DNA of 64,000 nucleotides, taken from assembly GCF_029953265.1 (NCBI RefSeq), contig NZ_JASBAO010000001.1, positions 806,001 to 870,000 on the forward strand. Reading direction: 5' to 3'. Of this stretch, positions 1 through 64,000 are shown piece after piece (position 1 is the first letter of the stretch; every line of letters starts with the position of its first letter). The position numbers and the translations under genes are program-made. The DNA is from Commensalibacter oyaizuii (GTDB taxonomy: Bacteria > Pseudomonadota > Alphaproteobacteria > Acetobacterales > Acetobacteraceae). Below the pieces are notes generated by a model. That model was not told the DNA's origin. It was given only the letters and a program-made list of their open reading frames with translations, and made no database searches.

Positions 1-39
1 TCTTTCAAAATTAATTGTTTAAGTAACGGTAGATTTGGT

Positions 40-622
40 TTAATCAGCGTTCAGTACGCTCATAACAACTTCTTTGGCACTCTCTTCACAAATACCGAAT
101 TCTGGATGATATTCAAAATAAACAGCAACAGAGCAAGTATCTTCATACTGATCTTCGGCATTAATCGATACTCTCTCGATTTTCACATCATCACTATAAA
201 GTGGAAAGAAAATATCGCTATATTTCTCAAATTGCTCACTTGCCCAAGCGTCATTAAACCTAATGGTAAAAGCCTTAGCCATCTGTAAGGCTGCAATGTT
301 CTTTGCCCCTACGAATCTCATTTCTATCGTAACTTCTGATCGTGCCCATAGGATTTTATGTTTATCTGTATATCTTGTTTCTGTTGTTGAAATCTGGTTT
401 TCATCAACAACTTGTAAAATAACGTAAGGAGACTTAGGTGACGAAACTCGGTTATTTATCCCTTTAATGATTGTTAATTCGGCCCCTTTAATTGGAATAG
501 CCTTTTCAATGAACCTCCCTACTAAGTCATACATATCTTTGTAACTCAAATTTTTTAGCTCTGGGAAAACATGATCTTCTGGAGCTTGCTACAACTTGCG
601 AGGTTTGATTGTCTTTAGTCAT
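40..622 (-). pseudogene. Phage neck/tail terminator (gp12-like) protein, frameshifted near its 5' end
   Basis: The main reading frame (40-549) encodes about 169 residues with the pattern of phage neck-terminator/tail-completion proteins: an N-terminal helix, then PYVILQVVD, then a tract near the C-terminus reading PLYSDDVKIERVS followed by QYED and EYHPEF. In that frame the first codon would be TTG at 549, and coding-like sequence (APEDHVFPELKN) continues upstream of it to an in-frame TAG. A better start, ATG at 620-622 with an AAAGG ribosome site 7 bases upstream, opens a different frame reading MTKDNQTSQVVA. Removing one A in the GCAAGC around 580-585 joins the two frames smoothly. I therefore read it as one gene of about 194 codons with a single-base insertion, so a prophage remnant or a sequencing error. 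The family assignment is from pattern recognition and moderately sure. Confidence 0.6.
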
Positions 623-753
623 TTTGAAACCTTTATTTAAATGAGAAATATACTTTGTATAAATTACGAATTGAGTCATTTAGTCGTAATTAAATGGAAT
701 TATGGCGTTGTTTGAACGAAACCGATTTATTTTTTGGGAAATAAACACAAAAA

Positions 754-776
754 AAGCGACCTGCTTTAGGTCGCTT
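754..776 (-). terminator. Rho-independent terminator reading leftward
   Basis: A perfect 9-bp stem (754-762 with 768-776) with a 5-base loop is followed on the minus strand by a run of seven T. It would stop leftward transcripts starting in 780-900, upstream of the phage gene. No full gene lies between it and umuD, only the 13-codon reading frame at 806-847. Confidence 0.7.
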
Positions 777-805
777 CGAATATCTTAAATAAAAAAGATA
801 TTAAT

Positions 806-847
806 CTATCTGACAAATAATCGTAAAATTTCTCTAATATGATCCAT
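806..847 (-). other. 13-codon reading frame resembling a transposase N-terminus or leader peptide
   Basis: ATG at 845-847 starts MDHIREILRLFVR followed by TAG, about 30 bases before the terminator at 754-776. The IREILRL pattern is like the first residues of IS21-family IstA transposases, so this may be a stub of a lost insertion sequence. A leader peptide in front of an attenuator is the alternative. It is too short to decide. Confidence 0.25.
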
Positions 848-873
848 CTTTCTTATACCAATATATTGTTTTT

Positions 874-887
874 GTTCGATACCGTTC
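874..887 (+). promoter_or_regulatory. Possible LexA box upstream of umuDC (imperfect spacing)
   Basis: The sequence GTTC-GATACC-GTTC lies about 40 bases before the umuD start. The known alphaproteobacterial LexA site is GTTC-N7-GTTC; here the spacer is six bases, so this is a degenerate or variant candidate. SOS control of umuDC is expected from the family, but this site does not prove it. Confidence 0.3.
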
Positions 888-924
888 CCACTTATTAACT
901 CTATCTATAATGTGGAGATTAGCG

Positions 925-1377
925 GTGGCTAAAACAATTGTAACCCAGATCAGTCCTGTTCATTATGATCATGATCAAAGACGGTATTTACCTTGTATTG
1001 AGGTTTATGTTCGTGCTGGGTTCCCTTCTCCAGCAACAGATTATTTAGAAAAACCGTTAGACCTAACAGAACATTTAATTACACATCCATCTTCTACTTA
1101 CTATATTCGTGTATCGGGTGATTCAATGATTGATTACGGAATATTTGACCGTGACTTGCTAATCGTTGATCGTTCTCTTACCCCTATATCAGGGGATATT
1201 GTCATTGTTGCATTGGATGGAGAACTGACGTGTAAATGTCTGGCATTTAAAAACAATGTACCTTATCTTCAATCAGGTAATCCCGAATATCCATCAATTG
1301 AAATTAAAGATAAGGAAACCTGTATATGGGGGGTAGTCATCCATAACATTCATTCATTTAGAAGCCGACGTAAATGA
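925..1377 (+). CDS. umuD: UmuD-like S24 peptidase, subunit of translesion DNA polymerase V
   Basis: In the SOS response, UmuD is cut by itself with RecA help to UmuD', which joins UmuC to form polymerase V. Numbering from the in-frame ATG at 910, the Ala36-Gly37 cleavage site, catalytic Ser72 in GDSM and catalytic Lys109 in ELTCK are all present, followed by the usual beta-rich peptidase core. I place the start at GTG 925 because GGAG at 914-917 sits 7 bases before it; ATG 910 would add five residues and has no ribosome site. Its stop overlaps the umuC start (ATGA), so the two are translationally coupled. Length (150 to 155 residues) is normal for the family. Probably LexA-controlled. Confidence 0.93.
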   Translation: MAKTIVTQISPVHYDHDQRRYLPCIEVYVRAGFPSPATDYLEKPLDLTEHLITHPSSTYYIRVSGDSMIDYGIFDRDLLIVDRSLTPISGDIVIVALDGELTCKCLAFKNNVPYLQSGNPEYPSIEIKDKETCIWGVVIHNIHSFRSRRK

Positions 1378-2642
1378 TTGGACTACTAGACTGTAATAAC
1401 TTTTACGCGTCTTGCGAGCGTGCCTTTAACCCCAAACTGGAAGGTCAACCTATCGGTATTCTTTCCAATAACGATGGATGCGTTATTGCCAGATCAAACG
1501 AACTGAAACCTTATGTTCCAATGGGTATGCCCGCCTTTAAAATACCACCTCATATTAAAAAGAAAATTACATTACTTAGTTCAAATTACGAGCTATATGG
1601 CGATATGAGTCAGAGGGTATTCTCTATCGTACAAGAATATATTTACGATACAGAACTATATTCTATCGATGAAGCTTTTTTGCATTTGCAAAATAAACAA
1701 AATGCTACTGAATATTGTATTGCTTTACGAAAAATTATTCACCAATGTACGGGAATACCTGTTTCAATTGGTCTTTCATTAACTAAAACCTTGGCTAAAA
1801 TTGCCAATCATGTTGCAAAGAAAAATACGGATTATCAAGGTGTTTATTTTTTAAACCCTGACCATCCTGCATTTGCATCAATCTTGCAACAATTCCCTGT
1901 CACTGAAATTTGGGGCATTGGCCGTCGGCTATCTGTAAAGTTATCAAATATGGGCATTCAAACTGCTTGGCAACTTAGAAATTGCGATGCACACTTTTTA
2001 GGGAAGCAATTTTCAGTAGTCATGGAGCGCACTATTTTAGAGTTACGTGGCATCCCTTGTATAGATCTAGAAGGCACACACACCCTTAAGAAAAATATCA
2101 TGACTTCTCGCAGTTTTGGAAATGCAACGAACGATTTTCATGATTTAGAAGACATCGTTCGTATTCATGCCAGTCGAGGCGCTGAAAAATTAAGATCACA
2201 ACATTCTTTGGCACAAGCTGTGTTAGTATTTTTAAAAACCAATCGGTTTCACAAAATAAAATCACAATACCATCCCTCTATTGCCATTCCCCTTCTCTAT
2301 CCAACCAGTGATACAAGGGAAATTATCCAAGCCGCACAAAATGGGCTGCGTCGTATATACAAAAAGAACTACCTATATCAAAAGGCTGGTATCATGATGC
2401 TGGACATCGTTGGACAAGATAAAAATCAGCTTAATATTTTCAGTAACACAAATACTGACGAAGCAAAAAAACGTAGTGAAATCTTAATGCAAACCCTTGA
2501 TAATATTAATAAAAAAATGGGACGTAATAAAATCGCTTTTGGAGCAACCAAATCCACAGCATCATGGAACTTAAAACGCAACCACTTAAGTCAACGATAT
2601 ACGACCCGATGGGATGAATTACCTGTGGTTAAGGCTGTATGA
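1374..2642 (+). CDS. umuC: UmuC, error-prone Y-family DNA polymerase V catalytic subunit
   Basis: This 422-residue Y-family polymerase copies past DNA lesions together with UmuD'. The N-terminus has the palm motif with metal-binding Asp6 in LLDCNNFYASCE, and the second catalytic pair is Asp99-Glu100 in YSIDEAF. A helix-hairpin-helix thumb (WGIGRRLSVKL) and a little-finger domain follow. The C-terminal QRYTTRWDELP is the usual UmuC tail. The length matches E. coli UmuC (422). It overlaps umuD by 4 bases. The pair sits between phage-type and secreted-protein genes, and umuDC operons are often carried on plasmids or prophages, so it may be accessory rather than core. The reading frame is intact. 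Confidence 0.95.
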   Translation: MIGLLDCNNFYASCERAFNPKLEGQPIGILSNNDGCVIARSNELKPYVPMGMPAFKIPPHIKKKITLLSSNYELYGDMSQRVFSIVQEYIYDTELYSIDEAFLHLQNKQNATEYCIALRKIIHQCTGIPVSIGLSLTKTLAKIANHVAKKNTDYQGVYFLNPDHPAFASILQQFPVTEIWGIGRRLSVKLSNMGIQTAWQLRNCDAHFLGKQFSVVMERTILELRGIPCIDLEGTHTLKKNIMTSRSFGNATNDFHDLEDIVRIHASRGAEKLRSQHSLAQAVLVFLKTNRFHKIKSQYHPSIAIPLLYPTSDTREIIQAAQNGLRRIYKKNYLYQKAGIMMLDIVGQDKNQLNIFSNTNTDEAKKRSEILMQTLDNINKKMGRNKIAFGATKSTASWNLKRNHLSQRYTTRWDELPVVKAV

Positions 2643-2749
2643 GTTATCCATATTTTTCCTATATTGATTTTAATAGTAATGTCGAGATGTTATTTTAATA
2701 GCAGGGATTTCTACCACCTCTTTATCTTGATCAGTATTATTTAAAATAA

Positions 2750-2779
2750 ATGAGTGTAATCATTAATAATTATACTCAT
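2750..2779 (+). terminator. Hairpin between the convergent umuC and secreted-protein genes
   Basis: Positions 2750-2760 pair with 2769-2779 through one G-U wobble, with an 8-base loop. There is no long T run after it, so it is a weak terminator candidate for umuDC. Its position between convergent genes supports the role. Confidence 0.4.
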
Positions 2780-2801
2780 ATTGACGCTAGAGATGATTTT
2801 T

Positions 2802-4721
2802 TTAATTAACAGCTATCGCGCCATCATCACTACGCCAGGTTTTGGCAGTATCCATAAATATCCATCGACCAGTGCCTTGTCCTACAGCCTGTCCTTTATT
2901 TAAGCAATCACCACAAAATACATGATCTGAAGGGAAATGTACTGAAGCTTTAATCATATTAAATGTTTGTGTAGTTGTTTGTGCTCTAATCAATGCTACA
3001 TCTTGAAGGTATGTAATTTTACTAATGGGCGCATTAATGTTTTTTGCATATATTCCATTAATACCTCGTATATTAGCACCACCAGCAACTTGTGTTCCGA
3101 CATACCAATCACCATCAGTATTAGGCTGTAATATAGCTCCTATTTTATTATTTCCTCGCTCACTATGCCCCATAATTATAGAATTATTTGCAAGATGAAA
3201 CGTCGAGGCACTATAAACTTCACCGTTGGCTCGAATACATAGTCCAGGAACATTCGTATCAGAAGACGTCGTATTATTACCAATTAAGCAAACCCCACCT
3301 ACATTATCTAATGAATAATTAAATGAAATATATCCCATTTGAACACCACTATTTGCCTCACTATTCCAACGGGTGCCATTCACAACTAAACCCAAATCGA
3401 CTTGGTAATTTTTCCATGTTTCTTTTTCTGATATGTTAGTATCATTTCTTTGAACCCACGAACGCGTAATAAGTTGATTGTTTGCGTCTAATGTTGGGGT
3501 AAAACTTTCAAAAGACGTATGTCTTCCACCTGACCTCTCTGGTGCTGCCGAACCAGGAATATAAAAATTCCAACCTTTATATTCATTTCCCCAACTCGGT
3601 ATCGTATTTATAATTCCATTAGGAAGATTATTACCATTAATTAATAAACCTACACTGTCGTAAGTTGGATGATAGCATTTGCCTTTACCGTCAAATGCTG
3701 CCCCCCCACAATCAAAAGCAATTACAATACCCCTCATCGTCGCTTCATTTGATTGACCTCCATTATAATGCATATTAAATTCATCACCGTTAACATAATC
3801 AATTGAGCTATCTGGTCTAGCAATCGGATCATACGTCACATACAAATTTCTACCACCCGTTTGAGTAGGAGATCCTATCATTGCAACAGCTTCTTTGAAA
3901 TTGCTACGAACAGTATCATATACAGACGTAGGAACATCCCCTTTCATCCATGAATGACCTGTTTCGTTTCCTCCTTGTATACCCCACCCATTGACTACAA
4001 TACTACTTCCATCCTCAGCCACACTTTTAACTGTTGATACATAGTAATTATGGGGGTTAAGGGATTGTGCAGATGTGTGATCAAACAAACCATTATCATG
4101 CGTTCTAATATCTTTTTGCTTTACATCCAGTGAAATAGAATTCGTTGTGATATACTGATTAGGATGAATACGTGCCATCTGTTCAGGGGTAAGATATGAT
4201 CCTAATGGTAAGAATATATGATTAGCATCATACGTTACTCCTTTTAAAGTTAGAATGGGTTCTACATTACTGGTTTCATCATAATGTAAAACAGTATCAA
4301 AAGAAGGATCATTCGCTATGTTTTCAATAGCAGTTAAATTTCCTGTTAACGCAGCTCTAGAATTAAAAACTGAATTGTTGGTCATTACCGTACAAGTCAG
4401 ACAACCAAGATCCATCAACCCATCAGGATGCCCTCTCAATATAATAGAAGAATTTGAACCATAAGCAGCAAGTTTACTTGCTGGGGTTTCTGGCCCACCA
4501 TCAGCAGCTTCTATCCTCTGCCCCCCTAATAATAATGAATGAGGGTTGATATAAGGATCTATATTCTGACCTGGAGATTTATAGTTATTTTGTGTCCCAC
4601 CAATAGAGAAAACAGGCCCCATTAATACTTGACTTTGATAATAATTATTGGGTGCACCCATCGCTGTAGACAAAGAAAAAATACTTACTTGAAGTAATAT
4701 TACACATAAAATTTTTTTCAT
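2802..4721 (-). CDS. Large secreted protein of unknown function, possibly tail-spike-like
   Basis: A 639-residue protein starting with a clear Sec signal peptide (MKKILCVILLQVSIFSLSTA, then MGAPNN), so it is exported. I do not recognise the family. It is rich in Asn, Gly, Ser and Thr, with many predicted short beta strands. Cysteine pairs occur at CLTC, in FDCGGAAFDGKGKC, around CLIGNN and LCIRANG, and at CGDC near the C-terminus. The last 180 residues (ANGEVYSAST, then GAILQPNTDGDWYVG, then ARGI-like repeats) resemble the beta-structured ends of phage tail spikes or surface adhesins. It stands alone, flanked by umuDC and a decayed membrane-protein remnant. Inference: a cell-surface or phage-derived fibre protein that gained a signal peptide. 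The function is unknown. Confidence 0.7.
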   Translation of the reverse strand: MKKILCVILLQVSIFSLSTAMGAPNNYYQSQVLMGPVFSIGGTQNNYKSPGQNIDPYINPHSLLLGGQRIEAADGGPETPASKLAAYGSNSSIILRGHPDGLMDLGCLTCTVMTNNSVFNSRAALTGNLTAIENIANDPSFDTVLHYDETSNVEPILTLKGVTYDANHIFLPLGSYLTPEQMARIHPNQYITTNSISLDVKQKDIRTHDNGLFDHTSAQSLNPHNYYVSTVKSVAEDGSSIVVNGWGIQGGNETGHSWMKGDVPTSVYDTVRSNFKEAVAMIGSPTQTGGRNLYVTYDPIARPDSSIDYVNGDEFNMHYNGGQSNEATMRGIVIAFDCGGAAFDGKGKCYHPTYDSVGLLINGNNLPNGIINTIPSWGNEYKGWNFYIPGSAAPERSGGRHTSFESFTPTLDANNQLITRSWVQRNDTNISEKETWKNYQVDLGLVVNGTRWNSEANSGVQMGYISFNYSLDNVGGVCLIGNNTTSSDTNVPGLCIRANGEVYSASTFHLANNSIIMGHSERGNNKIGAILQPNTDGDWYVGTQVAGGANIRGINGIYAKNINAPISKITYLQDVALIRAQTTTQTFNMIKASVHFPSDHVFCGDCLNKGQAVGQGTGRWIFMDTAKTWRSDDGAIAVN

Positions 4722-4824
4722 TAAAATATATCTTATTTAAAATTGATATTTTTATTTATAATATTATACTATAAAGTAATATTCTTTCAAATAAATAATT
4801 AAACTATATTTTTATCTACACATT

Positions 4825-5057
4825 TCAATCAACAATATGCTGCACTAATGTTACAGAATTGATATCGTCTAGCTTAAAGGCAACATGTTTTGGTCCATTT
4901 AGCATCGGTTTCTTATAGTTGGCACAAGAGTTCAAAATAAATTTCACGACATTGCTATATCTCTCTTGTGATCAAAATACAAAGCAGTACAACAACTGTA
5001 AATACTACAGCCATAATAATGGATTCAATTTTATCTGGTATTATACCCGATAAATAG
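4825..5057 (-). pseudogene. Decayed small membrane-protein gene
   Basis: On the minus strand a frame ending at the TGA at 4825-4827 reads QERYSNVVKFILNSCANYKK, continues through PMLNGPKHVAFKLDD and ends INSVTLVQHIVD, which is protein-like. Just upstream, in another frame, comes a hydrophobic stretch (MAVVFTVVVLLCILITRE) that would join it after a one-base correction near 4975. Around 5285-5355 another hydrophobic fragment (GISIYFIPKVAVNLGKILE) may be a further piece. I read this as a broken gene for a membrane protein; the family is unknown. Confidence 0.45.
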
Positions 5058-5365
5058 CATTACCTGCGTTAATCAACGTTAATTAAATCATACCATTATC
5101 CTTTTCCATAAAACAACTTAGTGAGTAGATGAATATATTTAAGAAATGCAGACTTTTAGACTCAATATATCCTCCAAATATGATTTATATTACCTCTTAA
5201 TATTCATGGTGTATCTGATACATAAATTAATAGGGTAACTTAACAGGGCATTTCGTTTAAATCTCTAGAGTTTTTTTACTTTACAGTTTCCAAAATCTTC
5301 CCTAAATTAACCGCAACTTTAGGTATAAAATAAATAGAAATACCTATAATAATTTAAGACTTTTT

Positions 5366-6697
5366 ATGAAATTTAAATTTTTACCTTCTATTTTTATCCT
5401 ATATTGTTGTTTCGTATATTCCCCCGTATCTTTTGCAAATACATATACCATTCAACGTACCCCTATTTGGCAAAGTAGTACAAACACGTCCACCCAACAG
5501 TTTATTATCTCAGGATCAGAAAATAACTATACTATTTCTTTAATTTTGATGCCTCAGCGTTATGCTATTCTACAAGTTTACACACAACGAAAAGATCAAC
5601 TCCTAAATCATACTGCTCTAACACTGACATTGACTATAGGGCAGCAAATTATAAAACTTCCTAAATCAACTCTTAACATGAGACCTGGTTACTTGATTTT
5701 TAACAAAAGCCTTTCAATTATACAACTCAAGGAGTTTTTGCATGAACTGACATCAAAAGATACCGCCTATATTACCTATAACCACGATATTATTCCTGTT
5801 TCATTGGCGGGAACCAGTAAAGTTGTAACTGCTTTACTTAAGTATATTAACGACCATAATATCAGTAACTTACCTACTCCTTTTACCCAAGAACGTAATT
5901 TTATAACTTCATTTTATTTTCCTAGTATTTCCGAAAGTAAAAATAAACTATTATATGGTATGGGTGTATTGACTCTGTTGTTTTTCTTAACGAAACCATG
6001 CTGGAAATTATGCAAAAAATTACTAATTCTATTGATTTTTTATTATAAAAGAAGAAAAGCCACAAAAATTGCTAATCGTGAAATACAAAAATACGCAAAA
6101 ATATTATATATTAGAAGGGATCAATTAATTTATACTGATGAATATGGTTCATTAATAAAAGATAAGTGGTTCCAAGAAATTAATCGTTTTATCAAAACAA
6201 AAATAAAACCTCTTTTACACGAAACAAAATTAGAATCTTTCTACCCTTACATTCAAAAATCAATTTTTAAGACAATTGTTCAAACAGCCAAAAACTTTCC
6301 TCGCTCTGCCAATCAGAAAGTTAAGAGTAAAAATAAACAACGTCATATATATTCTCCGAAAATGAAACCCTTAGATTACGAAGCATATTGCGCTGATCTA
6401 TTATGTCAAATTGGATGGGATGCACAAGTTACAACAGCAAGTGGTGATCAAGGTGCAGATGTGATTGCTATGAAAAATGATGTTATCCTTATTCTGCAGT
6501 GCAAATTATACAGCAAGCCTGTCGGTAATAAAGCCGTTCAAGAGGTGAATGCTGCCAAAAGTTTTTACCATGCCCATTATACTGCTGTTGTATCTAATGC
6601 ACCGTATACAACGTCTGCTCGACAACTCGCATCTTCTACCCATGTTGCTTTACTTCACCATGAGTTATTACAAGAATTTGCACTTTCGTTACGTTAA
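5366..6697 (+). CDS. Membrane-anchored protein with a C-terminal Mrr-type restriction endonuclease domain
   Basis: 443 residues in three parts. The first about 25 residues are a Sec signal (hydrophobic core ending PVSFA) leading into an exported domain of roughly 165 residues with no recognised family. A transmembrane segment near residues 193-225 is followed by Lys/Arg-rich sequence, placing the C-terminus in the cytoplasm. The last 95 residues form an Mrr/type IV restriction fold (PLDYEAYCADLL, then GDQGADV, then LQCK), with catalytic Asp365 and Gln378-X-Lys380 in the expected PD-(D/E)xK arrangement. Mrr proteins cut modified or foreign DNA. A nuclease tethered to the membrane suggests action on incoming DNA, which is my inference. 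No methylase or helicase partner is adjacent. It lies in an AT-rich, gene-poor accessory region. Confidence 0.8.
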   Translation: MKFKFLPSIFILYCCFVYSPVSFANTYTIQRTPIWQSSTNTSTQQFIISGSENNYTISLILMPQRYAILQVYTQRKDQLLNHTALTLTLTIGQQIIKLPKSTLNMRPGYLIFNKSLSIIQLKEFLHELTSKDTAYITYNHDIIPVSLAGTSKVVTALLKYINDHNISNLPTPFTQERNFITSFYFPSISESKNKLLYGMGVLTLLFFLTKPCWKLCKKLLILLIFYYKRRKATKIANREIQKYAKILYIRRDQLIYTDEYGSLIKDKWFQEINRFIKTKIKPLLHETKLESFYPYIQKSIFKTIVQTAKNFPRSANQKVKSKNKQRHIYSPKMKPLDYEAYCADLLCQIGWDAQVTTASGDQGADVIAMKNDVILILQCKLYSKPVGNKAVQEVNAAKSFYHAHYTAVVSNAPYTTSARQLASSTHVALLHHELLQEFALSLR

Positions 6698-7026
6698 ACT
6701 ACATTTCTGGTATCTTAACCAACTAAATTTTTAATATTTAATAAAATACCTATAGTATTAGCCATCCCGCTTTTGTCCTCTGATAAAAATAAATACCATT
6801 CATACTAATAATAATTGTCGCCTTTTGAATAATTTCGTATTTATACGACAAAATAAGAGCGGGTAAAAAATATTTTTAAGTTACTGAATATAACTTTTAC
6901 AAATTACCAAGCATAATACTATAATCAGTATCAAATCTTCTTCCACTAAATTTGAAAGAAATACCTGCTATATTCATAATAAAACAACAAAATTTATAAA
7001 TATTACTATGATTTTCTATAAAAAAA
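6698..7026. other. AT-rich intergenic stretch without a recognisable gene
   Basis: This is very AT-rich non-coding sequence between the Mrr-like gene and the hairpin at 7027-7065. Only short, stop-interrupted frames are seen on both strands. I see no RNA gene or clear promoter. Confidence 0.5.
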
Positions 7027-7065
7027 ACTTACATCTAATTTATTTATTATAAATTAGATGTAAGT
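7027..7065 (-). terminator. 16-bp perfect palindromic hairpin with T-tract on the minus strand
   Basis: Arms 7027-7042 and 7050-7065 are perfectly complementary around a 7-base loop. On the minus strand the stem is followed by a run of T (the A-tract at 7020-7027), giving a terminator shape for leftward transcription from the SanA/YdcF-like gene, about 275 bases downstream of its stop. The unusually long stem could instead be a mobile repeat end. Confidence 0.5.
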
Positions 7066-7339
7066 AAACATAGTGTAAATGCGTAAATATACAGATAGAA
7101 AAAGCAATCTGTAATAGTCAATATACCACCCTTTGAAATAAAGTAAATAGCAAATACTACTTTTACGATTAACTATTATGTCATAATAAATTGTATTCTC
7201 TAGCTATTTTTTTCTATCGAGATAATAACTATTTTTAAAACCTATGGTTGTAAAAATTACAATATTAAAATGGTTAACTACTCACAAATATAATGTTATC
7301 AATAATAGTTATATAAAAGTAAGTAAAATCAAATTTTAT

Positions 7340-7921
7340 TTATTTCAAACGAAAATAATAAAATACATACCCCATCATTTCCCTAGGAACTTTTACAAAA
7401 TCTTCCCAAGTAAAGTAAAAAGGTGCAGCGTTGCCCAAACACTTAACTCCAGCCATGTTAAAAGCTAATTTAATACGCGCAATATGATAATATTGAGAAA
7501 TAACAATAGCACATTTCATATGATGATCATTCATGTATATTGCTGTATTTTGCGCAGTTGCACGTGTATTCACCCCTTTCCCGTCATTTATAATGTTCTT
7601 TTCAGGGATACCATGATCTATCAAATATTGTTTCATCACAACAGATTCATCATGTCCCTCTATACCTGTTCCACCGCTAACCAAAATGTAAGGAGCATAA
7701 CCGTCATCATATATTCTTATGGCCTCATTCAAACGTGCAACCAACGCTTCGCTCGGATCGCCGTCCGGAAAAACTTTATTACCCAGAACAACAATTAAAT
7801 CAGCATTGAATGTATTATTACGCAAACCACATACAATTACTGACAAAACCAAAAATACAAAAACAAAGAAAATAGCTGCAAGCCACTTTTTTTTATGATT
7901 TAGAACCATAGGAAAATCCAT
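7340..7921 (-). CDS. SanA/ElyC/YdcF family (DUF218) membrane-anchored protein
   Basis: 193 residues: an N-terminal membrane anchor (about residues 13-34), then a DUF218 Rossmann-like domain. It shows the family signature LIVVLGNKVFPDGDPS, the YILVSGGTGIEGHDES loop and CAIVISQYYHIARI. E. coli SanA, ElyC and YdcF, which share this fold, affect envelope barrier function; the biochemical reaction is not settled. The C-terminus (PREMMGYVFYYF) is typical of SanA-like members. It is a single gene read leftward, with 117 bases to the divergent GNAT gene. The ATG at 7919-7921 has no strong ribosome site, so the in-frame MVLNHKKK start a few codons on is also possible. The family is certain and the function open. 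Confidence 0.85.
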   Translation of the reverse strand: MDFPMVLNHKKKWLAAIFFVFVFLVLSVIVCGLRNNTFNADLIVVLGNKVFPDGDPSEALVARLNEAIRIYDDGYAPYILVSGGTGIEGHDESVVMKQYLIDHGIPEKNIINDGKGVNTRATAQNTAIYMNDHHMKCAIVISQYYHIARIKLAFNMAGVKCLGNAAPFYFTWEDFVKVPREMMGYVFYYFRLK

Positions 7922-8038
7922 CTAAAAAACTTAATTTAATATGAATATCTAAATCATTTCTTTATTAAACGCACTATATATAATAATGAAATTCAATTGT
8001 CCCATCTTTTTCCAAAAAAAACTTAAAGAATAAAATTT

Positions 8039-8557
8039 ATGAATTCATTACAAATAATACGTGTAACTCTTGACGAGTTACCTCAATTACAAGACATAAG
8101 CAGACAAACTTTTTTTGAAACTTTTGCCTCTTCATGTTCTATAAGCGATATGCAATCCTATCTAAACAATAATTTTGAACGACAACAATTATCTACTGAA
8201 ATCAAAAATGAAAATTCTTGCTTTTATTTTGCAATATATAACCAAAAATTAGCAGGATATTTAAAAATTAACTTTAATTCTGCACAAACTGAATTTAAAG
8301 ATCCCAAGGCACTCGAAATAGAGAGGATATATATTTTACAAAATTTTCAAAAACAACGTTTGGGTCAATCTTTACTTCAACATGCTATACAAATTGGCAA
8401 GCAAAATTCTCTGCATTATATCTGGCTTGGTGTATATGAACATAATAACAAGGCAATTCAGTTTTATAAAAAGAATGGTTTTCGTTCTTTTGATAGTCAT
8501 GTTTTTATGGTCGGAAATGATAAACAAATAGATATCTTAATGAAACTGGACTTGTAG
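8039..8557 (+). CDS. GNAT family N-acetyltransferase
   Basis: 172 residues of the GCN5-related acetyltransferase fold, which moves acetyl from acetyl-CoA to an amine. The acetyl-CoA pyrophosphate loop is the QKQRLGQSLL segment, preceded by the beta4 strand LEIERIYIL, and the C-terminal motif is LGVYEHNNKAIQFYKKNGF. This layout is closest to the RimI/YjaB-like small GNATs whose substrate is usually unknown. The gene stands alone, read rightward, divergent from the SanA/YdcF-like gene. Nothing nearby suggests a substrate. Confidence 0.88.
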   Translation: MNSLQIIRVTLDELPQLQDISRQTFFETFASSCSISDMQSYLNNNFERQQLSTEIKNENSCFYFAIYNQKLAGYLKINFNSAQTEFKDPKALEIERIYILQNFQKQRLGQSLLQHAIQIGKQNSLHYIWLGVYEHNNKAIQFYKKNGFRSFDSHVFMVGNDKQIDILMKLDL

Positions 8558-8738
8558 ACGACAAGTTACCTCGCAACGATAGGTAAATCTAAATCACATA
8601 TTATATATACTTTTGGTAAACATGCCTAATGGCATAATATCTTGCCCACAATCATTATGGTACGTTCTGGTTTAAAAAAATTATTCCTACCTTACACAAA
8701 ATCATTTTTCATCATAATTCATCGCTTGGTTTAAATTA

Positions 8739-8752
8739 AGGAATTTATTCCT
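8739..8752. promoter_or_regulatory. Candidate repressor operator O1 upstream of the XRE/S24 gene
   Basis: The near-palindrome AGGAA-TTTA-TTCCT lies three bases before a TATAAT box (8756-8761) that probably serves the repressor gene. The same GGAA-N4-TTCC pattern recurs at 9605-9618 and 9635-9648. Autoregulation is the obvious inference. Confidence 0.5.
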
Positions 8753-8818
8753 ATTTATAATAAATATCGGAATAAAAGACGAATGACATAAGCGAATAAA
8801 TATGAGTAAAAATGTTCT

Positions 8819-9598
8819 ATGAAAAACCAAGTTTTACTAGATAAAATACATAATATTCTTAAAGAAAAACAGGTAAAACCTAGTCGAGCAGGTATTAATG
8901 CAGGATTAGGTCCTGATTTTATCAGAAAACTTAAAAACGCCAAAAATTCACCCAAGGCAGAAAATCTTTTTAAATTAGCAAAAGCATTAAATATAGACGT
9001 TAATTATTTTTTAGATCCCATTGACCAATCCGTTCAAAAGGAATTGCAAAATCAACCTGTTCATAATGAGAATGACGAAGATACAGAGATATATGCCATA
9101 CCTACAGAGACAATTTATGTTCGAGGCGAACTGAATGCAAAACAATGGAAGAAGAATAAAGATTGGCCTCCATCTAGATATATCCCCTTAACAATACCAA
9201 AAGATTCTAGATTCTTATCCACTTCTCGTTATGGATTAATCATCAAAGATGATTCTATGAATTTGCTCTATCCCACAGGATCAATAGTAATCGTCACCCC
9301 TTTTCAAGAATTAGAACGTTTACCAGAAAATGGCGACTGCGTCGTTGTAACTAAACATGATTCTTTATATAGTCATTATGAAATGACATTAAAAATTGTT
9401 CAAATCAGGGAAAACGGACAGTTCTTTCTGTGGCCAAAAAGTGACAATCCTGAGTTTTTACAACCAATTATTCTGCCAAAACCAACCCTTAAGCATTATA
9501 GTAATACCTTAATCGGTAATTTGGACGATCCACCTACAATTGAAATACAAGCACTGGTTACTGGTTGCTATAACATAGTCGAGAAAATATCTTTTTAG
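8819..9598 (+). CDS. Phage-type transcriptional repressor, XRE helix-turn-helix with S24 peptidase-like domain
   Basis: 259 residues. Residues about 5-66 form an XRE/Cro-type DNA-binding domain (SRAGINAGLGPDFIRKLKNAK is the recognition part). A linker leads to an S24/LexA-like domain with Ser146 in KDDSM and Lys192 in MTLKIV, the expected Ser-Lys dyad. In relatives the cleavage region reads GEV-Q-AG-VW; here it is GELNAKQW, so the Ala-Gly bond is Ala107-Lys108. RecA-triggered self-cleavage may thus be weakened or lost. The ATG at 8819 overlaps the TGA of a 6-codon upstream frame (MSKNVL, 8802-8822), which could couple translation. It is flanked by GGAA-N4-TTCC palindromes likely to be its operators. 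There are no phage genes next to it, so it is an orphan or domesticated repressor. Confidence 0.88.
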   Translation: MKNQVLLDKIHNILKEKQVKPSRAGINAGLGPDFIRKLKNAKNSPKAENLFKLAKALNIDVNYFLDPIDQSVQKELQNQPVHNENDEDTEIYAIPTETIYVRGELNAKQWKKNKDWPPSRYIPLTIPKDSRFLSTSRYGLIIKDDSMNLLYPTGSIVIVTPFQELERLPENGDCVVVTKHDSLYSHYEMTLKIVQIRENGQFFLWPKSDNPEFLQPIILPKPTLKHYSNTLIGNLDDPPTIEIQALVTGCYNIVEKISF

Positions 9599-9604
9599 CA
9601 AAAT

Positions 9605-9618
9605 AGGAAATAATTCCT
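9605..9618. promoter_or_regulatory. Candidate repressor operator O2
   Basis: AGGAA-ATAA-TTCCT, embedded in larger 8-base arms (9602-9609 and 9614-9621), begins seven bases after the repressor stop codon and just upstream of the -35 at 9628. It matches the pattern of O1 and O3. Confidence 0.5.
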
Positions 9619-9627
9619 ATTAAATAA

Positions 9628-9656
9628 TTGATTTTGGAAAATTTTCCATATATAAT
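9628..9656 (+). promoter_or_regulatory. Sigma70-type promoter for the downstream structured RNA
   Basis: TTGATT at 9628-9633 and TATAAT at 9651-9656 are separated by exactly 17 bases. Transcription would start near 9662-9665. The spacer contains the perfect palindrome at 9635-9648, so a bound repressor would block polymerase. Confidence 0.65.
9635..9648. promoter_or_regulatory. Candidate repressor operator O3 inside the promoter spacer
   Basis: The perfect 14-bp palindrome TGGAAAATTTTCCA sits between the -35 and -10. It has the same GGAA-N4-TTCC core as the sites at 8739 and 9605 and the same placement just ahead of a TATAAT box as O1. Confidence 0.55.
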
Positions 9657-9662
9657 TTATAA

Positions 9663-9750
9663 ACCACGCAACTCGGGAGGATATAGATGTATATTATTAT
9701 CCCAGCTTGAGCATCTATCAGGATAATTTCATTTATCCGCCTCCCTTCTT
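9663..9750 (+). ncRNA. Candidate structured RNA or leader with a three-way junction
   Basis: Three stems nest tightly. The outer stem is 9674-9679 (GGGAGG) with 9739-9744 (CCTCCC), hairpin A is 9682-9688 with 9711-9717, and hairpin B is 9720-9725 with 9732-9737. Linkers are only one or two bases. A 7-codon frame, MYIIIPA (9686-9709), starts six bases after GGAGG, so the outer stem would hide its ribosome site. It may be a small RNA or a regulated leader peptide. The 3' end is uncertain because no U-tract terminator follows closely. No known RNA family is recognised. Confidence 0.45.
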
Positions 9751-10142
9751 TAATAACTACTTTAAGTGTAAAGATTCATTACAATACATTTTGTTAATGT
9801 AATATTGCTATTCTGTATTAAACAGTATCGATTAATATTATAACAGAATCAAACTTAAAATAAAAAATTGACTTTTATAATGATCAGTAAAAATCGTACT
9901 TTAACCCCTCATTTCTTAAGATTGCGGGATTTATTTTTCGTTATGTAATTTTTTGAAAATATTAATAAGCAATCCCCGTATATATTTACTTTAATTAAAT
10001 TGTAATACTAACAAACGCTACTGGAATAGATTTGATGCGTACGTATTGTTACGAATTACAAAATTTTTCTCTAAAAGAAAAATTTTTCTTGCCTCTTTGA
10101 AAAAATTCGTTATGTTCTGTTTTATATAAAGGCAATCTTACT
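9751..10142. other. AT-rich spacer before tRNA-Ser
   Basis: No gene is seen. It contains weak inverted repeats (6 bp at 9785-9801; 9810-9816 with 9843-9849) and an 11-bp A/T hairpin (10060-10070 with 10076-10086). A possible -35 TTGAAA at 10097-10102, with TATATA about 20 bases on, may serve the tRNA gene. Confidence 0.4.
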
Positions 10143-10233
10143 GGAGAGATGGCCGAGCGGTTTAAGGCGCACGCTTGGAAAGCGTGTGTGCGTTAATAGC
10201 GTACCATGGGTTCGAATCCCATTCTCTCCGCCA
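10143..10233 (+). tRNA. tRNA-Ser (anticodon GGA)
   Basis: A class II tRNA with a 7-bp acceptor stem (10143-10149 with 10223-10229), discriminator G and encoded CCA (10231-10233). The anticodon loop is TTGGAAA, giving GGA, and it has the long variable arm of serine tRNAs and a TTCGAAT T-loop. It decodes UCC and UCU. Its 3' half is nearly identical to the tRNA-Ser on the opposite strand at 11622-11712. Confidence 0.96.
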
Positions 10234-10529
10234 TAAAGTAATATAACGTATCGCTTTGACAATTTACCTTTAAACTAAAAGTTTTTTTCAATACAAAATC
10301 TATTTCGCTATATTTTGTTATTAACATAAGGCACAAGACGAAAAGATTTAGTTACATTATGTAATTCCAAACAATTATTATAGTTTTCTGTTGTGGTCAA
10401 ACCTTTTATCTGAAGGGCTTGATCTTATTGTTTCGGTTGTTATAATTAATTTATATTTCTAACATTGGTAAATTTCTAACAATTTCATTAATTTTAAAGC
10501 TGACAATAAATACACATAAAAAAACTCTA

Positions 10530-11319
10530 AAAGATATTTTGCATTTTTTATGGTCTCGATTGCCCAGTCACTAGCATTGTTTGTAATCTCTGTTTTTTTA
10601 TTATCAATAACACTTTGGCTTTTCGTAACCCTTTCAGAAGCAGATTTACCATTGACAATAGAATCATATGCTACCTTTGAAATATTTGTAATGCTGTAAT
10701 GTGCTTATAAATAACGGCAATTTGACATCTTTTTACCAACTTTATTATCAGGGCAAATAGTAAATCTATTAATCTCTATGCAACTGTCTCGCGTCCACTC
10801 GCTCATACTTTAACTAGACAATGACGAGCTAGAAACTAAATATAACACCATTATTACGTGTCCAGCCATCACCACAACGATTTATCATCAACGTTACTCT
10901 GCATCAAAAGCCATTTTTTTAATCTTGCAATATCTTTTAAGGCTTTCTCAGCATATTTTATCTATTTATTCGTTGCTGTCATTATAATATAATGAGAAAA
11001 ATATTTCTTGCCTGATGCTGTAAAAAACTGTCTATTTGGCTTTATCTAGTCTATAATTTACGTTGAACGACATGATATTTATATCTAACGTTACTGCAAC
11101 TAGGTCTATTCCAACATTGCTCTCGTTAGTAACGTTTAACTCATTCCCACGATTAACCACCCAATCAACATTAAATAGAGCATCTATATATTATCTTTTA
11201 CAATGAGATTTTGTTTTTAAAATATTGCACTATCAGGTAATTAAAACTGGCTCCTTAGCTTCTTTAATTTCTTGTTTGTTGACAGAATGTGCAAGTAAAT
11301 TTTGTAATGCTATGGGCAT
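10530..11319 (-). pseudogene. Heavily decayed protein gene between two tRNA-Ser genes
   Basis: Minus-strand fragments read in order but in shifting frames. ATG at 11317-11319 gives MPIALQNLLAHSVNKQEIKE and ends at TGA 11233-11235. Then comes ALFNVDWVVNRGNELNVTNE leading to SNVGIDLVAVTLDI. Next, after a frame change, RQFFTASGKKYFSHYI, then a stop, then AEKALKDIARLKKW. Then SEWTRDSCIEINRF, and last SIVNGKSASERVTKSQSV continuing to TNNASDWAIETIKNAK. At least five stops or frameshifts separate them. The original protein would have been about 260 residues. I do not recognise the family. Its location next to tRNA genes suits an old integrated element. Confidence 0.6.
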
Positions 11320-11621
11320 AGGGATAGTTTTAGATCAAAAGTAATATAGAAAAAAGATAAATGTTTTCTGATCTTGCCATATCGCATGAAAACTCTATGA
11401 ATACAAATTACAGTTTTATCTAAAAGATTATAGTGAACTTAATTATCCCCTTTACGAAAACCGCTTTCAAAATAAATGTCCCTCTTACGTTCTCAACTAT
11501 CTTAACATTCTAGTAATTATAAAAAATAATAGAAGGTTCTAAACTTATAAATAAAATGCTTAAAGAAAGCATGTTTTTAAAAGAATCATATTTAATTTTA
11601 TGGGGGTAATATTGTATAAAA

Positions 11622-11712
<91 letters not shown>

Positions 11713-11779
11713 ATTTTGTAAAAACTACATATCCGATTTTCTTATGTCTTGGCAAGCATAATTTTAAGATTTTGCAAAA

Positions 11780-12763
11780 TTAATGTATATCCTCTTTGGT
11801 TTCATCTTCTTTATCACGCAGTTTTGCACAGTATCTGGCCAAAATTGTCACGACAAATAATTGAATTTGATGAAAAATCATCAAAGGTAAAACGATTACC
11901 CCAACTGCTGACGTTGGAAATAGAACATTCGCAATCGGAACCCCAGAAGCCAGCGTTTTTTTCGATCCACAAAAAACAATACTGATTCGATCAGCCAATG
12001 AAAAACCTAATACTTTACTTATTAATGCCGTGATCCCTAAAACCAAAAATAATAGCACCGTATCAATACATAAAACATAAACCAGTTGCTCGACATCCAG
12101 TTTATGCCACAGCCCCATATTAACCGCTTCGCTAAAGGCACTATAAACAACAACTAAAATAGATCCCCTATCGGAAAAAGATAAAAGACGCTTGTTACGT
12201 AATGCCCAATCCCCAATCCATGGCTGTAATAATTGTCCAATTATAAAGGGCAATAATAATTGGTACACAATATCTAAACTGCCGCCTGGTTGTAAATGTC
12301 CTTGGTTACTGCTAAAAATAATACCAACTAATAAAGGGGTGACGAACACCCCTAATAAATTAGATGCCGTTGCAGAGCAAATTGCAGCGGGTACATTTCC
12401 CCTAGCAATGGATGTAAACGCAATAGAGGACTGAACCGTAGACGGTAAACAGCACAGAAAAATCACCCCACTCCATAATCCAGGCATCAGCAGATGGGGA
12501 AAAAGTAAATGCAACATTATTCCCAATATTGGAAACATGATAAAGGTGCATACAAAAATTAATAAGTGCAGTCTCCAATGTAATAATCCCTCAAGCATAG
12601 CACCACGAGATAATCTCGCACCCTGTAGGAAGAACATAAGTGCAATGGCAATCGTGGCCAGATGATCAAAGAAAATCACGCCTGAACCATAACAAGGGAA
12701 AAAACTGGCCAACAAAACTGTTGATATTAAAGAAATAAGAAAAGGATCAACCAATTTTAACAT
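11780..12763 (-). CDS. SLC10A7/YfeH-like bile acid:sodium symporter family transporter
   Basis: 327 residues, almost entirely hydrophobic, with about nine or ten transmembrane segments starting at residue 7. The segment reading ALMFFLQGARLS and the region FLCCLPSTVQSSIAFTSIARGNVPAA are hallmarks of the SBF-like group that includes human SLC10A7 and E. coli YfeH. FCGSKKTLASGVPIANVLF corresponds to the second broken-helix crossover. These proteins are integral to the cytoplasmic membrane, and their bacterial substrate is not established. The gene lies alone, 67 bases from the tRNA-Ser, with a divergent secreted-protein gene upstream. The length is normal and all segments look intact. Confidence 0.88.
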   Translation of the reverse strand: MLKLVDPFLISLISTVLLASFFPCYGSGVIFFDHLATIAIALMFFLQGARLSRGAMLEGLLHWRLHLLIFVCTFIMFPILGIMLHLLFPHLLMPGLWSGVIFLCCLPSTVQSSIAFTSIARGNVPAAICSATASNLLGVFVTPLLVGIIFSSNQGHLQPGGSLDIVYQLLLPFIIGQLLQPWIGDWALRNKRLLSFSDRGSILVVVYSAFSEAVNMGLWHKLDVEQLVYVLCIDTVLLFLVLGITALISKVLGFSLADRISIVFCGSKKTLASGVPIANVLFPTSAVGVIVLPLMIFHQIQLFVVTILARYCAKLRDKEDETKEDIH

Positions 12764-12894
12764 TAAAACATAACCTTAAAATAAAATAAAATAAAATTGA
12801 TGAGCTGTTGGAAATGTAAATATTCCTTTAATATTCCACAATTCCTTTATATAATTTGTAAGCAATATCAATAATTACTGTAAAAATTAACATT

Positions 12895-13839
12895 ATGAAT
12901 AAGAATATCGTTCTACCCATATTATTTGGAATGACTTTTACCTTTTCCCTCAATCCTTACCAAGCCCATGCATCACAATCATGGCACAGTTTTTGTTCAA
13001 ATATTAGTAGTAACTCTAGCCAACTTGGTACAAATTCATTGACTGCTGATAATTACGTTGTTCAAGCATCTGATAATCCAACTGTCAAGATGATTACAAA
13101 GGAATTAACAGTAAACAAAAATAATCTTGATTTGTCTAATGATCAATTTCAAAGAATAACCAATGTAACCTCAACAGGAATATTGGCGATCGTATTAAAT
13201 CATCAAATGAAAGACTGTAATAAACAATATTACAGTGACACATTCAAACCTCTTCTAGACAATTCAAAAGATAATGAAAAAATTAATTTTACGTGGCGTA
13301 ATGTAACCCTACGCAATAATAAAATATCGTATAAAATCAGCCAGATTTTTATGCAGATCACAAAGCAAGGTAATAACGTTAATGCACAAGTTCGTTTTTC
13401 TGGGCTTGTGACCTCTCCTCAATATTCAAAAAACAGTGCATTCATTCCAACCCAAGGGGATGTTAATTTTACAACAACAGCCCAAACATTTCCGATACTT
13501 CTGGCTGCAACCAGTAGTAGTAATAAAGCAACCAATTCACAAATTCCAGTAACCATCAACAATCTTGTCGTCAGCAATGCCCTCAGCACTATTACAGCGA
13601 ACGGCACGGTAGAGCTAAATAATAAGGCCAGATTAAAAGCTGCTAAAGGTGTAATTACCATTCGTGATATGCAAGCCTTGATTGATGCCAGCAGCAACAT
13701 AAAGAATACAAAATTAAAGACAGGCTTGATTTTGGCCAAATTTGCGGGCACATCAGCGGGTGACAATGTTTTAAAATGGAATATACAATGGCAAGGGAAT
13801 TTATTTAAGGTTAATAATGTGCCTATTCCCATATGGTAG
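12895..13839 (+). CDS. Secreted or periplasmic protein of unknown function
   Basis: 314 residues with a Sec signal peptide (hydrophobic core LPILFGMTFTFSL, likely cut after QAHA near residue 26). The mature part has two cysteines (in SFCSN and KDCNKQ) and alternating beta-type strands. A segment repeatedly shows polar/hydrophobic alternation (VNAQVRFSGLVTS, VTINNLVVSNALSTITANGT, KGVITIRDMQALID), which suggests an elongated beta-sheet protein such as a lipid-transfer or AsmA/YdgA-like domain. That is only an impression and I do not recognise the family. It is monocistronic, followed by the hairpin at 13849-13871. Confidence 0.75.
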   Translation: MNKNIVLPILFGMTFTFSLNPYQAHASQSWHSFCSNISSNSSQLGTNSLTADNYVVQASDNPTVKMITKELTVNKNNLDLSNDQFQRITNVTSTGILAIVLNHQMKDCNKQYYSDTFKPLLDNSKDNEKINFTWRNVTLRNNKISYKISQIFMQITKQGNNVNAQVRFSGLVTSPQYSKNSAFIPTQGDVNFTTTAQTFPILLAATSSSNKATNSQIPVTINNLVVSNALSTITANGTVELNNKARLKAAKGVITIRDMQALIDASSNIKNTKLKTGLILAKFAGTSAGDNVLKWNIQWQGNLFKVNNVPIPIW

Positions 13840-13848
13840 ACAGATTCA

Positions 13849-13871
13849 CCTACAGACACCCCATCTGTAGG
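13849..13871. terminator. 8-bp hairpin between convergent genes
   Basis: Perfect arms 13849-13856 and 13864-13871 lie between the secreted-protein gene and the DUF805 gene, which converge here. There is no T run on either side, so termination strength is doubtful. Confidence 0.45.
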
Positions 13872-13878
13872 AAAATCC

Positions 13879-14334
13879 TTAAATGGTGAAATCTTTTTCT
13901 GGTTTGTGACCAAAACGATTATATTCGTCGCTGGGATAATTTACAGCGATCAGTAAAATTAATTGAAATATATAATTTATATACATATATGGAAATGGTA
14001 CAATTAATAAAATTAGCCACCATCCTCTTAAATTTAGATCGTGTAATCGTCGTATACATAAACAAATTGAAGGCACAATACTAATTAAAGCATAAATTGT
14101 GAATAACAGATGGATATCAATATAAAATCTATAAATATAAATACGATAAATTAACGCTAATAATTCATCAATAATGAACAATGTTAATAAAATAAAGGCA
14201 TTAAGAATTGCAAAAGACCAAAAACCTAATCGGTTGGTTCGCCCTTTGTAAGTTGCATAGTGATAAAAGGCATCTAGCCACCCCTTTGGCATTTTTTTAA
14301 TGTTGATTAGAATTTTTTGAACTTCCTGATGCAT
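13879..14334 (-). CDS. DUF805 family inner-membrane protein
   Basis: 151 residues with the DUF805 layout: a soluble start (WLDAFYHYATYKGRTNRLGFW, where the conserved G-R-xx-R-xx-FW pattern is visible), then four hydrophobic helices. The family signature CIRRLHDLNLRGWWLIL lies around residue 97. The molecular role of DUF805 proteins is unknown. It lies 22 bases downstream of the CopD-like gene in the same direction, so the two are probably one transcript. Confidence 0.87.
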   Translation of the reverse strand: MHQEVQKILINIKKMPKGWLDAFYHYATYKGRTNRLGFWSFAILNAFILLTLFIIDELLALIYRIYIYRFYIDIHLLFTIYALISIVPSICLCIRRLHDLNLRGWWLILLIVPFPYMYINYIFQLILLIAVNYPSDEYNRFGHKPEKDFTI

Positions 14335-14356
14335 TGATTATCCGCGCCAAATAAAA

Positions 14357-14824
14357 TTAAAAATTATGGCTGCCAATAACAGCACCAATAATGGTGATAA
14401 TACTAAGTATAAGTAATATCCAATGCAACCTTTGCACTTTAATATATGTCTTTTCAGGCTGCTGAACAGACATGACTTTTAACTTTTTATCCAAAATAAA
14501 AGGTTCTAAGATGAATAGCATCGCCATGAAAATCAGCCATACCAATACCATAGCATGCATCCACCAAAAATTTGGATACTCAAAACGATTCCACATACCC
14601 ATACGCCATACCATATAAAACCCAGAAAGCCCTGCTAACAAAACCACAATACGGGCTTGCATTGCAAATCTTGACTCGATTTTATGAAACATTTCTAACC
14701 GATTATTGACAGGGAAGTATCGTTTAATTGTTGGTAACAATACTGTTGTTACCATACAAACTCCACCAATCCAGATAACGATAGACAAGACATGTATAAA
14801 ACGAGCAATAAGAAGATCATTCAT
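14357..14824 (-). CDS. CopD/YtfB-like four-helix integral membrane protein
   Basis: 155 residues with four transmembrane helices. The first helix reads ARFIHVLSIVIWIGG, the His-containing pattern found in CopD-type and related small membrane proteins (COG5615-like). Another His sits in the third helix (WWMHAMVLVWL) and one before the last (VQRLHWILLIL), so haem or metal binding is possible; this is inference from conserved His in helices. It is the first gene of a two-gene unit with the DUF805 gene. About 200 bases separate it from the LysR gene. Confidence 0.7.
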   Translation of the reverse strand: MNDLLIARFIHVLSIVIWIGGVCMVTTVLLPTIKRYFPVNNRLEMFHKIESRFAMQARIVVLLAGLSGFYMVWRMGMWNRFEYPNFWWMHAMVLVWLIFMAMLFILEPFILDKKLKVMSVQQPEKTYIKVQRLHWILLILSIITIIGAVIGSHNF

Positions 14825-15027
14825 TATGGTCTATCCAAATTCAACAATATTTTGATATATTAAATTATTATATTTTATTCAGATTATATATATTAATTGC
14901 TGTTAAGAATAGAATTATTATAAGCTTTTACCTTAAATATTGCGATGTCACTTCTTACCAAAAGCCAAATTGATAGTATATGCTTCAAAACACATATTAT
15001 CAATTTGACATGTCCACAATCTCTTAA

Positions 15028-15936
15028 TTATTTATGATTTTGAAAATTTTTCAAAAATAATGAAAAAGCATAAGTATGCTGACGACGATTGGGATAATAT
15101 AAATAATATCCTGGAATATAAGGACAATAATCTTCTAATACTCTTATAAGACGCCCCTGCTGTATAGCCATATTTACTTCATCTTCAGGGACATAACTAA
15201 AACCAAAACCATCAAATGCTGCCTGTAACATTTGTGTAATTGTATTACAAATCAGCTGCCCTTCAACATGTACCTTTACTTCTCTTTGATTAACCTCAAA
15301 CTCCCACGCAAATAAACCACCAGAAGTCGGAAGGCGCAAGTTAACACATTGATGTTGCAATAAATCCTTTGGTTTTTTGGGGATTGATTTTCTTTCTAAA
15401 TAGGCAGGGGATGCAACAACTGCCATGCGCATAGCTGGGCTAATTGGAAAAGCAATCATATCTTTATGAACCAACTCACCAAATCTTACCCCTGCGTCAT
15501 ATTGTTCTTTCACTATGTCTTTTAAAGCAAAATCAACATCAATTTCTAGTTTAATGTCGGGATATTGACGCAAGAACCCTCTTAACTTAGGCCATACAAC
15601 AAAATTTGCGGCATGCTCGTCTGTGGTGATACGAATGGTTCCTGCTGGTTGTTGTTTAAATTCAACCACCCTATTTAGTTCTTGCTCCATCTCTTGTATT
15701 CGTGGGGCAATGTTTTTAAGTAATAACTCTCCAGCTTCTGTTGGTGCGACGCTTCGAGTGGTGCGCATCAATAAACGAATGCCTAAACGTGCTTCTAAAT
15801 TACGCATGGTATGACTTAATGCAGATTGAGAGACGCCTAACTTGGATGCTGCCTTGGTAAAACTACGCTCTTTGGCTACGACTAAAAAAACTAAAAGATC
15901 ATTAATGTTTTTTTGCAGCATGACTTCTGAACCCAA
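15028..15936 (-). CDS. LysR-type transcriptional regulator
   Basis: 302 residues. The winged HTH at residues about 8-66 (FTKAASKLGVSQSALSHTMRNLE) is followed by a periplasmic-binding-like effector domain (GTIRITTDEHAANFV through FSYVPEDEVNMAIQ). It is closest in style to the CrgA/PA-type regulators that usually control a neighbouring oxidoreductase or efflux gene, but no divergent partner lies upstream: the next gene is mfd, read in the same direction. Start choice: MGSEVM at 15936, or the in-frame MLQKN five codons later. Confidence 0.9.
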   Translation of the reverse strand: MGSEVMLQKNINDLLVFLVVAKERSFTKAASKLGVSQSALSHTMRNLEARLGIRLLMRTTRSVAPTEAGELLLKNIAPRIQEMEQELNRVVEFKQQPAGTIRITTDEHAANFVVWPKLRGFLRQYPDIKLEIDVDFALKDIVKEQYDAGVRFGELVHKDMIAFPISPAMRMAVVASPAYLERKSIPKKPKDLLQHQCVNLRLPTSGGLFAWEFEVNQREVKVHVEGQLICNTITQMLQAAFDGFGFSYVPEDEVNMAIQQGRLIRVLEDYCPYIPGYYLYYPNRRQHTYAFSLFLKNFQNHK

Positions 15937-16107
15937 TTAATAAATATAAAAAGCAATAGGAAGATATATAGGTATTAAAATAAAAAATACTATACAATAA
16001 AAAGAACTTTGATTTAAATTTATTACACAGTGACAATTTTATTTTATAGAAATATAGTTACTTTTATATATGAATAGGGCTTGTTTTACTCAACTTAAAA
16101 GATAAAA

Positions 16108-16141
16108 AAAACTATTTACTATCCAAATAGTAAATAGTTTT
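16108..16141 (-). terminator. Rho-independent terminator of mfd
   Basis: A 15-bp A/T-rich perfect stem (arms end at 16122 and begin at 16127, 4-base loop) lies 18 bases after the mfd stop. On the minus strand it is followed by a T run. Confidence 0.7.
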
Positions 16142-16158
16142 CATAATATTTAATATAA

Positions 16159-19100
16159 TTATGAACTATAATAAATTTCCCTTAATTTTTTCAAAAGAAA
16201 ATAAGAACGTTGAATCCGTTTTGCAAAAGGTGTTTCACGTAAATAAACCAATTTTCCGTCAGGACGCAATTTCATATATCCATCCCCAATTCCTGCAACC
16301 CATTGGATCAATCCATTTGGATTTTTAAATTTTCCATTAAAGAACTGAACCACAACCCCCTTGGGACCAGCCTCAAGACGATGTACACCGATCTCTTTAC
16401 ATAATCGCTTTAATTTCATTACATCCAACAAGTTCGATACCTCATCAGGAATTGCACCAAAACGATCAATTAACTCGGCACGCATGGCCTCAATTTCATC
16501 TTCATTGACCATGTTTCCAATGCGACGATATAATCCAAGCCTTACAGGTAAATTAATAACGTATGTTTCGGGAATTAATACTGGCAGCCCCAAGACGATG
16601 TTAGGGCTCCAATCTTGGTCCTCAATGGTTTGGTTATTTTTCTCTGCTCGTAGGGCGGCCACGGTTTCTTCCAACATTTTTTGATATAATTCAACCCCGA
16701 CCTCGCGAATATGGCCGGATTGCTCTTCCCCCAGCAGGTTCCCTGCCCCACGTAAATCCAAATCATGTGATGCAAGAGTGAAACCCGCCCCCAGATTATC
16801 CAGCGATTGCATAATCTCCAGACGTTTTTCTGAGTTTTTGGATAGAAAATGATTTTGCGGCCATGTTAAATAAGCATACCCTCGTTGTTTACCGCGCCCC
16901 ACGCGACCACGCAATTGATAAAGTTGCCCCAGACCAAATCGATCTGCCTTGTAAATAATCAATGTATTTACCGATGGCATATCCAAACCACTTTCAACGA
17001 TATTGGTCGACAGCAATACATCGTATTTTCCATCGCTAAACTCTGTCATTACTCGTTCCAGCTCGGTCGGGGTTAATCGCCCATGGGCCTGCACTAATCG
17101 TAAATCGGGAATAATATCTAGTAATTGTTCTTGTAGGGGTTGCAAATCTTGTAATCGTGGCACCACACAAAAAGCTTGTCCCCCACGAAAACGTTCACGT
17201 TGCAATGCTTCACGAATAACAATACGATCAAAAGGCATAATAAATGTTCGCACAGCCAATCGATCTACCGGTGGTGTTGCAATTAAACTGATTTCACGCA
17301 TCCCAGTTAAAGAAAGCTGTAGCGTACGTGGCAAAGGTGTTGCTGATAGCGTCAAGACGTGAATATCTTCACGTAATGCCTTTAACTTCTCTTTATGCGC
17401 AACACCGAAATGTTGTTCTTCATCAATAATTAACATCCCTAAATTGGCAAATTGAATGTTTTTGGCCAACAGAGCATGCGTCCCAATCACAATATTTACA
17501 GAACCATCTGCAATCTCTTTTTTTACCTGGGTTGCTTCCTTGGCCGTTACCATCCGTGATAATTGTGCAATTTTAATGGGAAACCCTTCAAAACGTTTAA
17601 TAAAGGTTCGATAATGCTGACGAGAAAGCAATGTTGTTGGCACAACCACCGCCACTTGTGATCCCCCCATTGCCACAATAAAGGCTGCGCGCAATGCAAC
17701 CTCTGTCTTACCAAAACCGACGTCCCCACAAATCAAACGATCCATCGGACGACCAGAGGATAAATCCTGAAGAATATCTGCAACGGCTCTGGATTGATCT
17801 TCAGTTTCGATAAAAGGAAAACGTGCACAAAATTCTTCCCATAACCCCTCGGGCGGTATTTCGACTGAGGCTTCGCGCATCAAACGGGTTGCAGCTGTAC
17901 GCAATAAAATGTCAGCCATATCCCGTATTCTGGCCTTCATAGTGGCTTTACGTTTTTGCCAGGCTGGACTGCCCAACTTATCTAATGCCACACCTGACTG
18001 ATCCGATCCAAAACGGCTTAATAACTCAATGTTTTCAATAGGTAAAAAAAGCTTTTCCTCACCCTGATACATCAAAGAAAGACAATCGTGGGGTGCCCCA
18101 CCGATCTCTAAATTAATTAAACCTTGGTAACAACCTATGCCATACTCTTGATGAACAACTAAATCCCCTTCACTGATTTCAGAGGCGGCTGCAATAAATT
18201 GTTCGGTTTTTTTACGTTGACGTTGGGGACGTGAAATCCGTTCACCCAGTAAATCTTGCTCGGAAACCAAAACAAAATCTTCAGCGACAAATCCATGATC
18301 CAAGCCAAGAGTTAATAAACCAACCGCACCCCCTTTAAATTGTTGTACCTCTTGCCAAGTTTCAATCGATTGGGTAAGAATTTTGTGTTCTTTTAATAAA
18401 GTAGTGATCCGTTCCTTTGACCCTTTACTCCAAGCAGCGACTAGGGTTTTACGACCTGCTGAATTCCATTCAGCCACACGTTTGCCAAAAAGGGAAAATA
18501 CATTCTCACGCTCAGAAGGTGCTAGACTTTTGGCGAACATAATACCAGGTCTGCCCCCCACATCAACGCCTTCTGCCCCTTCGGGTTTAGCAAAAGGTTG
18601 AAATGAAAATACTTTATACTGGCCAATTAAATGATCCCATTCTTCACGATTTAAATAATGAAAGGATGGAGACAATGGACGATAGGGAACTTCTGTTGGT
18701 CTTACAGGTAATTTTCGAGCCTCATAATGATCAGTGATCATTTCCAATCGAGGTTGCAAACTTTCCTCAGCTTGATGAGCAAAGGATAAAGAAAGATTGG
18801 GAACATAATCAAAAAAAGTTTCCATCTTTTCATGAAACAAGGGTAACCAATGTTCAATCCCCTGATAACGCCTGCCATTAGAAATTGCATCATACAGTGG
18901 ATCGCTAGTGGCGGTTGAACCAAATAACTCGCGCCATCTGGTTCGAAATCGTGCAATACTTTCTTCGTCAAGAGAATAATCCGCTGTAGGACGTAAAATT
19001 AACGCATCAATTGATCGGGTTGAGCGTTGGCTTAGTGGATCAAAACAACGAATTGAATCCACTTCGTCCCCAAATAAATCCAGACGCACGGGTTCATCCT

Positions 19101-19635
19101 CACCCGCTAAATAAATATCAAACAAGTGTCCACGAATTGCAAATTCCCCAGCCTCCATCACCGTGTCAGTACGATTGTATCCTTGGGATACCAATAACTC
19201 GACCAAGAACTCTTGATCTAGACTGTCCCCTTTTTTAAGATTTAAAGCACGACCTGAAAACACAGAACGCGGTGCAACTTTTTGAATTAATGCTGAAACA
19301 GTCGTTAAAACAATTCGTGGCGTTGTAACGGGTTCCAGTAAACGTGTCAGGGTTGCAACCCGTTCAGACGTAATAGTTTTATTGGGAGATACGCGATCAT
19401 AAGGAAGGCAATCCCAACCAGGGAAACGTAATACTTCTAAGGTTGGATCGATAAAGTTGAGATAGTCAACCAATCTGGTCATTTCTGTGTCATTACGCGC
19501 CACATGGACCAGGGTCTTCTTGTCTTTAGTAAAACATTCCAGCGCATGACGACGTAATAAAAACGCGTCATACCCATCAGGCACACCCCATATTGGCAAA
19601 AAATGACGTTGCTGTTCTGAAGAGGCGTCCCCCAT
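16159..19635 (-). CDS. mfd: Mfd transcription-repair coupling factor
   Basis: 1158 residues, full length. Mfd removes RNA polymerase stalled at DNA damage and recruits UvrA. The N-terminus is the UvrB-like module. The RNA polymerase interaction and D5 region is seen at GDLVVHQEYGIGCYQGL, about residues 487-503. The RecG-like motor has Walker A GDVGFGKT near residue 636 and the DEEQ box near 735, then the SATPLPRTL and QLRGRVGRG motifs. The C-terminal TRCF domain is present. It begins 11 bases after sdhE ends, so sdhE-mfd is one operon, divergent to recG across about 50 bases. The terminator is at 16108-16141. Confidence 0.97.
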   Translation of the reverse strand: MGDASSEQQRHFLPIWGVPDGYDAFLLRRHALECFTKDKKTLVHVARNDTEMTRLVDYLNFIDPTLEVLRFPGWDCLPYDRVSPNKTITSERVATLTRLLEPVTTPRIVLTTVSALIQKVAPRSVFSGRALNLKKGDSLDQEFLVELLVSQGYNRTDTVMEAGEFAIRGHLFDIYLAGEDEPVRLDLFGDEVDSIRCFDPLSQRSTRSIDALILRPTADYSLDEESIARFRTRWRELFGSTATSDPLYDAISNGRRYQGIEHWLPLFHEKMETFFDYVPNLSLSFAHQAEESLQPRLEMITDHYEARKLPVRPTEVPYRPLSPSFHYLNREEWDHLIGQYKVFSFQPFAKPEGAEGVDVGGRPGIMFAKSLAPSERENVFSLFGKRVAEWNSAGRKTLVAAWSKGSKERITTLLKEHKILTQSIETWQEVQQFKGGAVGLLTLGLDHGFVAEDFVLVSEQDLLGERISRPQRQRKKTEQFIAAASEISEGDLVVHQEYGIGCYQGLINLEIGGAPHDCLSLMYQGEEKLFLPIENIELLSRFGSDQSGVALDKLGSPAWQKRKATMKARIRDMADILLRTAATRLMREASVEIPPEGLWEEFCARFPFIETEDQSRAVADILQDLSSGRPMDRLICGDVGFGKTEVALRAAFIVAMGGSQVAVVVPTTLLSRQHYRTFIKRFEGFPIKIAQLSRMVTAKEATQVKKEIADGSVNIVIGTHALLAKNIQFANLGMLIIDEEQHFGVAHKEKLKALREDIHVLTLSATPLPRTLQLSLTGMREISLIATPPVDRLAVRTFIMPFDRIVIREALQRERFRGGQAFCVVPRLQDLQPLQEQLLDIIPDLRLVQAHGRLTPTELERVMTEFSDGKYDVLLSTNIVESGLDMPSVNTLIIYKADRFGLGQLYQLRGRVGRGKQRGYAYLTWPQNHFLSKNSEKRLEIMQSLDNLGAGFTLASHDLDLRGAGNLLGEEQSGHIREVGVELYQKMLEETVAALRAEKNNQTIEDQDWSPNIVLGLPVLIPETYVINLPVRLGLYRRIGNMVNEDEIEAMRAELIDRFGAIPDEVSNLLDVMKLKRLCKEIGVHRLEAGPKGVVVQFFNGKFKNPNGLIQWVAGIGDGYMKLRPDGKLVYLRETPFAKRIQRSYFLLKKLREIYYSS

Positions 19636-19646
19636 CCATCGTCTCC

Positions 19647-19943
19647 TTACTTATTGTTATTAGAATGTATTGTTTTAGCAAACTGAACCATTTGCTGCAC
19701 CATTGGACTGTTAACATCCGCTGGTATTGACTTAAATCCTGTAAGCCATAAAGTCAAATCTGCATCCTCGAATGTCATAATTCGCTCTAATTCATCTAAA
19801 TCTTGTTCATTCATATGATCGATATAATATTTGGCAAAAGAACCAATTAACAAATCTGCTTCAAACGTACCGCGATGATTGGCCTGATATAAAATACGAC
19901 GTTTGCGAATCTCTAAAGGGGACATATTTTCTTTTTGCTCCAT
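19647..19943 (-). CDS. sdhE: SdhE, succinate dehydrogenase FAD assembly factor
   Basis: 98 residues of the SDHAF2/SdhE family, a small helical protein that helps attach FAD covalently to the SdhA flavoprotein. The essential RGxxE motif is Arg24-Gly25-Thr-Phe-Glu28 in NHRGTFEADLLIG. The later LDELERIMTFEDADLTLWL part is also typical. It is first in the sdhE-mfd operon. The ATG at 19943 is the longer of two possible starts; MSPLEIRKRR, seven codons downstream, is equally close to the family's usual length (about 90). Confidence 0.93.
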   Translation of the reverse strand: MEQKENMSPLEIRKRRILYQANHRGTFEADLLIGSFAKYYIDHMNEQDLDELERIMTFEDADLTLWLTGFKSIPADVNSPMVQQMVQFAKTIHSNNNK

Positions 19944-19997
19944 AATACAAGATATTCTATAGTGACAACATTCTTTTTATTCTAGCCGAGCCAATCC

Positions 19998-22112
19998 ATG
20001 GTTACCCCCCCTCTTTCTGCAACCCTACATCTTTCCCTAGCCCCAATACTGGCACCTTTACATGATTTAGAAGGAATTGGTCCAAAGTTAAGCCAACTTA
20101 TAAAACATGCGGTGGGAGGGGATCGAATTGTCGACTTATTATTTCACTTGCCTGATAATTTAGTTGATCGACGATATCGCCCTCAATTAAAAAATGCAAT
20201 CCCTGGGAAAATTGTAACCATTAAAGTGCAAACGACCCATATTCAAAGACCCCAACGCAGTAAACAACCTTGGCGCGTCAATGTTACTGATGGAACGGGT
20301 ACAGCAGAATTGGTCTTTTTTTCTCAATGGCAAGCAAAAAAGGTTCAAGCACAATCCTCTATCATTGTTTCTGGGTTGCTTGAAACATACAATAATCGCT
20401 TACAAATTACCAATCCCCATTACCTTGAGCCCATTGAAAATGAATATGCTGTTCCCTTAATTGAACCAGTATGGCCTTTAACTGCGGGATTATTTCACAA
20501 AAATCTTTACAAAGCCTTAAGGTTAGCATTAAAACGCTGCCCTGTATTGCCTGAGTGGCTGGATATAGAACTAATCAAACAACATCAATGGCCAACTTTT
20601 AAAGAAGCACTTCATTTATTACACTTCCCTGGGGATTTTCCTAATTTGTTTGATGATCAATCTTACGAAGCCGCGGCCAGCCGCGCACGTTCACGATTGG
20701 CTTTTGATGAATTATTTGCTCAACAATTAGCTATTGGACAGGCAAAACACTCTGTCCAACGAATTTCTGGCCGATCTTTAATTGGCAATCATAATTTAAC
20801 TACTCAAGCCCTTAAAAACTTTGGCTTTCCCCTTACCCAAGCCCAAGAAAAAGCGATAAATGAGATCAAGCAAGACTTGGAACGTCCCTTTCGCATGTTA
20901 CGATTATTACAAGGGGATGTTGGCGCAGGAAAAACAATCGTGGCACTTATCACCGCTTTGCATGCAGTTGAAGCCGGTTACCAAGTCGCTATTATGGCCC
21001 CAACAGAAATCTTGGCAAAACAGCATTTCCATACTTTTTCAAAGCTAGCCCCCGTTGAAAGTGTTTACCTTAGTGGTGCTGTTAAAGGAAATGCCCGTAA
21101 AGAGGTTCTAGAAAAGATCAAAGCTGGCAATGGGAAAATAGCCATCGGCACACACGCTTTATTTCAAGAAGGGGTAGAATTTAATAATCTGGCTTTAGTT
21201 ATTATTGACGAACAACATCGCTTTGGTGTCGAGCAACGGATTAAACTAGGTGATAAAGGCGAAAATACTGATATTTTGGTTATGACTGCCACCCCTATTC
21301 CCAGAACCTTGCTATTAACACGGTGGGGGGAACTGCAAGTCAGCCGCTTGACCGAAAAACCTGTGGGGCGAAAACCTATACAAACCACACTGCATACCCT
21401 CAGTAGCATGGACAAAGTCATTCAAGGTATAGAACGCGCCCTTCATCAAGGCTGCCAAATCTTTTGGGTGTGTCCTTTGGTCGAAGAAAGTGAAGTTATG
21501 GATCTAGCAGCCGCCAAAGACCGCTATAACGCACTTAAACATTATTTTGGCGATCATCAGGTTGGTCTGGCCCACGGTCAACAAGAAAGCCAAGAACGTC
21601 AGAATGCACTGGATCAGTTTGCCCAAGGACACACCAAAATACTGGTTGCAACCACCGTTATTGAGGTTGGTGTTGATATTCCCAACGCTAATATTATGGT
21701 CATTGAACACGCCGAACGTTTTGGATTGGCACAATTGCATCAGCTACGCGGGCGTGTGGGACGGGGTTCAAAACAATCTTATTGTTTGTTGTTACATGAT
21801 GATACGCTAAATTATACGGCAAAAAAGCGTCTTGCCTTATTACGAGACACTGAGGATGGTTTTTTAATTGCTGACGAAGATTTTAAAATTCGTGGCGGCG
21901 GAGAGGTCACTGGACGTAGGCAATCTGGATTACCAGATTTTAAAGTTGTAGACGAAATTCGATTAGAGCAGTGGATCAACCCCGCATGGCAACAGGCCCA
22001 ACTGTGGATAGAACACGAAAAAACAGCTTCACCCACCCATAAAGAGGCAATAGAATGTTTGTTACGAATATTTGGTAAAAATGATTCTGGGCGGTTATTG
22101 CGTTCTGGATAA
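19998..22112 (+). CDS. recG: RecG ATP-dependent DNA helicase
   Basis: 704 residues. RecG remodels stalled replication forks and Holliday junctions. The N-terminal wedge/OB domain (PLHDLEGIGPKLSQL, then VRRYRPQL-like DRRYRPQLKNAIPGK) is followed by helicase motifs: Walker A GDVGAGKT near residue 306, DEQH near 403, MTATPIPRTLL, and QLRGRVGRGSKQSYC. The C-terminal GGGEVTGRRQSG element is present. It is divergent from sdhE-mfd, an arrangement common in alphaproteobacteria. The ATG at 19998 is slightly upstream of a possible second start and gives the expected length. Confidence 0.97.
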   Translation: MVTPPLSATLHLSLAPILAPLHDLEGIGPKLSQLIKHAVGGDRIVDLLFHLPDNLVDRRYRPQLKNAIPGKIVTIKVQTTHIQRPQRSKQPWRVNVTDGTGTAELVFFSQWQAKKVQAQSSIIVSGLLETYNNRLQITNPHYLEPIENEYAVPLIEPVWPLTAGLFHKNLYKALRLALKRCPVLPEWLDIELIKQHQWPTFKEALHLLHFPGDFPNLFDDQSYEAAASRARSRLAFDELFAQQLAIGQAKHSVQRISGRSLIGNHNLTTQALKNFGFPLTQAQEKAINEIKQDLERPFRMLRLLQGDVGAGKTIVALITALHAVEAGYQVAIMAPTEILAKQHFHTFSKLAPVESVYLSGAVKGNARKEVLEKIKAGNGKIAIGTHALFQEGVEFNNLALVIIDEQHRFGVEQRIKLGDKGENTDILVMTATPIPRTLLLTRWGELQVSRLTEKPVGRKPIQTTLHTLSSMDKVIQGIERALHQGCQIFWVCPLVEESEVMDLAAAKDRYNALKHYFGDHQVGLAHGQQESQERQNALDQFAQGHTKILVATTVIEVGVDIPNANIMVIEHAERFGLAQLHQLRGRVGRGSKQSYCLLLHDDTLNYTAKKRLALLRDTEDGFLIADEDFKIRGGGEVTGRRQSGLPDFKVVDEIRLEQWINPAWQQAQLWIEHEKTASPTHKEAIECLLRIFGKNDSGRLLRSG

Positions 22113-22702
22113 TCAATTTAGTTAAGAAGTATAAACACATCTTTATGATTTACCTGTAAGCTATAAAAAACTTTAAGCATTTTGTGCGAAAACTGATTAA
22201 AATATAAAAAAAACTAAATTTTAGCAGCATTGCATGTGAAGCTCTTAAATTTGTGCCACCTATCGATGAAAAAATAAGCCCGTAACTATACTTTTTGATA
22301 TATATTAACCAATAGCAAAAGAATATTACAACTGGGCACGTTACTAAAGAGATGCAGAAACTTATTAATAAGTATAAATTAAAAAAATGATCACAATCCA
22401 TAGGATAAAATAGAGAAAATTCCGTCCCCAATGATAAACCTGTATAACAATAAGATGAACAAAGCGAACAAAAGTTCAAGGGTCTTTCGAAACTGGATGA
22501 AAAAACTTAATATTACTAATACGTCTATTAAATAGTATAAAAGCTATAAATAAAATCACTCCTACCTTGCTATTGATACTTTTTACATTCAGCAGCTGCT
22601 ATTACCCACCCCACTTATAAAGCAAAGGCGTAACTATTGATAAGTGTATAAAAACCTTATTTTCCTTTGCTTTATGTCGATAAAAATTGCTTTAATTTTA
22701 AG
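22113..22702. other. Intergenic stretch of about 590 bases with one long-loop inverted repeat
   Basis: I see no convincing gene. A minus-strand frame at 22150-22479 has a TTG start, no ribosome site and a Phe/Cys/Tyr-rich sequence, so I do not accept it. A perfect 12-base inverted repeat (22617-22628 with 22664-22675) lies just after the qmcA stop on the minus strand with a 35-base loop, and may be part of a 3' structure of that transcript. Confidence 0.4.
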
Positions 22703-23692
22703 CTAAGAGAAATTGTTTTCAGTATTCCATGAAAAGTTTGTGCTGTTTTTTTCCTTAAGTTGACTTTTCCCTCCAACACTCTCTGTTGTTGTTCCCAATA
22801 TAACCCCTGCATTGATTAAACTACCTATTGATTGCGATAACTCTGAGGGCATCGCAACAATTTTAGTATTATTACTTTGGGATAAAGCGGACAAGGCATC
22901 CACATAACGTGTTGCTAATTGGAAATTTAAGGCGGCCTGCCCTCCTTCACCACTGATACTTTCTGCAAGAAGCTGGTTGGCCTTTTTTGTTCCCTCTGCC
23001 AAGGATATGGCAGCAGCGGCCTGCCTTGTCGCAGATTCTTGTTCGGCCTCAGCCCTTAAAATCGTGGACTGTTTGATCCCTTCTGCCTCTAAAATAGCGG
23101 CCTGTTTATTTCCTGCTGCTCTTGTTTCAATGGCTTTACGTTGACGTTCTGCAGCGGCTTGTTGCTCCATTGCCCCCTGCATCGAGGCCGAAGGGGCAAT
23201 ATCTTGAATCTCTATGGAGCGTAAAATTAATCCCCAGTCCGTCATTTGATCGGCCATAACACCCAACAATTCAGCCTTGATAATATCTCTGGAAGATAGA
23301 CTTTCATCCAAATCCATTTTACCAATTGTTGCCCGCAACGACGTCATTGCAAGACTGGATGTTGCCTGTTCGTAATCTTCGACCCCGTAGGCTGCTTTTT
23401 GTGGATCGGCAATTTTTACGAAACAAATAGCATTCACTGTAACAACAGCATTATCACGAGTAATAACATCCTGACTGGGAACTTCTAGAATCTGATCTTT
23501 GTTTGATAAACGATAAGCAACCCTATCGATATAAGGAACAACAATATTTAATCCCGCGCCCAATGTTTGCTTGTATTTACCCAATCTTTCGACAATCCAC
23601 TGCTGACCTTGGGGAACGATACGAACGCCTTTGGATAAAGTTACCACTACAGCAATTAATATCATAATAATTGCGACAAACCCTGTACTCAT
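22703..23692 (-). CDS. qmcA: QmcA/stomatin-like SPFH-domain membrane protein
   Basis: The start at ATG 23692 has AGGGA eight bases upstream and gives 329 residues; an upstream ATG at 23710 is in frame but less likely. The N-terminal membrane hairpin (TGFVAIIMILIAVVVTLS) precedes an SPFH band (RIVPQGQQWIVERLGKYKQT through VTVNAICFVKIADP). A long charged helix rich in Ala, Glu and Gln follows (RQRKAIETRAAGNKQAAILE). These proteins form membrane microdomain scaffolds and oligomers and often interact with FtsH-type proteases. The gene follows nfeD at once (stop at 23713), the usual nfeD-SPFH operon where the NfeD OB domain works with the SPFH ring. Confidence 0.93.
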   Translation of the reverse strand: MSTGFVAIIMILIAVVVTLSKGVRIVPQGQQWIVERLGKYKQTLGAGLNIVVPYIDRVAYRLSNKDQILEVPSQDVITRDNAVVTVNAICFVKIADPQKAAYGVEDYEQATSSLAMTSLRATIGKMDLDESLSSRDIIKAELLGVMADQMTDWGLILRSIEIQDIAPSASMQGAMEQQAAAERQRKAIETRAAGNKQAAILEAEGIKQSTILRAEAEQESATRQAAAAISLAEGTKKANQLLAESISGEGGQAALNFQLATRYVDALSALSQSNNTKIVAMPSELSQSIGSLINAGVILGTTTESVGGKSQLKEKNSTNFSWNTENNFS

Positions 23693-23712
23693 ACAAAATT
23701 CCCTATACACAT

Positions 23713-24171
23713 TTATATTGTTTGTTTTTTCTGAAAATCGACACGCAGCAAGGTAGGATTAATTTTTTCGGTAACGATTACACGCGTATCTGCGGGAATA
23801 TAACTGTTAGAAATACAAGACCATTGTGACATTCCCTGAATGGGTTTTTGTAGCAATATTACCCCATTTTGTTGATCATCACATGCGGTTGCTAAAATTC
23901 CGATTTGCCCAACGATTTCATTATCAAAACTGTGATGAGGCGTATCACGTTTAGAAAACCATACCCACAACCCACTGCATATAATCACTGCGACGACCCA
24001 AAATAGGATTTGTAATTCAATCGATAAATTGGGATAAACGAATGATAAAATTGTGGGAACAATTGCTGCTAAAGCCATCCATGATGCAAAAAAGGTTGTG
24101 GTGCATAATTCTATAAGTAAAAAAGCCACCCCTATCACAACCCATATCCACCACAATGATTCGATATTCAT
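23713..24171 (-). CDS. NfeD family short membrane protein
   Basis: 152 residues. Two or three transmembrane helices at the N-terminus (SLWWIWVVIGVAFLLIELCT, then LAAIVPTILSF and ILFWVVAVIIC) lead to a small C-terminal OB-fold (EIVGQIGILATACDDQQNGVIL through RVIVTEKINPTLLRV). This is the short NfeD class without a protease domain, which partners SPFH proteins. The ATG has AGAGG six bases upstream. It is the first gene of the pair with qmcA. Confidence 0.9.
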   Translation of the reverse strand: MNIESLWWIWVVIGVAFLLIELCTTTFFASWMALAAIVPTILSFVYPNLSIELQILFWVVAVIICSGLWVWFSKRDTPHHSFDNEIVGQIGILATACDDQQNGVILLQKPIQGMSQWSCISNSYIPADTRVIVTEKINPTLLRVDFQKKQTI

Positions 24172-24310
24172 TGATGCACCTCTTTACTTATCCCTATCAT
24201 TACTACGAATGTGTCAGTCGTTTATACTAATTTCTACAAAATAGCTATAATTCAAATCAAATACAGTTTAATTGAAAAAATCCGATACGACATTTAAATG
24301 CAGATCAAAG

Positions 24311-24346
24311 TTGACATTTATTATCTAAATAGGTAGATCGGTCTAC
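24311..24346 (+). promoter_or_regulatory. Promoter and TetR-type operator before the TetR-DMT pair
   Basis: TTGACA at 24311-24316 is a consensus -35. The palindrome GTAGA-TCGG-TCTAC at 24333-24346 falls where the -10 should be and matches the style of TetR operators (TAGACCG-type half-sites). It lies 23 bases before the regulator's ATG, so autorepression is likely. Confidence 0.6.
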
Positions 24347-24368
24347 ATACTGTTGTAATGGATATATT

Positions 24369-24959
24369 ATGAAACACTCAAAGACCCCACCTATCAAAAA
24401 TGCCAGAGAAAAAATATTAGATGCGGCTGCTAACTTGTTTTATGAACATGGCATCACAGCCACAGGTATCGATACCATCGTTAAAAAAGCAAATGTTGCC
24501 AAAAAAAGCCTTTACAATAACTTTGCCTCAAAAGCAGATTTAATTACGCAATACATTGACATTCGTCACCAAGAATGGCTGAATTTATACGAAAAACGAC
24601 TGAGCCATGCCAATACATCTGTTGAAAAAATACTAGCCGTTTTTGATGCTTATATTGATCATGCTGAACGTGGGTACGATCATGGATTTCGAGGATGCGG
24701 ATTATTAAATGCTGCTGCAGAATTGCCCGCCAACGCCCCAGGCAGAAAGATTGTCAAAAATCACAAGGAAACAATTGAAAAACTCCTCTACGATCATTTA
24801 TGTGAATGTTCTGATTACAACCGTAGTCAGGCCGATATATTAGCCAAGCACTTGTCATTTTTATTGGAAGGTGCCATTACACGCTCTGGGTTAGCGGGGA
24901 ACAGCGACTTAATCATTCAAGCCAAACAAATTGCTATTTCTTTGCTAGATCAATCATGA
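24369..24959 (+). CDS. TetR/AcrR family transcriptional regulator
   Basis: 196 residues. The HTH at residues about 12-58 (ILDAAANLFYEHGITATGID, then VAKKSLYNNFASKADLI) is a textbook TetR DNA-binding domain. The helical C-terminal domain (GFRGCGLLNAAAELP) resembles the group that senses small molecules and controls neighbouring transporters. Its stop overlaps the start of the DMT transporter (ATGA), so repressor and transporter are one operon, and the palindrome at 24333-24346 is the likely operator. Confidence 0.92.
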   Translation: MKHSKTPPIKNAREKILDAAANLFYEHGITATGIDTIVKKANVAKKSLYNNFASKADLITQYIDIRHQEWLNLYEKRLSHANTSVEKILAVFDAYIDHAERGYDHGFRGCGLLNAAAELPANAPGRKIVKNHKETIEKLLYDHLCECSDYNRSQADILAKHLSFLLEGAITRSGLAGNSDLIIQAKQIAISLLDQS

Positions 24960-25906
24960 ACAATCGTAATCATTCAAAACAATATATATACGGTATAGTT
25001 TGTATTATATTTTCTTCATTTTTATGGGGAACCACTGGGGTTGCTGCTACCTTTGCCCCTACTGTCAGTGCTATTGCCATCGGGGCCGCTGCCATGGGAT
25101 TTGGGGGGTTATTACAAGCTGGATTTCACAGTCGTATAATTTGTAAATATAAATCTGCCTTGCGTAAACAGTGGATTTATATCGTATTGGGTGGACTTGC
25201 CGTTGCGATTTACCCGTTGGCTTTTTATAAATCCATGAACATGGCTGGGGTTGCTATTGGCAATGTTGTATCTATTGGTTCAGCCCCTATTATCACCGCC
25301 TTTATTGAAGCGATATTGGATCGTCAGAAAATCACTTTAAAATGGGGGACTGGGGCAATATTTGGATGTATAGGCATTGCATTATTATCATACCCCCATC
25401 ATCAACAATCAGGGCACATAATATCCCAGACCAATTCAACAATGTTTATTGGTGTCGTCATGGGTTTAATTGCTGGATTCACATATGCATTTTATTCATG
25501 GGCTGCACGGCGATTGATTCAAAATAATATTCCGTCTCAGGCTGCTATGGGCAGTATATTTGGTATAGGTGGTACTTTATTAATGCCTGTTTTAATAGCA
25601 ACAGGCGGCTCTTTTTTAACCTCTTGGCAAAATATCAGTGTTGGTATTTATATGGCGTGTATTCCGATGTTTTTAGGATATGTTGGTTTTGGTTATGGTT
25701 TAAAAAATGTAAAAGCCAGCATTGCAACCACTATTACTTTATTGGAACCTGTGGTTGCAACTCTTCTTGCGGTTACTATTGTCAAAGAACAGCTATCTCC
25801 CACAGGGTGGATGGGAATTACTTTGATCATCATTTGTCTAATTATTATCACATGGCCATCTAGAAAATTGATATCATGTCATTCTAAAAATCGTTTAATA
25901 TCTTAG
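24956..25906 (+). CDS. EamA/DMT family transporter, probable small-molecule exporter
   Basis: 316 residues with ten transmembrane helices in two EamA repeats (first from SSFLWGTTGVAATFAP, second from GVVMGLIAGFTYAFYSWAARRL). This is the architecture of drug/metabolite exporters of the RhaT-YdcZ superfamily. It starts within the last codons of the TetR gene, implying export of whatever the regulator senses. Its 3' end overlaps that of the convergent SHOCT-domain gene by 23 bases. Confidence 0.9.
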   Translation: MNNRNHSKQYIYGIVCIIFSSFLWGTTGVAATFAPTVSAIAIGAAAMGFGGLLQAGFHSRIICKYKSALRKQWIYIVLGGLAVAIYPLAFYKSMNMAGVAIGNVVSIGSAPIITAFIEAILDRQKITLKWGTGAIFGCIGIALLSYPHHQQSGHIISQTNSTMFIGVVMGLIAGFTYAFYSWAARRLIQNNIPSQAAMGSIFGIGGTLLMPVLIATGGSFLTSWQNISVGIYMACIPMFLGYVGFGYGLKNVKASIATTITLLEPVVATLLAVTIVKEQLSPTGWMGITLIIICLIIITWPSRKLISCHSKNRLIS

Positions 25907-26465
25907 CCTTCTGCTGTGCGAACTCTTCTTGTGTCAAAATTCCTTTTTCCAAAAGAATCCCTAAACGTTCAAGGTCTGAAATTACGTCCTTATTCGTGGG
26001 AACACGATCTTCCGACACTACTTTTTGTTGGCGTAAAGCCTCGATTAAGGCATGTGCTGTATAAATAAATTCAAGAATTGTGTCTTTATTTTGATAAGCC
26101 ACAAATTGGATCTGTTCGTTATTATCAATAACATCAATCCCTTTTCTTATTGTAAAGCTATAATATTCCAGCGAATTTATTTTTTCTAAATATATCGTCT
26201 TAATTGTTGGAAAAATAAACAATCTTCTTATGACAAAGATCATTCGATTTTTTAACAAAAACAATAAACTTTGCCCTAAATACTTATCCGCAGCAAGCGT
26301 ATACCCCGTTAAGATACGGCGAATTTCTTCATCATTACCTAGCGATGATGTTAAAAGATCAAAGTATTTTTGATGTGCATTAAAACTAATGTTATTTAAC
26401 CGAGCCACCCTTTGAAACTCTAGTGTTCGTTGCTGAACGGACGCATCTCTGAAATTAAATGACAT
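25884..26465 (-). CDS. Protein with PH-like region and C-terminal SHOCT domain
   Basis: 193 residues. The middle (residues about 75-150) reads as a beta-rich bacterial PH-like domain (MIFVIRRLFIFPTIKTIYLEK followed by LEYYSFTIRKGIDVI). The last 30 residues are a SHOCT motif (DVISDLERLGILLEKGILTQ, then EEFAQQKAKIL), a short helical oligomerisation element often at protein ends. No enzymatic motif is visible. The role is unknown; such proteins often associate with membranes or secretion systems. It is a single gene, convergent with the DMT transporter. Confidence 0.75.
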   Translation of the reverse strand: MSFNFRDASVQQRTLEFQRVARLNNISFNAHQKYFDLLTSSLGNDEEIRRILTGYTLAADKYLGQSLLFLLKNRMIFVIRRLFIFPTIKTIYLEKINSLEYYSFTIRKGIDVIDNNEQIQFVAYQNKDTILEFIYTAHALIEALRQQKVVSEDRVPTNKDVISDLERLGILLEKGILTQEEFAQQKAKILNDF

Positions 26466-26536
26466 TAATATACTACCTATTGATTATAAAAAGTGTCCTA
26501 AATTATCATGTCTTGTCAAAATCTCATGAATATTTT

Positions 26537-27469
26537 TTATAAAAATCGAATATCTTTTAAATAATCACGGCTGGCTTTAACATCAATTAAACTGCCATGC
26601 GCTTGTTTAGGGTCGCGCTCTTGCTCAATAGTGATAAAGCCCTCATATCCAATTTGTTTTAAAGCGTCTCTAATTTGAATATAATCTAAGACACCTTTAC
26701 CAATCGGACACATTACCCCTTTACCACATGCATCAAAAAATCTGATTTTTTCTTGCATAACCTCATTAAATACGTCCAAGTTAATATCTTTGAAATGAAC
26801 ATAATCAATACGATCGTGGTATTTTAGGATCGTATCAGTAGGGTTCATTCCCGCGTAATAACAATGCCCTGTATCAATACATAATCCTGCAACCTGAATA
26901 TCGATATCTTTAACCAATTGCTCAATTTCATCTGCAAATTCAATATATCCACCGGCATGGGGATGAATAACCGCCCTTACCCCATAATCAGCAGCACAAT
27001 CAGCGATTAACCGAATATTTTCCATCATCCCCAACCAAACTGACCTAGATAAACGAGGGGCACGATCACTGTGCCCTGCGGCAAAATCACGTTCGTCATG
27101 GCCCCAATCCATAACCGTTAAATACGGCGTTTTATAATGCTGACGATTAAAAGCTTCGGGTTGAGGCAATTGGGATATAAGTTTACAAATCTGTTTTGTT
27201 TGATGCAACAGGGTTTCTCTATTATTTAATGAAACTAAATCATTAAAAATCGTCCCAGCTACTATGAATAAATCATATTGTTTTAATAATTTTGATATTA
27301 GTTCAATATCATTAGGGACATACCCATAGGGCCCTAACTCTAACCCCTTGTACCCTGCCAAAGATGCTTCTTTAAAAACGTTTAACCAATCGGGAATATT
27401 TGGATTATGAACATCATCCACCCCCCAACAACAAGGTGCCGTTGTTATTTGAATATTCAAGCCACCCAT
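26537..27469 (-). CDS. IolE-like TIM-barrel protein (myo-inosose-2 dehydratase family)
   Basis: 310 residues with an AP-endonuclease-2/xylose-isomerase TIM barrel. It matches IolE-type proteins in the start (IQITTAPCCWGVDD), the metal-ligand strands VRAVIHPHAGGYIE, LCIDTGHCYYAGM and DYVHFKDI, and the C-terminal GFITIEQERDP. IolE removes water from 2-keto-myo-inositol in the inositol pathway. It lies alone, 30 kb from the inositol-type operon at 57241-61178, which lacks its own IolE-like member, so the two may belong to one pathway. The assignment within the TIM-barrel superfamily is likely but not certain. Confidence 0.75.
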   Translation of the reverse strand: MGGLNIQITTAPCCWGVDDVHNPNIPDWLNVFKEASLAGYKGLELGPYGYVPNDIELISKLLKQYDLFIVAGTIFNDLVSLNNRETLLHQTKQICKLISQLPQPEAFNRQHYKTPYLTVMDWGHDERDFAAGHSDRAPRLSRSVWLGMMENIRLIADCAADYGVRAVIHPHAGGYIEFADEIEQLVKDIDIQVAGLCIDTGHCYYAGMNPTDTILKYHDRIDYVHFKDINLDVFNEVMQEKIRFFDACGKGVMCPIGKGVLDYIQIRDALKQIGYEGFITIEQERDPKQAHGSLIDVKASRDYLKDIRFL

Positions 27470-27686
27470 TTTAAATCCTTAATCTATTTCTTTGCAATAT
27501 AAGATCAATATTTATGGATTATAGCAAAACAATCTTTTGTTATATGAAACGATAAGTATTCGAAAATTGTTATAATGATATTCAGTATATTATAAACATA
27601 CGGTCACAAGCTCTTTATATAAGTATGACTTTTATGAATTAAAATTTACGATATTATTTGAGTTTAATAATGTGAATTAATCAAAA

Positions 27687-27716
27687 AAAGTCAGCCTCTG
27701 TATTAAAGCTGACTTT
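27687..27716 (-). terminator. Rho-independent terminator of trhP
   Basis: A 9-bp perfect stem (27687-27695 with 27708-27716) is followed on the minus strand by T's at 27683-27689. It lies about 30 bases after the trhP stop. Confidence 0.85.
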
Positions 27717-27744
27717 CTCTTGCTTAATATATAAAGAGATCTAT

Positions 27745-29109
27745 TTACTTTTCGTCCAAATACCGCATTAGTAATGCGTATTCCAATTTGATATCTTCTT
27801 TAATGGGAATGTAGACTGTGTGACTATTACCAGGGGCTATGTTCGTTGCCTCACCTTTGGTATTTTCCATAGTTTCAAGAACGAAACTGATATTTCCATT
27901 AGGGGTCATCATTTCTAGGCGATCCCCAACTTCAAAGCGGTTTTTTACAGTTACTTCGGCTAAACCATTTTGTCGTTGCCCTGTGAACTCTCCCACAAAT
28001 TGCTGCTTGATAGAAACAGAAGAACCTGTTTCATAGTTTTGATAATTGTTATGTTTATGACGTTGAAGAAACCCTTCTGTATAACCACGGTGCGCCAAAG
28101 ATTCCAACGTATTCATCAAACTTGAGTCAAATGGACGCCCAGCAATCGCATCATCAATTGCTTTGCGATAAACCTGCGCTGTACGAGCAACGTAATAATG
28201 AGATTTCGTGCGTCCCTCAATTTTTAAAGAATATACCCCTATATTGACCAACCGTTCCACATGTTGAATGGCACGCAAATCTTTAGAGTTCATGATGTAA
28301 GTACCATGTTCATCTTCAAAAGCGGTCATTTCTTCCTCAGGTCTGGTACCTTCACGCAAAATAAAGACTTTGTCCGTTGAAGGTCCCTCACCTAATGTTG
28401 GTTGAATGTCTTCTGCCTGTTGACAGCATCCATCCTCTTGTTCGGATTGCTTGGAAACAATTTCCCCAATCTCGTTTTCAATGCCTTCTTCAACACCGTA
28501 TTTCCAGCGACATGCGTTCGTACAGGTTCCTTGGTTTGCGTCTCGATGATTAATATACCCTGACAACAAGCATCGCCCAGAATAGGCCATACACAAAGCC
28601 CCATGCACGAAGACCTCTAATTCAATGTCTGGCACATGTTGATGAATTTCTTCAATTTCTTTTAAAGATAATTCACGTGATAAAATAACCCGTGTTAGCC
28701 CCAGTTGCCGCCAAAATTTAACCGTTGCCCAATTGACTGCATTGGCCTGAACAGACAAATGCACTGCCATGTCTGGAAATGCTTCACGAACCATCATAAT
28801 CAATCCAGGATCAGACATTATCAAAGCATCCGGTCCCATTGCTACAACAGGTTCTAAATCCTTAATAAATGTTTTTAATTTTGCATTATGAGGGGCAATG
28901 TTTACCACCACATAAAAACATTTTCCTTGAGCATGAGCCTCATCAATCCCAATTTTAAGATTTTCATGATTAAACTCATTATTTCGCACTCTTAAACTGT
29001 AACGCGGTTGGCCAGCATAGACAGCATCAGCACCATAAGCAAAGGCATAACGCATGGATTTTAACGTCCCAGCAGGGCTTAAGAGTTCAACTTTTAAAGG
29101 GTTTGACAT
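27745..29109 (-). CDS. trhP: U32 family protein TrhP, prephenate-dependent tRNA uridine hydroxylation
   Basis: 454 residues of the U32 peptidase-like family. E. coli TrhP (YegQ) with its partner makes 5-hydroxyuridine at tRNA position 34. It is seen in ELLSPAGTLKSMRYAFAYGA, the conserved VFVHGALCMAYSGRC block, and cysteines for an iron-sulphur cluster (GRCLLSG, GTCTNACRWKYG). YSLKIEGRTKSHYYVART and the C-terminal OB-like region after about residue 340 complete it. An acidic insert around residues 210-245 (EIVSKQSEQEDGCCQQAED) is longer than I expect. It is monocistronic, with its terminator at 27687-27716. Confidence 0.9.
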   Translation of the reverse strand: MSNPLKVELLSPAGTLKSMRYAFAYGADAVYAGQPRYSLRVRNNEFNHENLKIGIDEAHAQGKCFYVVVNIAPHNAKLKTFIKDLEPVVAMGPDALIMSDPGLIMMVREAFPDMAVHLSVQANAVNWATVKFWRQLGLTRVILSRELSLKEIEEIHQHVPDIELEVFVHGALCMAYSGRCLLSGYINHRDANQGTCTNACRWKYGVEEGIENEIGEIVSKQSEQEDGCCQQAEDIQPTLGEGPSTDKVFILREGTRPEEEMTAFEDEHGTYIMNSKDLRAIQHVERLVNIGVYSLKIEGRTKSHYYVARTAQVYRKAIDDAIAGRPFDSSLMNTLESLAHRGYTEGFLQRHKHNNYQNYETGSSVSIKQQFVGEFTGQRQNGLAEVTVKNRFEVGDRLEMMTPNGNISFVLETMENTKGEATNIAPGNSHTVYIPIKEDIKLEYALLMRYLDEK

Positions 29110-29230
29110 AGAGTAACAACTGATTTTTTAAATTGAAGAAAAGATCTTTTAACAAATTATGTAAAGATTTTAAATGTTTTTATAAAAAACTTTATCAAAA
29201 TTATCGTTCCTATATAATTTATTTCTAAGA

Positions 29231-30139
29231 CTAAAGGTTGAAATGATGGGTTCTTATCAAATCAAGTAAGGCACGCAATGCCTTTGGTAACTGACGACGA
29301 TTAGAATAATACAGATGAAAAGCTTCCCCTACTGATCCCCATTCAGGTAAAACCCTAACCAAGGTCCCATTTGCCAATTGTTCTGCCACTCTACATTCCA
29401 AATTATAGCAAATACCGCCATTATTCTGGGCTATTTCAATTGAAAGAATGGTTTCATTTACAATCATTGACCATTCTGTTGAAATAACATGCCTTTCTTT
29501 TCCCTTTTCCAACTCCCAATGATAAATTTTACCATTTCCCATTCTGGTTCCAATACATTGATGATGATAAAGGTCTTGAGGCGTATTTAATGGTGGGGCT
29601 GATTTTAAATAATCTGTGGATGCAACAATAATCCAATTTAAAGGATTACAAAGCCGCAAAGCAATCATATCTTCTGGGATAATATCTCCGTAGCGAATAC
29701 CCGCATCAAAACCATTATTAATAATATCGATCACATTATCCTGCACAGCTATTTCAAGCCTAACATTGGGATACATTATGTTATATTTAGCAAGAATAGG
29801 TGCCAAAACAAGTCTTGCAGCATCGCTAAGAACACTAATTCTTAAAAGTCCCGCAGGATGATCACGGTAACGGTTAAGCGCTTCTAACCCCGTTTCTATT
29901 TCTGCAAAACCAAGGGTAACAGCATTTAACAATTCCTGCCCTGCTGGTGTCAACATTATACGACGATTGGTTCGATGAAATAGACGGACACCTTGGCGTT
30001 CTTCTAAATTACGCATCGCACGACTTAACGCTGACGCAGAAATATCCAATTTATCCGCCGCTTTGCGAAACCCACCCTCTTCTGCGATAAGTCGGAATAA
30101 ATTTAAATCACCCAAGTCACTGCGCGTTAATGACAACAT
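29231..30139 (-). CDS. LysR-type transcriptional regulator divergent from an MFS exporter
   Basis: 302 residues: winged HTH at about residues 8-66 (FRKAADKLDISASALSRAMR), then the LysR substrate domain (GLLRISVLSDAARLVLAPIL through DIIPEDMIALRLCNPLN). It is paralogous in style to the LysR at 15028-15936. It is divergent from the MFS gene at 30331, with about 190 bases between them, the usual LysR arrangement with the regulator sharing the promoter region, so it probably controls that transporter. Confidence 0.92.
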   Translation of the reverse strand: MLSLTRSDLGDLNLFRLIAEEGGFRKAADKLDISASALSRAMRNLEERQGVRLFHRTNRRIMLTPAGQELLNAVTLGFAEIETGLEALNRYRDHPAGLLRISVLSDAARLVLAPILAKYNIMYPNVRLEIAVQDNVIDIINNGFDAGIRYGDIIPEDMIALRLCNPLNWIIVASTDYLKSAPPLNTPQDLYHHQCIGTRMGNGKIYHWELEKGKERHVISTEWSMIVNETILSIEIAQNNGGICYNLECRVAEQLANGTLVRVLPEWGSVGEAFHLYYSNRRQLPKALRALLDLIRTHHFNL

Positions 30140-30330
30140 GATACCCTCAGCTATTCATAAAAGAGTTTTTCTACTTAAAACAATTTTTAGAAGCGATAAC
30201 TTCAGATTAACACTATGTACAATTTTAGTTCATTGAAAAAGATAATTCTATTCGTTACTTAAATTGTTAAAGCGCGCTCCATTTAATTTTCGTGAAATAT
30301 TCAAGCAGGATTAAATATAGAGTGATCAAT

Positions 30331-31521
30331 ATGAATGTTATTACTTCAATCAACACCAATAAGGACACAAATACGTGGATAGCACATTTTGTTTTAGCCT
30401 TGGGTGGATTATTTATCGGTACAGGTGAATTTGCCGCAATGGGGTTATTACCCAATATTGCGCAAACATTTGATGTCACTATACCTACTGCAGGTCATTT
30501 AGTCAGTATTTATGCTTGTGGTGTTATTGTGGGCTCTCCATTACTGGCTATTATTGGTGCCAATATGGAACGTCGGCGATTGCTCTATATATTGGCACTT
30601 CTTGTTATAATTGGCAATGCAGCCTCAGCAATGGCCTCTAATTTTGGTTTAGAGGCCATTGCCAGGTTTATTGCTGGTTTACCCCATGGGGCTTATTATG
30701 GTACCGCTGGATTGGTTGCAACAACATTAGTGCCATCTCACCAACGCACCCAAGCCATTGGCAGAGTTATGCTGGGACTGGCTGCCGCAAATTTAGCAGG
30801 CGTTCCATTAGTCACATGGATGGGACAATTATGGGGTTGGCGGGCTACATTCACTTTGATCAGTATCGGAGGAATATTATTAATAACCCTACTTCCCCTG
30901 ACCATTCCACAAATTAAAATTGACCAGAAAATTTCACCATTGCAAGAAATCTCTACTTTTAACTCTGTGCAAGTATGGCTGACCTTAGCAACAGCTGCTG
31001 TTGGTTTTGGTGGAATGTTTGCGGTTTATAGCTATATCACACCAACGTTAATGTATGTTACTCATCAATCCGAAGTTCACGTTCCTTTTTTCTTAGCACT
31101 GTGGGGATTAGGAATGATTATTGGAAATATTATTGGTGCTTGGTTTGCGGATCAGTCCCTGATAAAGACAATCTTTGGCCTGTTAATTTGGAATGCCCTT
31201 TTCCTTGCTATATTCACTTTAACTGCCCACTCATCTTTTCTAGTTGGAAGTTGTTTATTTTTAATAGGCACAGGCTTTGCACTCGTTCCAACACTTCAAG
31301 CACGATTAATGGATATTGCCCCCAAAGCACAAACCTTGGCATCAGCAATGAATCATTCAGCCTTTAACCTTTCAAATGCTATAGGTGTCTGGACTGGGGG
31401 ATTTGCAATTTCATCAGGGTTCGGATGGGCATCAATTGGCATGGTTGGATCAATACTAGCCATCTGCGGATTACCCATTTTTATTCTATCCATCACTATC
31501 AAAAACAAAGTAAACCGCTAA
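30331..31521 (+). CDS. MFS transporter, DHA1-type sugar or drug efflux
   Basis: Start chosen at ATG 30331 (MNVITSINTN), 396 residues, because an upstream ATG at 30292 adds 13 residues with no ribosome site. Twelve transmembrane helices. The DHA1/AraJ-like signature GTGEFAAMGLLPNIAQ is in helix 1 and ARFIAGLPHGAYYGTAGLV in helices 4-5. Proteins of this group export arabinose, drugs or purine nucleosides; which one cannot be said. It is divergent from a LysR regulator. Confidence 0.9.
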   Translation: MNVITSINTNKDTNTWIAHFVLALGGLFIGTGEFAAMGLLPNIAQTFDVTIPTAGHLVSIYACGVIVGSPLLAIIGANMERRRLLYILALLVIIGNAASAMASNFGLEAIARFIAGLPHGAYYGTAGLVATTLVPSHQRTQAIGRVMLGLAAANLAGVPLVTWMGQLWGWRATFTLISIGGILLITLLPLTIPQIKIDQKISPLQEISTFNSVQVWLTLATAAVGFGGMFAVYSYITPTLMYVTHQSEVHVPFFLALWGLGMIIGNIIGAWFADQSLIKTIFGLLIWNALFLAIFTLTAHSSFLVGSCLFLIGTGFALVPTLQARLMDIAPKAQTLASAMNHSAFNLSNAIGVWTGGFAISSGFGWASIGMVGSILAICGLPIFILSITIKNKVNR

Positions 31522-31538
31522 TTCATACTGCATAAAAA

Positions 31539-31567
31539 AAAGGGTTAGGTAATTTTCTAAACCCTTC
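31539..31567 (-). terminator. Rho-independent terminator of gltX2, possibly bidirectional
   Basis: AAGGGTT pairs with AACCCTT (31540-31546 with 31560-31566). On the minus strand the stem is followed by at least eight T's (31533-31540). It lies about 30 bases downstream of the gltX2 stop and 20 after the MFS stop. Confidence 0.75.
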
Positions 31568-31594
31568 TTATTTCTAGAAAAAAATCGCCTTAAT

Positions 31595-32935
31595 CTAATG
31601 CGTCACAGCCTCTTGTAAACGACGCACAACACGCTCACGACCCATCAAGGGCAATAGTCCCTTCATTTCTGGTCCTTTTTCTTCGCGGGTTAAAGCCATT
31701 CGTAATGGATGAAATAATGCCTTACCTTTACGGCCACTTATCTCTTTTAATGCACTGGTCCATTGCCCCCATGTTTCTTCATTCCAAGGGACTGGAGGCA
31801 AGCAATCCAAAGCTGATTTCAAATATGGTTTATCTTCTTCTTCAACCTCAGGAATAATATCTTCATGCACCAAATCCCACCAATATCGTGCCTCACTAAG
31901 AATATCGATATTTGGACGCACAACGTTCCAAAATTCCTCGGTAATTGAAGAAGGCAGGCGTCCTTTCACCTCGTCAAATGTCATAGTGTGTAGACACTTT
32001 TTATTCAATATTAGCATTTGCTGAATATCAAAGCGTGCAGGTGAACGCGAATAAGTTGAAAGATCATAGTCTTGCGCTAATTCGTCTATACTTAATAATT
32101 GTGGATCACGAGAGGTCCCTAAACGTGCAAGATAAGAAACGATCGCTTTTGATTCAAGACCATCTTCGCGCAACTCTTTTAAAGAAACGCTGCCCAAACG
32201 TTTTGATAATTTTCCACCATCCGCATCCATTAATAACGGTAAATGCGCAAATTCGATTTTATTTGGCTGGCCTGTCAATGCTTCAATTAAATCGATTTGC
32301 ACCCCTGTATTCGTAACATGATCTTCACCACGGATAATATGGGTAATTCCCGTTTCCAAATCATCTACTACAGATGCTAAGGTATATAAAACGGTTCCGT
32401 CTGCTTTAATCATAATTGGATCGGAGATTGAGGTTAACTTGACCCGACATGGTCCCATAACCATGTCATTCCATTTCATTTCTCGATTAGACAGTAAAAA
32501 ACGCCAATGCGGTTTTTTCCCATTTGCCTCGGCTTCGGCACGCTGTTCTGGGGTTAACTTCAACATTGCACGGTCATAAATGGGGGGTTTGTTTTGACGG
32601 CGGCGCAATTCCCGTTTAAAATCTAATTCTTCCTTGGTTTCAAAGCAAGGATATAAACGCCCCGACTGTTTTAATTTTTCAATAGCTAGATGATACCGCT
32701 CCATTCGTTCGGATTGGCGCATATATTCATCCCATCCCAATCCAAACCATTCCAGTGCCTTGTGAATTTCACGTACATACTCTTCTTTTGAGCGTTCAAC
32801 GTCAGTATCATCAATACGCAACATAAATTTACCCCCATGACGGCGGGCAAACAAACCATTGGCAACAGCTAATCGCGCATTTCCAACATGCATTAAACCT
32901 GTAGGACTTGGGGCAAAACGTAACTTCATCTTCAA
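31595..32935 (-). CDS. gltX: Glutamyl-tRNA synthetase, second paralog (GluRS2)
   Basis: 446 residues of a class I aminoacyl-tRNA synthetase. The HIGH motif is His16-Val-Gly-Asn and the KMSKS-type loop is Lys242-Leu-Ser-Lys-Arg. It charges glutamate onto tRNA. A second GluRS begins at 62925, and the two differ around both motifs (GLMHVGNARLA against [21 protein letters not shown] against [10 protein letters not shown]). In alphaproteobacteria without glutaminyl-tRNA synthetase one GluRS often also makes Glu-tRNA(Gln) for GatCAB; which copy does so here cannot be told from sequence. The start could be Met3. Confidence 0.93.
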   Translation of the reverse strand: MKMKLRFAPSPTGLMHVGNARLAVANGLFARRHGGKFMLRIDDTDVERSKEEYVREIHKALEWFGLGWDEYMRQSERMERYHLAIEKLKQSGRLYPCFETKEELDFKRELRRRQNKPPIYDRAMLKLTPEQRAEAEANGKKPHWRFLLSNREMKWNDMVMGPCRVKLTSISDPIMIKADGTVLYTLASVVDDLETGITHIIRGEDHVTNTGVQIDLIEALTGQPNKIEFAHLPLLMDADGGKLSKRLGSVSLKELREDGLESKAIVSYLARLGTSRDPQLLSIDELAQDYDLSTYSRSPARFDIQQMLILNKKCLHTMTFDEVKGRLPSSITEEFWNVVRPNIDILSEARYWWDLVHEDIIPEVEEEDKPYLKSALDCLPPVPWNEETWGQWTSALKEISGRKGKALFHPLRMALTREEKGPEMKGLLPLMGRERVVRRLQEAVTH

Positions 32936-32968
32936 AACTTAATTCTTAAAAAATTATAAGGGAATAAC

Positions 32969-33367
32969 TTATTCTTCGTCTTCTGGAAAATCATCTTCAT
33001 TTACCAAACGACGTGGATCAATTGAACGCCAATCACATTCCATAGGGGTTGCAACATTTTCAATAAAATACATAATTTCATTGGCTGAATCCCACACCTG
33101 ACTATCTGCTTTGTCTTGAGCAACTACCTTTGCATCTTCACCAAAAGCCGACCAAGCATCAAAAATTTCCTGGCTGGAAGCCGCTGGAATACGACAACGC
33201 TCTACACTAGCACGAACATACGCATGAGCAAACGCATTTGCATGTTCTACATTGTAAAATCCCGAAAGGATCTCAACAACCTTATCATCAGCCTCACTGG
33301 ACAGGTCAAGAATATGCACGACGCACTCTTCTGACGACCCTTTTTGCTCGCTTTTTTGATGATCCAA
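32969..33367 (-). CDS. Small acidic conserved hypothetical protein
   Basis: 132 residues, acidic, with no signal peptide or membrane segment. It shows VVHILDLSSEADDKVVEIL and a helical stretch VEHANAFAHAYVRASVERCR that looks conserved rather than random. I do not recognise the family. It lies 33 bases upstream of gltX2 in the same direction and downstream of the NAPRT-like gene, so it probably belongs to an aroG-NAPRT-hyp-gltX2 transcript. Confidence 0.65.
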   Translation of the reverse strand: MDHQKSEQKGSSEECVVHILDLSSEADDKVVEILSGFYNVEHANAFAHAYVRASVERCRIPAASSQEIFDAWSAFGEDAKVVAQDKADSQVWDSANEIMYFIENVATPMECDWRSIDPRRLVNEDDFPEDEE

Positions 33368-33414
33368 TGAAACTTCTCCTAATTCATACTTTATGATTTA
33401 AAAAATATTTGCTC

Positions 33415-34620
33415 TTATAAACCAGGAACGTGTTGACGTGCAAAATTAATTAAAAACTCACGCCCCTGTTTAACCAAAGGCTGGCCATTATAAGCAATAA
33501 TATCCGCTGTTGCATAGGTTTCATTCCACAAACTAGGAATAAACGAACCCGTTCCAATACAATCAACGGGGGCTTTTGCTTCTGCAATCATGCGACACTT
33601 AGTAAAATCGAACCCTGAAGATGCAATTAATTTAACCTTGTCGTATCCAGCTTCGTCTAATTTTTCGCGCATCCACCAAATAGCTGCTGCTGAAACGCCC
33701 ATTCCCGCTAAATGAGTTAGTTCTTTTTCAGAGCAGTAACGTTGCAACGTTTCAGGTGCATGGCGCATAATCAGGGCATATGAAAATTGTCGGTTTAAGC
33801 CCTCTAAATATCTTCCGCCATGGGTATCCAACCTCAACATAATTTTCCCTTGCGCAGCTAAGTCAGAAAAACGACGACAAACCTCTAATCCATCCGTGAC
33901 TTCTTTACCGAAATAATCGATTAACACGCCTAATATCTGGTCAGGGTGCTGTTCATGAAACATTTCAGCAGCTCGCACTGTTGATCCTGCATATCCGATC
34001 AACGCATGGGGCATAGTTCCCAACCCTGTACCCAAACCGAATATTTTGGCTGTACTGGTACTGGCAGTTCCAATAAATCCTTTTGCTTTACTTTGTCTTT
34101 TAGCTGCTTTTGTCCCTACCCATGCTGCATATTCAACCAACTCCTGCATTTCATAACCAGCACAATGGCGAGCACCCATAGCAATGAAATCTGCATTTGG
34201 TAAAACCTGCACCATTTGAAATGCATTGCACGCAGCAACGCAACAGGCACCAAGTTTTTGCAACAAGATCGTTTCCAAAGGAACCAACTGTTCAAACGAT
34301 CCTTTTAAATATAAAATTGGCAAACCAGCCCCAACCCATTCACCTTCTGGAAAAGCAACGTAATAGGTTGCGTTAATTTTTTCTTTTTCAAAAATATTAT
34401 CCAGCCATCGCAACACTAATCGCGGTGCAGATACGACAGGACGGCGTAAGAAGATGGCATAAACCACCTCCTTATCACCGTAATGTTTAATAATATTTTG
34501 CGTCCGATTAAAATAAGCATCTGTACGATCTGAAACCAAATCCATATTTTCTGGTTGGGTTGTAGCAACCATTTTAGAAAATAAACCATCTAGTTCTTTA
34601 TCGTTTTCTTGAAAACTCAT
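33415..34620 (-). CDS. Nicotinate phosphoribosyltransferase-like protein
   Basis: About 401 residues from ATG 34620; a TTG five codons earlier is possible. It has the NAPRT fold: LVSDRTDAYFNRTQN at the start, then FAMGARHCAG-like FIAMGARHC, GFIGTASTSTAKIF, and the phosphate-binding LIASSGFDFTKCR with VDCIGTGSFIPSLW. NAPRT makes nicotinate mononucleotide from nicotinate and PRPP for NAD salvage. It is shorter than classic PncB but similar to the group found in acetic acid bacteria. It follows the DAHP synthase by about 25 bases and is likely in its operon. Confidence 0.82.
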   Translation of the reverse strand: MSFQENDKELDGLFSKMVATTQPENMDLVSDRTDAYFNRTQNIIKHYGDKEVVYAIFLRRPVVSAPRLVLRWLDNIFEKEKINATYYVAFPEGEWVGAGLPILYLKGSFEQLVPLETILLQKLGACCVAACNAFQMVQVLPNADFIAMGARHCAGYEMQELVEYAAWVGTKAAKRQSKAKGFIGTASTSTAKIFGLGTGLGTMPHALIGYAGSTVRAAEMFHEQHPDQILGVLIDYFGKEVTDGLEVCRRFSDLAAQGKIMLRLDTHGGRYLEGLNRQFSYALIMRHAPETLQRYCSEKELTHLAGMGVSAAAIWWMREKLDEAGYDKVKLIASSGFDFTKCRMIAEAKAPVDCIGTGSFIPSLWNETYATADIIAYNGQPLVKQGREFLINFARQHVPGL

Positions 34621-34646
34621 CAAAACCACTTTCAAATGCTAAATGA

Positions 34647-36047
34647 TTATTTATCTTTAGATTGTGCAAAATTACGTTTTGCTAATTCTTCAGCAACTAA
34701 AAATGCCATTTCTAAAGATTGTTCAGCATTTAAACGTGGATCACAAAAAGTTTGGTAACGTTGCCCCAAGTCGGCTTCTGTCAAGTGGTGAGCCCCGCCA
34801 ATACATTCTGTTACATTGGCGCCGGTCATTTCAATATGTATCCCCCCAGGAATAGCCCCTTCGGATGATATCACATCAAAAAATCCCATAACTTCGGATA
34901 GGACTGCATCAAAAGGACGTGTTTTCACCCCATCACTGGTTGAAATAGTATTGCCATGCATTGGATCACACAACCAAGTCACAGTTCTTCCCGACTCTTT
35001 AATGGCCTTAACAAAAGGTGGCAGCAACTCTTTTACTTTCGTTGCCCCCATACGCACGATTAAAGAAATACGACCTGCCTCATCTTCTGGGTTTAAGATC
35101 TCAAGCAACTTTAATAAATCGTCAATATTGGCACTGGGCCCCACTTTAATACCGATTGGATTTTTAATGCCACGCAAAAATTCAACATGTGCCCCATCTG
35201 GTTGGCGCGTACGATCCCCAATCCATAAAAAATGTGCAGAACAATTATACCATTCACCCGATGTCGAATCTATTCTGGTTAGGGCTTGCTCATAAGGCAA
35301 TAACAAGGCCTCGTGCGATGTGTAAAAATCGGTTTCTTGAATTTGAGGTGTATTTTGACCTGTCAATCCGCAAGCACGCATGAAAGCCAAAGTTTCATCA
35401 ATCTTTTCTGACAAAATTCCATAACGTTTAGCTAACGGCGAACGTTCCACAAAATCCAGATTCCAATGATGCACTTCGTGCAAATTAGCATATCCCCCCG
35501 TAGCAAAAGCACGGATCAAATTCAAAGTTCCAGCAGATTGGAAATAAGCCATTTCCATTCGTTTTGGATCAGGCGTGCGTGAAGCTTCGCTAAAATCAAT
35601 CCCATTAATAATATCGCCACGATAAGATAAATGACTGGCACCATTTTGGGTTTCTATATCAGAAGAACGTGGTTTTGCAAATTGTCCTGCAATACGGCCT
35701 ATTTTAACCACGGGAACTTTGGCACCATAAGTCAAAACAATTGCCATTTGCAGTAATACACGAAAAACATCCCGAATAATATCGGCAGTGAACTCGTCAA
35801 AAATCTCAGCGCAAGGCCCCCCTTGTAATACAAAGGCCTGCCCCTTAGATGCCAAAGCCAACTGTCTTTTTAATCTGCGTGTTTCACCAGAAAACACCAA
35901 TGGGGGATAGCGATGAAGCTTTTTTTCTGTTTCCTTTAACGCTTCTGCATTAGGATAATGTGGAACATGTTTAATTGGAAAAGAGCGCCAGCTGTCTGGC
36001 GTCCAAGAAGAATGTTTTAACCTAGAGTTCGAAGATGGTTCACTCAT
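34647..36047 (-). CDS. Class II 3-deoxy-D-arabino-heptulosonate 7-phosphate synthase
   Basis: This is the plant/mycobacterial type DAHP synthase, first step of the shikimate pathway (phosphoenolpyruvate plus erythrose 4-phosphate). I start it at ATG 36047 ([14 protein letters not shown] eight bases upstream), 466 residues. The class II features are [21 protein letters not shown] with the metal-binding Cys, [16 protein letters not shown], and [10 protein letters not shown] near the end. No ACT or other regulatory domain is attached. It is probably the first gene of the transcript running to gltX2. Confidence 0.95.
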
Positions 36048-36360
36048 CGGACATATCCCAATCATTAATTTAAAGTTTAAATATATTAAAATAGCGTTTT
36101 ATTTAATGAATACAATCACAAATTTTTTTCTGATTCAATTGTAAAAGCTGTAAATATTTTACCGTAATTTTTTCTTTTTCCTATCCTTAAATTACAATTT
36201 CATTGAAAAAATTGAAAAAAACGTTTCGTTGTGCAAAAGATGACATCTGAATTAACATGGTTTCAACTATTGTTTTTTTTATATTTTTCTATACATATAA
36301 ACCTGATTTCATAATAAACTTACAAATTTCTTTTTATTTCTCCTATAGGATTTGGTGCTT

Positions 36361-37179
36361 ATGTTTTTTCGTCCTTCTCGTAGAGCGCTCTTAACAAGTG
36401 CTGTTGCCCTGGCTTTTTGTTCGATTATTTCTTTGCAAACCAAAGCTGCATCTGAAAATAGTAATCCACTAAAGGTTGGAATTATCCCTGGACCAGAAAA
36501 AGAACTTGCTGTAATTGCGGTCGATGAGGCCAAGAAAAAAGGCTTAGCCGTCAAATTGGTGGATTTTGGAGATTATAATTTACCCAACGAAGCCTTGGTT
36601 GGAAAGGACATTGACGCAAATGCATTCCAACATATTCCATTCATGGATGCTCAAGTTAAAGCACGTGGCTATAAATTATCCGTTATTGGGAAAACATGGG
36701 TTGAACCCCTTGGTTTTTATTCACATAAGATCAAATCAATCAAAGAATTACCAGATGGTGCAACCATTGCCATTCAAAACGACCCCTCCAATCAGGGACG
36801 TGCTTTGATCTTACTGGCTAAAGAGGGATTAATTAAACTAAGCCCTAATGCACCTGCTCTGCCCAGTCTTTCAGATATTGCAGAAAATCCACATCATTTT
36901 AAATTCATCAAATTAGACGCTGCACAATTGGCCAGATCACTTGATGATGTAACAATGGCATCGATTAATACAAATTACGTTATTTCATCAGGCATTGATC
37001 CAAAATCTGTTTTGTTGCAAGAGGACCGCCTGCACAATCCTTATGCTAATGTGATTGTAGTACGTAAAGGGGATGAAAACCGTCCAGAGTTTAAAACCCT
37101 TGTTGAAAGTTTTCACTCTGATGCAGTGAAAAAAGCAATGGAAAATAAATTTCATGGTGCTATCTTGCCTGCTTGGTAA
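36361..37179 (+). CDS. metQ: MetQ, methionine ABC transporter substrate-binding protein
   Basis: 272 residues from ATG 36361, with AGGA about ten bases upstream; an upstream in-frame TTG at 36352 is unlikely. The N-terminal signal (RRALLTSAVALAFCSIIS) is cut near ASEN. A Cys lies in it but the lipobox is poor. The periplasmic binding fold is NLPA type: KVGIIPGPEKELAVIAVDEAK, ANAFQHIPFMDAQVKARG, IAIQNDPSNQGRALILL. MetQ delivers L- or D-methionine. It is the first gene of metQ-metN-metI. Confidence 0.93.
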   Translation: MFFRPSRRALLTSAVALAFCSIISLQTKAASENSNPLKVGIIPGPEKELAVIAVDEAKKKGLAVKLVDFGDYNLPNEALVGKDIDANAFQHIPFMDAQVKARGYKLSVIGKTWVEPLGFYSHKIKSIKELPDGATIAIQNDPSNQGRALILLAKEGLIKLSPNAPALPSLSDIAENPHHFKFIKLDAAQLARSLDDVTMASINTNYVISSGIDPKSVLLQEDRLHNPYANVIVVRKGDENRPEFKTLVESFHSDAVKKAMENKFHGAILPAW

Positions 37180-37218
37180 GCCATATTTTGTTTATTTCAG
37201 AGTTATGTTCAAATTAAA

Positions 37219-38280
37219 ATGACTACACAATCCGCTGCTGCGTCTGATTTTGATGTCCCCGTTGTCGAATTCCAAAATGTATGTCGCCACTTTGGCGATC
37301 ATATAGCCTTGTCCAATCTTTCTTTTTCTGTAAAAAAAGCAGAGATACTGGGTATTATCGGACATTCTGGAGCTGGAAAAACAACGTTACTGCGATGTCT
37401 TGCGGGTTTGGAAAAACCCGATACAGGTCAGGTCAAAATTGAGGGGAAGGATATGTCAAGTCTTCCCGACAAGGAACTATTACCCTTACGTCAACGCATA
37501 GGTTTGGTTTTCCAACATTTTAATTTACTTAGTTCTAAAAACATTCTTAAAAATGTGGCGTTACCACTAAAAATCGCTGGTTATTCCAAAGAACAACGTT
37601 ATAAAAAAGCCGCAGATTTGCTGGAACTTGTGGGGCTTCCTGATAAGGCTTATCATTATCCTGCACAATTATCTGGCGGCCAAAAACAACGTGTTGGTAT
37701 CGCAAGAGCTCTGGCAGCAGATCCAGCATTATTATTATGTGACGAGGCAACATCTGCTCTAGACCCTGAAACAACTCGATCAATTATTGATTTGTTATTA
37801 CATATTAACAAACAGCTTAAATTAACAATCGTCTTGATTACGCACGAGATGAGCGTCATTCGATTGTTGGCTGATCGTGTTATCGTCCTTCAACAGGGAA
37901 AAATTATCGAAGAAGGGCCTGTCACGCACGTTTTTTCTCATCCAAAAACTGAAACCACACAACAATTATTAACCGAAGAACAACCCTCGTTACCCGACAG
38001 CATCGTAAAGAAATTACACGCTGATGCTCAACCTAACGATTATGCTATTTTACGTGTTGTTATGTTAGGTGACATTGTTAGAAGACCCTTAATTGCGGCC
38101 TTACAAAAAGAGCACAATATCTCTGCCATCTTATTAGAAGGCGGTATAACGCATATTCGTGAGATTCCTATTGGCACCTTATTTCTTGCTGTTCCGGCCA
38201 AACACAGTCGACAAACCATTGAGGCATTGACTGGTATGGGCGTTGAAACTGTTGAAAGTATTGGTTATGTTCTCCTCTAG
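37219..38280 (+). CDS. metN: MetN, methionine ABC transporter ATPase
   Basis: 353 residues. The ABC domain has Walker A GHSGAGKTT near residue 49, signature LSGGQKQRVGIARAL, Walker B LLLCDEATSALDP and the His switch ITHEMSV. After residue 260 comes the C-terminal NIL/ACT-like domain (AILRVVMLGDIVRRPLIAAL through IPIGTLFLAVPA), which in E. coli MetN binds methionine and inhibits transport when it is abundant. It is in the metQNI operon and overlaps metI. Confidence 0.96.
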   Translation: MTTQSAAASDFDVPVVEFQNVCRHFGDHIALSNLSFSVKKAEILGIIGHSGAGKTTLLRCLAGLEKPDTGQVKIEGKDMSSLPDKELLPLRQRIGLVFQHFNLLSSKNILKNVALPLKIAGYSKEQRYKKAADLLELVGLPDKAYHYPAQLSGGQKQRVGIARALAADPALLLCDEATSALDPETTRSIIDLLLHINKQLKLTIVLITHEMSVIRLLADRVIVLQQGKIIEEGPVTHVFSHPKTETTQQLLTEEQPSLPDSIVKKLHADAQPNDYAILRVVMLGDIVRRPLIAALQKEHNISAILLEGGITHIREIPIGTLFLAVPAKHSRQTIEALTGMGVETVESIGYVLL

Positions 38281-38974
38281 TATTGATCAATTTAATACAT
38301 ATATTAGCGCTATCAGTCACATCTCTCCCTATCAGTTGGAACAACTATATTTAGCTATCTGGCAAACCATTGAAATGACTGTTGCCTGTGGTTTTTTAAC
38401 TCTTCTGGGTGGAATACCAATCGCTCTTTTTTTAATTATTACGGCACCAGGGGGATTATACCCTATGCCTATTTTAAACAAGATTGTAGGCGTTATTATC
38501 AATATTTTTCGCTCTATCCCGTTTATTATTTTGCTGGTTGCACTTATTCCTGTCACGCGCTATCTGGTTGGCACAGCCATCGGAACAGAGGCCGCGATCG
38601 TACCTTTGACAATTACCACCATCCCTTATTTTGCACGTATTGCAGAAGTTTCTTTAAAAGAAGTGGATAATGGTTTAATCGAAGCCATCAAGGCCATGGG
38701 AGGCAGTCGTAAAACCATCATTCGTGAAGTTATCTTACCCGAAGCACTGCCTGGATTAATTTCTGGTTTTACCGTAACCATTATTTTAATTATCGGTATT
38801 TCTGCCATGGCTGGAACCATTGGTGCGGGGGGTTTGGGTGATTATGCTATTCAATATGGGTATCAACAATTTCGCCCTGATATTATGGGAATTGTCATTG
38901 TTTTATTAGTTGTTATGATTTCAGCCATTCAATGGGTTGGTGACTATCTTGCTCGACGGTTTAATCATCGTTAA
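38267..38974 (+). CDS. metI: MetI, methionine ABC transporter permease
   Basis: Start at ATG 38267 (MFSSSIDQFN), overlapping the metN end by 14 bases; the longer in-frame TTG at 38243 is improbable. 235 residues, five transmembrane helices, with the EAA loop EAIKAMGGSRKTIIREVILP that docks on MetN. GSGGLGDYAIQYG-type ending (AGGLGDYAIQYGYQQF) is typical of MetI. It completes the importer. Confidence 0.95.
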   Translation: MFSSSIDQFNTYISAISHISPYQLEQLYLAIWQTIEMTVACGFLTLLGGIPIALFLIITAPGGLYPMPILNKIVGVIINIFRSIPFIILLVALIPVTRYLVGTAIGTEAAIVPLTITTIPYFARIAEVSLKEVDNGLIEAIKAMGGSRKTIIREVILPEALPGLISGFTVTIILIIGISAMAGTIGAGGLGDYAIQYGYQQFRPDIMGIVIVLLVVMISAIQWVGDYLARRFNHR

Positions 38975-39028
38975 CCAAGACAAATAAATTTCATTACAAA
39001 TTCTAACCTATAATAAATAACCTATTTA

Positions 39029-39056
39029 CATAACCCTAATCCTAGTAAGGGTTATG
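39029..39056 (+). terminator. Hairpin after metQNI
   Basis: A perfect 9-bp stem (39029-39037 with 39048-39056) with a 10-base loop lies about 55 bases past metI. No clear T run follows, so termination is only probable. Confidence 0.4.
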
Positions 39057-39212
39057 ATCCTATTTAAATAAAACATATCGTAAAATAGACACTTAAATCA
39101 TAATTTTATAATCAAAATAGCCAATCAAATCATACAAAACTACCACAGACGCACCTTGATTTATTCGTATTTTACGACCATACTATGCTTTAATGAAAAG
39201 GATACAAATGAA

Positions 39213-39617
39213 ATGAACTGGTTTAAAACAAGCATATATGGATTTTTGATCGCAACCCCTTTGTTTGTCACAAATGGTTATGCCCAAGATATGTCTGTTA
39301 ATGCAGGCAATGCAGCAACTTTACCAGGGCTTTCTGGACAATCGACCACAACCCATACCCAAGATCGTGGAAGTAATGGTGGTGAGCATATCACTGTTCG
39401 TGGGCACAGAGCCCCCCCTCCTGGTTATACATATGCCCCGTCTATGAATATGGAAAAAGGCCCAGATCCAGAACATCAACAAGCATTATCAGAAGCAAAA
39501 GACCCAGTTAGCGGGGCAAATTTATCCCGATTTGGGACTGCCTATAGAGAAAGTGGCCCAATGGGTGGCGGAAAATTAGGGGATTCCACAGGGAACGGAT
39601 GGCTTACCCCTAGATAA
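39213..39617 (+). CDS. Small secreted glycine/proline-rich protein of unknown function
   Basis: ATG 39213 (MNWFKTSIYGFLIATPLF) has AAAAGG about ten bases upstream, giving 134 residues; a longer frame from 39156 is not supported. The Sec signal is cut after GYAQ. The mature protein is low-complexity and disordered-looking (LPGLSGQSTTTHTQDRGSNG, then RGHRAPPPGYTYAPSM, then ESGPMGGGKLGDSTGNGW). It has no known domain. It is a single gene convergent with gor. Confidence 0.6.
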   Translation: MNWFKTSIYGFLIATPLFVTNGYAQDMSVNAGNAATLPGLSGQSTTTHTQDRGSNGGEHITVRGHRAPPPGYTYAPSMNMEKGPDPEHQQALSEAKDPVSGANLSRFGTAYRESGPMGGGKLGDSTGNGWLTPR

Positions 39618-39630
39618 GCCATCTCTCATT

Positions 39631-41022
39631 CTATTGTTTTGGGCTTATTCTTGTTACTTGACGCAAAGTAACAAGTTCTTCTGCTGAAGAAGGGTGAATG
39701 CCAATGGTCTGATCAAAATCAGCCTTGGTCAACCCTGCTGCAATAGCCACAGCAAACCCTTGCATTATTTCAGGCGAATCATCCCCAAGCATATGTAGCC
39801 CAACAACTTTTTGCGATGCCTTATCAACAATCATCTTGATATAAGTTTTTACCTTACGCTCTGTAAACGAATATTTCATCGCCGTAAACTGAGAAATAAA
39901 GACTTCAACATCACCATTTTTGACAGCTTCTTCTTCACTAAGGCCAACACTAGCTAAAGGTGGATTAAAGAAAACAGCTTTAGGGGTTGCATCATAGGCA
40001 CTGATACGTGTCTTGCCACCATATAAACGATCTGCCAGCGCATGACCTTGGGCAATTGCGACTGGGGTTAAATTAATCTTATCAATCACGTCACCAATTG
40101 CATAAATATTGGCAACCGAGGTAGTAAAGTAATCATCTACAATAATTTGGCCTTTTTTTGTAACTTCTATACCCGCTTTATCCAAATTTAAGCCAGAAAT
40201 ATTGGGGTGACGACCCGTTGCAAAGAAAACACAGTCTGTTTCAACGATGTCCCCATTATCCAAATGAACCTGATACGTATCACCAGTTTTGACCACTTTA
40301 ACAGGAACACGCCCAGTGTGTTGCTTGATATGACGTTCGGCAATCGCATCGTGTAAAGCCTGTCGCATATCCTGATCAAATCCGCGTAAGGGAATGTCTT
40401 GACGATAGATCATTTCAACTTGAGATCCCAGACCCGCAAAAATACCAGCAAATTCAATGCCAATATATCCAGATCCAATAATCACCACTCGTTGTGGTCG
40501 CTCGGATAGGTAAAAAGCTTGATCAGACGTAATTCCGTACTCGCTGCCTTCTATATCCAACACTGATGGCGAGGATCCAGTCGCAATTAAAATTCGTTCT
40601 GCTGTAATTGTTTCTTCTTCAAATGCTTTATCTGACAGGCTGCTTTTTTGAATTTTAACGGTATGAGCATCCTGAAAACTGGCAGCACCTGTGAATAATT
40701 TTACCCCAGCCTTTTGTAACATCGATACATAAATACCGTTTAAACGGCCAATTTCATGATCTTTAGCTTGGATTAACTGTTTCCAATGATGCTGCCCCTT
40801 TTGCGTATGCCAACCATATCCATGACTATCTTCGACCAGATCGCCAAAAGTGCTTGCAAACATCATCAACTTTTTAGGAACGCATCCTATATTAACACAG
40901 GTTCCACCCCAATGTTGTTTTTCGATAACCGCAACACGAGCCCCGTGCAAGGCAGCAATACGCGCGCATCGCACCCCACCAGAACCCGCACCAATAACAA
41001 TAAGGTCGTAGTCATAGGTCAT
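39631..41022 (-). CDS. gor: Glutathione-disulfide reductase
   Basis: 463 residues, a two-dinucleotide-binding flavoprotein. The FAD fold is IVIGAGSGGVRCARIAA, the redox-active disulfide is Cys42 and Cys47 in GGTCVNIGCVPKK, and the NADPH fold is VVIGSGYIGIEFAGIFAGLGS. The C-terminal His-Glu pair is in GIHPSSAEE. It keeps glutathione reduced using NADPH. It starts only five bases after fpr ends, so the two are co-transcribed and pair NADPH chemistry. Confidence 0.94.
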   Translation of the reverse strand: MTYDYDLIVIGAGSGGVRCARIAALHGARVAVIEKQHWGGTCVNIGCVPKKLMMFASTFGDLVEDSHGYGWHTQKGQHHWKQLIQAKDHEIGRLNGIYVSMLQKAGVKLFTGAASFQDAHTVKIQKSSLSDKAFEEETITAERILIATGSSPSVLDIEGSEYGITSDQAFYLSERPQRVVIIGSGYIGIEFAGIFAGLGSQVEMIYRQDIPLRGFDQDMRQALHDAIAERHIKQHTGRVPVKVVKTGDTYQVHLDNGDIVETDCVFFATGRHPNISGLNLDKAGIEVTKKGQIIVDDYFTTSVANIYAIGDVIDKINLTPVAIAQGHALADRLYGGKTRISAYDATPKAVFFNPPLASVGLSEEEAVKNGDVEVFISQFTAMKYSFTERKVKTYIKMIVDKASQKVVGLHMLGDDSPEIMQGFAVAIAAGLTKADFDQTIGIHPSSAEELVTLRQVTRISPKQ

Positions 41023-41027
41023 ATTAA

Positions 41028-41858
41028 CTATTGCTCCGCAAATGCTTTTTCAATAACAAAGGAACCTGGTGAATTTCCATTTCCTTCAACGAAACCGCGT
41101 TTTTCCAAAATTGACTTAATTTCAACCAACATTTCAGGTGATCCACAGATCATCGCTCTGTCATGTTCAGGATCAATAACGGGCAAATTTGTGTCCGTAA
41201 ATAATTTACCATTTTCAATTAACGTTGTAATCCTTTCACGTACAGGAAAGTCTTCACGGGTAACAGTAGGATAGTAAATCAACTTTTTCGAAACATCCTC
41301 GCCAAGAAATTCGTGTTGAGTCAACTCATTTTGAATATAGTCACGATAAGCCAATTCACCTTTGGTACGGACGCCATGGGTTAAAATAACATGATCGTAA
41401 TTTTCATAGACGTCTGGGTCGCGAATCAGACTCATAAAAGGTGCAAGCCCTGTACCTGTTGAAAAGAAATATAAATTACGACCTGGTTGCAAATTCGATA
41501 ATACCAATGTTCCTGTTGGTTTACGTCCAATTAAAACCGTATCTCCAACCTGCATATGACAAAGGCGGGAGGTTAATGGACCATTTGGAACCTTAATCGA
41601 TAAAAATTCAAGATGTTCTTCGTAATTAGCACTAGCAACACTATAAGCACGTAATAAAGGTTTACCGTTAACTTCGATCCCGATCATACAAAATTGACCA
41701 TTTTCAAAGCGCAAACTAGAGGAACGAGTGCAAGTAAAAGAAAATAAACGATCTGTCCAATGATGAACGCTCAGAACTTTTTCTGCATTCAAATGGCTAT
41801 ATTCCTTGGTGGGGTCGGTCAGACGAAATGAATCATCAATGACTACAGGTTCAGACAT
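41028..41858 (-). CDS. fpr: Ferredoxin(flavodoxin)-NADP+ reductase
   Basis: 276 residues. FAD binding is seen at LLRAYSVASANYEEHL (RxYS motif) and the NADP-binding domain at YFFSTGTGLAPFMSLIRDP and ICGSPEMLVEIKSIL. It carries electrons between NADPH and ferredoxin or flavodoxin, supporting iron-sulphur assembly and oxidative-stress defence. The C-terminal extension GSFVIEKAFAEQ is like alphaproteobacterial FPR. GGAG lies 12 bases before the ATG. It is the first gene of fpr-gor. Confidence 0.93.
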   Translation of the reverse strand: MSEPVVIDDSFRLTDPTKEYSHLNAEKVLSVHHWTDRLFSFTCTRSSSLRFENGQFCMIGIEVNGKPLLRAYSVASANYEEHLEFLSIKVPNGPLTSRLCHMQVGDTVLIGRKPTGTLVLSNLQPGRNLYFFSTGTGLAPFMSLIRDPDVYENYDHVILTHGVRTKGELAYRDYIQNELTQHEFLGEDVSKKLIYYPTVTREDFPVRERITTLIENGKLFTDTNLPVIDPEHDRAMICGSPEMLVEIKSILEKRGFVEGNGNSPGSFVIEKAFAEQ

Positions 41859-42189
41859 TATAAGTGGGTCTCCTACAAAATAACCTAATTTTTACGTATA
41901 AAATACTATATAAACATATGATAAAGTATTTTTACCGTATTCCCTAGCGAAAATGAATAAATTTTTAAATATGCACAGTTTAATTTTTCATATTTAATTT
42001 TATCACAACTTATTTTATAAAATATGGATATGATAATCTTTGTTAAAAAATTTACAGTAATAAAACAAAAATCAATGTATTATAGACATTCCTTATTGTA
42101 TTCAAAATAGTTTTTTATATTTTAATAATCAATTTTGCCTGCATATTTATAATCCCCCTCCTTTCCCATGCCTTTATCTATGGACATCC
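41859..42189. other. AT-rich intergenic region between divergent fpr and the Suv3-like helicase gene
   Basis: About 330 bases, strongly A/T-rich with several short A and T runs. It should hold two divergent promoters. I cannot pick out a consensus pair with confidence and see no RNA gene. Confidence 0.4.
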
Positions 42190-44517
42190 ATGAATTTATC
42201 TCCTGCTGAAACAGCTCTACAAAAAGCTTTACAAGAAACCTCTTTAATCCTTTCTGCTCAGGAAGAAGCACGCATGGTGCGCCTGATTGCCCGAAACCTG
42301 GCACAAGATACAGATTATATCCTTGCCCCAACCTTTATTAAACTTCTTTGTACCGTTCGCAGAAAAGACTGGGCCAAAAAACTGAACCGTCTTGTTCAAA
42401 AAATGGATAAACCTTGGATTCAGTCTGAAGATATCGCGTGGGCAGTTTCCTATATTCATGATCCAGACCCCAGTGATCAGGTTCTATCGGATGCCTTGCA
42501 GCAATCACTGAGTAACCGTATTCGACAAAATGGTCATAATGCCATAGAATCCTTTCAAACACTGCATGCAGATTTATTAGACAGCGGCAAACCTGCGCTA
42601 AATGCCAAACAAATCCATATGATGGCACAAGATGTTGCTGCAGCATTTGATTTAGACAGTGAAGAGGCCAACCTATTTATCGAAGAAACTCTTTATCAAG
42701 ATCAAAAACAACGTCAAATAGATAAAGAAATTCACCAAATTGCTCGCGATCGTAAACGCGATGAAATAAAAAAACAAAAAGAATGGGAAAACAGCCTAGT
42801 TTCCTTTAAAGAAATCCCCCCTTTATTGCATTGCTCGCACAAAGAGGCTTTAAAGTGGATTGCTGAAAACAAAATCCCAGTCGCTCAAAAAATTAAAAAA
42901 CACGGTAAAGATATATGGCGATTTGATCCAAAAGAAATCAAAGCATTACGACCTCAGATTACGCATTGGCGCAATGGATCTGTGGGCAAAGATAAAAAAA
43001 ATAAATATATTAATCTGGGCGATTTAAATATTAAAAATAAAGTCTTGGCCAGCGTTGCAGCCATGGATCGGTATGCAGCTCATTTTATCACTGCACGCAG
43101 TCTAAAAAGACGTATAATACTGGTCACAGGCCCCACAAATAGTGGTAAGTCCTATACTGCACTTAAAACAATGGCAGAAAGTGAAAGCGGCATTGCCCTG
43201 GCCCCCCTGCGATTGCTAGCCCATGAGTTCAAAGAAGCTTTGGCCGATCGGGGAATTGAAGCCTCCCTTAAAACAGGAGAGGAACGGATTATTGTCCCCA
43301 ACAGTCGTTTTTTAGCTGCGACTGTCGAGATGTGTCCGATGGATAATCCTGTTGATGTGGCATTAATTGACGAAGCACAAATGTTAACCGACCCTGATCG
43401 TGGGGCAGCATGGACGGCTGCGATTATGGGCGTCCCTGCCCGTCAGGTCTTTGTCTTAGGTTCCCCCGAATGTATTCCCATTGTTAAACGTATTGCCAAA
43501 CTTTGCGATGACCCTTGTGAAGAAATCTCCTTACAACGCAAAAGTGCGTTACAAGTTGCAGAAAAAACAATTTCCTTATCAAAATTACAAGCTGGTGATG
43601 CGTTAATTGCTTTTTCCCGCCGTGAGGTTTTGGACTTACGGGCAGTATTGCTGCAAAAAGGGCATCATGTTGCTGTTATTTACGGTGCATTAAGCCCAGA
43701 AGTCAGACGGGCAGAAGCAAAACGATTTAACGATGGTGAAGCAGATATTCTAATTGCCACAGATGCTATTGGAATGGGATTAAACCTATCCATTAAACGG
43801 GTTATATTCAGTACAATTTATAAATTCGATGGAAATAGCCGCCGTTTATTAACATCGCAAGAAGTTAAACAAATTGGTGGACGTGCTGGGCGATATGGAA
43901 AACACGAAACAGGAACTGTTGGATTGCTTGCTGGGGCTGGTGATCCGTCGTTCATTAAACGCCAATTAGACGCCCCCCCTGGCGAAGAAAAAGATCTACG
44001 TCCCCTCGTCCAACCCGACAGTGCGATTGTTAGCGCGATTGCCAAGGAAATTAACTCTGACAGTTTGTTTGGTGTTTTAACCCGTTTAAAACGCGCCGTA
44101 TTACGTGCGGATGATCCCAATTATCGATTGGCAGAAATGGAAGAAACCTTTGCTATTGCCTCCTCTTTAGAGGGGGTACAGGGCCTAGAATTGCGAGACC
44201 GTTGGACATACTCGGTATGTCCTGTAGATGATCGGGATAATGGCATTCAACGTTTAACCCGCTGGGCAGCAGATCATGCGGCTGGAAAATCTATCCCTGC
44301 CCCAACCATGGGTAAATTACCCCACCCCAGCCGTGCCACCCGTCAAGAGCTTGAACGTGCCGAAAAACGCCACAAACGATTAGTGGCGTGGCGTTGGCTA
44401 TCTTTACGTTTTCCTGATTTTTATCCTGATCTCGAAAGTGCTGAACAAACGACCAGGGAACTAAATGATTGGATCGAAGCAGTATTAAGACAACAACGCC
44501 GTAAAACAGAGTTATAA
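42190..44517 (+). CDS. Suv3-type ATP-dependent RNA/DNA helicase
   Basis: 775 residues of the SUV3 branch of superfamily 2. Residues 1-300 hold an alpha-helical alphaproteobacterial N-terminal region. Walker A GPTNSGKS is near residue 314 and the DEAQ box begins at Asp394. Motif VI-like QIGGRAGRYGKHETG follows, and the C-terminal helical region ends in ASGR-type charged sequence. In mitochondria Suv3 works with RNases in RNA turnover; the bacterial members are presumed to act on structured RNA or RNA-DNA hybrids. The reading frame is full length. It is a single gene with a small downstream frame at 44538. Confidence 0.9.
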   Translation: MNLSPAETALQKALQETSLILSAQEEARMVRLIARNLAQDTDYILAPTFIKLLCTVRRKDWAKKLNRLVQKMDKPWIQSEDIAWAVSYIHDPDPSDQVLSDALQQSLSNRIRQNGHNAIESFQTLHADLLDSGKPALNAKQIHMMAQDVAAAFDLDSEEANLFIEETLYQDQKQRQIDKEIHQIARDRKRDEIKKQKEWENSLVSFKEIPPLLHCSHKEALKWIAENKIPVAQKIKKHGKDIWRFDPKEIKALRPQITHWRNGSVGKDKKNKYINLGDLNIKNKVLASVAAMDRYAAHFITARSLKRRIILVTGPTNSGKSYTALKTMAESESGIALAPLRLLAHEFKEALADRGIEASLKTGEERIIVPNSRFLAATVEMCPMDNPVDVALIDEAQMLTDPDRGAAWTAAIMGVPARQVFVLGSPECIPIVKRIAKLCDDPCEEISLQRKSALQVAEKTISLSKLQAGDALIAFSRREVLDLRAVLLQKGHHVAVIYGALSPEVRRAEAKRFNDGEADILIATDAIGMGLNLSIKRVIFSTIYKFDGNSRRLLTSQEVKQIGGRAGRYGKHETGTVGLLAGAGDPSFIKRQLDAPPGEEKDLRPLVQPDSAIVSAIAKEINSDSLFGVLTRLKRAVLRADDPNYRLAEMEETFAIASSLEGVQGLELRDRWTYSVCPVDDRDNGIQRLTRWAADHAAGKSIPAPTMGKLPHPSRATRQELERAEKRHKRLVAWRWLSLRFPDFYPDLESAEQTTRELNDWIEAVLRQQRRKTEL

Positions 44518-44537
44518 AAAAATCAACATTATAGATT

Positions 44538-44726
44538 ATGCGTGACTTCTTGTTCAATGTTACCTTATTTTGGTTGGCTGTTATCTTAACTTTCTGTCTA
44601 ATATCTTATTATAGAAGGAAAAGAATTAAATATAAAAAAATAACAGCCAGCATTTTCTGCATACTTATAATGATTTTAATATATCATATCTACTTAACAA
44701 TTTACGCAGACCAAATTTTTGAATAA
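44538..44726 (+). CDS. Small two-helix membrane protein (uncertain)
   Basis: 62 residues with two hydrophobic helices (FNVTLFWLAVILTFCLISY and ITASIFCILIMILIYHIYLT) separated by a Lys/Arg-rich turn, a believable small membrane protein. It starts 20 bases after the helicase gene and is convergent with the UbiH-type gene. No family is recognised and no strong ribosome site is seen. It may be chance. Confidence 0.4.
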   Translation: MRDFLFNVTLFWLAVILTFCLISYYRRKRIKYKKITASIFCILIMILIYHIYLTIYADQIFE

Positions 44727-44752
44727 ATGAAACGAATAGACTTGCCTTTTAT

Positions 44753-45973
44753 TTACTTTGAAAAAGGTAAGTGCATTCCTTTATCAATTAAACGATCAAC
44801 GACGCGATCCTTGATCGGTTTCAAAAGATTAGCTGCCCGCAACCCCGCTTGCCTTAGATGCCATAGGCCCTTTTCTTCACGGGTGTAAAGGGTTGCGATA
44901 GTATTAGTAACTGTGAACATACCAATTGTTTTCATGCGTAAACGCCGTTCGAATAACCGCAACTGTTTAGCATTCCCCAAATCCTCGCCTCTTTTCAGAC
45001 CATTTTTAACCTCTTGGGCCAAAATCTCTTGAGCAAGTAAGGCAAAATTATATCCATGTGCAGTAATGGGGTGCATTCCAATAGCTGTGTCCCCAATTAA
45101 TGCAGTGTGACGTGTTTCGAAACGATTGGCAAAAACAGTTTTCAGCGGGTAAACATGGCGTGATGAAATAACTTCGATCGTTCCTAAACGTCCTTGTAAA
45201 CGACGCATCATATCAGCATTAAAAGTTACGTCGTCCAATGCACGAACTTTATTCATTTCTTCAGGGGGCAATGATAAAACGATTGATGAAACATTCCCAT
45301 TTAAGGGTAACAATGCAATTGTTTGTCCTTTGTCAAACCACTGTAAAGCCACACCATTATGCGGCAAATCGTGTTTTACTCGACAAACCATCATGTGACG
45401 ATGAAAATCGTGCAAATGATATCCTATTCCCAGACTGTCTCGGACTTTGGAAAAACGACCGTCTCCAACGACGGCTAATTTCGCACGCATTGTTCCACCA
45501 TTATGTTCTATGGTTACGTAATCAACAAAACAACGTAATTTATGGCAAGAATCCTCTGCTAAAACAGTAATCCCTGAACGGCTTCGAACCTCTTCAAAAG
45601 AGGCTTGGCGAATTAAATAATTAGGAACAAGATACCCTAAAGATTCCTCATCTTTTCCTTTTGTATCAAAGATTAAAGGATGATTTTCATCACCATTTTC
45701 AACACGAGCCTCTTTTAACAATGAAATATCTTGTGGATTAATACGATCCCATACGCCCATTGCCTTCATCAAAGATACGGAGTGATGGGTCAGTGCAATT
45801 TCACGACCATCAAAAGACGGATTTTGTAATATTTTTAAAGGAGCTGGATCTAAAAGGATTACATTTAATCCCAAAGCCTCTAATGACAAGGCAGCACTTA
45901 ATCCAGCAGGTCCACCACCAATAATTACAACGTCATGCATATCTAATGATGTTGACATTTTTTCTTGCTCCAT
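44753..45973 (-). CDS. UbiH/UbiF/Coq6 family FAD-dependent monooxygenase
   Basis: 406 residues; the likely start is Met6 (MSTSLDMHDV), which has GGAG nine bases upstream. The FAD-binding GxGxxG is VVIIGGGPAGLSAAL; the second FAD motif is LIGDTAIGMHPITAHGYNFAL, the signature of ubiquinone-biosynthesis hydroxylases. Members hydroxylate the quinone ring at C1, C5 or C6. Which position this one acts on cannot be read from sequence alone. It begins about 36 bases after the upstream nitroreductase gene ends, so the two are likely one transcript. Confidence 0.9.
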   Translation of the reverse strand: MEQEKMSTSLDMHDVVIIGGGPAGLSAALSLEALGLNVILLDPAPLKILQNPSFDGREIALTHHSVSLMKAMGVWDRINPQDISLLKEARVENGDENHPLIFDTKGKDEESLGYLVPNYLIRQASFEEVRSRSGITVLAEDSCHKLRCFVDYVTIEHNGGTMRAKLAVVGDGRFSKVRDSLGIGYHLHDFHRHMMVCRVKHDLPHNGVALQWFDKGQTIALLPLNGNVSSIVLSLPPEEMNKVRALDDVTFNADMMRRLQGRLGTIEVISSRHVYPLKTVFANRFETRHTALIGDTAIGMHPITAHGYNFALLAQEILAQEVKNGLKRGEDLGNAKQLRLFERRLRMKTIGMFTVTNTIATLYTREEKGLWHLRQAGLRAANLLKPIKDRVVDRLIDKGMHLPFSK

Positions 45974-46009
45974 CGAACTTTATTTCAGAAATGAATTCTT
46001 ATGCTAATC

Positions 46010-46603
46010 TTAATTTTCACTATCAATTTTAAACTGCACAGGACGACCTTGCCATACAGCAACATAATCATCAACCATCGCTCTTGGTGGCGCTTCGTTT
46101 TCCCCACAAGGAGTACCAACAAATAAAAAACCCATCATTCTATATGGGGCTTGCAGCCCCAAACTTTCAACGACCCCTTGATTGGCAATTGGGCCAGTTA
46201 CCCATTTCACCCCAAATTTTAATGCATGAACAGCGTTTAAAACATTCATAACCGCAGCAGAAGCAGCCATTAATTGTTCATCAATTGATACGCTTGTTTT
46301 TTCTGTGATTTGGCGCATTGCCAACGCGATCACCATAGGGGCGCATGAAAAATTATGCTTAACTTTTTGAATATACGATTCTGGATAATCATACTCCGGT
46401 TGACGCATTGCATGTTCAACTCTATCAAGCCATTGCTGCCTATATTCCTTGGGGACAAGCACAAATCGCCACGGACGTAAACGACCATGATCGGGGGCAC
46501 GCATAGAAGCAGATAAAATTTGATGCAATTCTTCATTATTTGGCGCAGGATCTTTTAAAGAACCACAAGAAAAGCGAGAAAGTAAAAATTCAAGATTAGT
46601 CAT
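46010..46603 (-). CDS. Nitroreductase family protein (YdjA-like)
   Basis: 197 residues of the FMN-dependent nitroreductase fold, short YdjA type: SRFSCGSLKDPAPNNEELHQ, then MRAPDHGRLRPWRFVLV (the FMN contact) and LNAVHALKFGVKWVTGPIAN. These reduce nitroaromatics, quinones or related compounds with NAD(P)H; the natural substrate is unknown. The upstream region is shared with divergent hisB (about 210 bases). It leads into the UbiH-type gene. Confidence 0.9.
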   Translation of the reverse strand: MTNLEFLLSRFSCGSLKDPAPNNEELHQILSASMRAPDHGRLRPWRFVLVPKEYRQQWLDRVEHAMRQPEYDYPESYIQKVKHNFSCAPMVIALAMRQITEKTSVSIDEQLMAASAAVMNVLNAVHALKFGVKWVTGPIANQGVVESLGLQAPYRMMGFLFVGTPCGENEAPPRAMVDDYVAVWQGRPVQFKIDSEN

Positions 46604-46816
46604 TGTTCCAATCCACTACGAGTATTCCCTTGTACAATAACGTTATTTTGACGATCAGTATCCAAAACAAAAAAGGGCTTAAATCTGTACGATAGTCTAT
46701 AAAATATAATTTTTCTTATAGTATTCTATTTTAAGAAGATTGTCTTTTCTTTTTCTTGCCTTTATATTTCAGTTATACAGAACCGTTTTTACCAACCTAT
46801 AAAGACACTTTATATT

Positions 46817-47413
46817 ATGAACAGTCCAAGACAAGTCACCGTTCACCGTCAAACTTCGGAAACAGATATTCATCTTATGTTGAATCTTGACGGTCAGGGG
46901 CAATCCAACATTGACACTGGAATTGGTTTCTTTGACCATATGTTAACAGCCTTGTCCAAACACAGTCTGATTAATATGGATATTACCGTAAAAGGCGATC
47001 TGCATATAGATTATCATCACAGTGTCGAAGATACAGGAATTGCTTTGGGAGAAGCATTTCGCAAAGCAATCGGTGATAAAAAGGGAATTAGTCGCTTTGG
47101 GCAAGCAACTGTCCCTCTTGACGAAGCTCTTAGTGAAGTTGTCATTGATATTTCAGGGCGGCCTTATCTGGCATGGAATGTGGTATTTCCTACTCAAAAA
47201 ATTGGATTGATGGATACCGAGTTGTTTGAAGAATTCTTTCGAGGTTTTGTTATGAGTGCGCATATTAATTTGCACGCTATCTCTCATGTAGGTCGCAATT
47301 CCCATCATATTGCTGAAGCCACGTTCAAAGCCACGGCCCGCGCATTACGCAAAGCATGTGAATTCGATCCACGTGCTTTAAACCATATTCCTTCGACCAA
47401 AGGTGTATTGTGA
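46817..47413 (+). CDS. hisB: Imidazoleglycerol-phosphate dehydratase
   Basis: 198 residues, the monofunctional HisB of alphaproteobacteria. It catalyses the sixth step of histidine synthesis. The two metal-binding His clusters are seen in FFDHMLTALSKHS, then HIDYHHSVEDTGIALGEAF, and later VGRNSHHIAEATFKA. It is the first gene of a long cluster: its stop overlaps the GTG start of the DUF2628 gene. hisG, hisD and hisC are not in the window. Confidence 0.96.
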   Translation: MNSPRQVTVHRQTSETDIHLMLNLDGQGQSNIDTGIGFFDHMLTALSKHSLINMDITVKGDLHIDYHHSVEDTGIALGEAFRKAIGDKKGISRFGQATVPLDEALSEVVIDISGRPYLAWNVVFPTQKIGLMDTELFEEFFRGFVMSAHINLHAISHVGRNSHHIAEATFKATARALRKACEFDPRALNHIPSTKGVL

Positions 47414-47772
47414 ATTTTTTTACAGTTTATACAAATCCCTCATATCCAGATCAGATTAAACTGGTTCCTGAAGGGTTCTCTTGGTTGGTTCTTGTCTTAG
47501 GCGCAATTGGGTTATTACTGCAAAAAAGCTGGATCCACGGATTGATTTTTCTTAGTATATATTGTTCATTACGATTTTGGTTGCATCCACCATTCGTTAT
47601 TTTACTAATCTTTCATTTTGGAATGGCTTGTTTTGCATACCAATTTAAGAGAACCGAATTGCAACTATCAGGGTGGAAAATTAAGACCGTTATTACAGGT
47701 AAAAATAAACAATCAGCCTTGCTGCGTCTTCTTGATCGTCATCCCGATCTTCAACAAAAGATATATATATGA
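47410..47772 (+). CDS. DUF2628 membrane protein in the his operon
   Basis: 120 residues starting at GTG 47410, overlapping hisB. It begins with an open tail of about 25 residues, then FSWLVLVLGAIGLLLQKSWI and two or three further hydrophobic helices, followed by GWKIKTVITGKNKQSALLRLL. This is the DUF2628 layout, a small membrane protein often found beside hisB and hisH in alphaproteobacteria with no known function. Its stop overlaps hisH (ATGA), so it is tightly coupled. Confidence 0.8.
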   Translation: MNFFTVYTNPSYPDQIKLVPEGFSWLVLVLGAIGLLLQKSWIHGLIFLSIYCSLRFWLHPPFVILLIFHFGMACFAYQFKRTELQLSGWKIKTVITGKNKQSALLRLLDRHPDLQQKIYI

Positions 47773-48440
47773 CTAGCAATCCATCAAATGTTGTTATTAT
47801 CGATTATAATGGTGGTAATTTAGCCTCTGCCAAACGGGCGACCTTATACGCAGCACAGATGATTAATTTGCCTGTTAATATTGAAATTACAAACGACCCT
47901 CAGGCCATTTTGAATGCAGATCGTATTATCTTGCCAGGTCAAGGGGCCTTTGCTGATTGTATGAATGGATTAAAGTCCGTCCCCTACTTGTTGGATGCCC
48001 TGAACCAAGCAACCAGCAAAGGGGTTGCATTCCTTGGTATTTGTGTCGGTATGCAATTAATGGCAGAAAGAGGATTGGAACATACAATAACCCAAGGCCT
48101 AGGATGGATTAAAGGTGAAATCGCAAAAATGCCCGTTCATGATCTACCTTTACCCCAAATGGGATGGAATGAACTGCAATTCGCTGCCGGCTGTCACCCC
48201 ATATTAGAGGGGATTACACCAGGAGATCACGCTTATTTCGTGCATTCTTATGCTCTAACCCGTGGTGATCATAAAAATATTATTGCCACAACCGATTATG
48301 ATGGAATTGTACCTGCAATTGTTGCTCAACGTAATATGATTGGCACTCAATTTCACGTTGAAAAAAGTCAAAAAGTTGGTTTACGAATTATATCAAACTT
48401 TTTAACATGGAAACATTCACCCAATCATAATTTATCGTAA
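47769..48440 (+). CDS. hisH: Imidazole glycerol phosphate synthase, glutaminase subunit
   Basis: 223 residues. HisH hydrolyses glutamine and channels ammonia to HisF. The catalytic Cys is in FLGICVGMQLMAERG, and the His/Glu pair in GTQFHVEKSQ; most family members have HPEKSQ, so Pro to Val next to the catalytic His is a small oddity. The oxyanion region PGQGAFADCM is normal. It follows DUF2628 with a 4-base overlap. Confidence 0.95.
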   Translation: MTSNPSNVVIIDYNGGNLASAKRATLYAAQMINLPVNIEITNDPQAILNADRIILPGQGAFADCMNGLKSVPYLLDALNQATSKGVAFLGICVGMQLMAERGLEHTITQGLGWIKGEIAKMPVHDLPLPQMGWNELQFAAGCHPILEGITPGDHAYFVHSYALTRGDHKNIIATTDYDGIVPAIVAQRNMIGTQFHVEKSQKVGLRIISNFLTWKHSPNHNLS

Positions 48441-48453
48441 AGCTTTAAACAGA

Positions 48454-49014
48454 ATGGACCATCTTACTTCTAACCTTTTACCCAAGATACAAGTAGAACA
48501 AATTACTAATCTTGATAATGAAGATGACTTACACTCTGTCAGTGAAACCTTAGAAGCTGCCATACTGGCTGGATATCATTGTAAATGGATCAAGCCCCCT
48601 CCTCGTCATTTTATTGAAAGTTATTTCAAAGGCGCTTTTTTAGTTCCAGAAAAAAAGATATTTGTCAGTCGTATGGATGGCAATATCGTTGGAATTTGCG
48701 AGGTTAACTTTCCGCCCAAGCAAGAGAATTCACCCCATATTTCCGCCCATATTAATATATTCGCGGTTGCTCCTTATGCGATTAATATTGGAATTGGCCC
48801 CCGCCTGCTTACAAAAACAGAGCAAACCGTTACCCAGTTAGGATATCCAATTATCAATATTATTCTAGATGAAACCCAAACAAAATTGTTTCAATTTTAC
48901 ACGAAAAATGGATATCATCATTGGGCAACACACCCCTATTATCAACGTATTAATGGACAGATCGTTAAAGGATTGCTTTTATATAAATCATTTTTAAATC
49001 TTCCGTCTTCTTAA
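48454..49014 (+). CDS. GNAT N-acetyltransferase inserted in the his operon
   Basis: 186 residues. A long N-terminal part (LEAAILAGYHCKWIKPPPRH) precedes an acetyltransferase core: HINIFAVAPYAINIGIGPRLL covers the acetyl-CoA loop (usual Q/RxxGxG/A is here NIGIGPR) and FYTKNGYHHWATHPYY is the end motif. The substrate is unknown. It lies between hisH and hisA with short gaps (13 and 18 bases), so it is co-transcribed with histidine genes. It resembles neither RimI nor HisE. Confidence 0.82.
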   Translation: MDHLTSNLLPKIQVEQITNLDNEDDLHSVSETLEAAILAGYHCKWIKPPPRHFIESYFKGAFLVPEKKIFVSRMDGNIVGICEVNFPPKQENSPHISAHINIFAVAPYAINIGIGPRLLTKTEQTVTQLGYPIINIILDETQTKLFQFYTKNGYHHWATHPYYQRINGQIVKGLLLYKSFLNLPSS

Positions 49015-49032
49015 TCAGGAAAAACCATATTT

Positions 49033-49794
49033 ATGACACCCTCTACTCACCCACATCCACTGACCTTGTATCCAGCGATTGATTTAAAAGGTGGACAATG
49101 CGTTCGACTGCGGCAAGGGGAAATGGATCAAGCTACAATTTATTCTGATGATCCTGGAACTCAAGCAAAAGAATGGCAAAATCAGGGATGTAAATGGTTA
49201 CATGTCGTCGATTTGGATGGTGCTTTTGCAAAAAAGTCTATAAATATCGAAGCAGTACAAGCAATTATTTCAAATGCTAACGTTCCTGTTGAACTGGGCG
49301 GTGGGATAAGAGATTTGCAAGCCATTGAATTTTGGTTATCTCAAGGGATCACTCGTATTATTTTAGGCAGTGTCGCTGTAAAAAATCCCAAACTTGTTTA
49401 TGATGCATGCAAAGCATTTCCTAATCAAATTGTCATTGGGATTGATGCTAAAGCTGGCTTTGTATCCACTGAAGGATGGGCAGAAACCTCAGAAATGAAG
49501 GCATTAGATTTAGCTCTACGCCTTCAAGACAGTGGTGCTGCAGCTATCATTTTCACTGAAATCCAACGAGACGGTATGCTTTCAGGGCTGGATCTTGATG
49601 CTACTGCTAATCTTGCCCACCATTTGACCATTCCCGTTATTGCCAGTGGTGGTGTTGGTAATTTGGATCATTTACGGGAATTACGTCAAACAGCAAATAC
49701 AGAACCAGGAATTGAAGGGGTTATTGTTGGACGTGCTTTATATGATGGCCGTATACAGATTGCTGAAGCATTGAAAGTTTTGGAAACATGCTAA
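49033..49794 (+). CDS. hisA: HisA, phosphoribosylformimino-AICAR-phosphate isomerase
   Basis: 253 residues forming a TIM barrel with two half-barrel repeats. The first catalytic Asp is in [14 protein letters not shown], the second in [16 protein letters not shown]. It isomerises ProFAR to PRFAR. AGGAAA lies 10 or so bases before the ATG. Its last bases overlap the hisF start by 7. Confidence 0.96.
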
Positions 49795-50549
49795 AAACAC
49801 GTGTCATTCCTTGCCTTGATGTAAAAGACGGCCGTGTGGTCAAAGGGGTTAATTTTGTTTCGTTGCGCGATGCGGGTGATCCTGTTGAACAAGCACTGGT
49901 CTATGACGCAGCGGGGGCAGATGAATTAACGTTTTTAGACATCACGGCCAGTCATGAAAATAGAAACACTATTTTAGACGTTGTTAGCCGCACAGCAGAG
50001 AAAATTTTCCTACCTTTAACGGTTGGTGGTGGTGTCAGATCCACAGATGACATGCGGGCCTTGCTTTTGGCTGGGGCAGACAAATGTGCAATTAATTCCG
50101 CAGCAATAAAAACGCCACAACTTATTAATGATGCTGCAAATAAATTTGGCAGCCAATGCGTTGTTGTTGCTATTGATGCGCGTTCAAATGGAAAAGGATC
50201 ATGGGAAGTATATATCCATGGAGGGCGCAATCCCACTGGGATAGATGCGATTGAATGGTGCCAGCAAATGGCACAAAGAGGTGCTGGAGAATTGTTGTTA
50301 ACCAGTATGGATCGCGATGGAACAGGGAAAGGGTTTGATCTGGACCTTTTAAAAACAGTTTGTAAATCCGTTAAAGTGCCTGTCATTGCCAGTGGCGGTG
50401 TTGGTGAATTGCATCACTTTGCCCAAGGTGCACAAACAGGCGCAACAGGGTTATTGGCCGCCAGCGTCTTTCATTTTGGACAATTTACTATTGCTCAGGT
50501 AAAAAAATCCTTGGCAGATGCAAATATTCCAGTACGATTATTAAAATGA
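49788..50549 (+). CDS. hisF: HisF, imidazole glycerol phosphate synthase cyclase subunit
   Basis: 253 residues, TIM barrel. The start [20 protein letters not shown] carries the first catalytic Asp, and [16 protein letters not shown] the second. With HisH it turns PRFAR plus ammonia into IGP and AICAR. It overlaps hisA and is followed by hisE after 34 bases. Confidence 0.97.
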
Positions 50550-50583
50550 TATCATAACTTATAAGATCAAAAAGTAATTACCC

Positions 50584-50922
50584 ATGAGCCCACCAATAAA
50601 TGCCGATATTTTAGAACAGCTTTACAATACTATTCTCTCTCGCAAAAATGCAGATCCTAGCACCAGCTATTCTGCACAACTACTTGCAAAGGGTCCTCAT
50701 AAAACAGCGCAAAAATTCGGTGAAGAAGCAATTGAATGTCTTATTGAATGTGCCACAGGTAATCAAGCAGAGTTAATTAAAGAAAGTGCTGACGTTTTAT
50801 ATCATTTATTAGTCATGTGGGTCAGCACCGATGTTTCCCCCCAGGATGTTTGGGCAGAACTGCATCGCCGCGAAGGAACCAGTGGAATTATTGAAAAAGC
50901 ATCTCGTTCTATTCCCTCTTAA
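50584..50922 (+). CDS. hisE: HisE, phosphoribosyl-ATP pyrophosphatase
   Basis: 112 residues of the MazG-like all-helical fold. Metal-binding acidic residues are in [15 protein letters not shown] and [15 protein letters not shown]. It removes pyrophosphate from PR-ATP in step two of histidine synthesis and is here a separate protein from HisI. It lies 20 bases before the HIT gene. Confidence 0.95.
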
Positions 50923-50942
50923 TATTAACCAAGGAAAATATA

Positions 50943-51311
50943 ATGCCTGCAACTTGCTCTAAATATGATCCTACGAATATCTTTGCTAAAATCCTAAAAA
51001 AAGAAGTTCCTTGTAAAGCAATTTACGAAGACGAATTCGTGTTGGTATTTCACGATATCGCCCCCCAAGCGCCTGTCCATGCGTTGGTTATTCCCAAAAA
51101 CCCTTATATTTCTTTTGCAGATTTTGCCGAACGTGCAGCACCAGAGGAAATGGTTGCTTTTACCCGTGCAGTTGCCAAAGTCGCCAAACAGTTAGGGCTT
51201 GGTGATAACGGATATCGTATTATCAGCAACATTGGCAGAGATTCTGGCCAAGAAGTGCCTCATTTTCATTTCCATATTATGGGTGGTAGACCTTTGGGTT
51301 TTATGGGCTAA
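50943..51311 (+). CDS. HIT family nucleotide hydrolase (HinT-like)
   Basis: 122 residues. The histidine triad is seen in QEVPHFHFHIMGGRP near the C-terminus; FAKILKKEVPCKAIYEDE is the typical start. HIT proteins hydrolyse nucleoside phosphoramidates and AMP-lysine-type conjugates. It often follows hisE in alphaproteobacteria. The nth gene starts 17 bases on. Confidence 0.94.
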   Translation: MPATCSKYDPTNIFAKILKKEVPCKAIYEDEFVLVFHDIAPQAPVHALVIPKNPYISFADFAERAAPEEMVAFTRAVAKVAKQLGLGDNGYRIISNIGRDSGQEVPHFHFHIMGGRPLGFMG

Positions 51312-51328
51312 TCGTTCTTTATTTAATC

Positions 51329-52009
51329 ATGGCTTCGACACCGTCCAAACCCAACAAAAAAACTCCAGCGATGACTTTAGCAGAAGTTCGAAAATTCATC
51401 AAACTTCTAGCTAAAGCAAATCCAGATGCCAAAAGTGAATTAAACTATACAACTCCGTATACGTTATTAGTAGCGGTTGTATTATCAGCCCAAGCAACAG
51501 ATGCATCTGTTAATAAAGCTACAGAAAAATTGTTCTCTATTGCCTCCACGCCCAAAGCAATGATTGCCTTGGGTGAAGAAGGAGTTGCAAGTTACATTAA
51601 TTCAATTGGATTATGGCGTGCCAAGTCGCGCAACGTTATCGCCCTATCGCAACAATTATTAGATATTCATCATGGTGAAGTTCCTGGAGAAAGAGAGGCA
51701 TTAGAGGCATTACCAGGGGTTGGACGTAAAACCGCAAATGTCGTATTAAACATTGCCTTTAACCAAAGCACTATGGCTGTTGATACACATATATTTAGAT
51801 TGGGTAATCGCACGGGACTAGCCATTGGTAAAAATCCATTAGAAGTTGAAAAAGCTCTGATCAAACGTATTCCCAAGGAATATCTAAGGGAATCTCACCA
51901 TTGGTTAATTTTACATGGAAGATATGTTTGTAAGGCCAGAAAACCAGAGTGCTGGCGTTGCCCTGCAACCCAAGTATGCCATTACTCTAATAAAAATCTT
52001 GTCCCTTAA
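51329..52009 (+). CDS. nth: Endonuclease III, base-excision repair glycosylase/AP lyase
   Basis: 226 residues. The helix-hairpin-helix with catalytic Lys is LPGVGRKTANVVL, the catalytic Asp is in VDTHIFRLGNRTG, and the iron-sulphur cluster is C-x6-C-x2-C-x5-C at the C-terminus (CKARKPECWRCPATQVC). It removes oxidised pyrimidines from DNA. It is the last gene of the his-hinT-nth cluster, ending directly against the convergent comEC stop with no gap, so the transcripts must overlap. Confidence 0.96.
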   Translation: MASTPSKPNKKTPAMTLAEVRKFIKLLAKANPDAKSELNYTTPYTLLVAVVLSAQATDASVNKATEKLFSIASTPKAMIALGEEGVASYINSIGLWRAKSRNVIALSQQLLDIHHGEVPGEREALEALPGVGRKTANVVLNIAFNQSTMAVDTHIFRLGNRTGLAIGKNPLEVEKALIKRIPKEYLRESHHWLILHGRYVCKARKPECWRCPATQVCHYSNKNLVP

Positions 52010-54109
52010 TTATTCGGTTTGTGCCACGGGCATGTTGGGCATACCTCGTTGAATAGGTTCCATAACCCAAGGACGCTTTCCTCTATTTTCCAAGTCATTT
52101 TGAATTAGTAGGGGATTCAACCAAATACTGTGCGCCCCACTTGTCCAATTACTTTGTTTGTCAATCGTAATTATGTCAGCGCAAGACGATTTTCCCCACA
52201 AAAAAGATACTTCAAGAACCGTCTTCCGACACAGTTCCACGCGAGTACTTAAATCATCAATTGATTTAAAAGTCGCCAGTATTTTTTGGTTAAAAAAATA
52301 ACAATATTTGTCATTGCAACTTGCAATGCTGTTTGAGGGAATCGTCGTAACATTTTTTAATCCCAGTACTAATTGCCATTGCTCTTTTGTTATACGATCG
52401 CATCCCCCTTGACATAAAAATATCAATTGATTTTCTTGTCTGATTCCAATCATGCGTCCATTGGCCGCGGTTAAAATATCAGGTTTGTTAGACCAGAAAA
52501 CAAATACTAGGCTAATTAAAATAATTCCTAATCCACACCAACGCAGCTTCGTAACACATAAACATAACATACATAACCCTAAAAAATATAACGCTAATCT
52601 CCATGGGGGAAAGTAAGGTATCGAGATACTGGCATAAGGTAACCCTGATACTGCTTTTGCTAAAATGATAACCCCTTTGATCCCCCAAGCCATAAGTTGT
52701 AGGAAAGGGCTATCAAAACCTAACGGCATCATACATAATGCTAATAAACCTAAGGGCATAATCCACAAAGCTGTCAGTGGCACTGCTATTATATTGGCAA
52801 ATATGAAATATAAATCGATCTCATGAAAATATGTCATAATAATTGGCACAACGGCTGTTCCTGCTAAAATGCTGACGATTGCAGGTTCAATAATACACAC
52901 TAAACAAAAACGTCTTATCGATGGCTCGTACCCCGCCCATTTTGTTACAAACAAAGAACAACATCTGTATCCTGAAACCAACGCCATGACGGCGGCCATT
53001 GACATTTGAAAAGATACATCCAACACTGAAGCTGGAGACAGCAATAATAAAAATAAAGCAGCAAGCATTAAATTATGCTTAGAAATTACAAGACGCTTAT
53101 AAAGTAATGCAATCACAACAACAGAGGCCATAATCAAACTGCGCATCGCTGGTAAATGTAATCCTGTTAAAATTAAATATCCACAACCACTCAACCATCC
53201 CGTGACAATGGCCATTTCTTTTACGGGTAAATACAAAGTCAAATATTGGCTGCGCAATAATAACCACCGCGTTATGTATCCAATAGTTCCCATTACAATT
53301 CCCAAATGTAATCCCGCAATTGCCAATAAATGTGCCAAACCAGATGCAGCAAAGTCATGGCGCACTGAGGCAGGCAGCTCCCCACTCATACCCGTTAATA
53401 AAATTTGAGCAATAACCCCTGAAGAATTTGGTAGCTGTTGGCGAATATGATAGGCGATATTTTCACGTAAAGAACGGATCGTTTTAGGCGATTGTTTAGA
53501 AATGATCTGAATGGGCTGTAAAGCATACCCATAAGCACCGATATTTGAAAACCATGCTTTAAATTGTAAATCATATCCTCCAACAATCTGTGGGGAATAT
53601 GGGCGTTGTAACAACACCCTTGCCTTGATCCAGTTTCCAGTTTGGATAGATTGATGATCATTTTTTGAAAGCGTAAATACGATCAAACGCTGCCATTCCT
53701 GCTGATCCATTTCGGGGGCTATTAAAAAACGCACATGCTGAACGCCCAACCTTCTTTTTCCTGATGGCAAGTATTCAACAGTTTTCACTTGTCCCTGAAT
53801 CATCGTTGACCGTGTAGGGACTTGATAAAAAGGGGATTGTTGATGGGTTTGTATCCAAGCAAGACAAAATCCAGCCGCCACCAATGTCACTGACCAACCT
53901 AACTGATACAGACCAAGATACGAGGTCGCATAACAACGTATCCCAACGATAATAACAGTCCCAAAAACAAAAAAAGCCATCCCCCAATAAAGGGATGGTT
54001 CAACTGGCAATAAAAAGTAAATTAAACATCCAGCTGCAAAAGCAACAGGGATCCATAATTTTAATGTCTCGGTTTCGATTTGCCAATACTGAAAAAACTT
54101 GTGCCACAC
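52010..54109 (-). CDS. ComEC/Rec2 family DNA-uptake channel protein
   Basis: 699 residues. N-terminal helices and a DUF4131 beta domain (residues about 15-190, SKNDHQSIQTGNWIKARVLL) are followed by the competence domain: GVIAQILLTGMSGELPASVR, then ASGLAHLLAIAGLHLGIV (the conserved H-L-A-I-S/A-G-L-H block) and about eight transmembrane helices. The C-terminal 130 residues do not show a metallo-beta-lactamase HxHxDH motif. ComEC forms the inner-membrane channel for single-stranded DNA in natural transformation. Other competence genes are not in the window. Confidence 0.9.
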   Translation of the reverse strand: MWHKFFQYWQIETETLKLWIPVAFAAGCLIYFLLPVEPSLYWGMAFFVFGTVIIVGIRCYATSYLGLYQLGWSVTLVAAGFCLAWIQTHQQSPFYQVPTRSTMIQGQVKTVEYLPSGKRRLGVQHVRFLIAPEMDQQEWQRLIVFTLSKNDHQSIQTGNWIKARVLLQRPYSPQIVGGYDLQFKAWFSNIGAYGYALQPIQIISKQSPKTIRSLRENIAYHIRQQLPNSSGVIAQILLTGMSGELPASVRHDFAASGLAHLLAIAGLHLGIVMGTIGYITRWLLLRSQYLTLYLPVKEMAIVTGWLSGCGYLILTGLHLPAMRSLIMASVVVIALLYKRLVISKHNLMLAALFLLLLSPASVLDVSFQMSMAAVMALVSGYRCCSLFVTKWAGYEPSIRRFCLVCIIEPAIVSILAGTAVVPIIMTYFHEIDLYFIFANIIAVPLTALWIMPLGLLALCMMPLGFDSPFLQLMAWGIKGVIILAKAVSGLPYASISIPYFPPWRLALYFLGLCMLCLCVTKLRWCGLGIILISLVFVFWSNKPDILTAANGRMIGIRQENQLIFLCQGGCDRITKEQWQLVLGLKNVTTIPSNSIASCNDKYCYFFNQKILATFKSIDDLSTRVELCRKTVLEVSFLWGKSSCADIITIDKQSNWTSGAHSIWLNPLLIQNDLENRGKRPWVMEPIQRGMPNMPVAQTE

Positions 54110-54180
54110 TTTAAAAATAGCAACTAACCTTCATATATCTCATCATATTACTTGGTTAATTTTTTCAACACCAAATCGCT

Positions 54181-54966
54181 TTATATCGAAGAATCTGTAA
54201 TCCCTTGCTCTAACGATCCCAAAGTTGAAATTGTATGTCCCCAAAATAAGTCATGATCATTAAACGTGAAATAAAAAGAACCATCTTTGTCTAACAAAAT
54301 CGTTTCTAGCTCTAATTTATCTATAAATTCTTGTGGTGTTAGGGGATCTTGATCTTCATGCAGCCACGAATCATTTTTTAATGGTAATAATTTAGCCACA
54401 GTAAATGCTAATATTCTCTCCATCCATTGGGATTGTTCAGCAAATAAGGGCTGGTTTTGGTCCAACAAGTAAGAAAAGGAATCTTCGTCAGTAGCATCTA
54501 CATATAATGTTACTTTCTGATCCATCCACGAAGCGTGCCCTTCGAACCACTTGACAACATTATTAAAAACAAAGGCTCCCCATTGTGGATGATGAATAAT
54601 TTGCGGCTTTATATCGTCCTCAAAGAATTTCTTACTTAATTCTTCATCGTTAATAGTTTCATTTAACGCAATCAATTCTGCCGTTTGATAATCTAAAAAT
54701 CGTACCGTTATATACACTAAATCCTTGTCCCGTAATTTTTCAAATAAAGCGTCAAAATCCTCCTTGTTCAGATCTTTTTGAATACGTAAATTTTCTTCAT
54801 AATTGTGACCATCAACTTCTTTCCACACTCTTAATACAAAATTTAACCTCCACAAAGACGATGACTCTGAAGGAGGATGGCGTTCCTCTCTAACCCCATC
54901 TTCATCAATCGCGCCAATAATATTTTTAACAAGCATCGTGTCTGTATCGACGGTTTGTGTTGTCAT
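54181..54966 (-). CDS. DUF2262-like protein at the end of the arsenic operon
   Basis: 261 residues, acidic, soluble, no signal. The C-terminal part (residues about 190-255) reads LTPQEFIDKLELETILLDKD, then GSFYFTFNDHDLFWGHTIST and LGSLEQGI, like the DUF2262 pattern where the FWGH stretch is conserved. The N-terminal half has DUF-like strands (LVYITVRFLDYQTAELIAL). No catalytic motif is known. It starts 28 bases after acr3, in the same direction, so it is likely co-transcribed, but DUF2262 proteins are not established arsenic genes. Confidence 0.7.
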   Translation of the reverse strand: MTTQTVDTDTMLVKNIIGAIDEDGVREERHPPSESSSLWRLNFVLRVWKEVDGHNYEENLRIQKDLNKEDFDALFEKLRDKDLVYITVRFLDYQTAELIALNETINDEELSKKFFEDDIKPQIIHHPQWGAFVFNNVVKWFEGHASWMDQKVTLYVDATDEDSFSYLLDQNQPLFAEQSQWMERILAFTVAKLLPLKNDSWLHEDQDPLTPQEFIDKLELETILLDKDGSFYFTFNDHDLFWGHTISTLGSLEQGITDSSI

Positions 54967-54994
54967 TTTGTATCCTTTGTCAAATATCGTGAGT

Positions 54995-56011
54995 TTATGC
55001 TTTATACCATTGTTCAGAAGCTTTTAATATCCTAACGACAAACAACATGACTGGGACTTCTACCAATACCCCAACAACCGTTGCAAGGGCTGCCCCAGAA
55101 TGAAATCCAAATAGGCTGATTGCTGTGGCAACTGCCAGTTCAAAAAAATTACTTGCTCCGATTAATGCAGAAGGACATGCAACTTCATAACTTTCCCCAA
55201 ACCATTTATTTAATCCATAGGCTAGGCTGGAAGTAAAAAGAACCTGAATTAAAATTGGAATTGCCAACATCAAAATAATAAATGGATGCTGAATGATTGC
55301 TTTACCCTGTAGAGCAAACAATAAAATTAACGTTAATAATAACGCCCCCATAGAGCAGTTTCCCATAATCCCCATAAAGGAATCAAAAAGATTCTGCCCT
55401 TTACGTAATAAAAATATTCTTAATCCTTGAGAGATAATCACGGGAATAATAATATAAATTGTTACAGAAATCAGTAGTGTATCCCAAGGCACCGTAATGG
55501 AGGATAATCCCAACAACATAGCAACAATTGGTGCAAAAGCAATAATCATAATCGTATCGTTTAATGCGACTTGGGATAATGTAAAATACGGATTGCCGTT
55601 GGTTAATCGGCTCCATATAAATACCATTGCAGTACAAGGTGCTGTGGCCAATAGAATTAACCCTGCCACATAACTATTTAATTGATCCGTTGGCAAAAAG
55701 CGGGCAAACACCACATATATAAAAAACCACCCCAACAAAGCCATGGAAAATGGTTTGATTGCCCAGTTAATGAATAAAGTTACACCAATGCCACGCCAAT
55801 GTGCCCCAACCTGTGACAAAGAGCGAAAGTCGATTTTCATCAACATAGGAATAATCATAATCCAAATTAATATTCCTACTGGTATATTTACATGTGCAAT
55901 TTCAATTGCTGCCAGTCGATGAAAAAAGTCAGAAAAAACCTTGCCTGCCCCAACACCAATAAAGATACACACCAAAACCCAAACCGTTAAATAACGTTCA
56001 AATATTTTCAT
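54995..56011 (-). CDS. acr3: Acr3 family arsenite efflux permease
   Basis: 338 residues with ten transmembrane helices. The Acr3 hallmark cysteine lies in LLATAPCTAMVFIWSRLT, followed by NDTIMIIAFAPIVAMLLG and the second conserved GASNFFELAVATAISLFG. It exports arsenite (and antimonite) using the proton gradient. It lies 27 bases downstream of arsH in the arsR-arsH-acr3 operon. It may also be called arsB in some annotations, but this is the Acr3 and not the ArsB family. Confidence 0.95.
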   Translation of the reverse strand: MKIFERYLTVWVLVCIFIGVGAGKVFSDFFHRLAAIEIAHVNIPVGILIWIMIIPMLMKIDFRSLSQVGAHWRGIGVTLFINWAIKPFSMALLGWFFIYVVFARFLPTDQLNSYVAGLILLATAPCTAMVFIWSRLTNGNPYFTLSQVALNDTIMIIAFAPIVAMLLGLSSITVPWDTLLISVTIYIIIPVIISQGLRIFLLRKGQNLFDSFMGIMGNCSMGALLLTLILLFALQGKAIIQHPFIILMLAIPILIQVLFTSSLAYGLNKWFGESYEVACPSALIGASNFFELAVATAISLFGFHSGAALATVVGVLVEVPVMLFVVRILKASEQWYKA

Positions 56012-56038
56012 GGAACATCTTCTTTAAATAATAACAAA

Positions 56039-56788
56039 TTATTGAGGTTTGATCGCAATTGAAGGCAAATCTGTTTTAGGATCGACAATTTTTCCAGCTT
56101 CTTTACACTCAGAGTAACGATTAATCAGCATGGCTTGATGAGGACGCAGCAAAATCGTTATCTTTATCAATTCCTCCATCACATCAACAATACGATCATA
56201 ATATGCCGAAGGCTTCATTCGTCCCTCTTCATCAAATTCCTGAAATGCTTTGGCAATGCTGGATTGGTTAGGAATGGTGAACATACGCATCCATCGCCCT
56301 AAAATCCGTAAATTATTCACAGAATTAAAGCTTTGCGACCCACCAGAAACTTGCATCACCGCCAAAGTACGACCTTGGGTCGGTCTAATCCCAGCAATTT
56401 GTAAAGGCAGGTGATCAATTTGTGCTTTCATTATACTGGAAATTTGACCATGACGTTCAGGACTGCACCATACGTGACCATCTGCCCATAATGCCAATTC
56501 CCGCAATTCATGAACAGCAGGATGATCATCATTAGGCACTTGATCGGGCATAGGTAAATCTGTTGGATTGAAAATGCGTGTTTGTGCACCAAAAAATTGT
56601 AAAATACGGGCGGCTTCTTCTATGGCTAATCTTGAATAAGATCTGGCACGCAAGGAGCCATATAATAATAAAATTTTAATTGGTGTTTCAGTCTGTTTTA
56701 TTAAATCAAAGACAGAGCTTTGTCTTGCGATTTCTATATTCAATGCTGGTAAAACAGTGGGGTTCGATAAAGTAAGCACTCTTGACAT
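56039..56788 (-). CDS. arsH: ArsH, NADPH-FMN organoarsenical/quinone reductase
   Basis: 249 residues of the flavodoxin-like NADPH:FMN reductase fold. The FMN loop is [21 protein letters not shown] and the second contact is [20 protein letters not shown], characteristic of ArsH. It oxidises trivalent organoarsenicals and reduces quinones or metals. It starts right after the arsR stop (no gap), so it is translated with it. Confidence 0.95.
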
Positions 56789-57115
56789 TTATATATCCTT
56801 TGAACAAGACGCTGACAAATCATCACAAGGATGACCTGCACAACAATTTTCAGTTAAAAACTCAATTAGCGCCTTGGCTGTTTTAAAATTCGCTTGATAA
56901 ATTATAAATCGCCCCTCTTGTTGCGCTATGATCATGTTGGCATGGACCAGTTCTTTAAGATGAAATGACAAAGATGATGGGGGGATTTGTAAGTGCTGAC
57001 CGATTTGCCCCGCAGGCATCCCTTCGGGACCGGCCTGAATCAACGTTCTGAAGATGGCAAGACGAGACTCTTGCGCAAGGGCTGCTAAAGCAGTAATTGC
57101 ATTTTTTATTTCCAT
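56789..57115 (-). CDS. arsR: ArsR arsenic-responsive repressor
   Basis: 108 residues, a winged-helix ArsR/SmtB regulator (LAQESRLAIFRTLIQAGPEG, recognition helix IPPSSLSFHLKELV). C-terminal cysteines Cys91, Cys92 and Cys97 in ENCCAGHPC match the arsenite site of the Acidithiobacillus-type ArsR, not the classic ELCVCDL type. A palindrome at 57106-57145 spans the start codon. No Shine-Dalgarno is visible before ATG 57115, so the mRNA may be leaderless. First gene of arsR-arsH-acr3-DUF2262. Confidence 0.94.
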   Translation of the reverse strand: MEIKNAITALAALAQESRLAIFRTLIQAGPEGMPAGQIGQHLQIPPSSLSFHLKELVHANMIIAQQEGRFIIYQANFKTAKALIEFLTENCCAGHPCDDLSASCSKDI

Positions 57116-57145
57116 ATTTCGATAAATATAGAAATATGGAAATAA
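57106..57145. promoter_or_regulatory. ArsR operator covering the arsR start
   Basis: Perfect 15-bp arms (57106-57120 and 57131-57145) are separated by 10 bases. The arsR ATG (57113-57115) lies inside the left arm. This is the obvious autoregulatory site. Confidence 0.65.
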
Positions 57146-57176
57146 GTCAAGAAAAGATTATCATAATAATCACAAA

Positions 57177-57229
57177 TAAAAAGGATAAACCATTTAAGGA
57201 AAAGACCTCGTTTGCTTATCCTAGGATAA
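57177..57229 (-). terminator. Terminator candidate for the inositol-type operon
   Basis: On the minus strand, AGGATAA at 57223-57229 pairs with TTATCCT at 57180-57186, and the stem is followed by T's. The region also contains the 14-bp palindrome TTATCCTAGGATAA (57216-57229). It lies right after the stop of the last operon gene. The loop is long, so confidence is moderate. Confidence 0.4.
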
Positions 57230-57240
57230 TTAATATAATA

Positions 57241-58062
57241 TTACGCGCAATAAGATTGAAGCATCTGAATACTTTGCGTAACTTCACGCTTGATATCTTC
57301 GTAATCCCAATGGTTTAGTTCTGATGAAAAAGGCTCAAAAGCGTATATTCCCTGATACCCCTTTGCTTCCAGAATTTTGACTTGCTCACAGCTATTTAAT
57401 TTTTCACCTTGGGATAACATAACGCGTTGCTCATCTTGAAGATGTTGCACTGTACAATCAGCCTTCACCCCTGACAAATGCACCAATCCAATGGAATTTA
57501 CATCCAGTTTTTGCATATCTTGTTTAGAGTCTGGGTATAAATATTGATGAAACGTATCAACAACTAATTTAAAAGGAACATTAGCTTGTTTTATAAGTTC
57601 CTGAGCTTGAAATGCAGAGCGCAAAGAGCTTTCTGGAAAACCAAGCGGTTCAACAAGTCCTGCAATGCCATATTGTTTAAACAATTCTCCTAACTCTTGC
57701 AATGCATAGATAATTTTATCCTGAGGTATTGAAACACCTTCATTTAATGGACATAAAATAACAGCATTGATATCCAACGCCTGTGCCTCTTTAAGCATAG
57801 ATAGGGTCAAATTACGTACCTGATCATCATAACGATTAAAAGGATAAATTGCGTTGATCGTTATAATTTGAATATCGTACGAGTTGGCCAATTCCTTAAC
57901 TTGCTGATGGGTTAATGAGTCTGTAACCTTGCCACTGGGCATATCGTTACGTAACTCAACCTTATTGAGTCCAATTTCGTGAACCAGTTTGAAAAAGGTT
58001 GGAATATCCAACATAGGTGCAATTTTACGATTTAAACAAAACCGTTTCTTATCAATGGCCAT
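57241..58062 (-). CDS. IolI-like TIM-barrel sugar isomerase/epimerase
   Basis: Start chosen at ATG 58062 (MAIDKKRFCLNRK), with GGGGAAA eight bases upstream; a GTG five codons earlier is in frame. 273 residues. The xylose-isomerase-like TIM barrel is seen in CLNRKIAPMLDIPTFFKLVH, LNKVELRNDMPSG, INAVILCPLNEG, GLVEPLGFPESS, KLVVDTFHQYLY and GIYAFEPFSSEL. These match metal-binding Glu, Asp and His positions of the IolI type, which interconverts keto-inositols. It is last in the operon after the isomerase at 58097. Confidence 0.75.
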   Translation of the reverse strand: MAIDKKRFCLNRKIAPMLDIPTFFKLVHEIGLNKVELRNDMPSGKVTDSLTHQQVKELANSYDIQIITINAIYPFNRYDDQVRNLTLSMLKEAQALDINAVILCPLNEGVSIPQDKIIYALQELGELFKQYGIAGLVEPLGFPESSLRSAFQAQELIKQANVPFKLVVDTFHQYLYPDSKQDMQKLDVNSIGLVHLSGVKADCTVQHLQDEQRVMLSQGEKLNSCEQVKILEAKGYQGIYAFEPFSSELNHWDYEDIKREVTQSIQMLQSYCA

Positions 58063-58096
58063 TGCCAGTTTCCCCACTATAAAAGCTATAAAATAT

Positions 58097-59041
58097 TTAG
58101 CGACTAATTGTTGCCTTTAACGCATCAACAGAGGTCTGAATACCTGCATCTGTAGACATGGTAAAATCCTCCATTTCCAGACTGACCCAATCGTTATACC
58201 CAACCATTCTTACAACTGAAAAAAACTCTTTCCACCATTGCAAATCTTTTCCAGCACCCACCGCTACATAATTCCAGCTGCGATTAGCGACATCTGTGAC
58301 CTCTTTAAGCTCCAAAAGTCCATTTACGTCTGCCAGGCCTCGTTCAATGCGCGTATCCTTACCATGACAGTGATAAATTGCATCCCCCAACGCCCGTGCT
58401 GCGGCAATCGGATCTGCCCCCATCCATATCAAATGTGAAGGATCTAAATTCATTCCAATTTTTGGCCCAACAGCATTGCGCAAACGAAAGAGCGTTTCTG
58501 GATTCCAAACCAGCATGGCAGAAAAATTTTCCAACGCATATTTCTCTACTCCAACCGTGTCGGCCAGTTCCACCAAGTGATGCCACAGTGGAAACGCACG
58601 TTCTTCCCATTGATAACGATCACGCTCTGGCATCTCATTAGGCCAACTTTTGGTATAGACAAGCCAGTTTGGCACGGTATCCCCAGGTGCGGCCTCTGGC
58701 AGTCCTGACATTGTTACTATTTTCTTTACGCCAATTTCACCAGCCAAACGGATGGTATCTTCCATTTCTTTTAAATGACGTTTTCCCATATCCCCTGGAT
58801 CCAATGGATTTGCCGAACAATTTAAAGCAGCAATTTCCAAACCACGCACTTTAATTTCGTGCAGCTTTTGTTTTAACAATCCCTTATCCGCCAACAATGC
58901 ATCTGCACGAAAATGGGGGGCTCTGGACCAGCCACCACCCGTCATCTCAATACCTTCAATCCCAAGGGCTACACATTTATCCAGCATCTCGACAAACGAT
59001 AAACTGGCCATAACATCAGTACAAATTGAAAGCTTCATCAA
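58097..59041 (-). CDS. Sugar phosphate isomerase/epimerase family TIM-barrel protein
   Basis: 314 residues. The barrel motifs are LSICTDVMASLSFVEMLDKC, GIEGIEMTGGGWSRAPHF, VKKIVTMSGLPEA, VEKYALENFSAMLVWNPETL, GMNLDPSHLIWMGADPIAAA, IYHCHGKDTRIE and WVSLEMEDF. Metal ligands Glu, Asp, His and Glu can be placed. Such proteins epimerise or isomerise keto-sugars and keto-inositols made by Gfo/Idh dehydrogenases like its upstream neighbour, 20 bases away. The exact substrate is unknown. Confidence 0.82.
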   Translation of the reverse strand: MMKLSICTDVMASLSFVEMLDKCVALGIEGIEMTGGGWSRAPHFRADALLADKGLLKQKLHEIKVRGLEIAALNCSANPLDPGDMGKRHLKEMEDTIRLAGEIGVKKIVTMSGLPEAAPGDTVPNWLVYTKSWPNEMPERDRYQWEERAFPLWHHLVELADTVGVEKYALENFSAMLVWNPETLFRLRNAVGPKIGMNLDPSHLIWMGADPIAAARALGDAIYHCHGKDTRIERGLADVNGLLELKEVTDVANRSWNYVAVGAGKDLQWWKEFFSVVRMVGYNDWVSLEMEDFTMSTDAGIQTSVDALKATISR

Positions 59042-59061
59042 AAAGCCTTTCGCAACATAAA

Positions 59062-60234
59062 TTATTTATAATCAACCCATACAGCTCCAGCATCTGCTGA
59101 ACGTACGCAGTTTTCTAACCATCGCACCCCTTCTGTCCCCGCGGTAATACCAGGATAATGATGCGTGTTTAAAAATGAATGATCCCCTTTTTGAGCGGCG
59201 TCTATGGCCTGGGCAATCCAAAGATAGACATTGGACCAACTATCGCCTAATCCTTCGGTATGTAATGCACCCATTCGATCAATTTCATTGGTTTCATCTT
59301 CAAGATAAGGCATACCATGATGCAAAATCTGCACAGGTTCGCCTTGGATCTCGTAACTTAATTGATTGGGAAATGAATCTGTCCATTCCAGCGATGCTTT
59401 TGATCCTACAAATCGATAACGTTGAGAACGCATATTCCCTGCATCGACAGAAGAGACCCATAAATGTCCACGTGCACCATTATCGTAATGCATTAAGACC
59501 GTTGCATGATCTTCCAAGGGGGCACGCGTTGGAATAAATGCTTTGCGATCACACAATAATTTTTCTATTTTCAAGTGTGGCAACACTACTTCTGAAAGGT
59601 AATATAGATGTGTACCAATATCCCCCAACACAAACGTTGGACCTGAAGTTTTAGGATCAGTCCGCCATTTTTGTGCCTCGCTGGCGTTTACATCATCACC
59701 CGCATTAAATCCATGCGTATATTGTAAGTCAATAATACGAATATCACCTAACATTCCCTTTTTAATCATCTGCGCCATCTGACGGACCAATGGATGTCCC
59801 GTAAAACCGTACGTTACCCCAACGATCAGACCTTTGGATTGAGCAATTTTCTGTACTTCATCACACTCAGCAACAGTAAAGAAAAGAGGTTTTTCACAAA
59901 TCACGTGTAACCCTGCCTCTAAGCAGGCTTTGGTAATTTCAAAATGTGTAAAATTAGGGGTTGCAATTGAGACAACCTCCACCCCGTCTGAACGACTGGT
60001 TTCTTTGGCAATTAATTCTTTATAATCCGCATAACAGCGATCAGCAGCCACCCCCAAGTGAACGCCAAAATCACGTCCACGTTCAACATCCAGATCAAAT
60101 GCACCACAAACTAATTGATAGGTTCCATCCCGTAACGCCCCAGTACGATGTTTATATCCAACCTGTCCCGTTCGTCCACCACCGACCATACCCCAGCGCA
60201 ATGGGCGCGAAATTTTTCTTTCACCATTTATCAT
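59062..60234 (-). CDS. Gfo/Idh/MocA family NAD(P)-dependent sugar or inositol dehydrogenase
   Basis: 390 residues. The dinucleotide-binding Rossmann fold begins at RWGMVGGGRTGQVGYKHRTG (Gly18-Gly-Gly). The family's EKP motif is in HVICEKPLFFTVAEC, and the catalytic region LGDIGTHLYYLSEV contains the Asp-x-x-x-His pair. These enzymes oxidise a hydroxyl of inositols, glucosides or related sugars. Its neighbours, three TIM-barrel isomerases, suit a pathway that oxidises, isomerises and then cleaves a cyclic or keto-sugar. AAAGG-like GG lies 8 bases ahead of the ATG. Confidence 0.88.
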   Translation of the reverse strand: MINGERKISRPLRWGMVGGGRTGQVGYKHRTGALRDGTYQLVCGAFDLDVERGRDFGVHLGVAADRCYADYKELIAKETSRSDGVEVVSIATPNFTHFEITKACLEAGLHVICEKPLFFTVAECDEVQKIAQSKGLIVGVTYGFTGHPLVRQMAQMIKKGMLGDIRIIDLQYTHGFNAGDDVNASEAQKWRTDPKTSGPTFVLGDIGTHLYYLSEVVLPHLKIEKLLCDRKAFIPTRAPLEDHATVLMHYDNGARGHLWVSSVDAGNMRSQRYRFVGSKASLEWTDSFPNQLSYEIQGEPVQILHHGMPYLEDETNEIDRMGALHTEGLGDSWSNVYLWIAQAIDAAQKGDHSFLNTHHYPGITAGTEGVRWLENCVRSADAGAVWVDYK

Positions 60235-60296
60235 TCACATAACCTTTTTTAAAAAACTTTAAACCTTTGAAATAAATAATTAATTTTAATCTTGAT

Positions 60297-61160
60297 TCAG
60301 ATTCCTAAACCCAGTTTTAATTTCTTCATCATAAATTCAGAAGACGCTTCAGGTTTATCAGACCATGCGAAAACAGCATTGGTGGCGATACCATCAAATT
60401 TCATAGCCTGTAGCCTTTTGAAAATTGTGTCAAAATCAACTTCACCTTCACCAATATTCAAATGTTGATGAATTGTTACCTGTGCATCAGGGGGATTAAT
60501 AATATACCGCAATCCAAATGCTGCTTTATGATTAAACGTATCAGCAAATAAAACGTGATCTATTAAATCACCTGCTTCATCAAATTGCGCATTTATATCA
60601 CCAACACCATCATCATAATAAAACGCATGTGCCGTCGAATAAACCAACTTGATCCACGGTTTATCCAAAGCACGGATCATATTCACCGCACCTGCATTTG
60701 TCTCAATGAAGTCATAGGGGTGCGCCTGCAGATTTAAACGAATACCTTCTTTTTCAAAAATGGGCAGCAATTCGTCCATTGAACGAATGAACATTTCTTC
60801 ACACACGTCTTGTTTATATTTAGAGCCAGAAAACTCGCTATTCATTAGGTCAACCCCTAATTCCACAGCAATTTCAATTGCACGCTTCCAATTACGCACT
60901 GCTGCCTGACGGCGATCTTCTTCTGGTCCAGCCCAATGGTATAAAGGTAATAAAGAAGAAATTTTCACGCCTGTTTCAGCTAGTGTTTTTTTAACAGTTT
61001 GTATTGTTGCCTTATCAACTTTTGGAAAGCCATAAAATGGACAAAAATCTACCCGCGGTGACATTTCAATATATTCATAACCAAGGTCTGCAACCTTGTG
61101 AATCATTTCAACGATTGTTGTGTTATCTCTAAAATGACTGGGATCATATGCTAATTTCAT
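60297..61160 (-). CDS. IolH-like TIM-barrel protein
   Basis: Start at ATG 61160 ([14 protein letters not shown]) with GGGGA directly upstream; an in-frame TTG is six codons earlier. 287 residues. It matches IolH proteins in [40 protein letters not shown] followed by [18 protein letters not shown], then [20 protein letters not shown] and [20 protein letters not shown]. IolH is found in myo-inositol clusters but its reaction is not certain. It is the first gene of the four-gene operon. Confidence 0.8.
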
Positions 61161-61178
61161 TTTTGTTCCCCATAACAA

Positions 61179-61800
61179 AATTTATAAAATTATGATCGTC
61201 ATATTTTTCTATTTGCATTACCGTAATAAAAAAATAATTCTATTTTCTTGCAAAATTTTCTTTTAATAGAAAAAAAATTCTATAACTATTGGTAAACAAC
61301 ATTTCAAAGAACGACAACAAGCAAATCGTTTTTTACAGATCAACTTATCTTGAATTTCAATTAAAAAACTTTATTGAAAACGAATAAAGAAAACAAATAG
61401 TTAAAATTTTATACCCTATGATATCTGGCCTCATATAGTTTACACAGCAGAACCAAAGAGCTTAATTACAGAATAACCAAGACATATTAAAAAATTAATA
61501 CAACAACAATTAAAAACATGATTTGGCATTTGTCGGGATATAAAAAAGAGTACGCAATAACGCAGTTATTCTTCAAAGAATTAACTTAATCACTCTGTAA
61601 ATATTAGTTTGCGACATATACATATCGCCTATGATAAAAAAAGTTATCCAAATCAACCCACCATATGCAATAAATAGATATCGTTAATGGGTATTATAAA
61701 AATAAGCTGTTAGATCTGCTTTGATTAAATAGTAACCTCATTGTTATTCATCCTAACAACAAACACAACGCTACGAATTCCATTATTCCCAAACGCATTA
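61179..61800. other. AT-rich region of about 620 bases upstream of the inositol-type operon
   Basis: It should include the promoter of the leftward operon (near 61190-61290, runs of A and T). The rest is AT-rich with short frames only. Right after the stop of the next gene (61719-61850, minus strand) a 43-codon frame reads RVSGSNAFGNNGIRSVVFVV and may be a coding remnant; I am not sure. Confidence 0.4.
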
Positions 61801-62724
61801 CTACCACTTACACGCCTGAGGTGGTGGTGTAAGTGGTATGAACGAATTTTTCCTAAAATTATAAATTAATTTAAAAAATTGCTTTTCAATAGCAGGGAAA
61901 TATCCTTCTTTCTCACAGGAAAGCCGATATAAACACCCATTTTCTGCAAAAACCAAGTCTCCTTGATCCCAATCTGCCCAGGTTAGGTTATGAAGCTGTA
62001 GGCAAATTTGATTATTGGAATCTAAAATGCAATAATCAAATTCTTGAAATGGTCTATTTTTCCTTGCTGTCCAGCGCCATATTTGTTGTAATTTGAAGCC
62101 ATATTTATTTGTTTTTTCAAAAATTCTTACAGGATCGTAATACCAAGAACATCCCTTTTCAGCAGAGGCATAATGTCCCTTTCCCTCTTGTATTAATACC
62201 CACCCATCACGACATTGCGTATGATGATAAACATACCCATCTTCACCTCTTCCAGAATTTTCTCCGAAAAGTTTGATACGCATGTATGATGGCACAGAAA
62301 ATCCATCTGCTAATTCTTGCTCATCCGCAAGATGATTTAATCTGATACAATTTTCATCATCAAATACACCGCCCCCACCCCATGTATTATCACCATGTTT
62401 CCAATAAGCTAGTGCCGTAAAAAAGGGAGGTTTTGAAACCATCGTGCCACAATACCCTTTCGAATCCATTCTTGATATGAAATAAATTAAATACTCCCCC
62501 GACGGGGACAAATCACAACGTTTTTCGTAAACGCGCCCTTTAAGCCATTGTCCATGTTCAAGAGTATCATTACGAAGATCCCAACGTACGAGCTGCACCC
62601 ATTGATTTGGCCCTCGACGCAAAATAACTCCGACCCTCGCATCTCTTGCTAATATTCCATATAAGCGAGGTGCAGATATTGCAGTAAGCTTATATTCGCC
62701 TTTTTGATGATCTTGCACACTCAT
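61801..62724 (-). CDS. Conserved protein of unknown function, orphan
   Basis: 307 residues, no signal peptide or membrane helix, rich in Trp, Gly and aromatic residues. It opens with PRLYGILARDARVGVILRRG, then WVQLVRWDLRNDTLEHGQWL and the segment YEKRCDLSPSGEYLIYFI. WGGGGVFDDENCIRL and the recurring W-x-x-x-D blades suggest a beta-propeller-like fold. I recall proteins of this general pattern as uncharacterised in many proteobacteria, without function. GGGAG lies eight bases before the ATG. It is divergent from gltX1 and monocistronic. Confidence 0.78.
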   Translation of the reverse strand: MSVQDHQKGEYKLTAISAPRLYGILARDARVGVILRRGPNQWVQLVRWDLRNDTLEHGQWLKGRVYEKRCDLSPSGEYLIYFISRMDSKGYCGTMVSKPPFFTALAYWKHGDNTWGGGGVFDDENCIRLNHLADEQELADGFSVPSYMRIKLFGENSGRGEDGYVYHHTQCRDGWVLIQEGKGHYASAEKGCSWYYDPVRIFEKTNKYGFKLQQIWRWTARKNRPFQEFDYCILDSNNQICLQLHNLTWADWDQGDLVFAENGCLYRLSCEKEGYFPAIEKQFFKLIYNFRKNSFIPLTPPPQACKW

Positions 62725-62924
62725 TGCCTTGCTCCCTTAGCAAATATAATCAAAAAAGAAGAAAATTCCAAAGATCGTTGCTTAATTCTAATTTAAATTG
62801 TTTAAAATACAAATAAATGTAACAACAAATATGAAACTGACCTTCACATATTTCATTTAAATAATTATAGTGTGATCGTTTATACAAAAAATATTTTAAC
62901 TTTGCGCATTTAAGAAAGACGCTT

Positions 62925-64000
62925 ATGACAGTTCGTACACGTTTTGCCCCAAGCCCCACAGGTTTACTTCATATTGGAAATGCTCGCGCAGCACTTTTCA
63001 ATTATCTTTATGCGAAACATCATAATGGCCAATTTTTATTGCGTATCGAGGATACCGATCGAGAGCGATCCACCCAACAGGCAGTAGACGTTATTTTAGA
63101 TGGACTGGCATGGATGGGATTAACCCCTGACGAAGAACCTGTTTATCAATCCACCCGCATTCAACGCCATCAAGAAGTTGCCTTACACTTACTTGAAACA
63201 GGAAAAGCTTATAAATGTTATTGCACACCTGAAGAATTGGCCGAAATGCGTGCTAAGGCCCAAGCCGAAGGAAAACCACCGCGTTATAACGGATACTGGC
63301 GCGATCGTGATCCAGCAGAAGCCCCCAAAAATGCACCTTATACCGTGCGAATCAAAGCCCCACGTGAAGGAAAAACAGTCATCCACGATTTGGTTCAAGG
63401 CGAAGTAACCGTTGCCAATATCGAACTGGACGATATGATTATTTTACGCGCTGATGGCACCCCAACCTATCAACATGCGGTCGTGTGTGATGATCATGAT
63501 ATGCAAATCACCCATGTTATTCGTGGGGACGATCATTTAACCAATACCTTCAGACAACTCATGATTTATCGCGCTATGGATTGGGATATTCCTCAATTTG
63601 CACATCTGCCATTAATCCATGGGCCAGACGGTGCAAAATTATCCAAACGTCATGGTGCAAGTTCCGTGGTGGAATTTCGTGACGAAGGTTACCTTCCAGA
63701 AGCTTTATGTAATTATTTGCTTAGATTGGGCTGGGGGCATGGTGACGATGAAATTCTTAACCGTGAACAGCAAATCGCTCTTTTTGACTTGGATGGAGTC
63801 GGACGATCTCCTTCGCGTATGGATTATGCAAAATTAACCCATATCAACGGATATTGGTTACGACAAGCTGACAATTTACGGCTGACAGCAGAAGTGATCT
63901 CCCGTTTATCATCCGCAAAAAATATTAACATAGACCCATTATATGAAAAACGTATTTTATTCTTAATGCCAGGATTAAAAGAACGGGCAAAAAACTTAAC
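62925..64000 (+). CDS. gltX: Glutamyl-tRNA synthetase, first paralog, cut by window end
   Basis: 358 codons are present; the 3' part lies beyond the window. The class I catalytic signature is His16-Ile-Gly-Asn in [14 protein letters not shown] and the KMSKS-type loop is Lys238-Leu-Ser-Lys-Arg. The zinc-like [10 protein letters not shown] region and [15 protein letters not shown] are canonical, closer to ordinary bacterial GluRS1 than the paralog at 31595. There is no in-frame stop up to 64000. It is divergent from the orphan gene at 61801. Confidence 0.95.

Follow-up and report, generated by a model that had tools for sequence, protein, structure and literature searches.

A putative minimised lambda-type immunity module with the rest of its phage gone in a Commensalibacter chromosome

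A 64 kb stretch of the Commensalibacter oyaizuii chromosome (64,000 nucleotides, called the window below) probably contains a minimised lambda-type immunity module of the form OR-cI-OL/PL-leader, with the rest of the phage gone. We put the probability of this reading at about 0.78. What this insect-gut bacterium seems to retain is a one-kilobase remnant of a lost virus, and the cassette, which is known from one strain, has possibly been domesticated. An intact repressor frame, three operator-like sites, a promoter consensus, an RNA fold and a like geometry in relatives were read from the sequence. What remains unusual is the reduction to a repressor, two-sided operators and a PL leader, together with a leader RNA family, R1, in the relatives. 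The features of the cassette are as follows.

8740..8751, no strand: OR-like operator GGAATTTATTCC, 79 bp upstream of the repressor ATG; third in the window by score with the C. communis matrix
8756..8761, plus strand: TATAAT box of the putative repressor promoter, read from the sequence; no good -35
8819..9598, plus strand: XRE/S24 (CI-like) repressor of 259 aa with Peptidase_S24, HTH_3 and PHROG matches
9606..9617, no strand: OL2-like operator GGAAATAATTCC, top-scoring site of the window by the C. communis matrix
9628..9656, plus strand: PL-like promoter TTGATT-17-TATAAT, 10 of 12 consensus matches
9636..9647, no strand: OL1-like operator GGAAAATTTTCC, within the spacer of the PL-like promoter
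9675..9745, plus strand: predicted core of the leader RNA, a three-way junction that has two hairpins and a closing GGGAGG/CCUCCC helix

The repressor

The frame at 8819..9598 is intact, and its product combines an XRE HTH domain with an S24 C-terminal domain, as lambda-type CI proteins do. Peptidase_S24 was matched at E=2.4e-8, HTH_3 at 22.7 bits, just under the cut-off of 23, and the PHROG repressor family at E=1.6e-15, which confirmed the XRE/S24 identity proposed for the gene in the original prediction. Ser146 and Lys192, which we take from family knowledge to be the active-site serine and lysine, are invariant among the 12 aligned repressor proteins.

Lambda-type CI repressors undergo RecA-stimulated self-cleavage at an Ala-Gly or Cys-Gly dipeptide. 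Neither dipeptide is present at the usual place, 107-108, in the window repressor, which has Ala-Lys there; its sister (L002/L056) has Ser-Lys, and the other ten aligned relatives have Ala-Gly (8) or Ala-Ser (2). Because Ala-Gly is replaced by Ala-Lys, the sequence suggests that RecA-stimulated self-cleavage at 107-108 has been lost, and induction by RecA may have been lost with it; this assessment covers the dipeptide 107-108 alone, and cleavage elsewhere is possible. In Gifsy-type prophages the repressor is released by an antirepressor. A repressor without self-cleavage needs another route of induction there, as it would here (excerpt of PMC3121763), but an antirepressor gene was not recognised at the window locus.

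The closest repressor, with 54% identity, is encoded on a phage-like 4.9 kb contig of Commensalibacter communis LMG 31819 (contig 21, locus L056). The two proteins pair in the repressor tree with support of 100/100, in a tree where the L056 branch was flagged as long by the program and 8 of the 11 inner branches are open. Protein searches gave three matches in phage records (best 29.5% identity) and one in plasmids, and nothing beyond a 76-residue HTH protein among solved structures. Viral contigs gave no match to the single repressor protein; searched with the repressor alignment A1, they gave 28 loci, with L097-L099 above 40% identity.

The tree also bears on the idea that the gene is a non-phage local regulator, stranded from a lost bacteriocin-like locus with GG-leader peptide genes. 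Paralogues at L003, L005 and L010 are followed by genes beginning MREIS, as at such a locus, but these repressors fall outside the window/L056 pair, their operators, read by eye, are of another type (AAGG-N8-CCTT), and the sister repressor at L056 has the OL/PL leader plan. We regard this origin as improbable.

At L010 (313-1165, minus strand) and at the downstream ends of L003 and L005, the S24 paralogues have the Ala-Gly intact and adjoin the MREIS genes. MREIS is followed by AGG in L005 and L010, and the products resemble double-glycine-leader bacteriocin precursors. The two L010 proteins had no match in Pfam. The three loci are possibly SOS-controlled bacteriocin loci.

Operators on both sides of the repressor gene

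Exactly three GGAA-N4-TTCC sites, at 8740-8751, 9606-9617 and 9636-9647, were found in the 64 kb window. They are the three palindromes of the original prediction, where one more flanking base was counted on each side (8739-8752, 9605-9618 and 9635-9648). The two OL-like sites are 30 bp apart and directly 3' of the repressor stop; as 14-mers they start 7 and 37 bp after it.

The number of bare motifs is not rare and not significant. Shuffling gave 1.25 expected sites per window and at least three sites in 15 of 100 shuffles, and the whole genome has 46 sites against 45 for a reversed-pattern control. What is unusual in the three palindromes is their clustering at one gene and their quality as sites. 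A matrix built solely from the two sites flanking the L056 repressor of C. communis ranked exactly these three highest in the 64 kb window, at 20.0, 17.4 and 12.6 bits, with the next-best site at 11.9 bits. Two sites of at least 17.3 bits occurred in none of 300 shuffles. Sites scoring as high as the upstream operator occurred 1.25 times per shuffle, which is chance level, so that the upstream operator rests on its conserved position and not on its score.

This position is found again at L056, which has GGAA-N4-TTCC 80 bp before the ATG and a second copy inside a TTGACA promoter, 34 bp past the stop. The corresponding distances in the window are 79 bp from OR to ATG and 37 bp from the stop to OL, measured to the start of the 14-mer. 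L056 has one full OL site, whereas the window has two; the second lies 30 bp upstream of the first, and a prophage of C. intestini likewise has one at 30 bp. With the independent C. communis matrix and the like geometry in relatives, chance palindromes were rejected. The sites are very probably operators of the XRE/S24 repressor, as had been proposed, judging from the like sites at like distances in the sister locus and from the OR and OL sequences of six systems, which match best within their own system.

A wider regulon is disfavoured. The genome has 43 other GGAA-N4-TTCC sites, of which 20, chosen for A/T-rich centres, were read, and 18 of these lie inside open frames of at least 60 codons, L130 and L135 being the exceptions. 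Three of the 20 (L127, L129 and L136) outscore the upstream operator and L135 scores just below it; these may be a few further targets of the repressor.

The same plan in other Commensalibacter phage systems

Five other Commensalibacter phage systems share the OR-repressor-OL/PL-leader plan, with operator sequences that differ by system; those of L090 are of an AGGTA type. Further leaders were sought with the promoter and leader DNA of L056 as a query. A matching operator in a leader promoter about 1 kb 3' of a prophage repressor was found at L090 (the organism's own genome), L060 (C. intestini), L061 (C. communis) and L099 (a viral contig). L060 and L090 were found by a query that contained the L056 OL site itself, which matches them mainly in TTGACA and leader letters; in the operator itself they depart from the query and agree with the OR of the respective repressor. 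The repressors and the leader core pattern led to L061 and L099.

The OR site lies 79-81 bp before the ATG in five of the six systems, and 46 bp before it in own2094, while the leader core follows the OL site at 40-46 bp in all six. When the six OR sets were combined with the six OL sets, window included, the own pairing had the lowest total distance; it was equalled by one other of the 720 assignments, a swap of two systems with like operators. The 2148k paralogue, with coordinates perhaps off by a few bases, enters no count. The comparison yields a series of repressor-operator pairs whose specificities differ and covary.

In the prophage at L090 the integrase is followed by the early operon, PL/OL, one gene, the repressor, OR and the divergent small gene, which is the lambda order. 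Its repressor (6552-7553, minus strand) has 333 aa, with seemingly two tandem HTH domains before S24.

Promoters and the window leader RNA

As the original prediction had described, the third palindrome sits within the spacer of a TTGATT-17-TATAAT promoter; this promoter, at 9628-9656, matches the consensus at 10 of 12 positions. Promoter-like sites as a class were not enriched in the scan (12 found against 10.3 expected). The upstream TATAAT (8756-8761) was not among them, nor was any minus-strand site over 8740-8751. The PL-like promoter has the same direction as the repressor gene and leads into a foldable RNA, so that the claim of a 3' palindrome pair at the promoter of such an RNA also held.

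The transcript is expected to start near 9663. The predicted fold of 9663-9748 has an energy of -22.7 kcal/mol (z -3.1 to -3.2), a value matched or beaten by one of 200 shuffles. A three-way junction appeared in 337 of 2000 shuffles, and a junction together with the observed energy in 5 of 2000. The core starts 77 nt after the repressor stop, against 80 in L056, with the same helix order.

The fold contains a GGAGG and an ATG at 9689 that open a frame of seven codons (MYIIIPA). GGAGG-N6-ATG is evident from the letters and the fold pairs the GGAGG, so the RNA could be imagined as a translational leader in which the GGGAGG pairing hides a ribosome site. We consider this very improbable: the frame has seven codons with nothing encoded behind it, and the leaders of the R1 family have a G-rich strand (GGGG or near) at the same position of the fold, so the look of a ribosome site may be incidental.

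A conserved leader RNA family in Commensalibacter prophages

The L056 OL promoter leads into a foldable leader (z about -3.6) that belongs to R1, a family located behind early promoters of Commensalibacter prophages. R1 leaders lie at L056 3255-3323, L060 7758-7851, L061 7865-7957 and L099 6708-6801 and, on the minus strand, at L090 5477-5572, L092 1506-1580 and L096 1537-1606. The phage region at L096 has another kind of repressor. In most members a hairpin, ATGAC...GTCAT, precedes the leader, with a length that varies on both sides (read by eye).

An alignment of six leaders (A7) has a consensus three-way junction of 16 pairs, of which five are changed on both sides, and 97.9% of its cells pair. 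Sliding the partners by one to three columns reduced the paired cells to 34-76%. The shuffle controls of A7 were not all strong: five double-changed pairs were reached in 42 of 500 shuffles and the number of pair types in 471 of 500, while the paired cells, the double-change cells and the covariation score were each reached in 0 of 500. Folded singly, L056, L096 and L060 gave z of -3.2 to -4.1, and L061, L090 and L092 gave -1.8, -1.0 and -0.7; in L060 and L090 the best single fold closes the junction in another way.

The covariance model R1 found the own-genome leader, which had been left out of the model, at E=3.7e-13, as the one strong match in that genome with 150 of 953 candidates scored. 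Over nine genomes of the genus, with 150 candidates scored per genome, it gave six strong matches, five of them training sequences, and the next match had E=0.066. Rfam gave no match to the leaders of L056, L090, L061, L092, L096 and L060; with the L056 leader alone, six matches appeared, all far below the cut-off. The comparison has revealed in R1 a conserved, covarying leader RNA of Commensalibacter prophages without an Rfam match or family. Literature on three-way-junction leader RNAs, by title or abstract start, contained nothing resembling R1, and neither did literature on C4 RNA among the matches listed; both searches fall short of proof of absence. A C4-like pairing of R1 leaders with the 150 nt behind them was rejected as a general trait: one of six beat the shuffles (Cint_c5, 2 of 300), and the other five were equalled by 91, 217, 231, 86 and 269 of 300.

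The window RNA shares with this family a three-way junction directly behind the OL promoter, but it has no significant match to the covariance model. With default filters and E up to 10, the model gave no match at 9675-9745 in the 64 kb. With filters off on 4 kb, the RNA scored 7.9 bits (E 0.68, rank 5 of 16), so homology by covariance model failed. Judged from position and topology, the window RNA is likely homologous to the R1 leaders; homology in sequence is unproven. The Rfam scan of the window gave two tRNAs only. The Rfam models, which presumably include C4 antisense RNA, gave one chance-level match in the RNA region when relaxed to E 10 (16.8 bits against a cut-off of 55). The DNA of the RNA had no other match at E <0.01 in 60 genomes, and its pattern had none in viral contigs. 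The window RNA is most likely a PL leader, either retained or in decay, behind which no gene is left.

At HK022 putL, a structured RNA of about 70 nt lies directly downstream of PL (PMC9378689), which is also the leader position of the window RNA. HK022 put RNA, which causes antitermination in cis through contact with RNA polymerase, folds into two stem-loops and has putR, located at PR, as its partner, whereas the window RNA is a closed three-way junction. Furthermore, no downstream gene is left in the window for transcription to read into.

Possible action of the RNA in trans

The RNA might instead be the second part of a working switch, in which the repressor silences a trans-acting small RNA that adds to the immunity at a second level or feeds back on the repressor. 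P1 C4 and P4 CI RNA are trans-acting small RNAs of this kind. The promoter, operators and fold are intact although no frame of more than 35 codons follows before the tRNA-Ser, and the quality of the fold against shuffles (1 of 200, and 5 of 2000 for junction plus energy) also speaks for such an RNA. Partners for it were not found. Pairing with the 5' end of the repressor message beat dinucleotide shuffles (3 of 1000 with the RNA shuffled, 9 of 1000 with the target), but 485 of 1062 real tiles paired as well, and 87 of 266 when the folding of both was included; an RNA antisense to its own repressor message was rejected, being good against shuffles and not against real sequence. Neither the 150 nt downstream (137 of 300 shuffles equally good) nor three L056 stretches (42, 228 and 136 of 300) showed any special pairing with the RNA. 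The lack of other DNA matches (60 genomes at E <0.01, and viral contigs by pattern) and of an Rfam family at threshold, with a relaxed match at chance level, also count against it. We consider such a switch unlikely.

A broader form of this idea, to which we give a similarly low chance, is a phage-free cassette kept by the host, in which a repressor uncleavable at the usual site holds down a trans-acting RNA, as a stand-alone protein-plus-RNA switch for superinfection immunity with an unrecognised leader-RNA family behind it. The self-contained switch of the original prediction remains unproven, given that no RNA partner and no other match to the RNA DNA were found and the divergent arm is missing.

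Comparison with lambda and possible function

The layout had been thought to have no described counterpart. This was not supported, because it is the OR-cI-OL/PL arrangement of lambda, whose immunity region has the order OL/PL - rexBA - cI - OR/PRM-PR. In both lambda and the window, the gene of a CI-like S24 repressor is flanked on either side by like operators (the upstream one in the window by position), and the 3' operators lie in a promoter co-directed with the repressor gene, with a leader RNA after it. Unlike lambda, the window locus has no divergent gene, N, rex or integrase, it has lost the Ala-Gly dipeptide, and its operators number one plus two, where lambda has three plus three. The two operator sets that lambda CI links are separated by about 2.3 kb, according to the excerpt of PMC5880393, compared with about 0.9 kb between the operators in the window.

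A divergent PR promoter with a cro-like gene was not found at the window OR. At L056 the OR site adjoins a divergent small gene of PHROG 7669, a family of unknown function, and L090 also has a divergent gene. The gene after the L056 leader has a weak match to a phage HTH family and no Pfam match; neither it nor the divergent gene has a counterpart at the window locus. No divergent frame of at least 50 aa was present in 8558-8740, and the divergent region upstream of OR had no convincing similarity to the fetched loci. Since the divergent PR/cro-like arm is absent, we regard the window cassette as a reduced module and not a full immunity region.

By analogy with the lambda family, the repressor would occupy the operator 79 bp ahead of its start codon and limit its own synthesis, and would also bind the pair of operators, 30 bp apart, that follows its stop. 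At this pair it would cover the spacer of the PL-like promoter and shut off the short structured leader RNA, and repressors bound at OL and OR could cooperate. In a phage-free cell, the useful effect would be immunity in trans to incoming phages with GGAA-N4-TTCC operators, and the cassette may thus protect against phages with like operators. As a module of this kind, the cassette shows how small a lambda-type immunity region can get while keeping two-sided operators and a PL leader, and it offers a ready test of whether bacteria retain such pieces for immunity.

In the literature on Commensalibacter prophages no such cassette was seen by title or abstract start among the matches listed, nor by title or abstract start in that on orphan or domesticated repressors with superinfection; neither is proof of absence. 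PMC10149009 counts prophages by species, and the word 'repressor' does not occur in its main text.

Genomic setting

The repressor had been called an orphan, and in appearance it is one: none of ten neighbouring proteins is a phage structural or integration gene in PHROGs, the families matched being UmuD-like, UmuC-like, acetyltransferase and nuclease-domain ones. A divergent small gene, a PR-like promoter, early genes and an integrase were not seen at the window locus. Phage debris was sought from the GNAT gene to OR and from the RNA to the tRNA-Ser, and was rejected, as the matches to the fetched loci were short (17-21 bases or 17 residues). The next gene is the tRNA-Ser, which starts about 0.4 kb after the RNA, with no same-strand frame of more than 35 codons between. 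All 15 matching phage records, and the 20 listed of 71 plasmid records, match the DNA at this tRNA-Ser only.

A gene with an Mrr domain adjoins this tRNA-Ser in four of the six sibling regions read (G003 and G008 were left out), at 0.1 to 0.15 kb in three and 2.0 kb in one. In the window the distance is 3.4 kb and holds a DUF218 gene, the GNAT gene and the cassette. The Mrr-domain gene of the window (5366-6697) codes for a 443-aa protein with a C-terminal Mrr_cat endonuclease domain, and is possibly a defence gene.

About 6 kb upstream of the cassette, at 910-2642, UmuD-like (S24) and UmuC-like genes overlap as an operon. On the other side, at 10143-11712, tRNA-Ser(GGA) and tRNA-Ser(TGA) lie 1.4 kb apart in opposite directions. 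In the six siblings that have the best matches to both on a single contig, the distance between them is 0.2 to 1.7 Mb, and this far wider spacing gives the region the look of a rearrangement point. Behind tRNA-Ser(GGA), the DNA of some siblings, read by eye, resembles decayed integrase starts.
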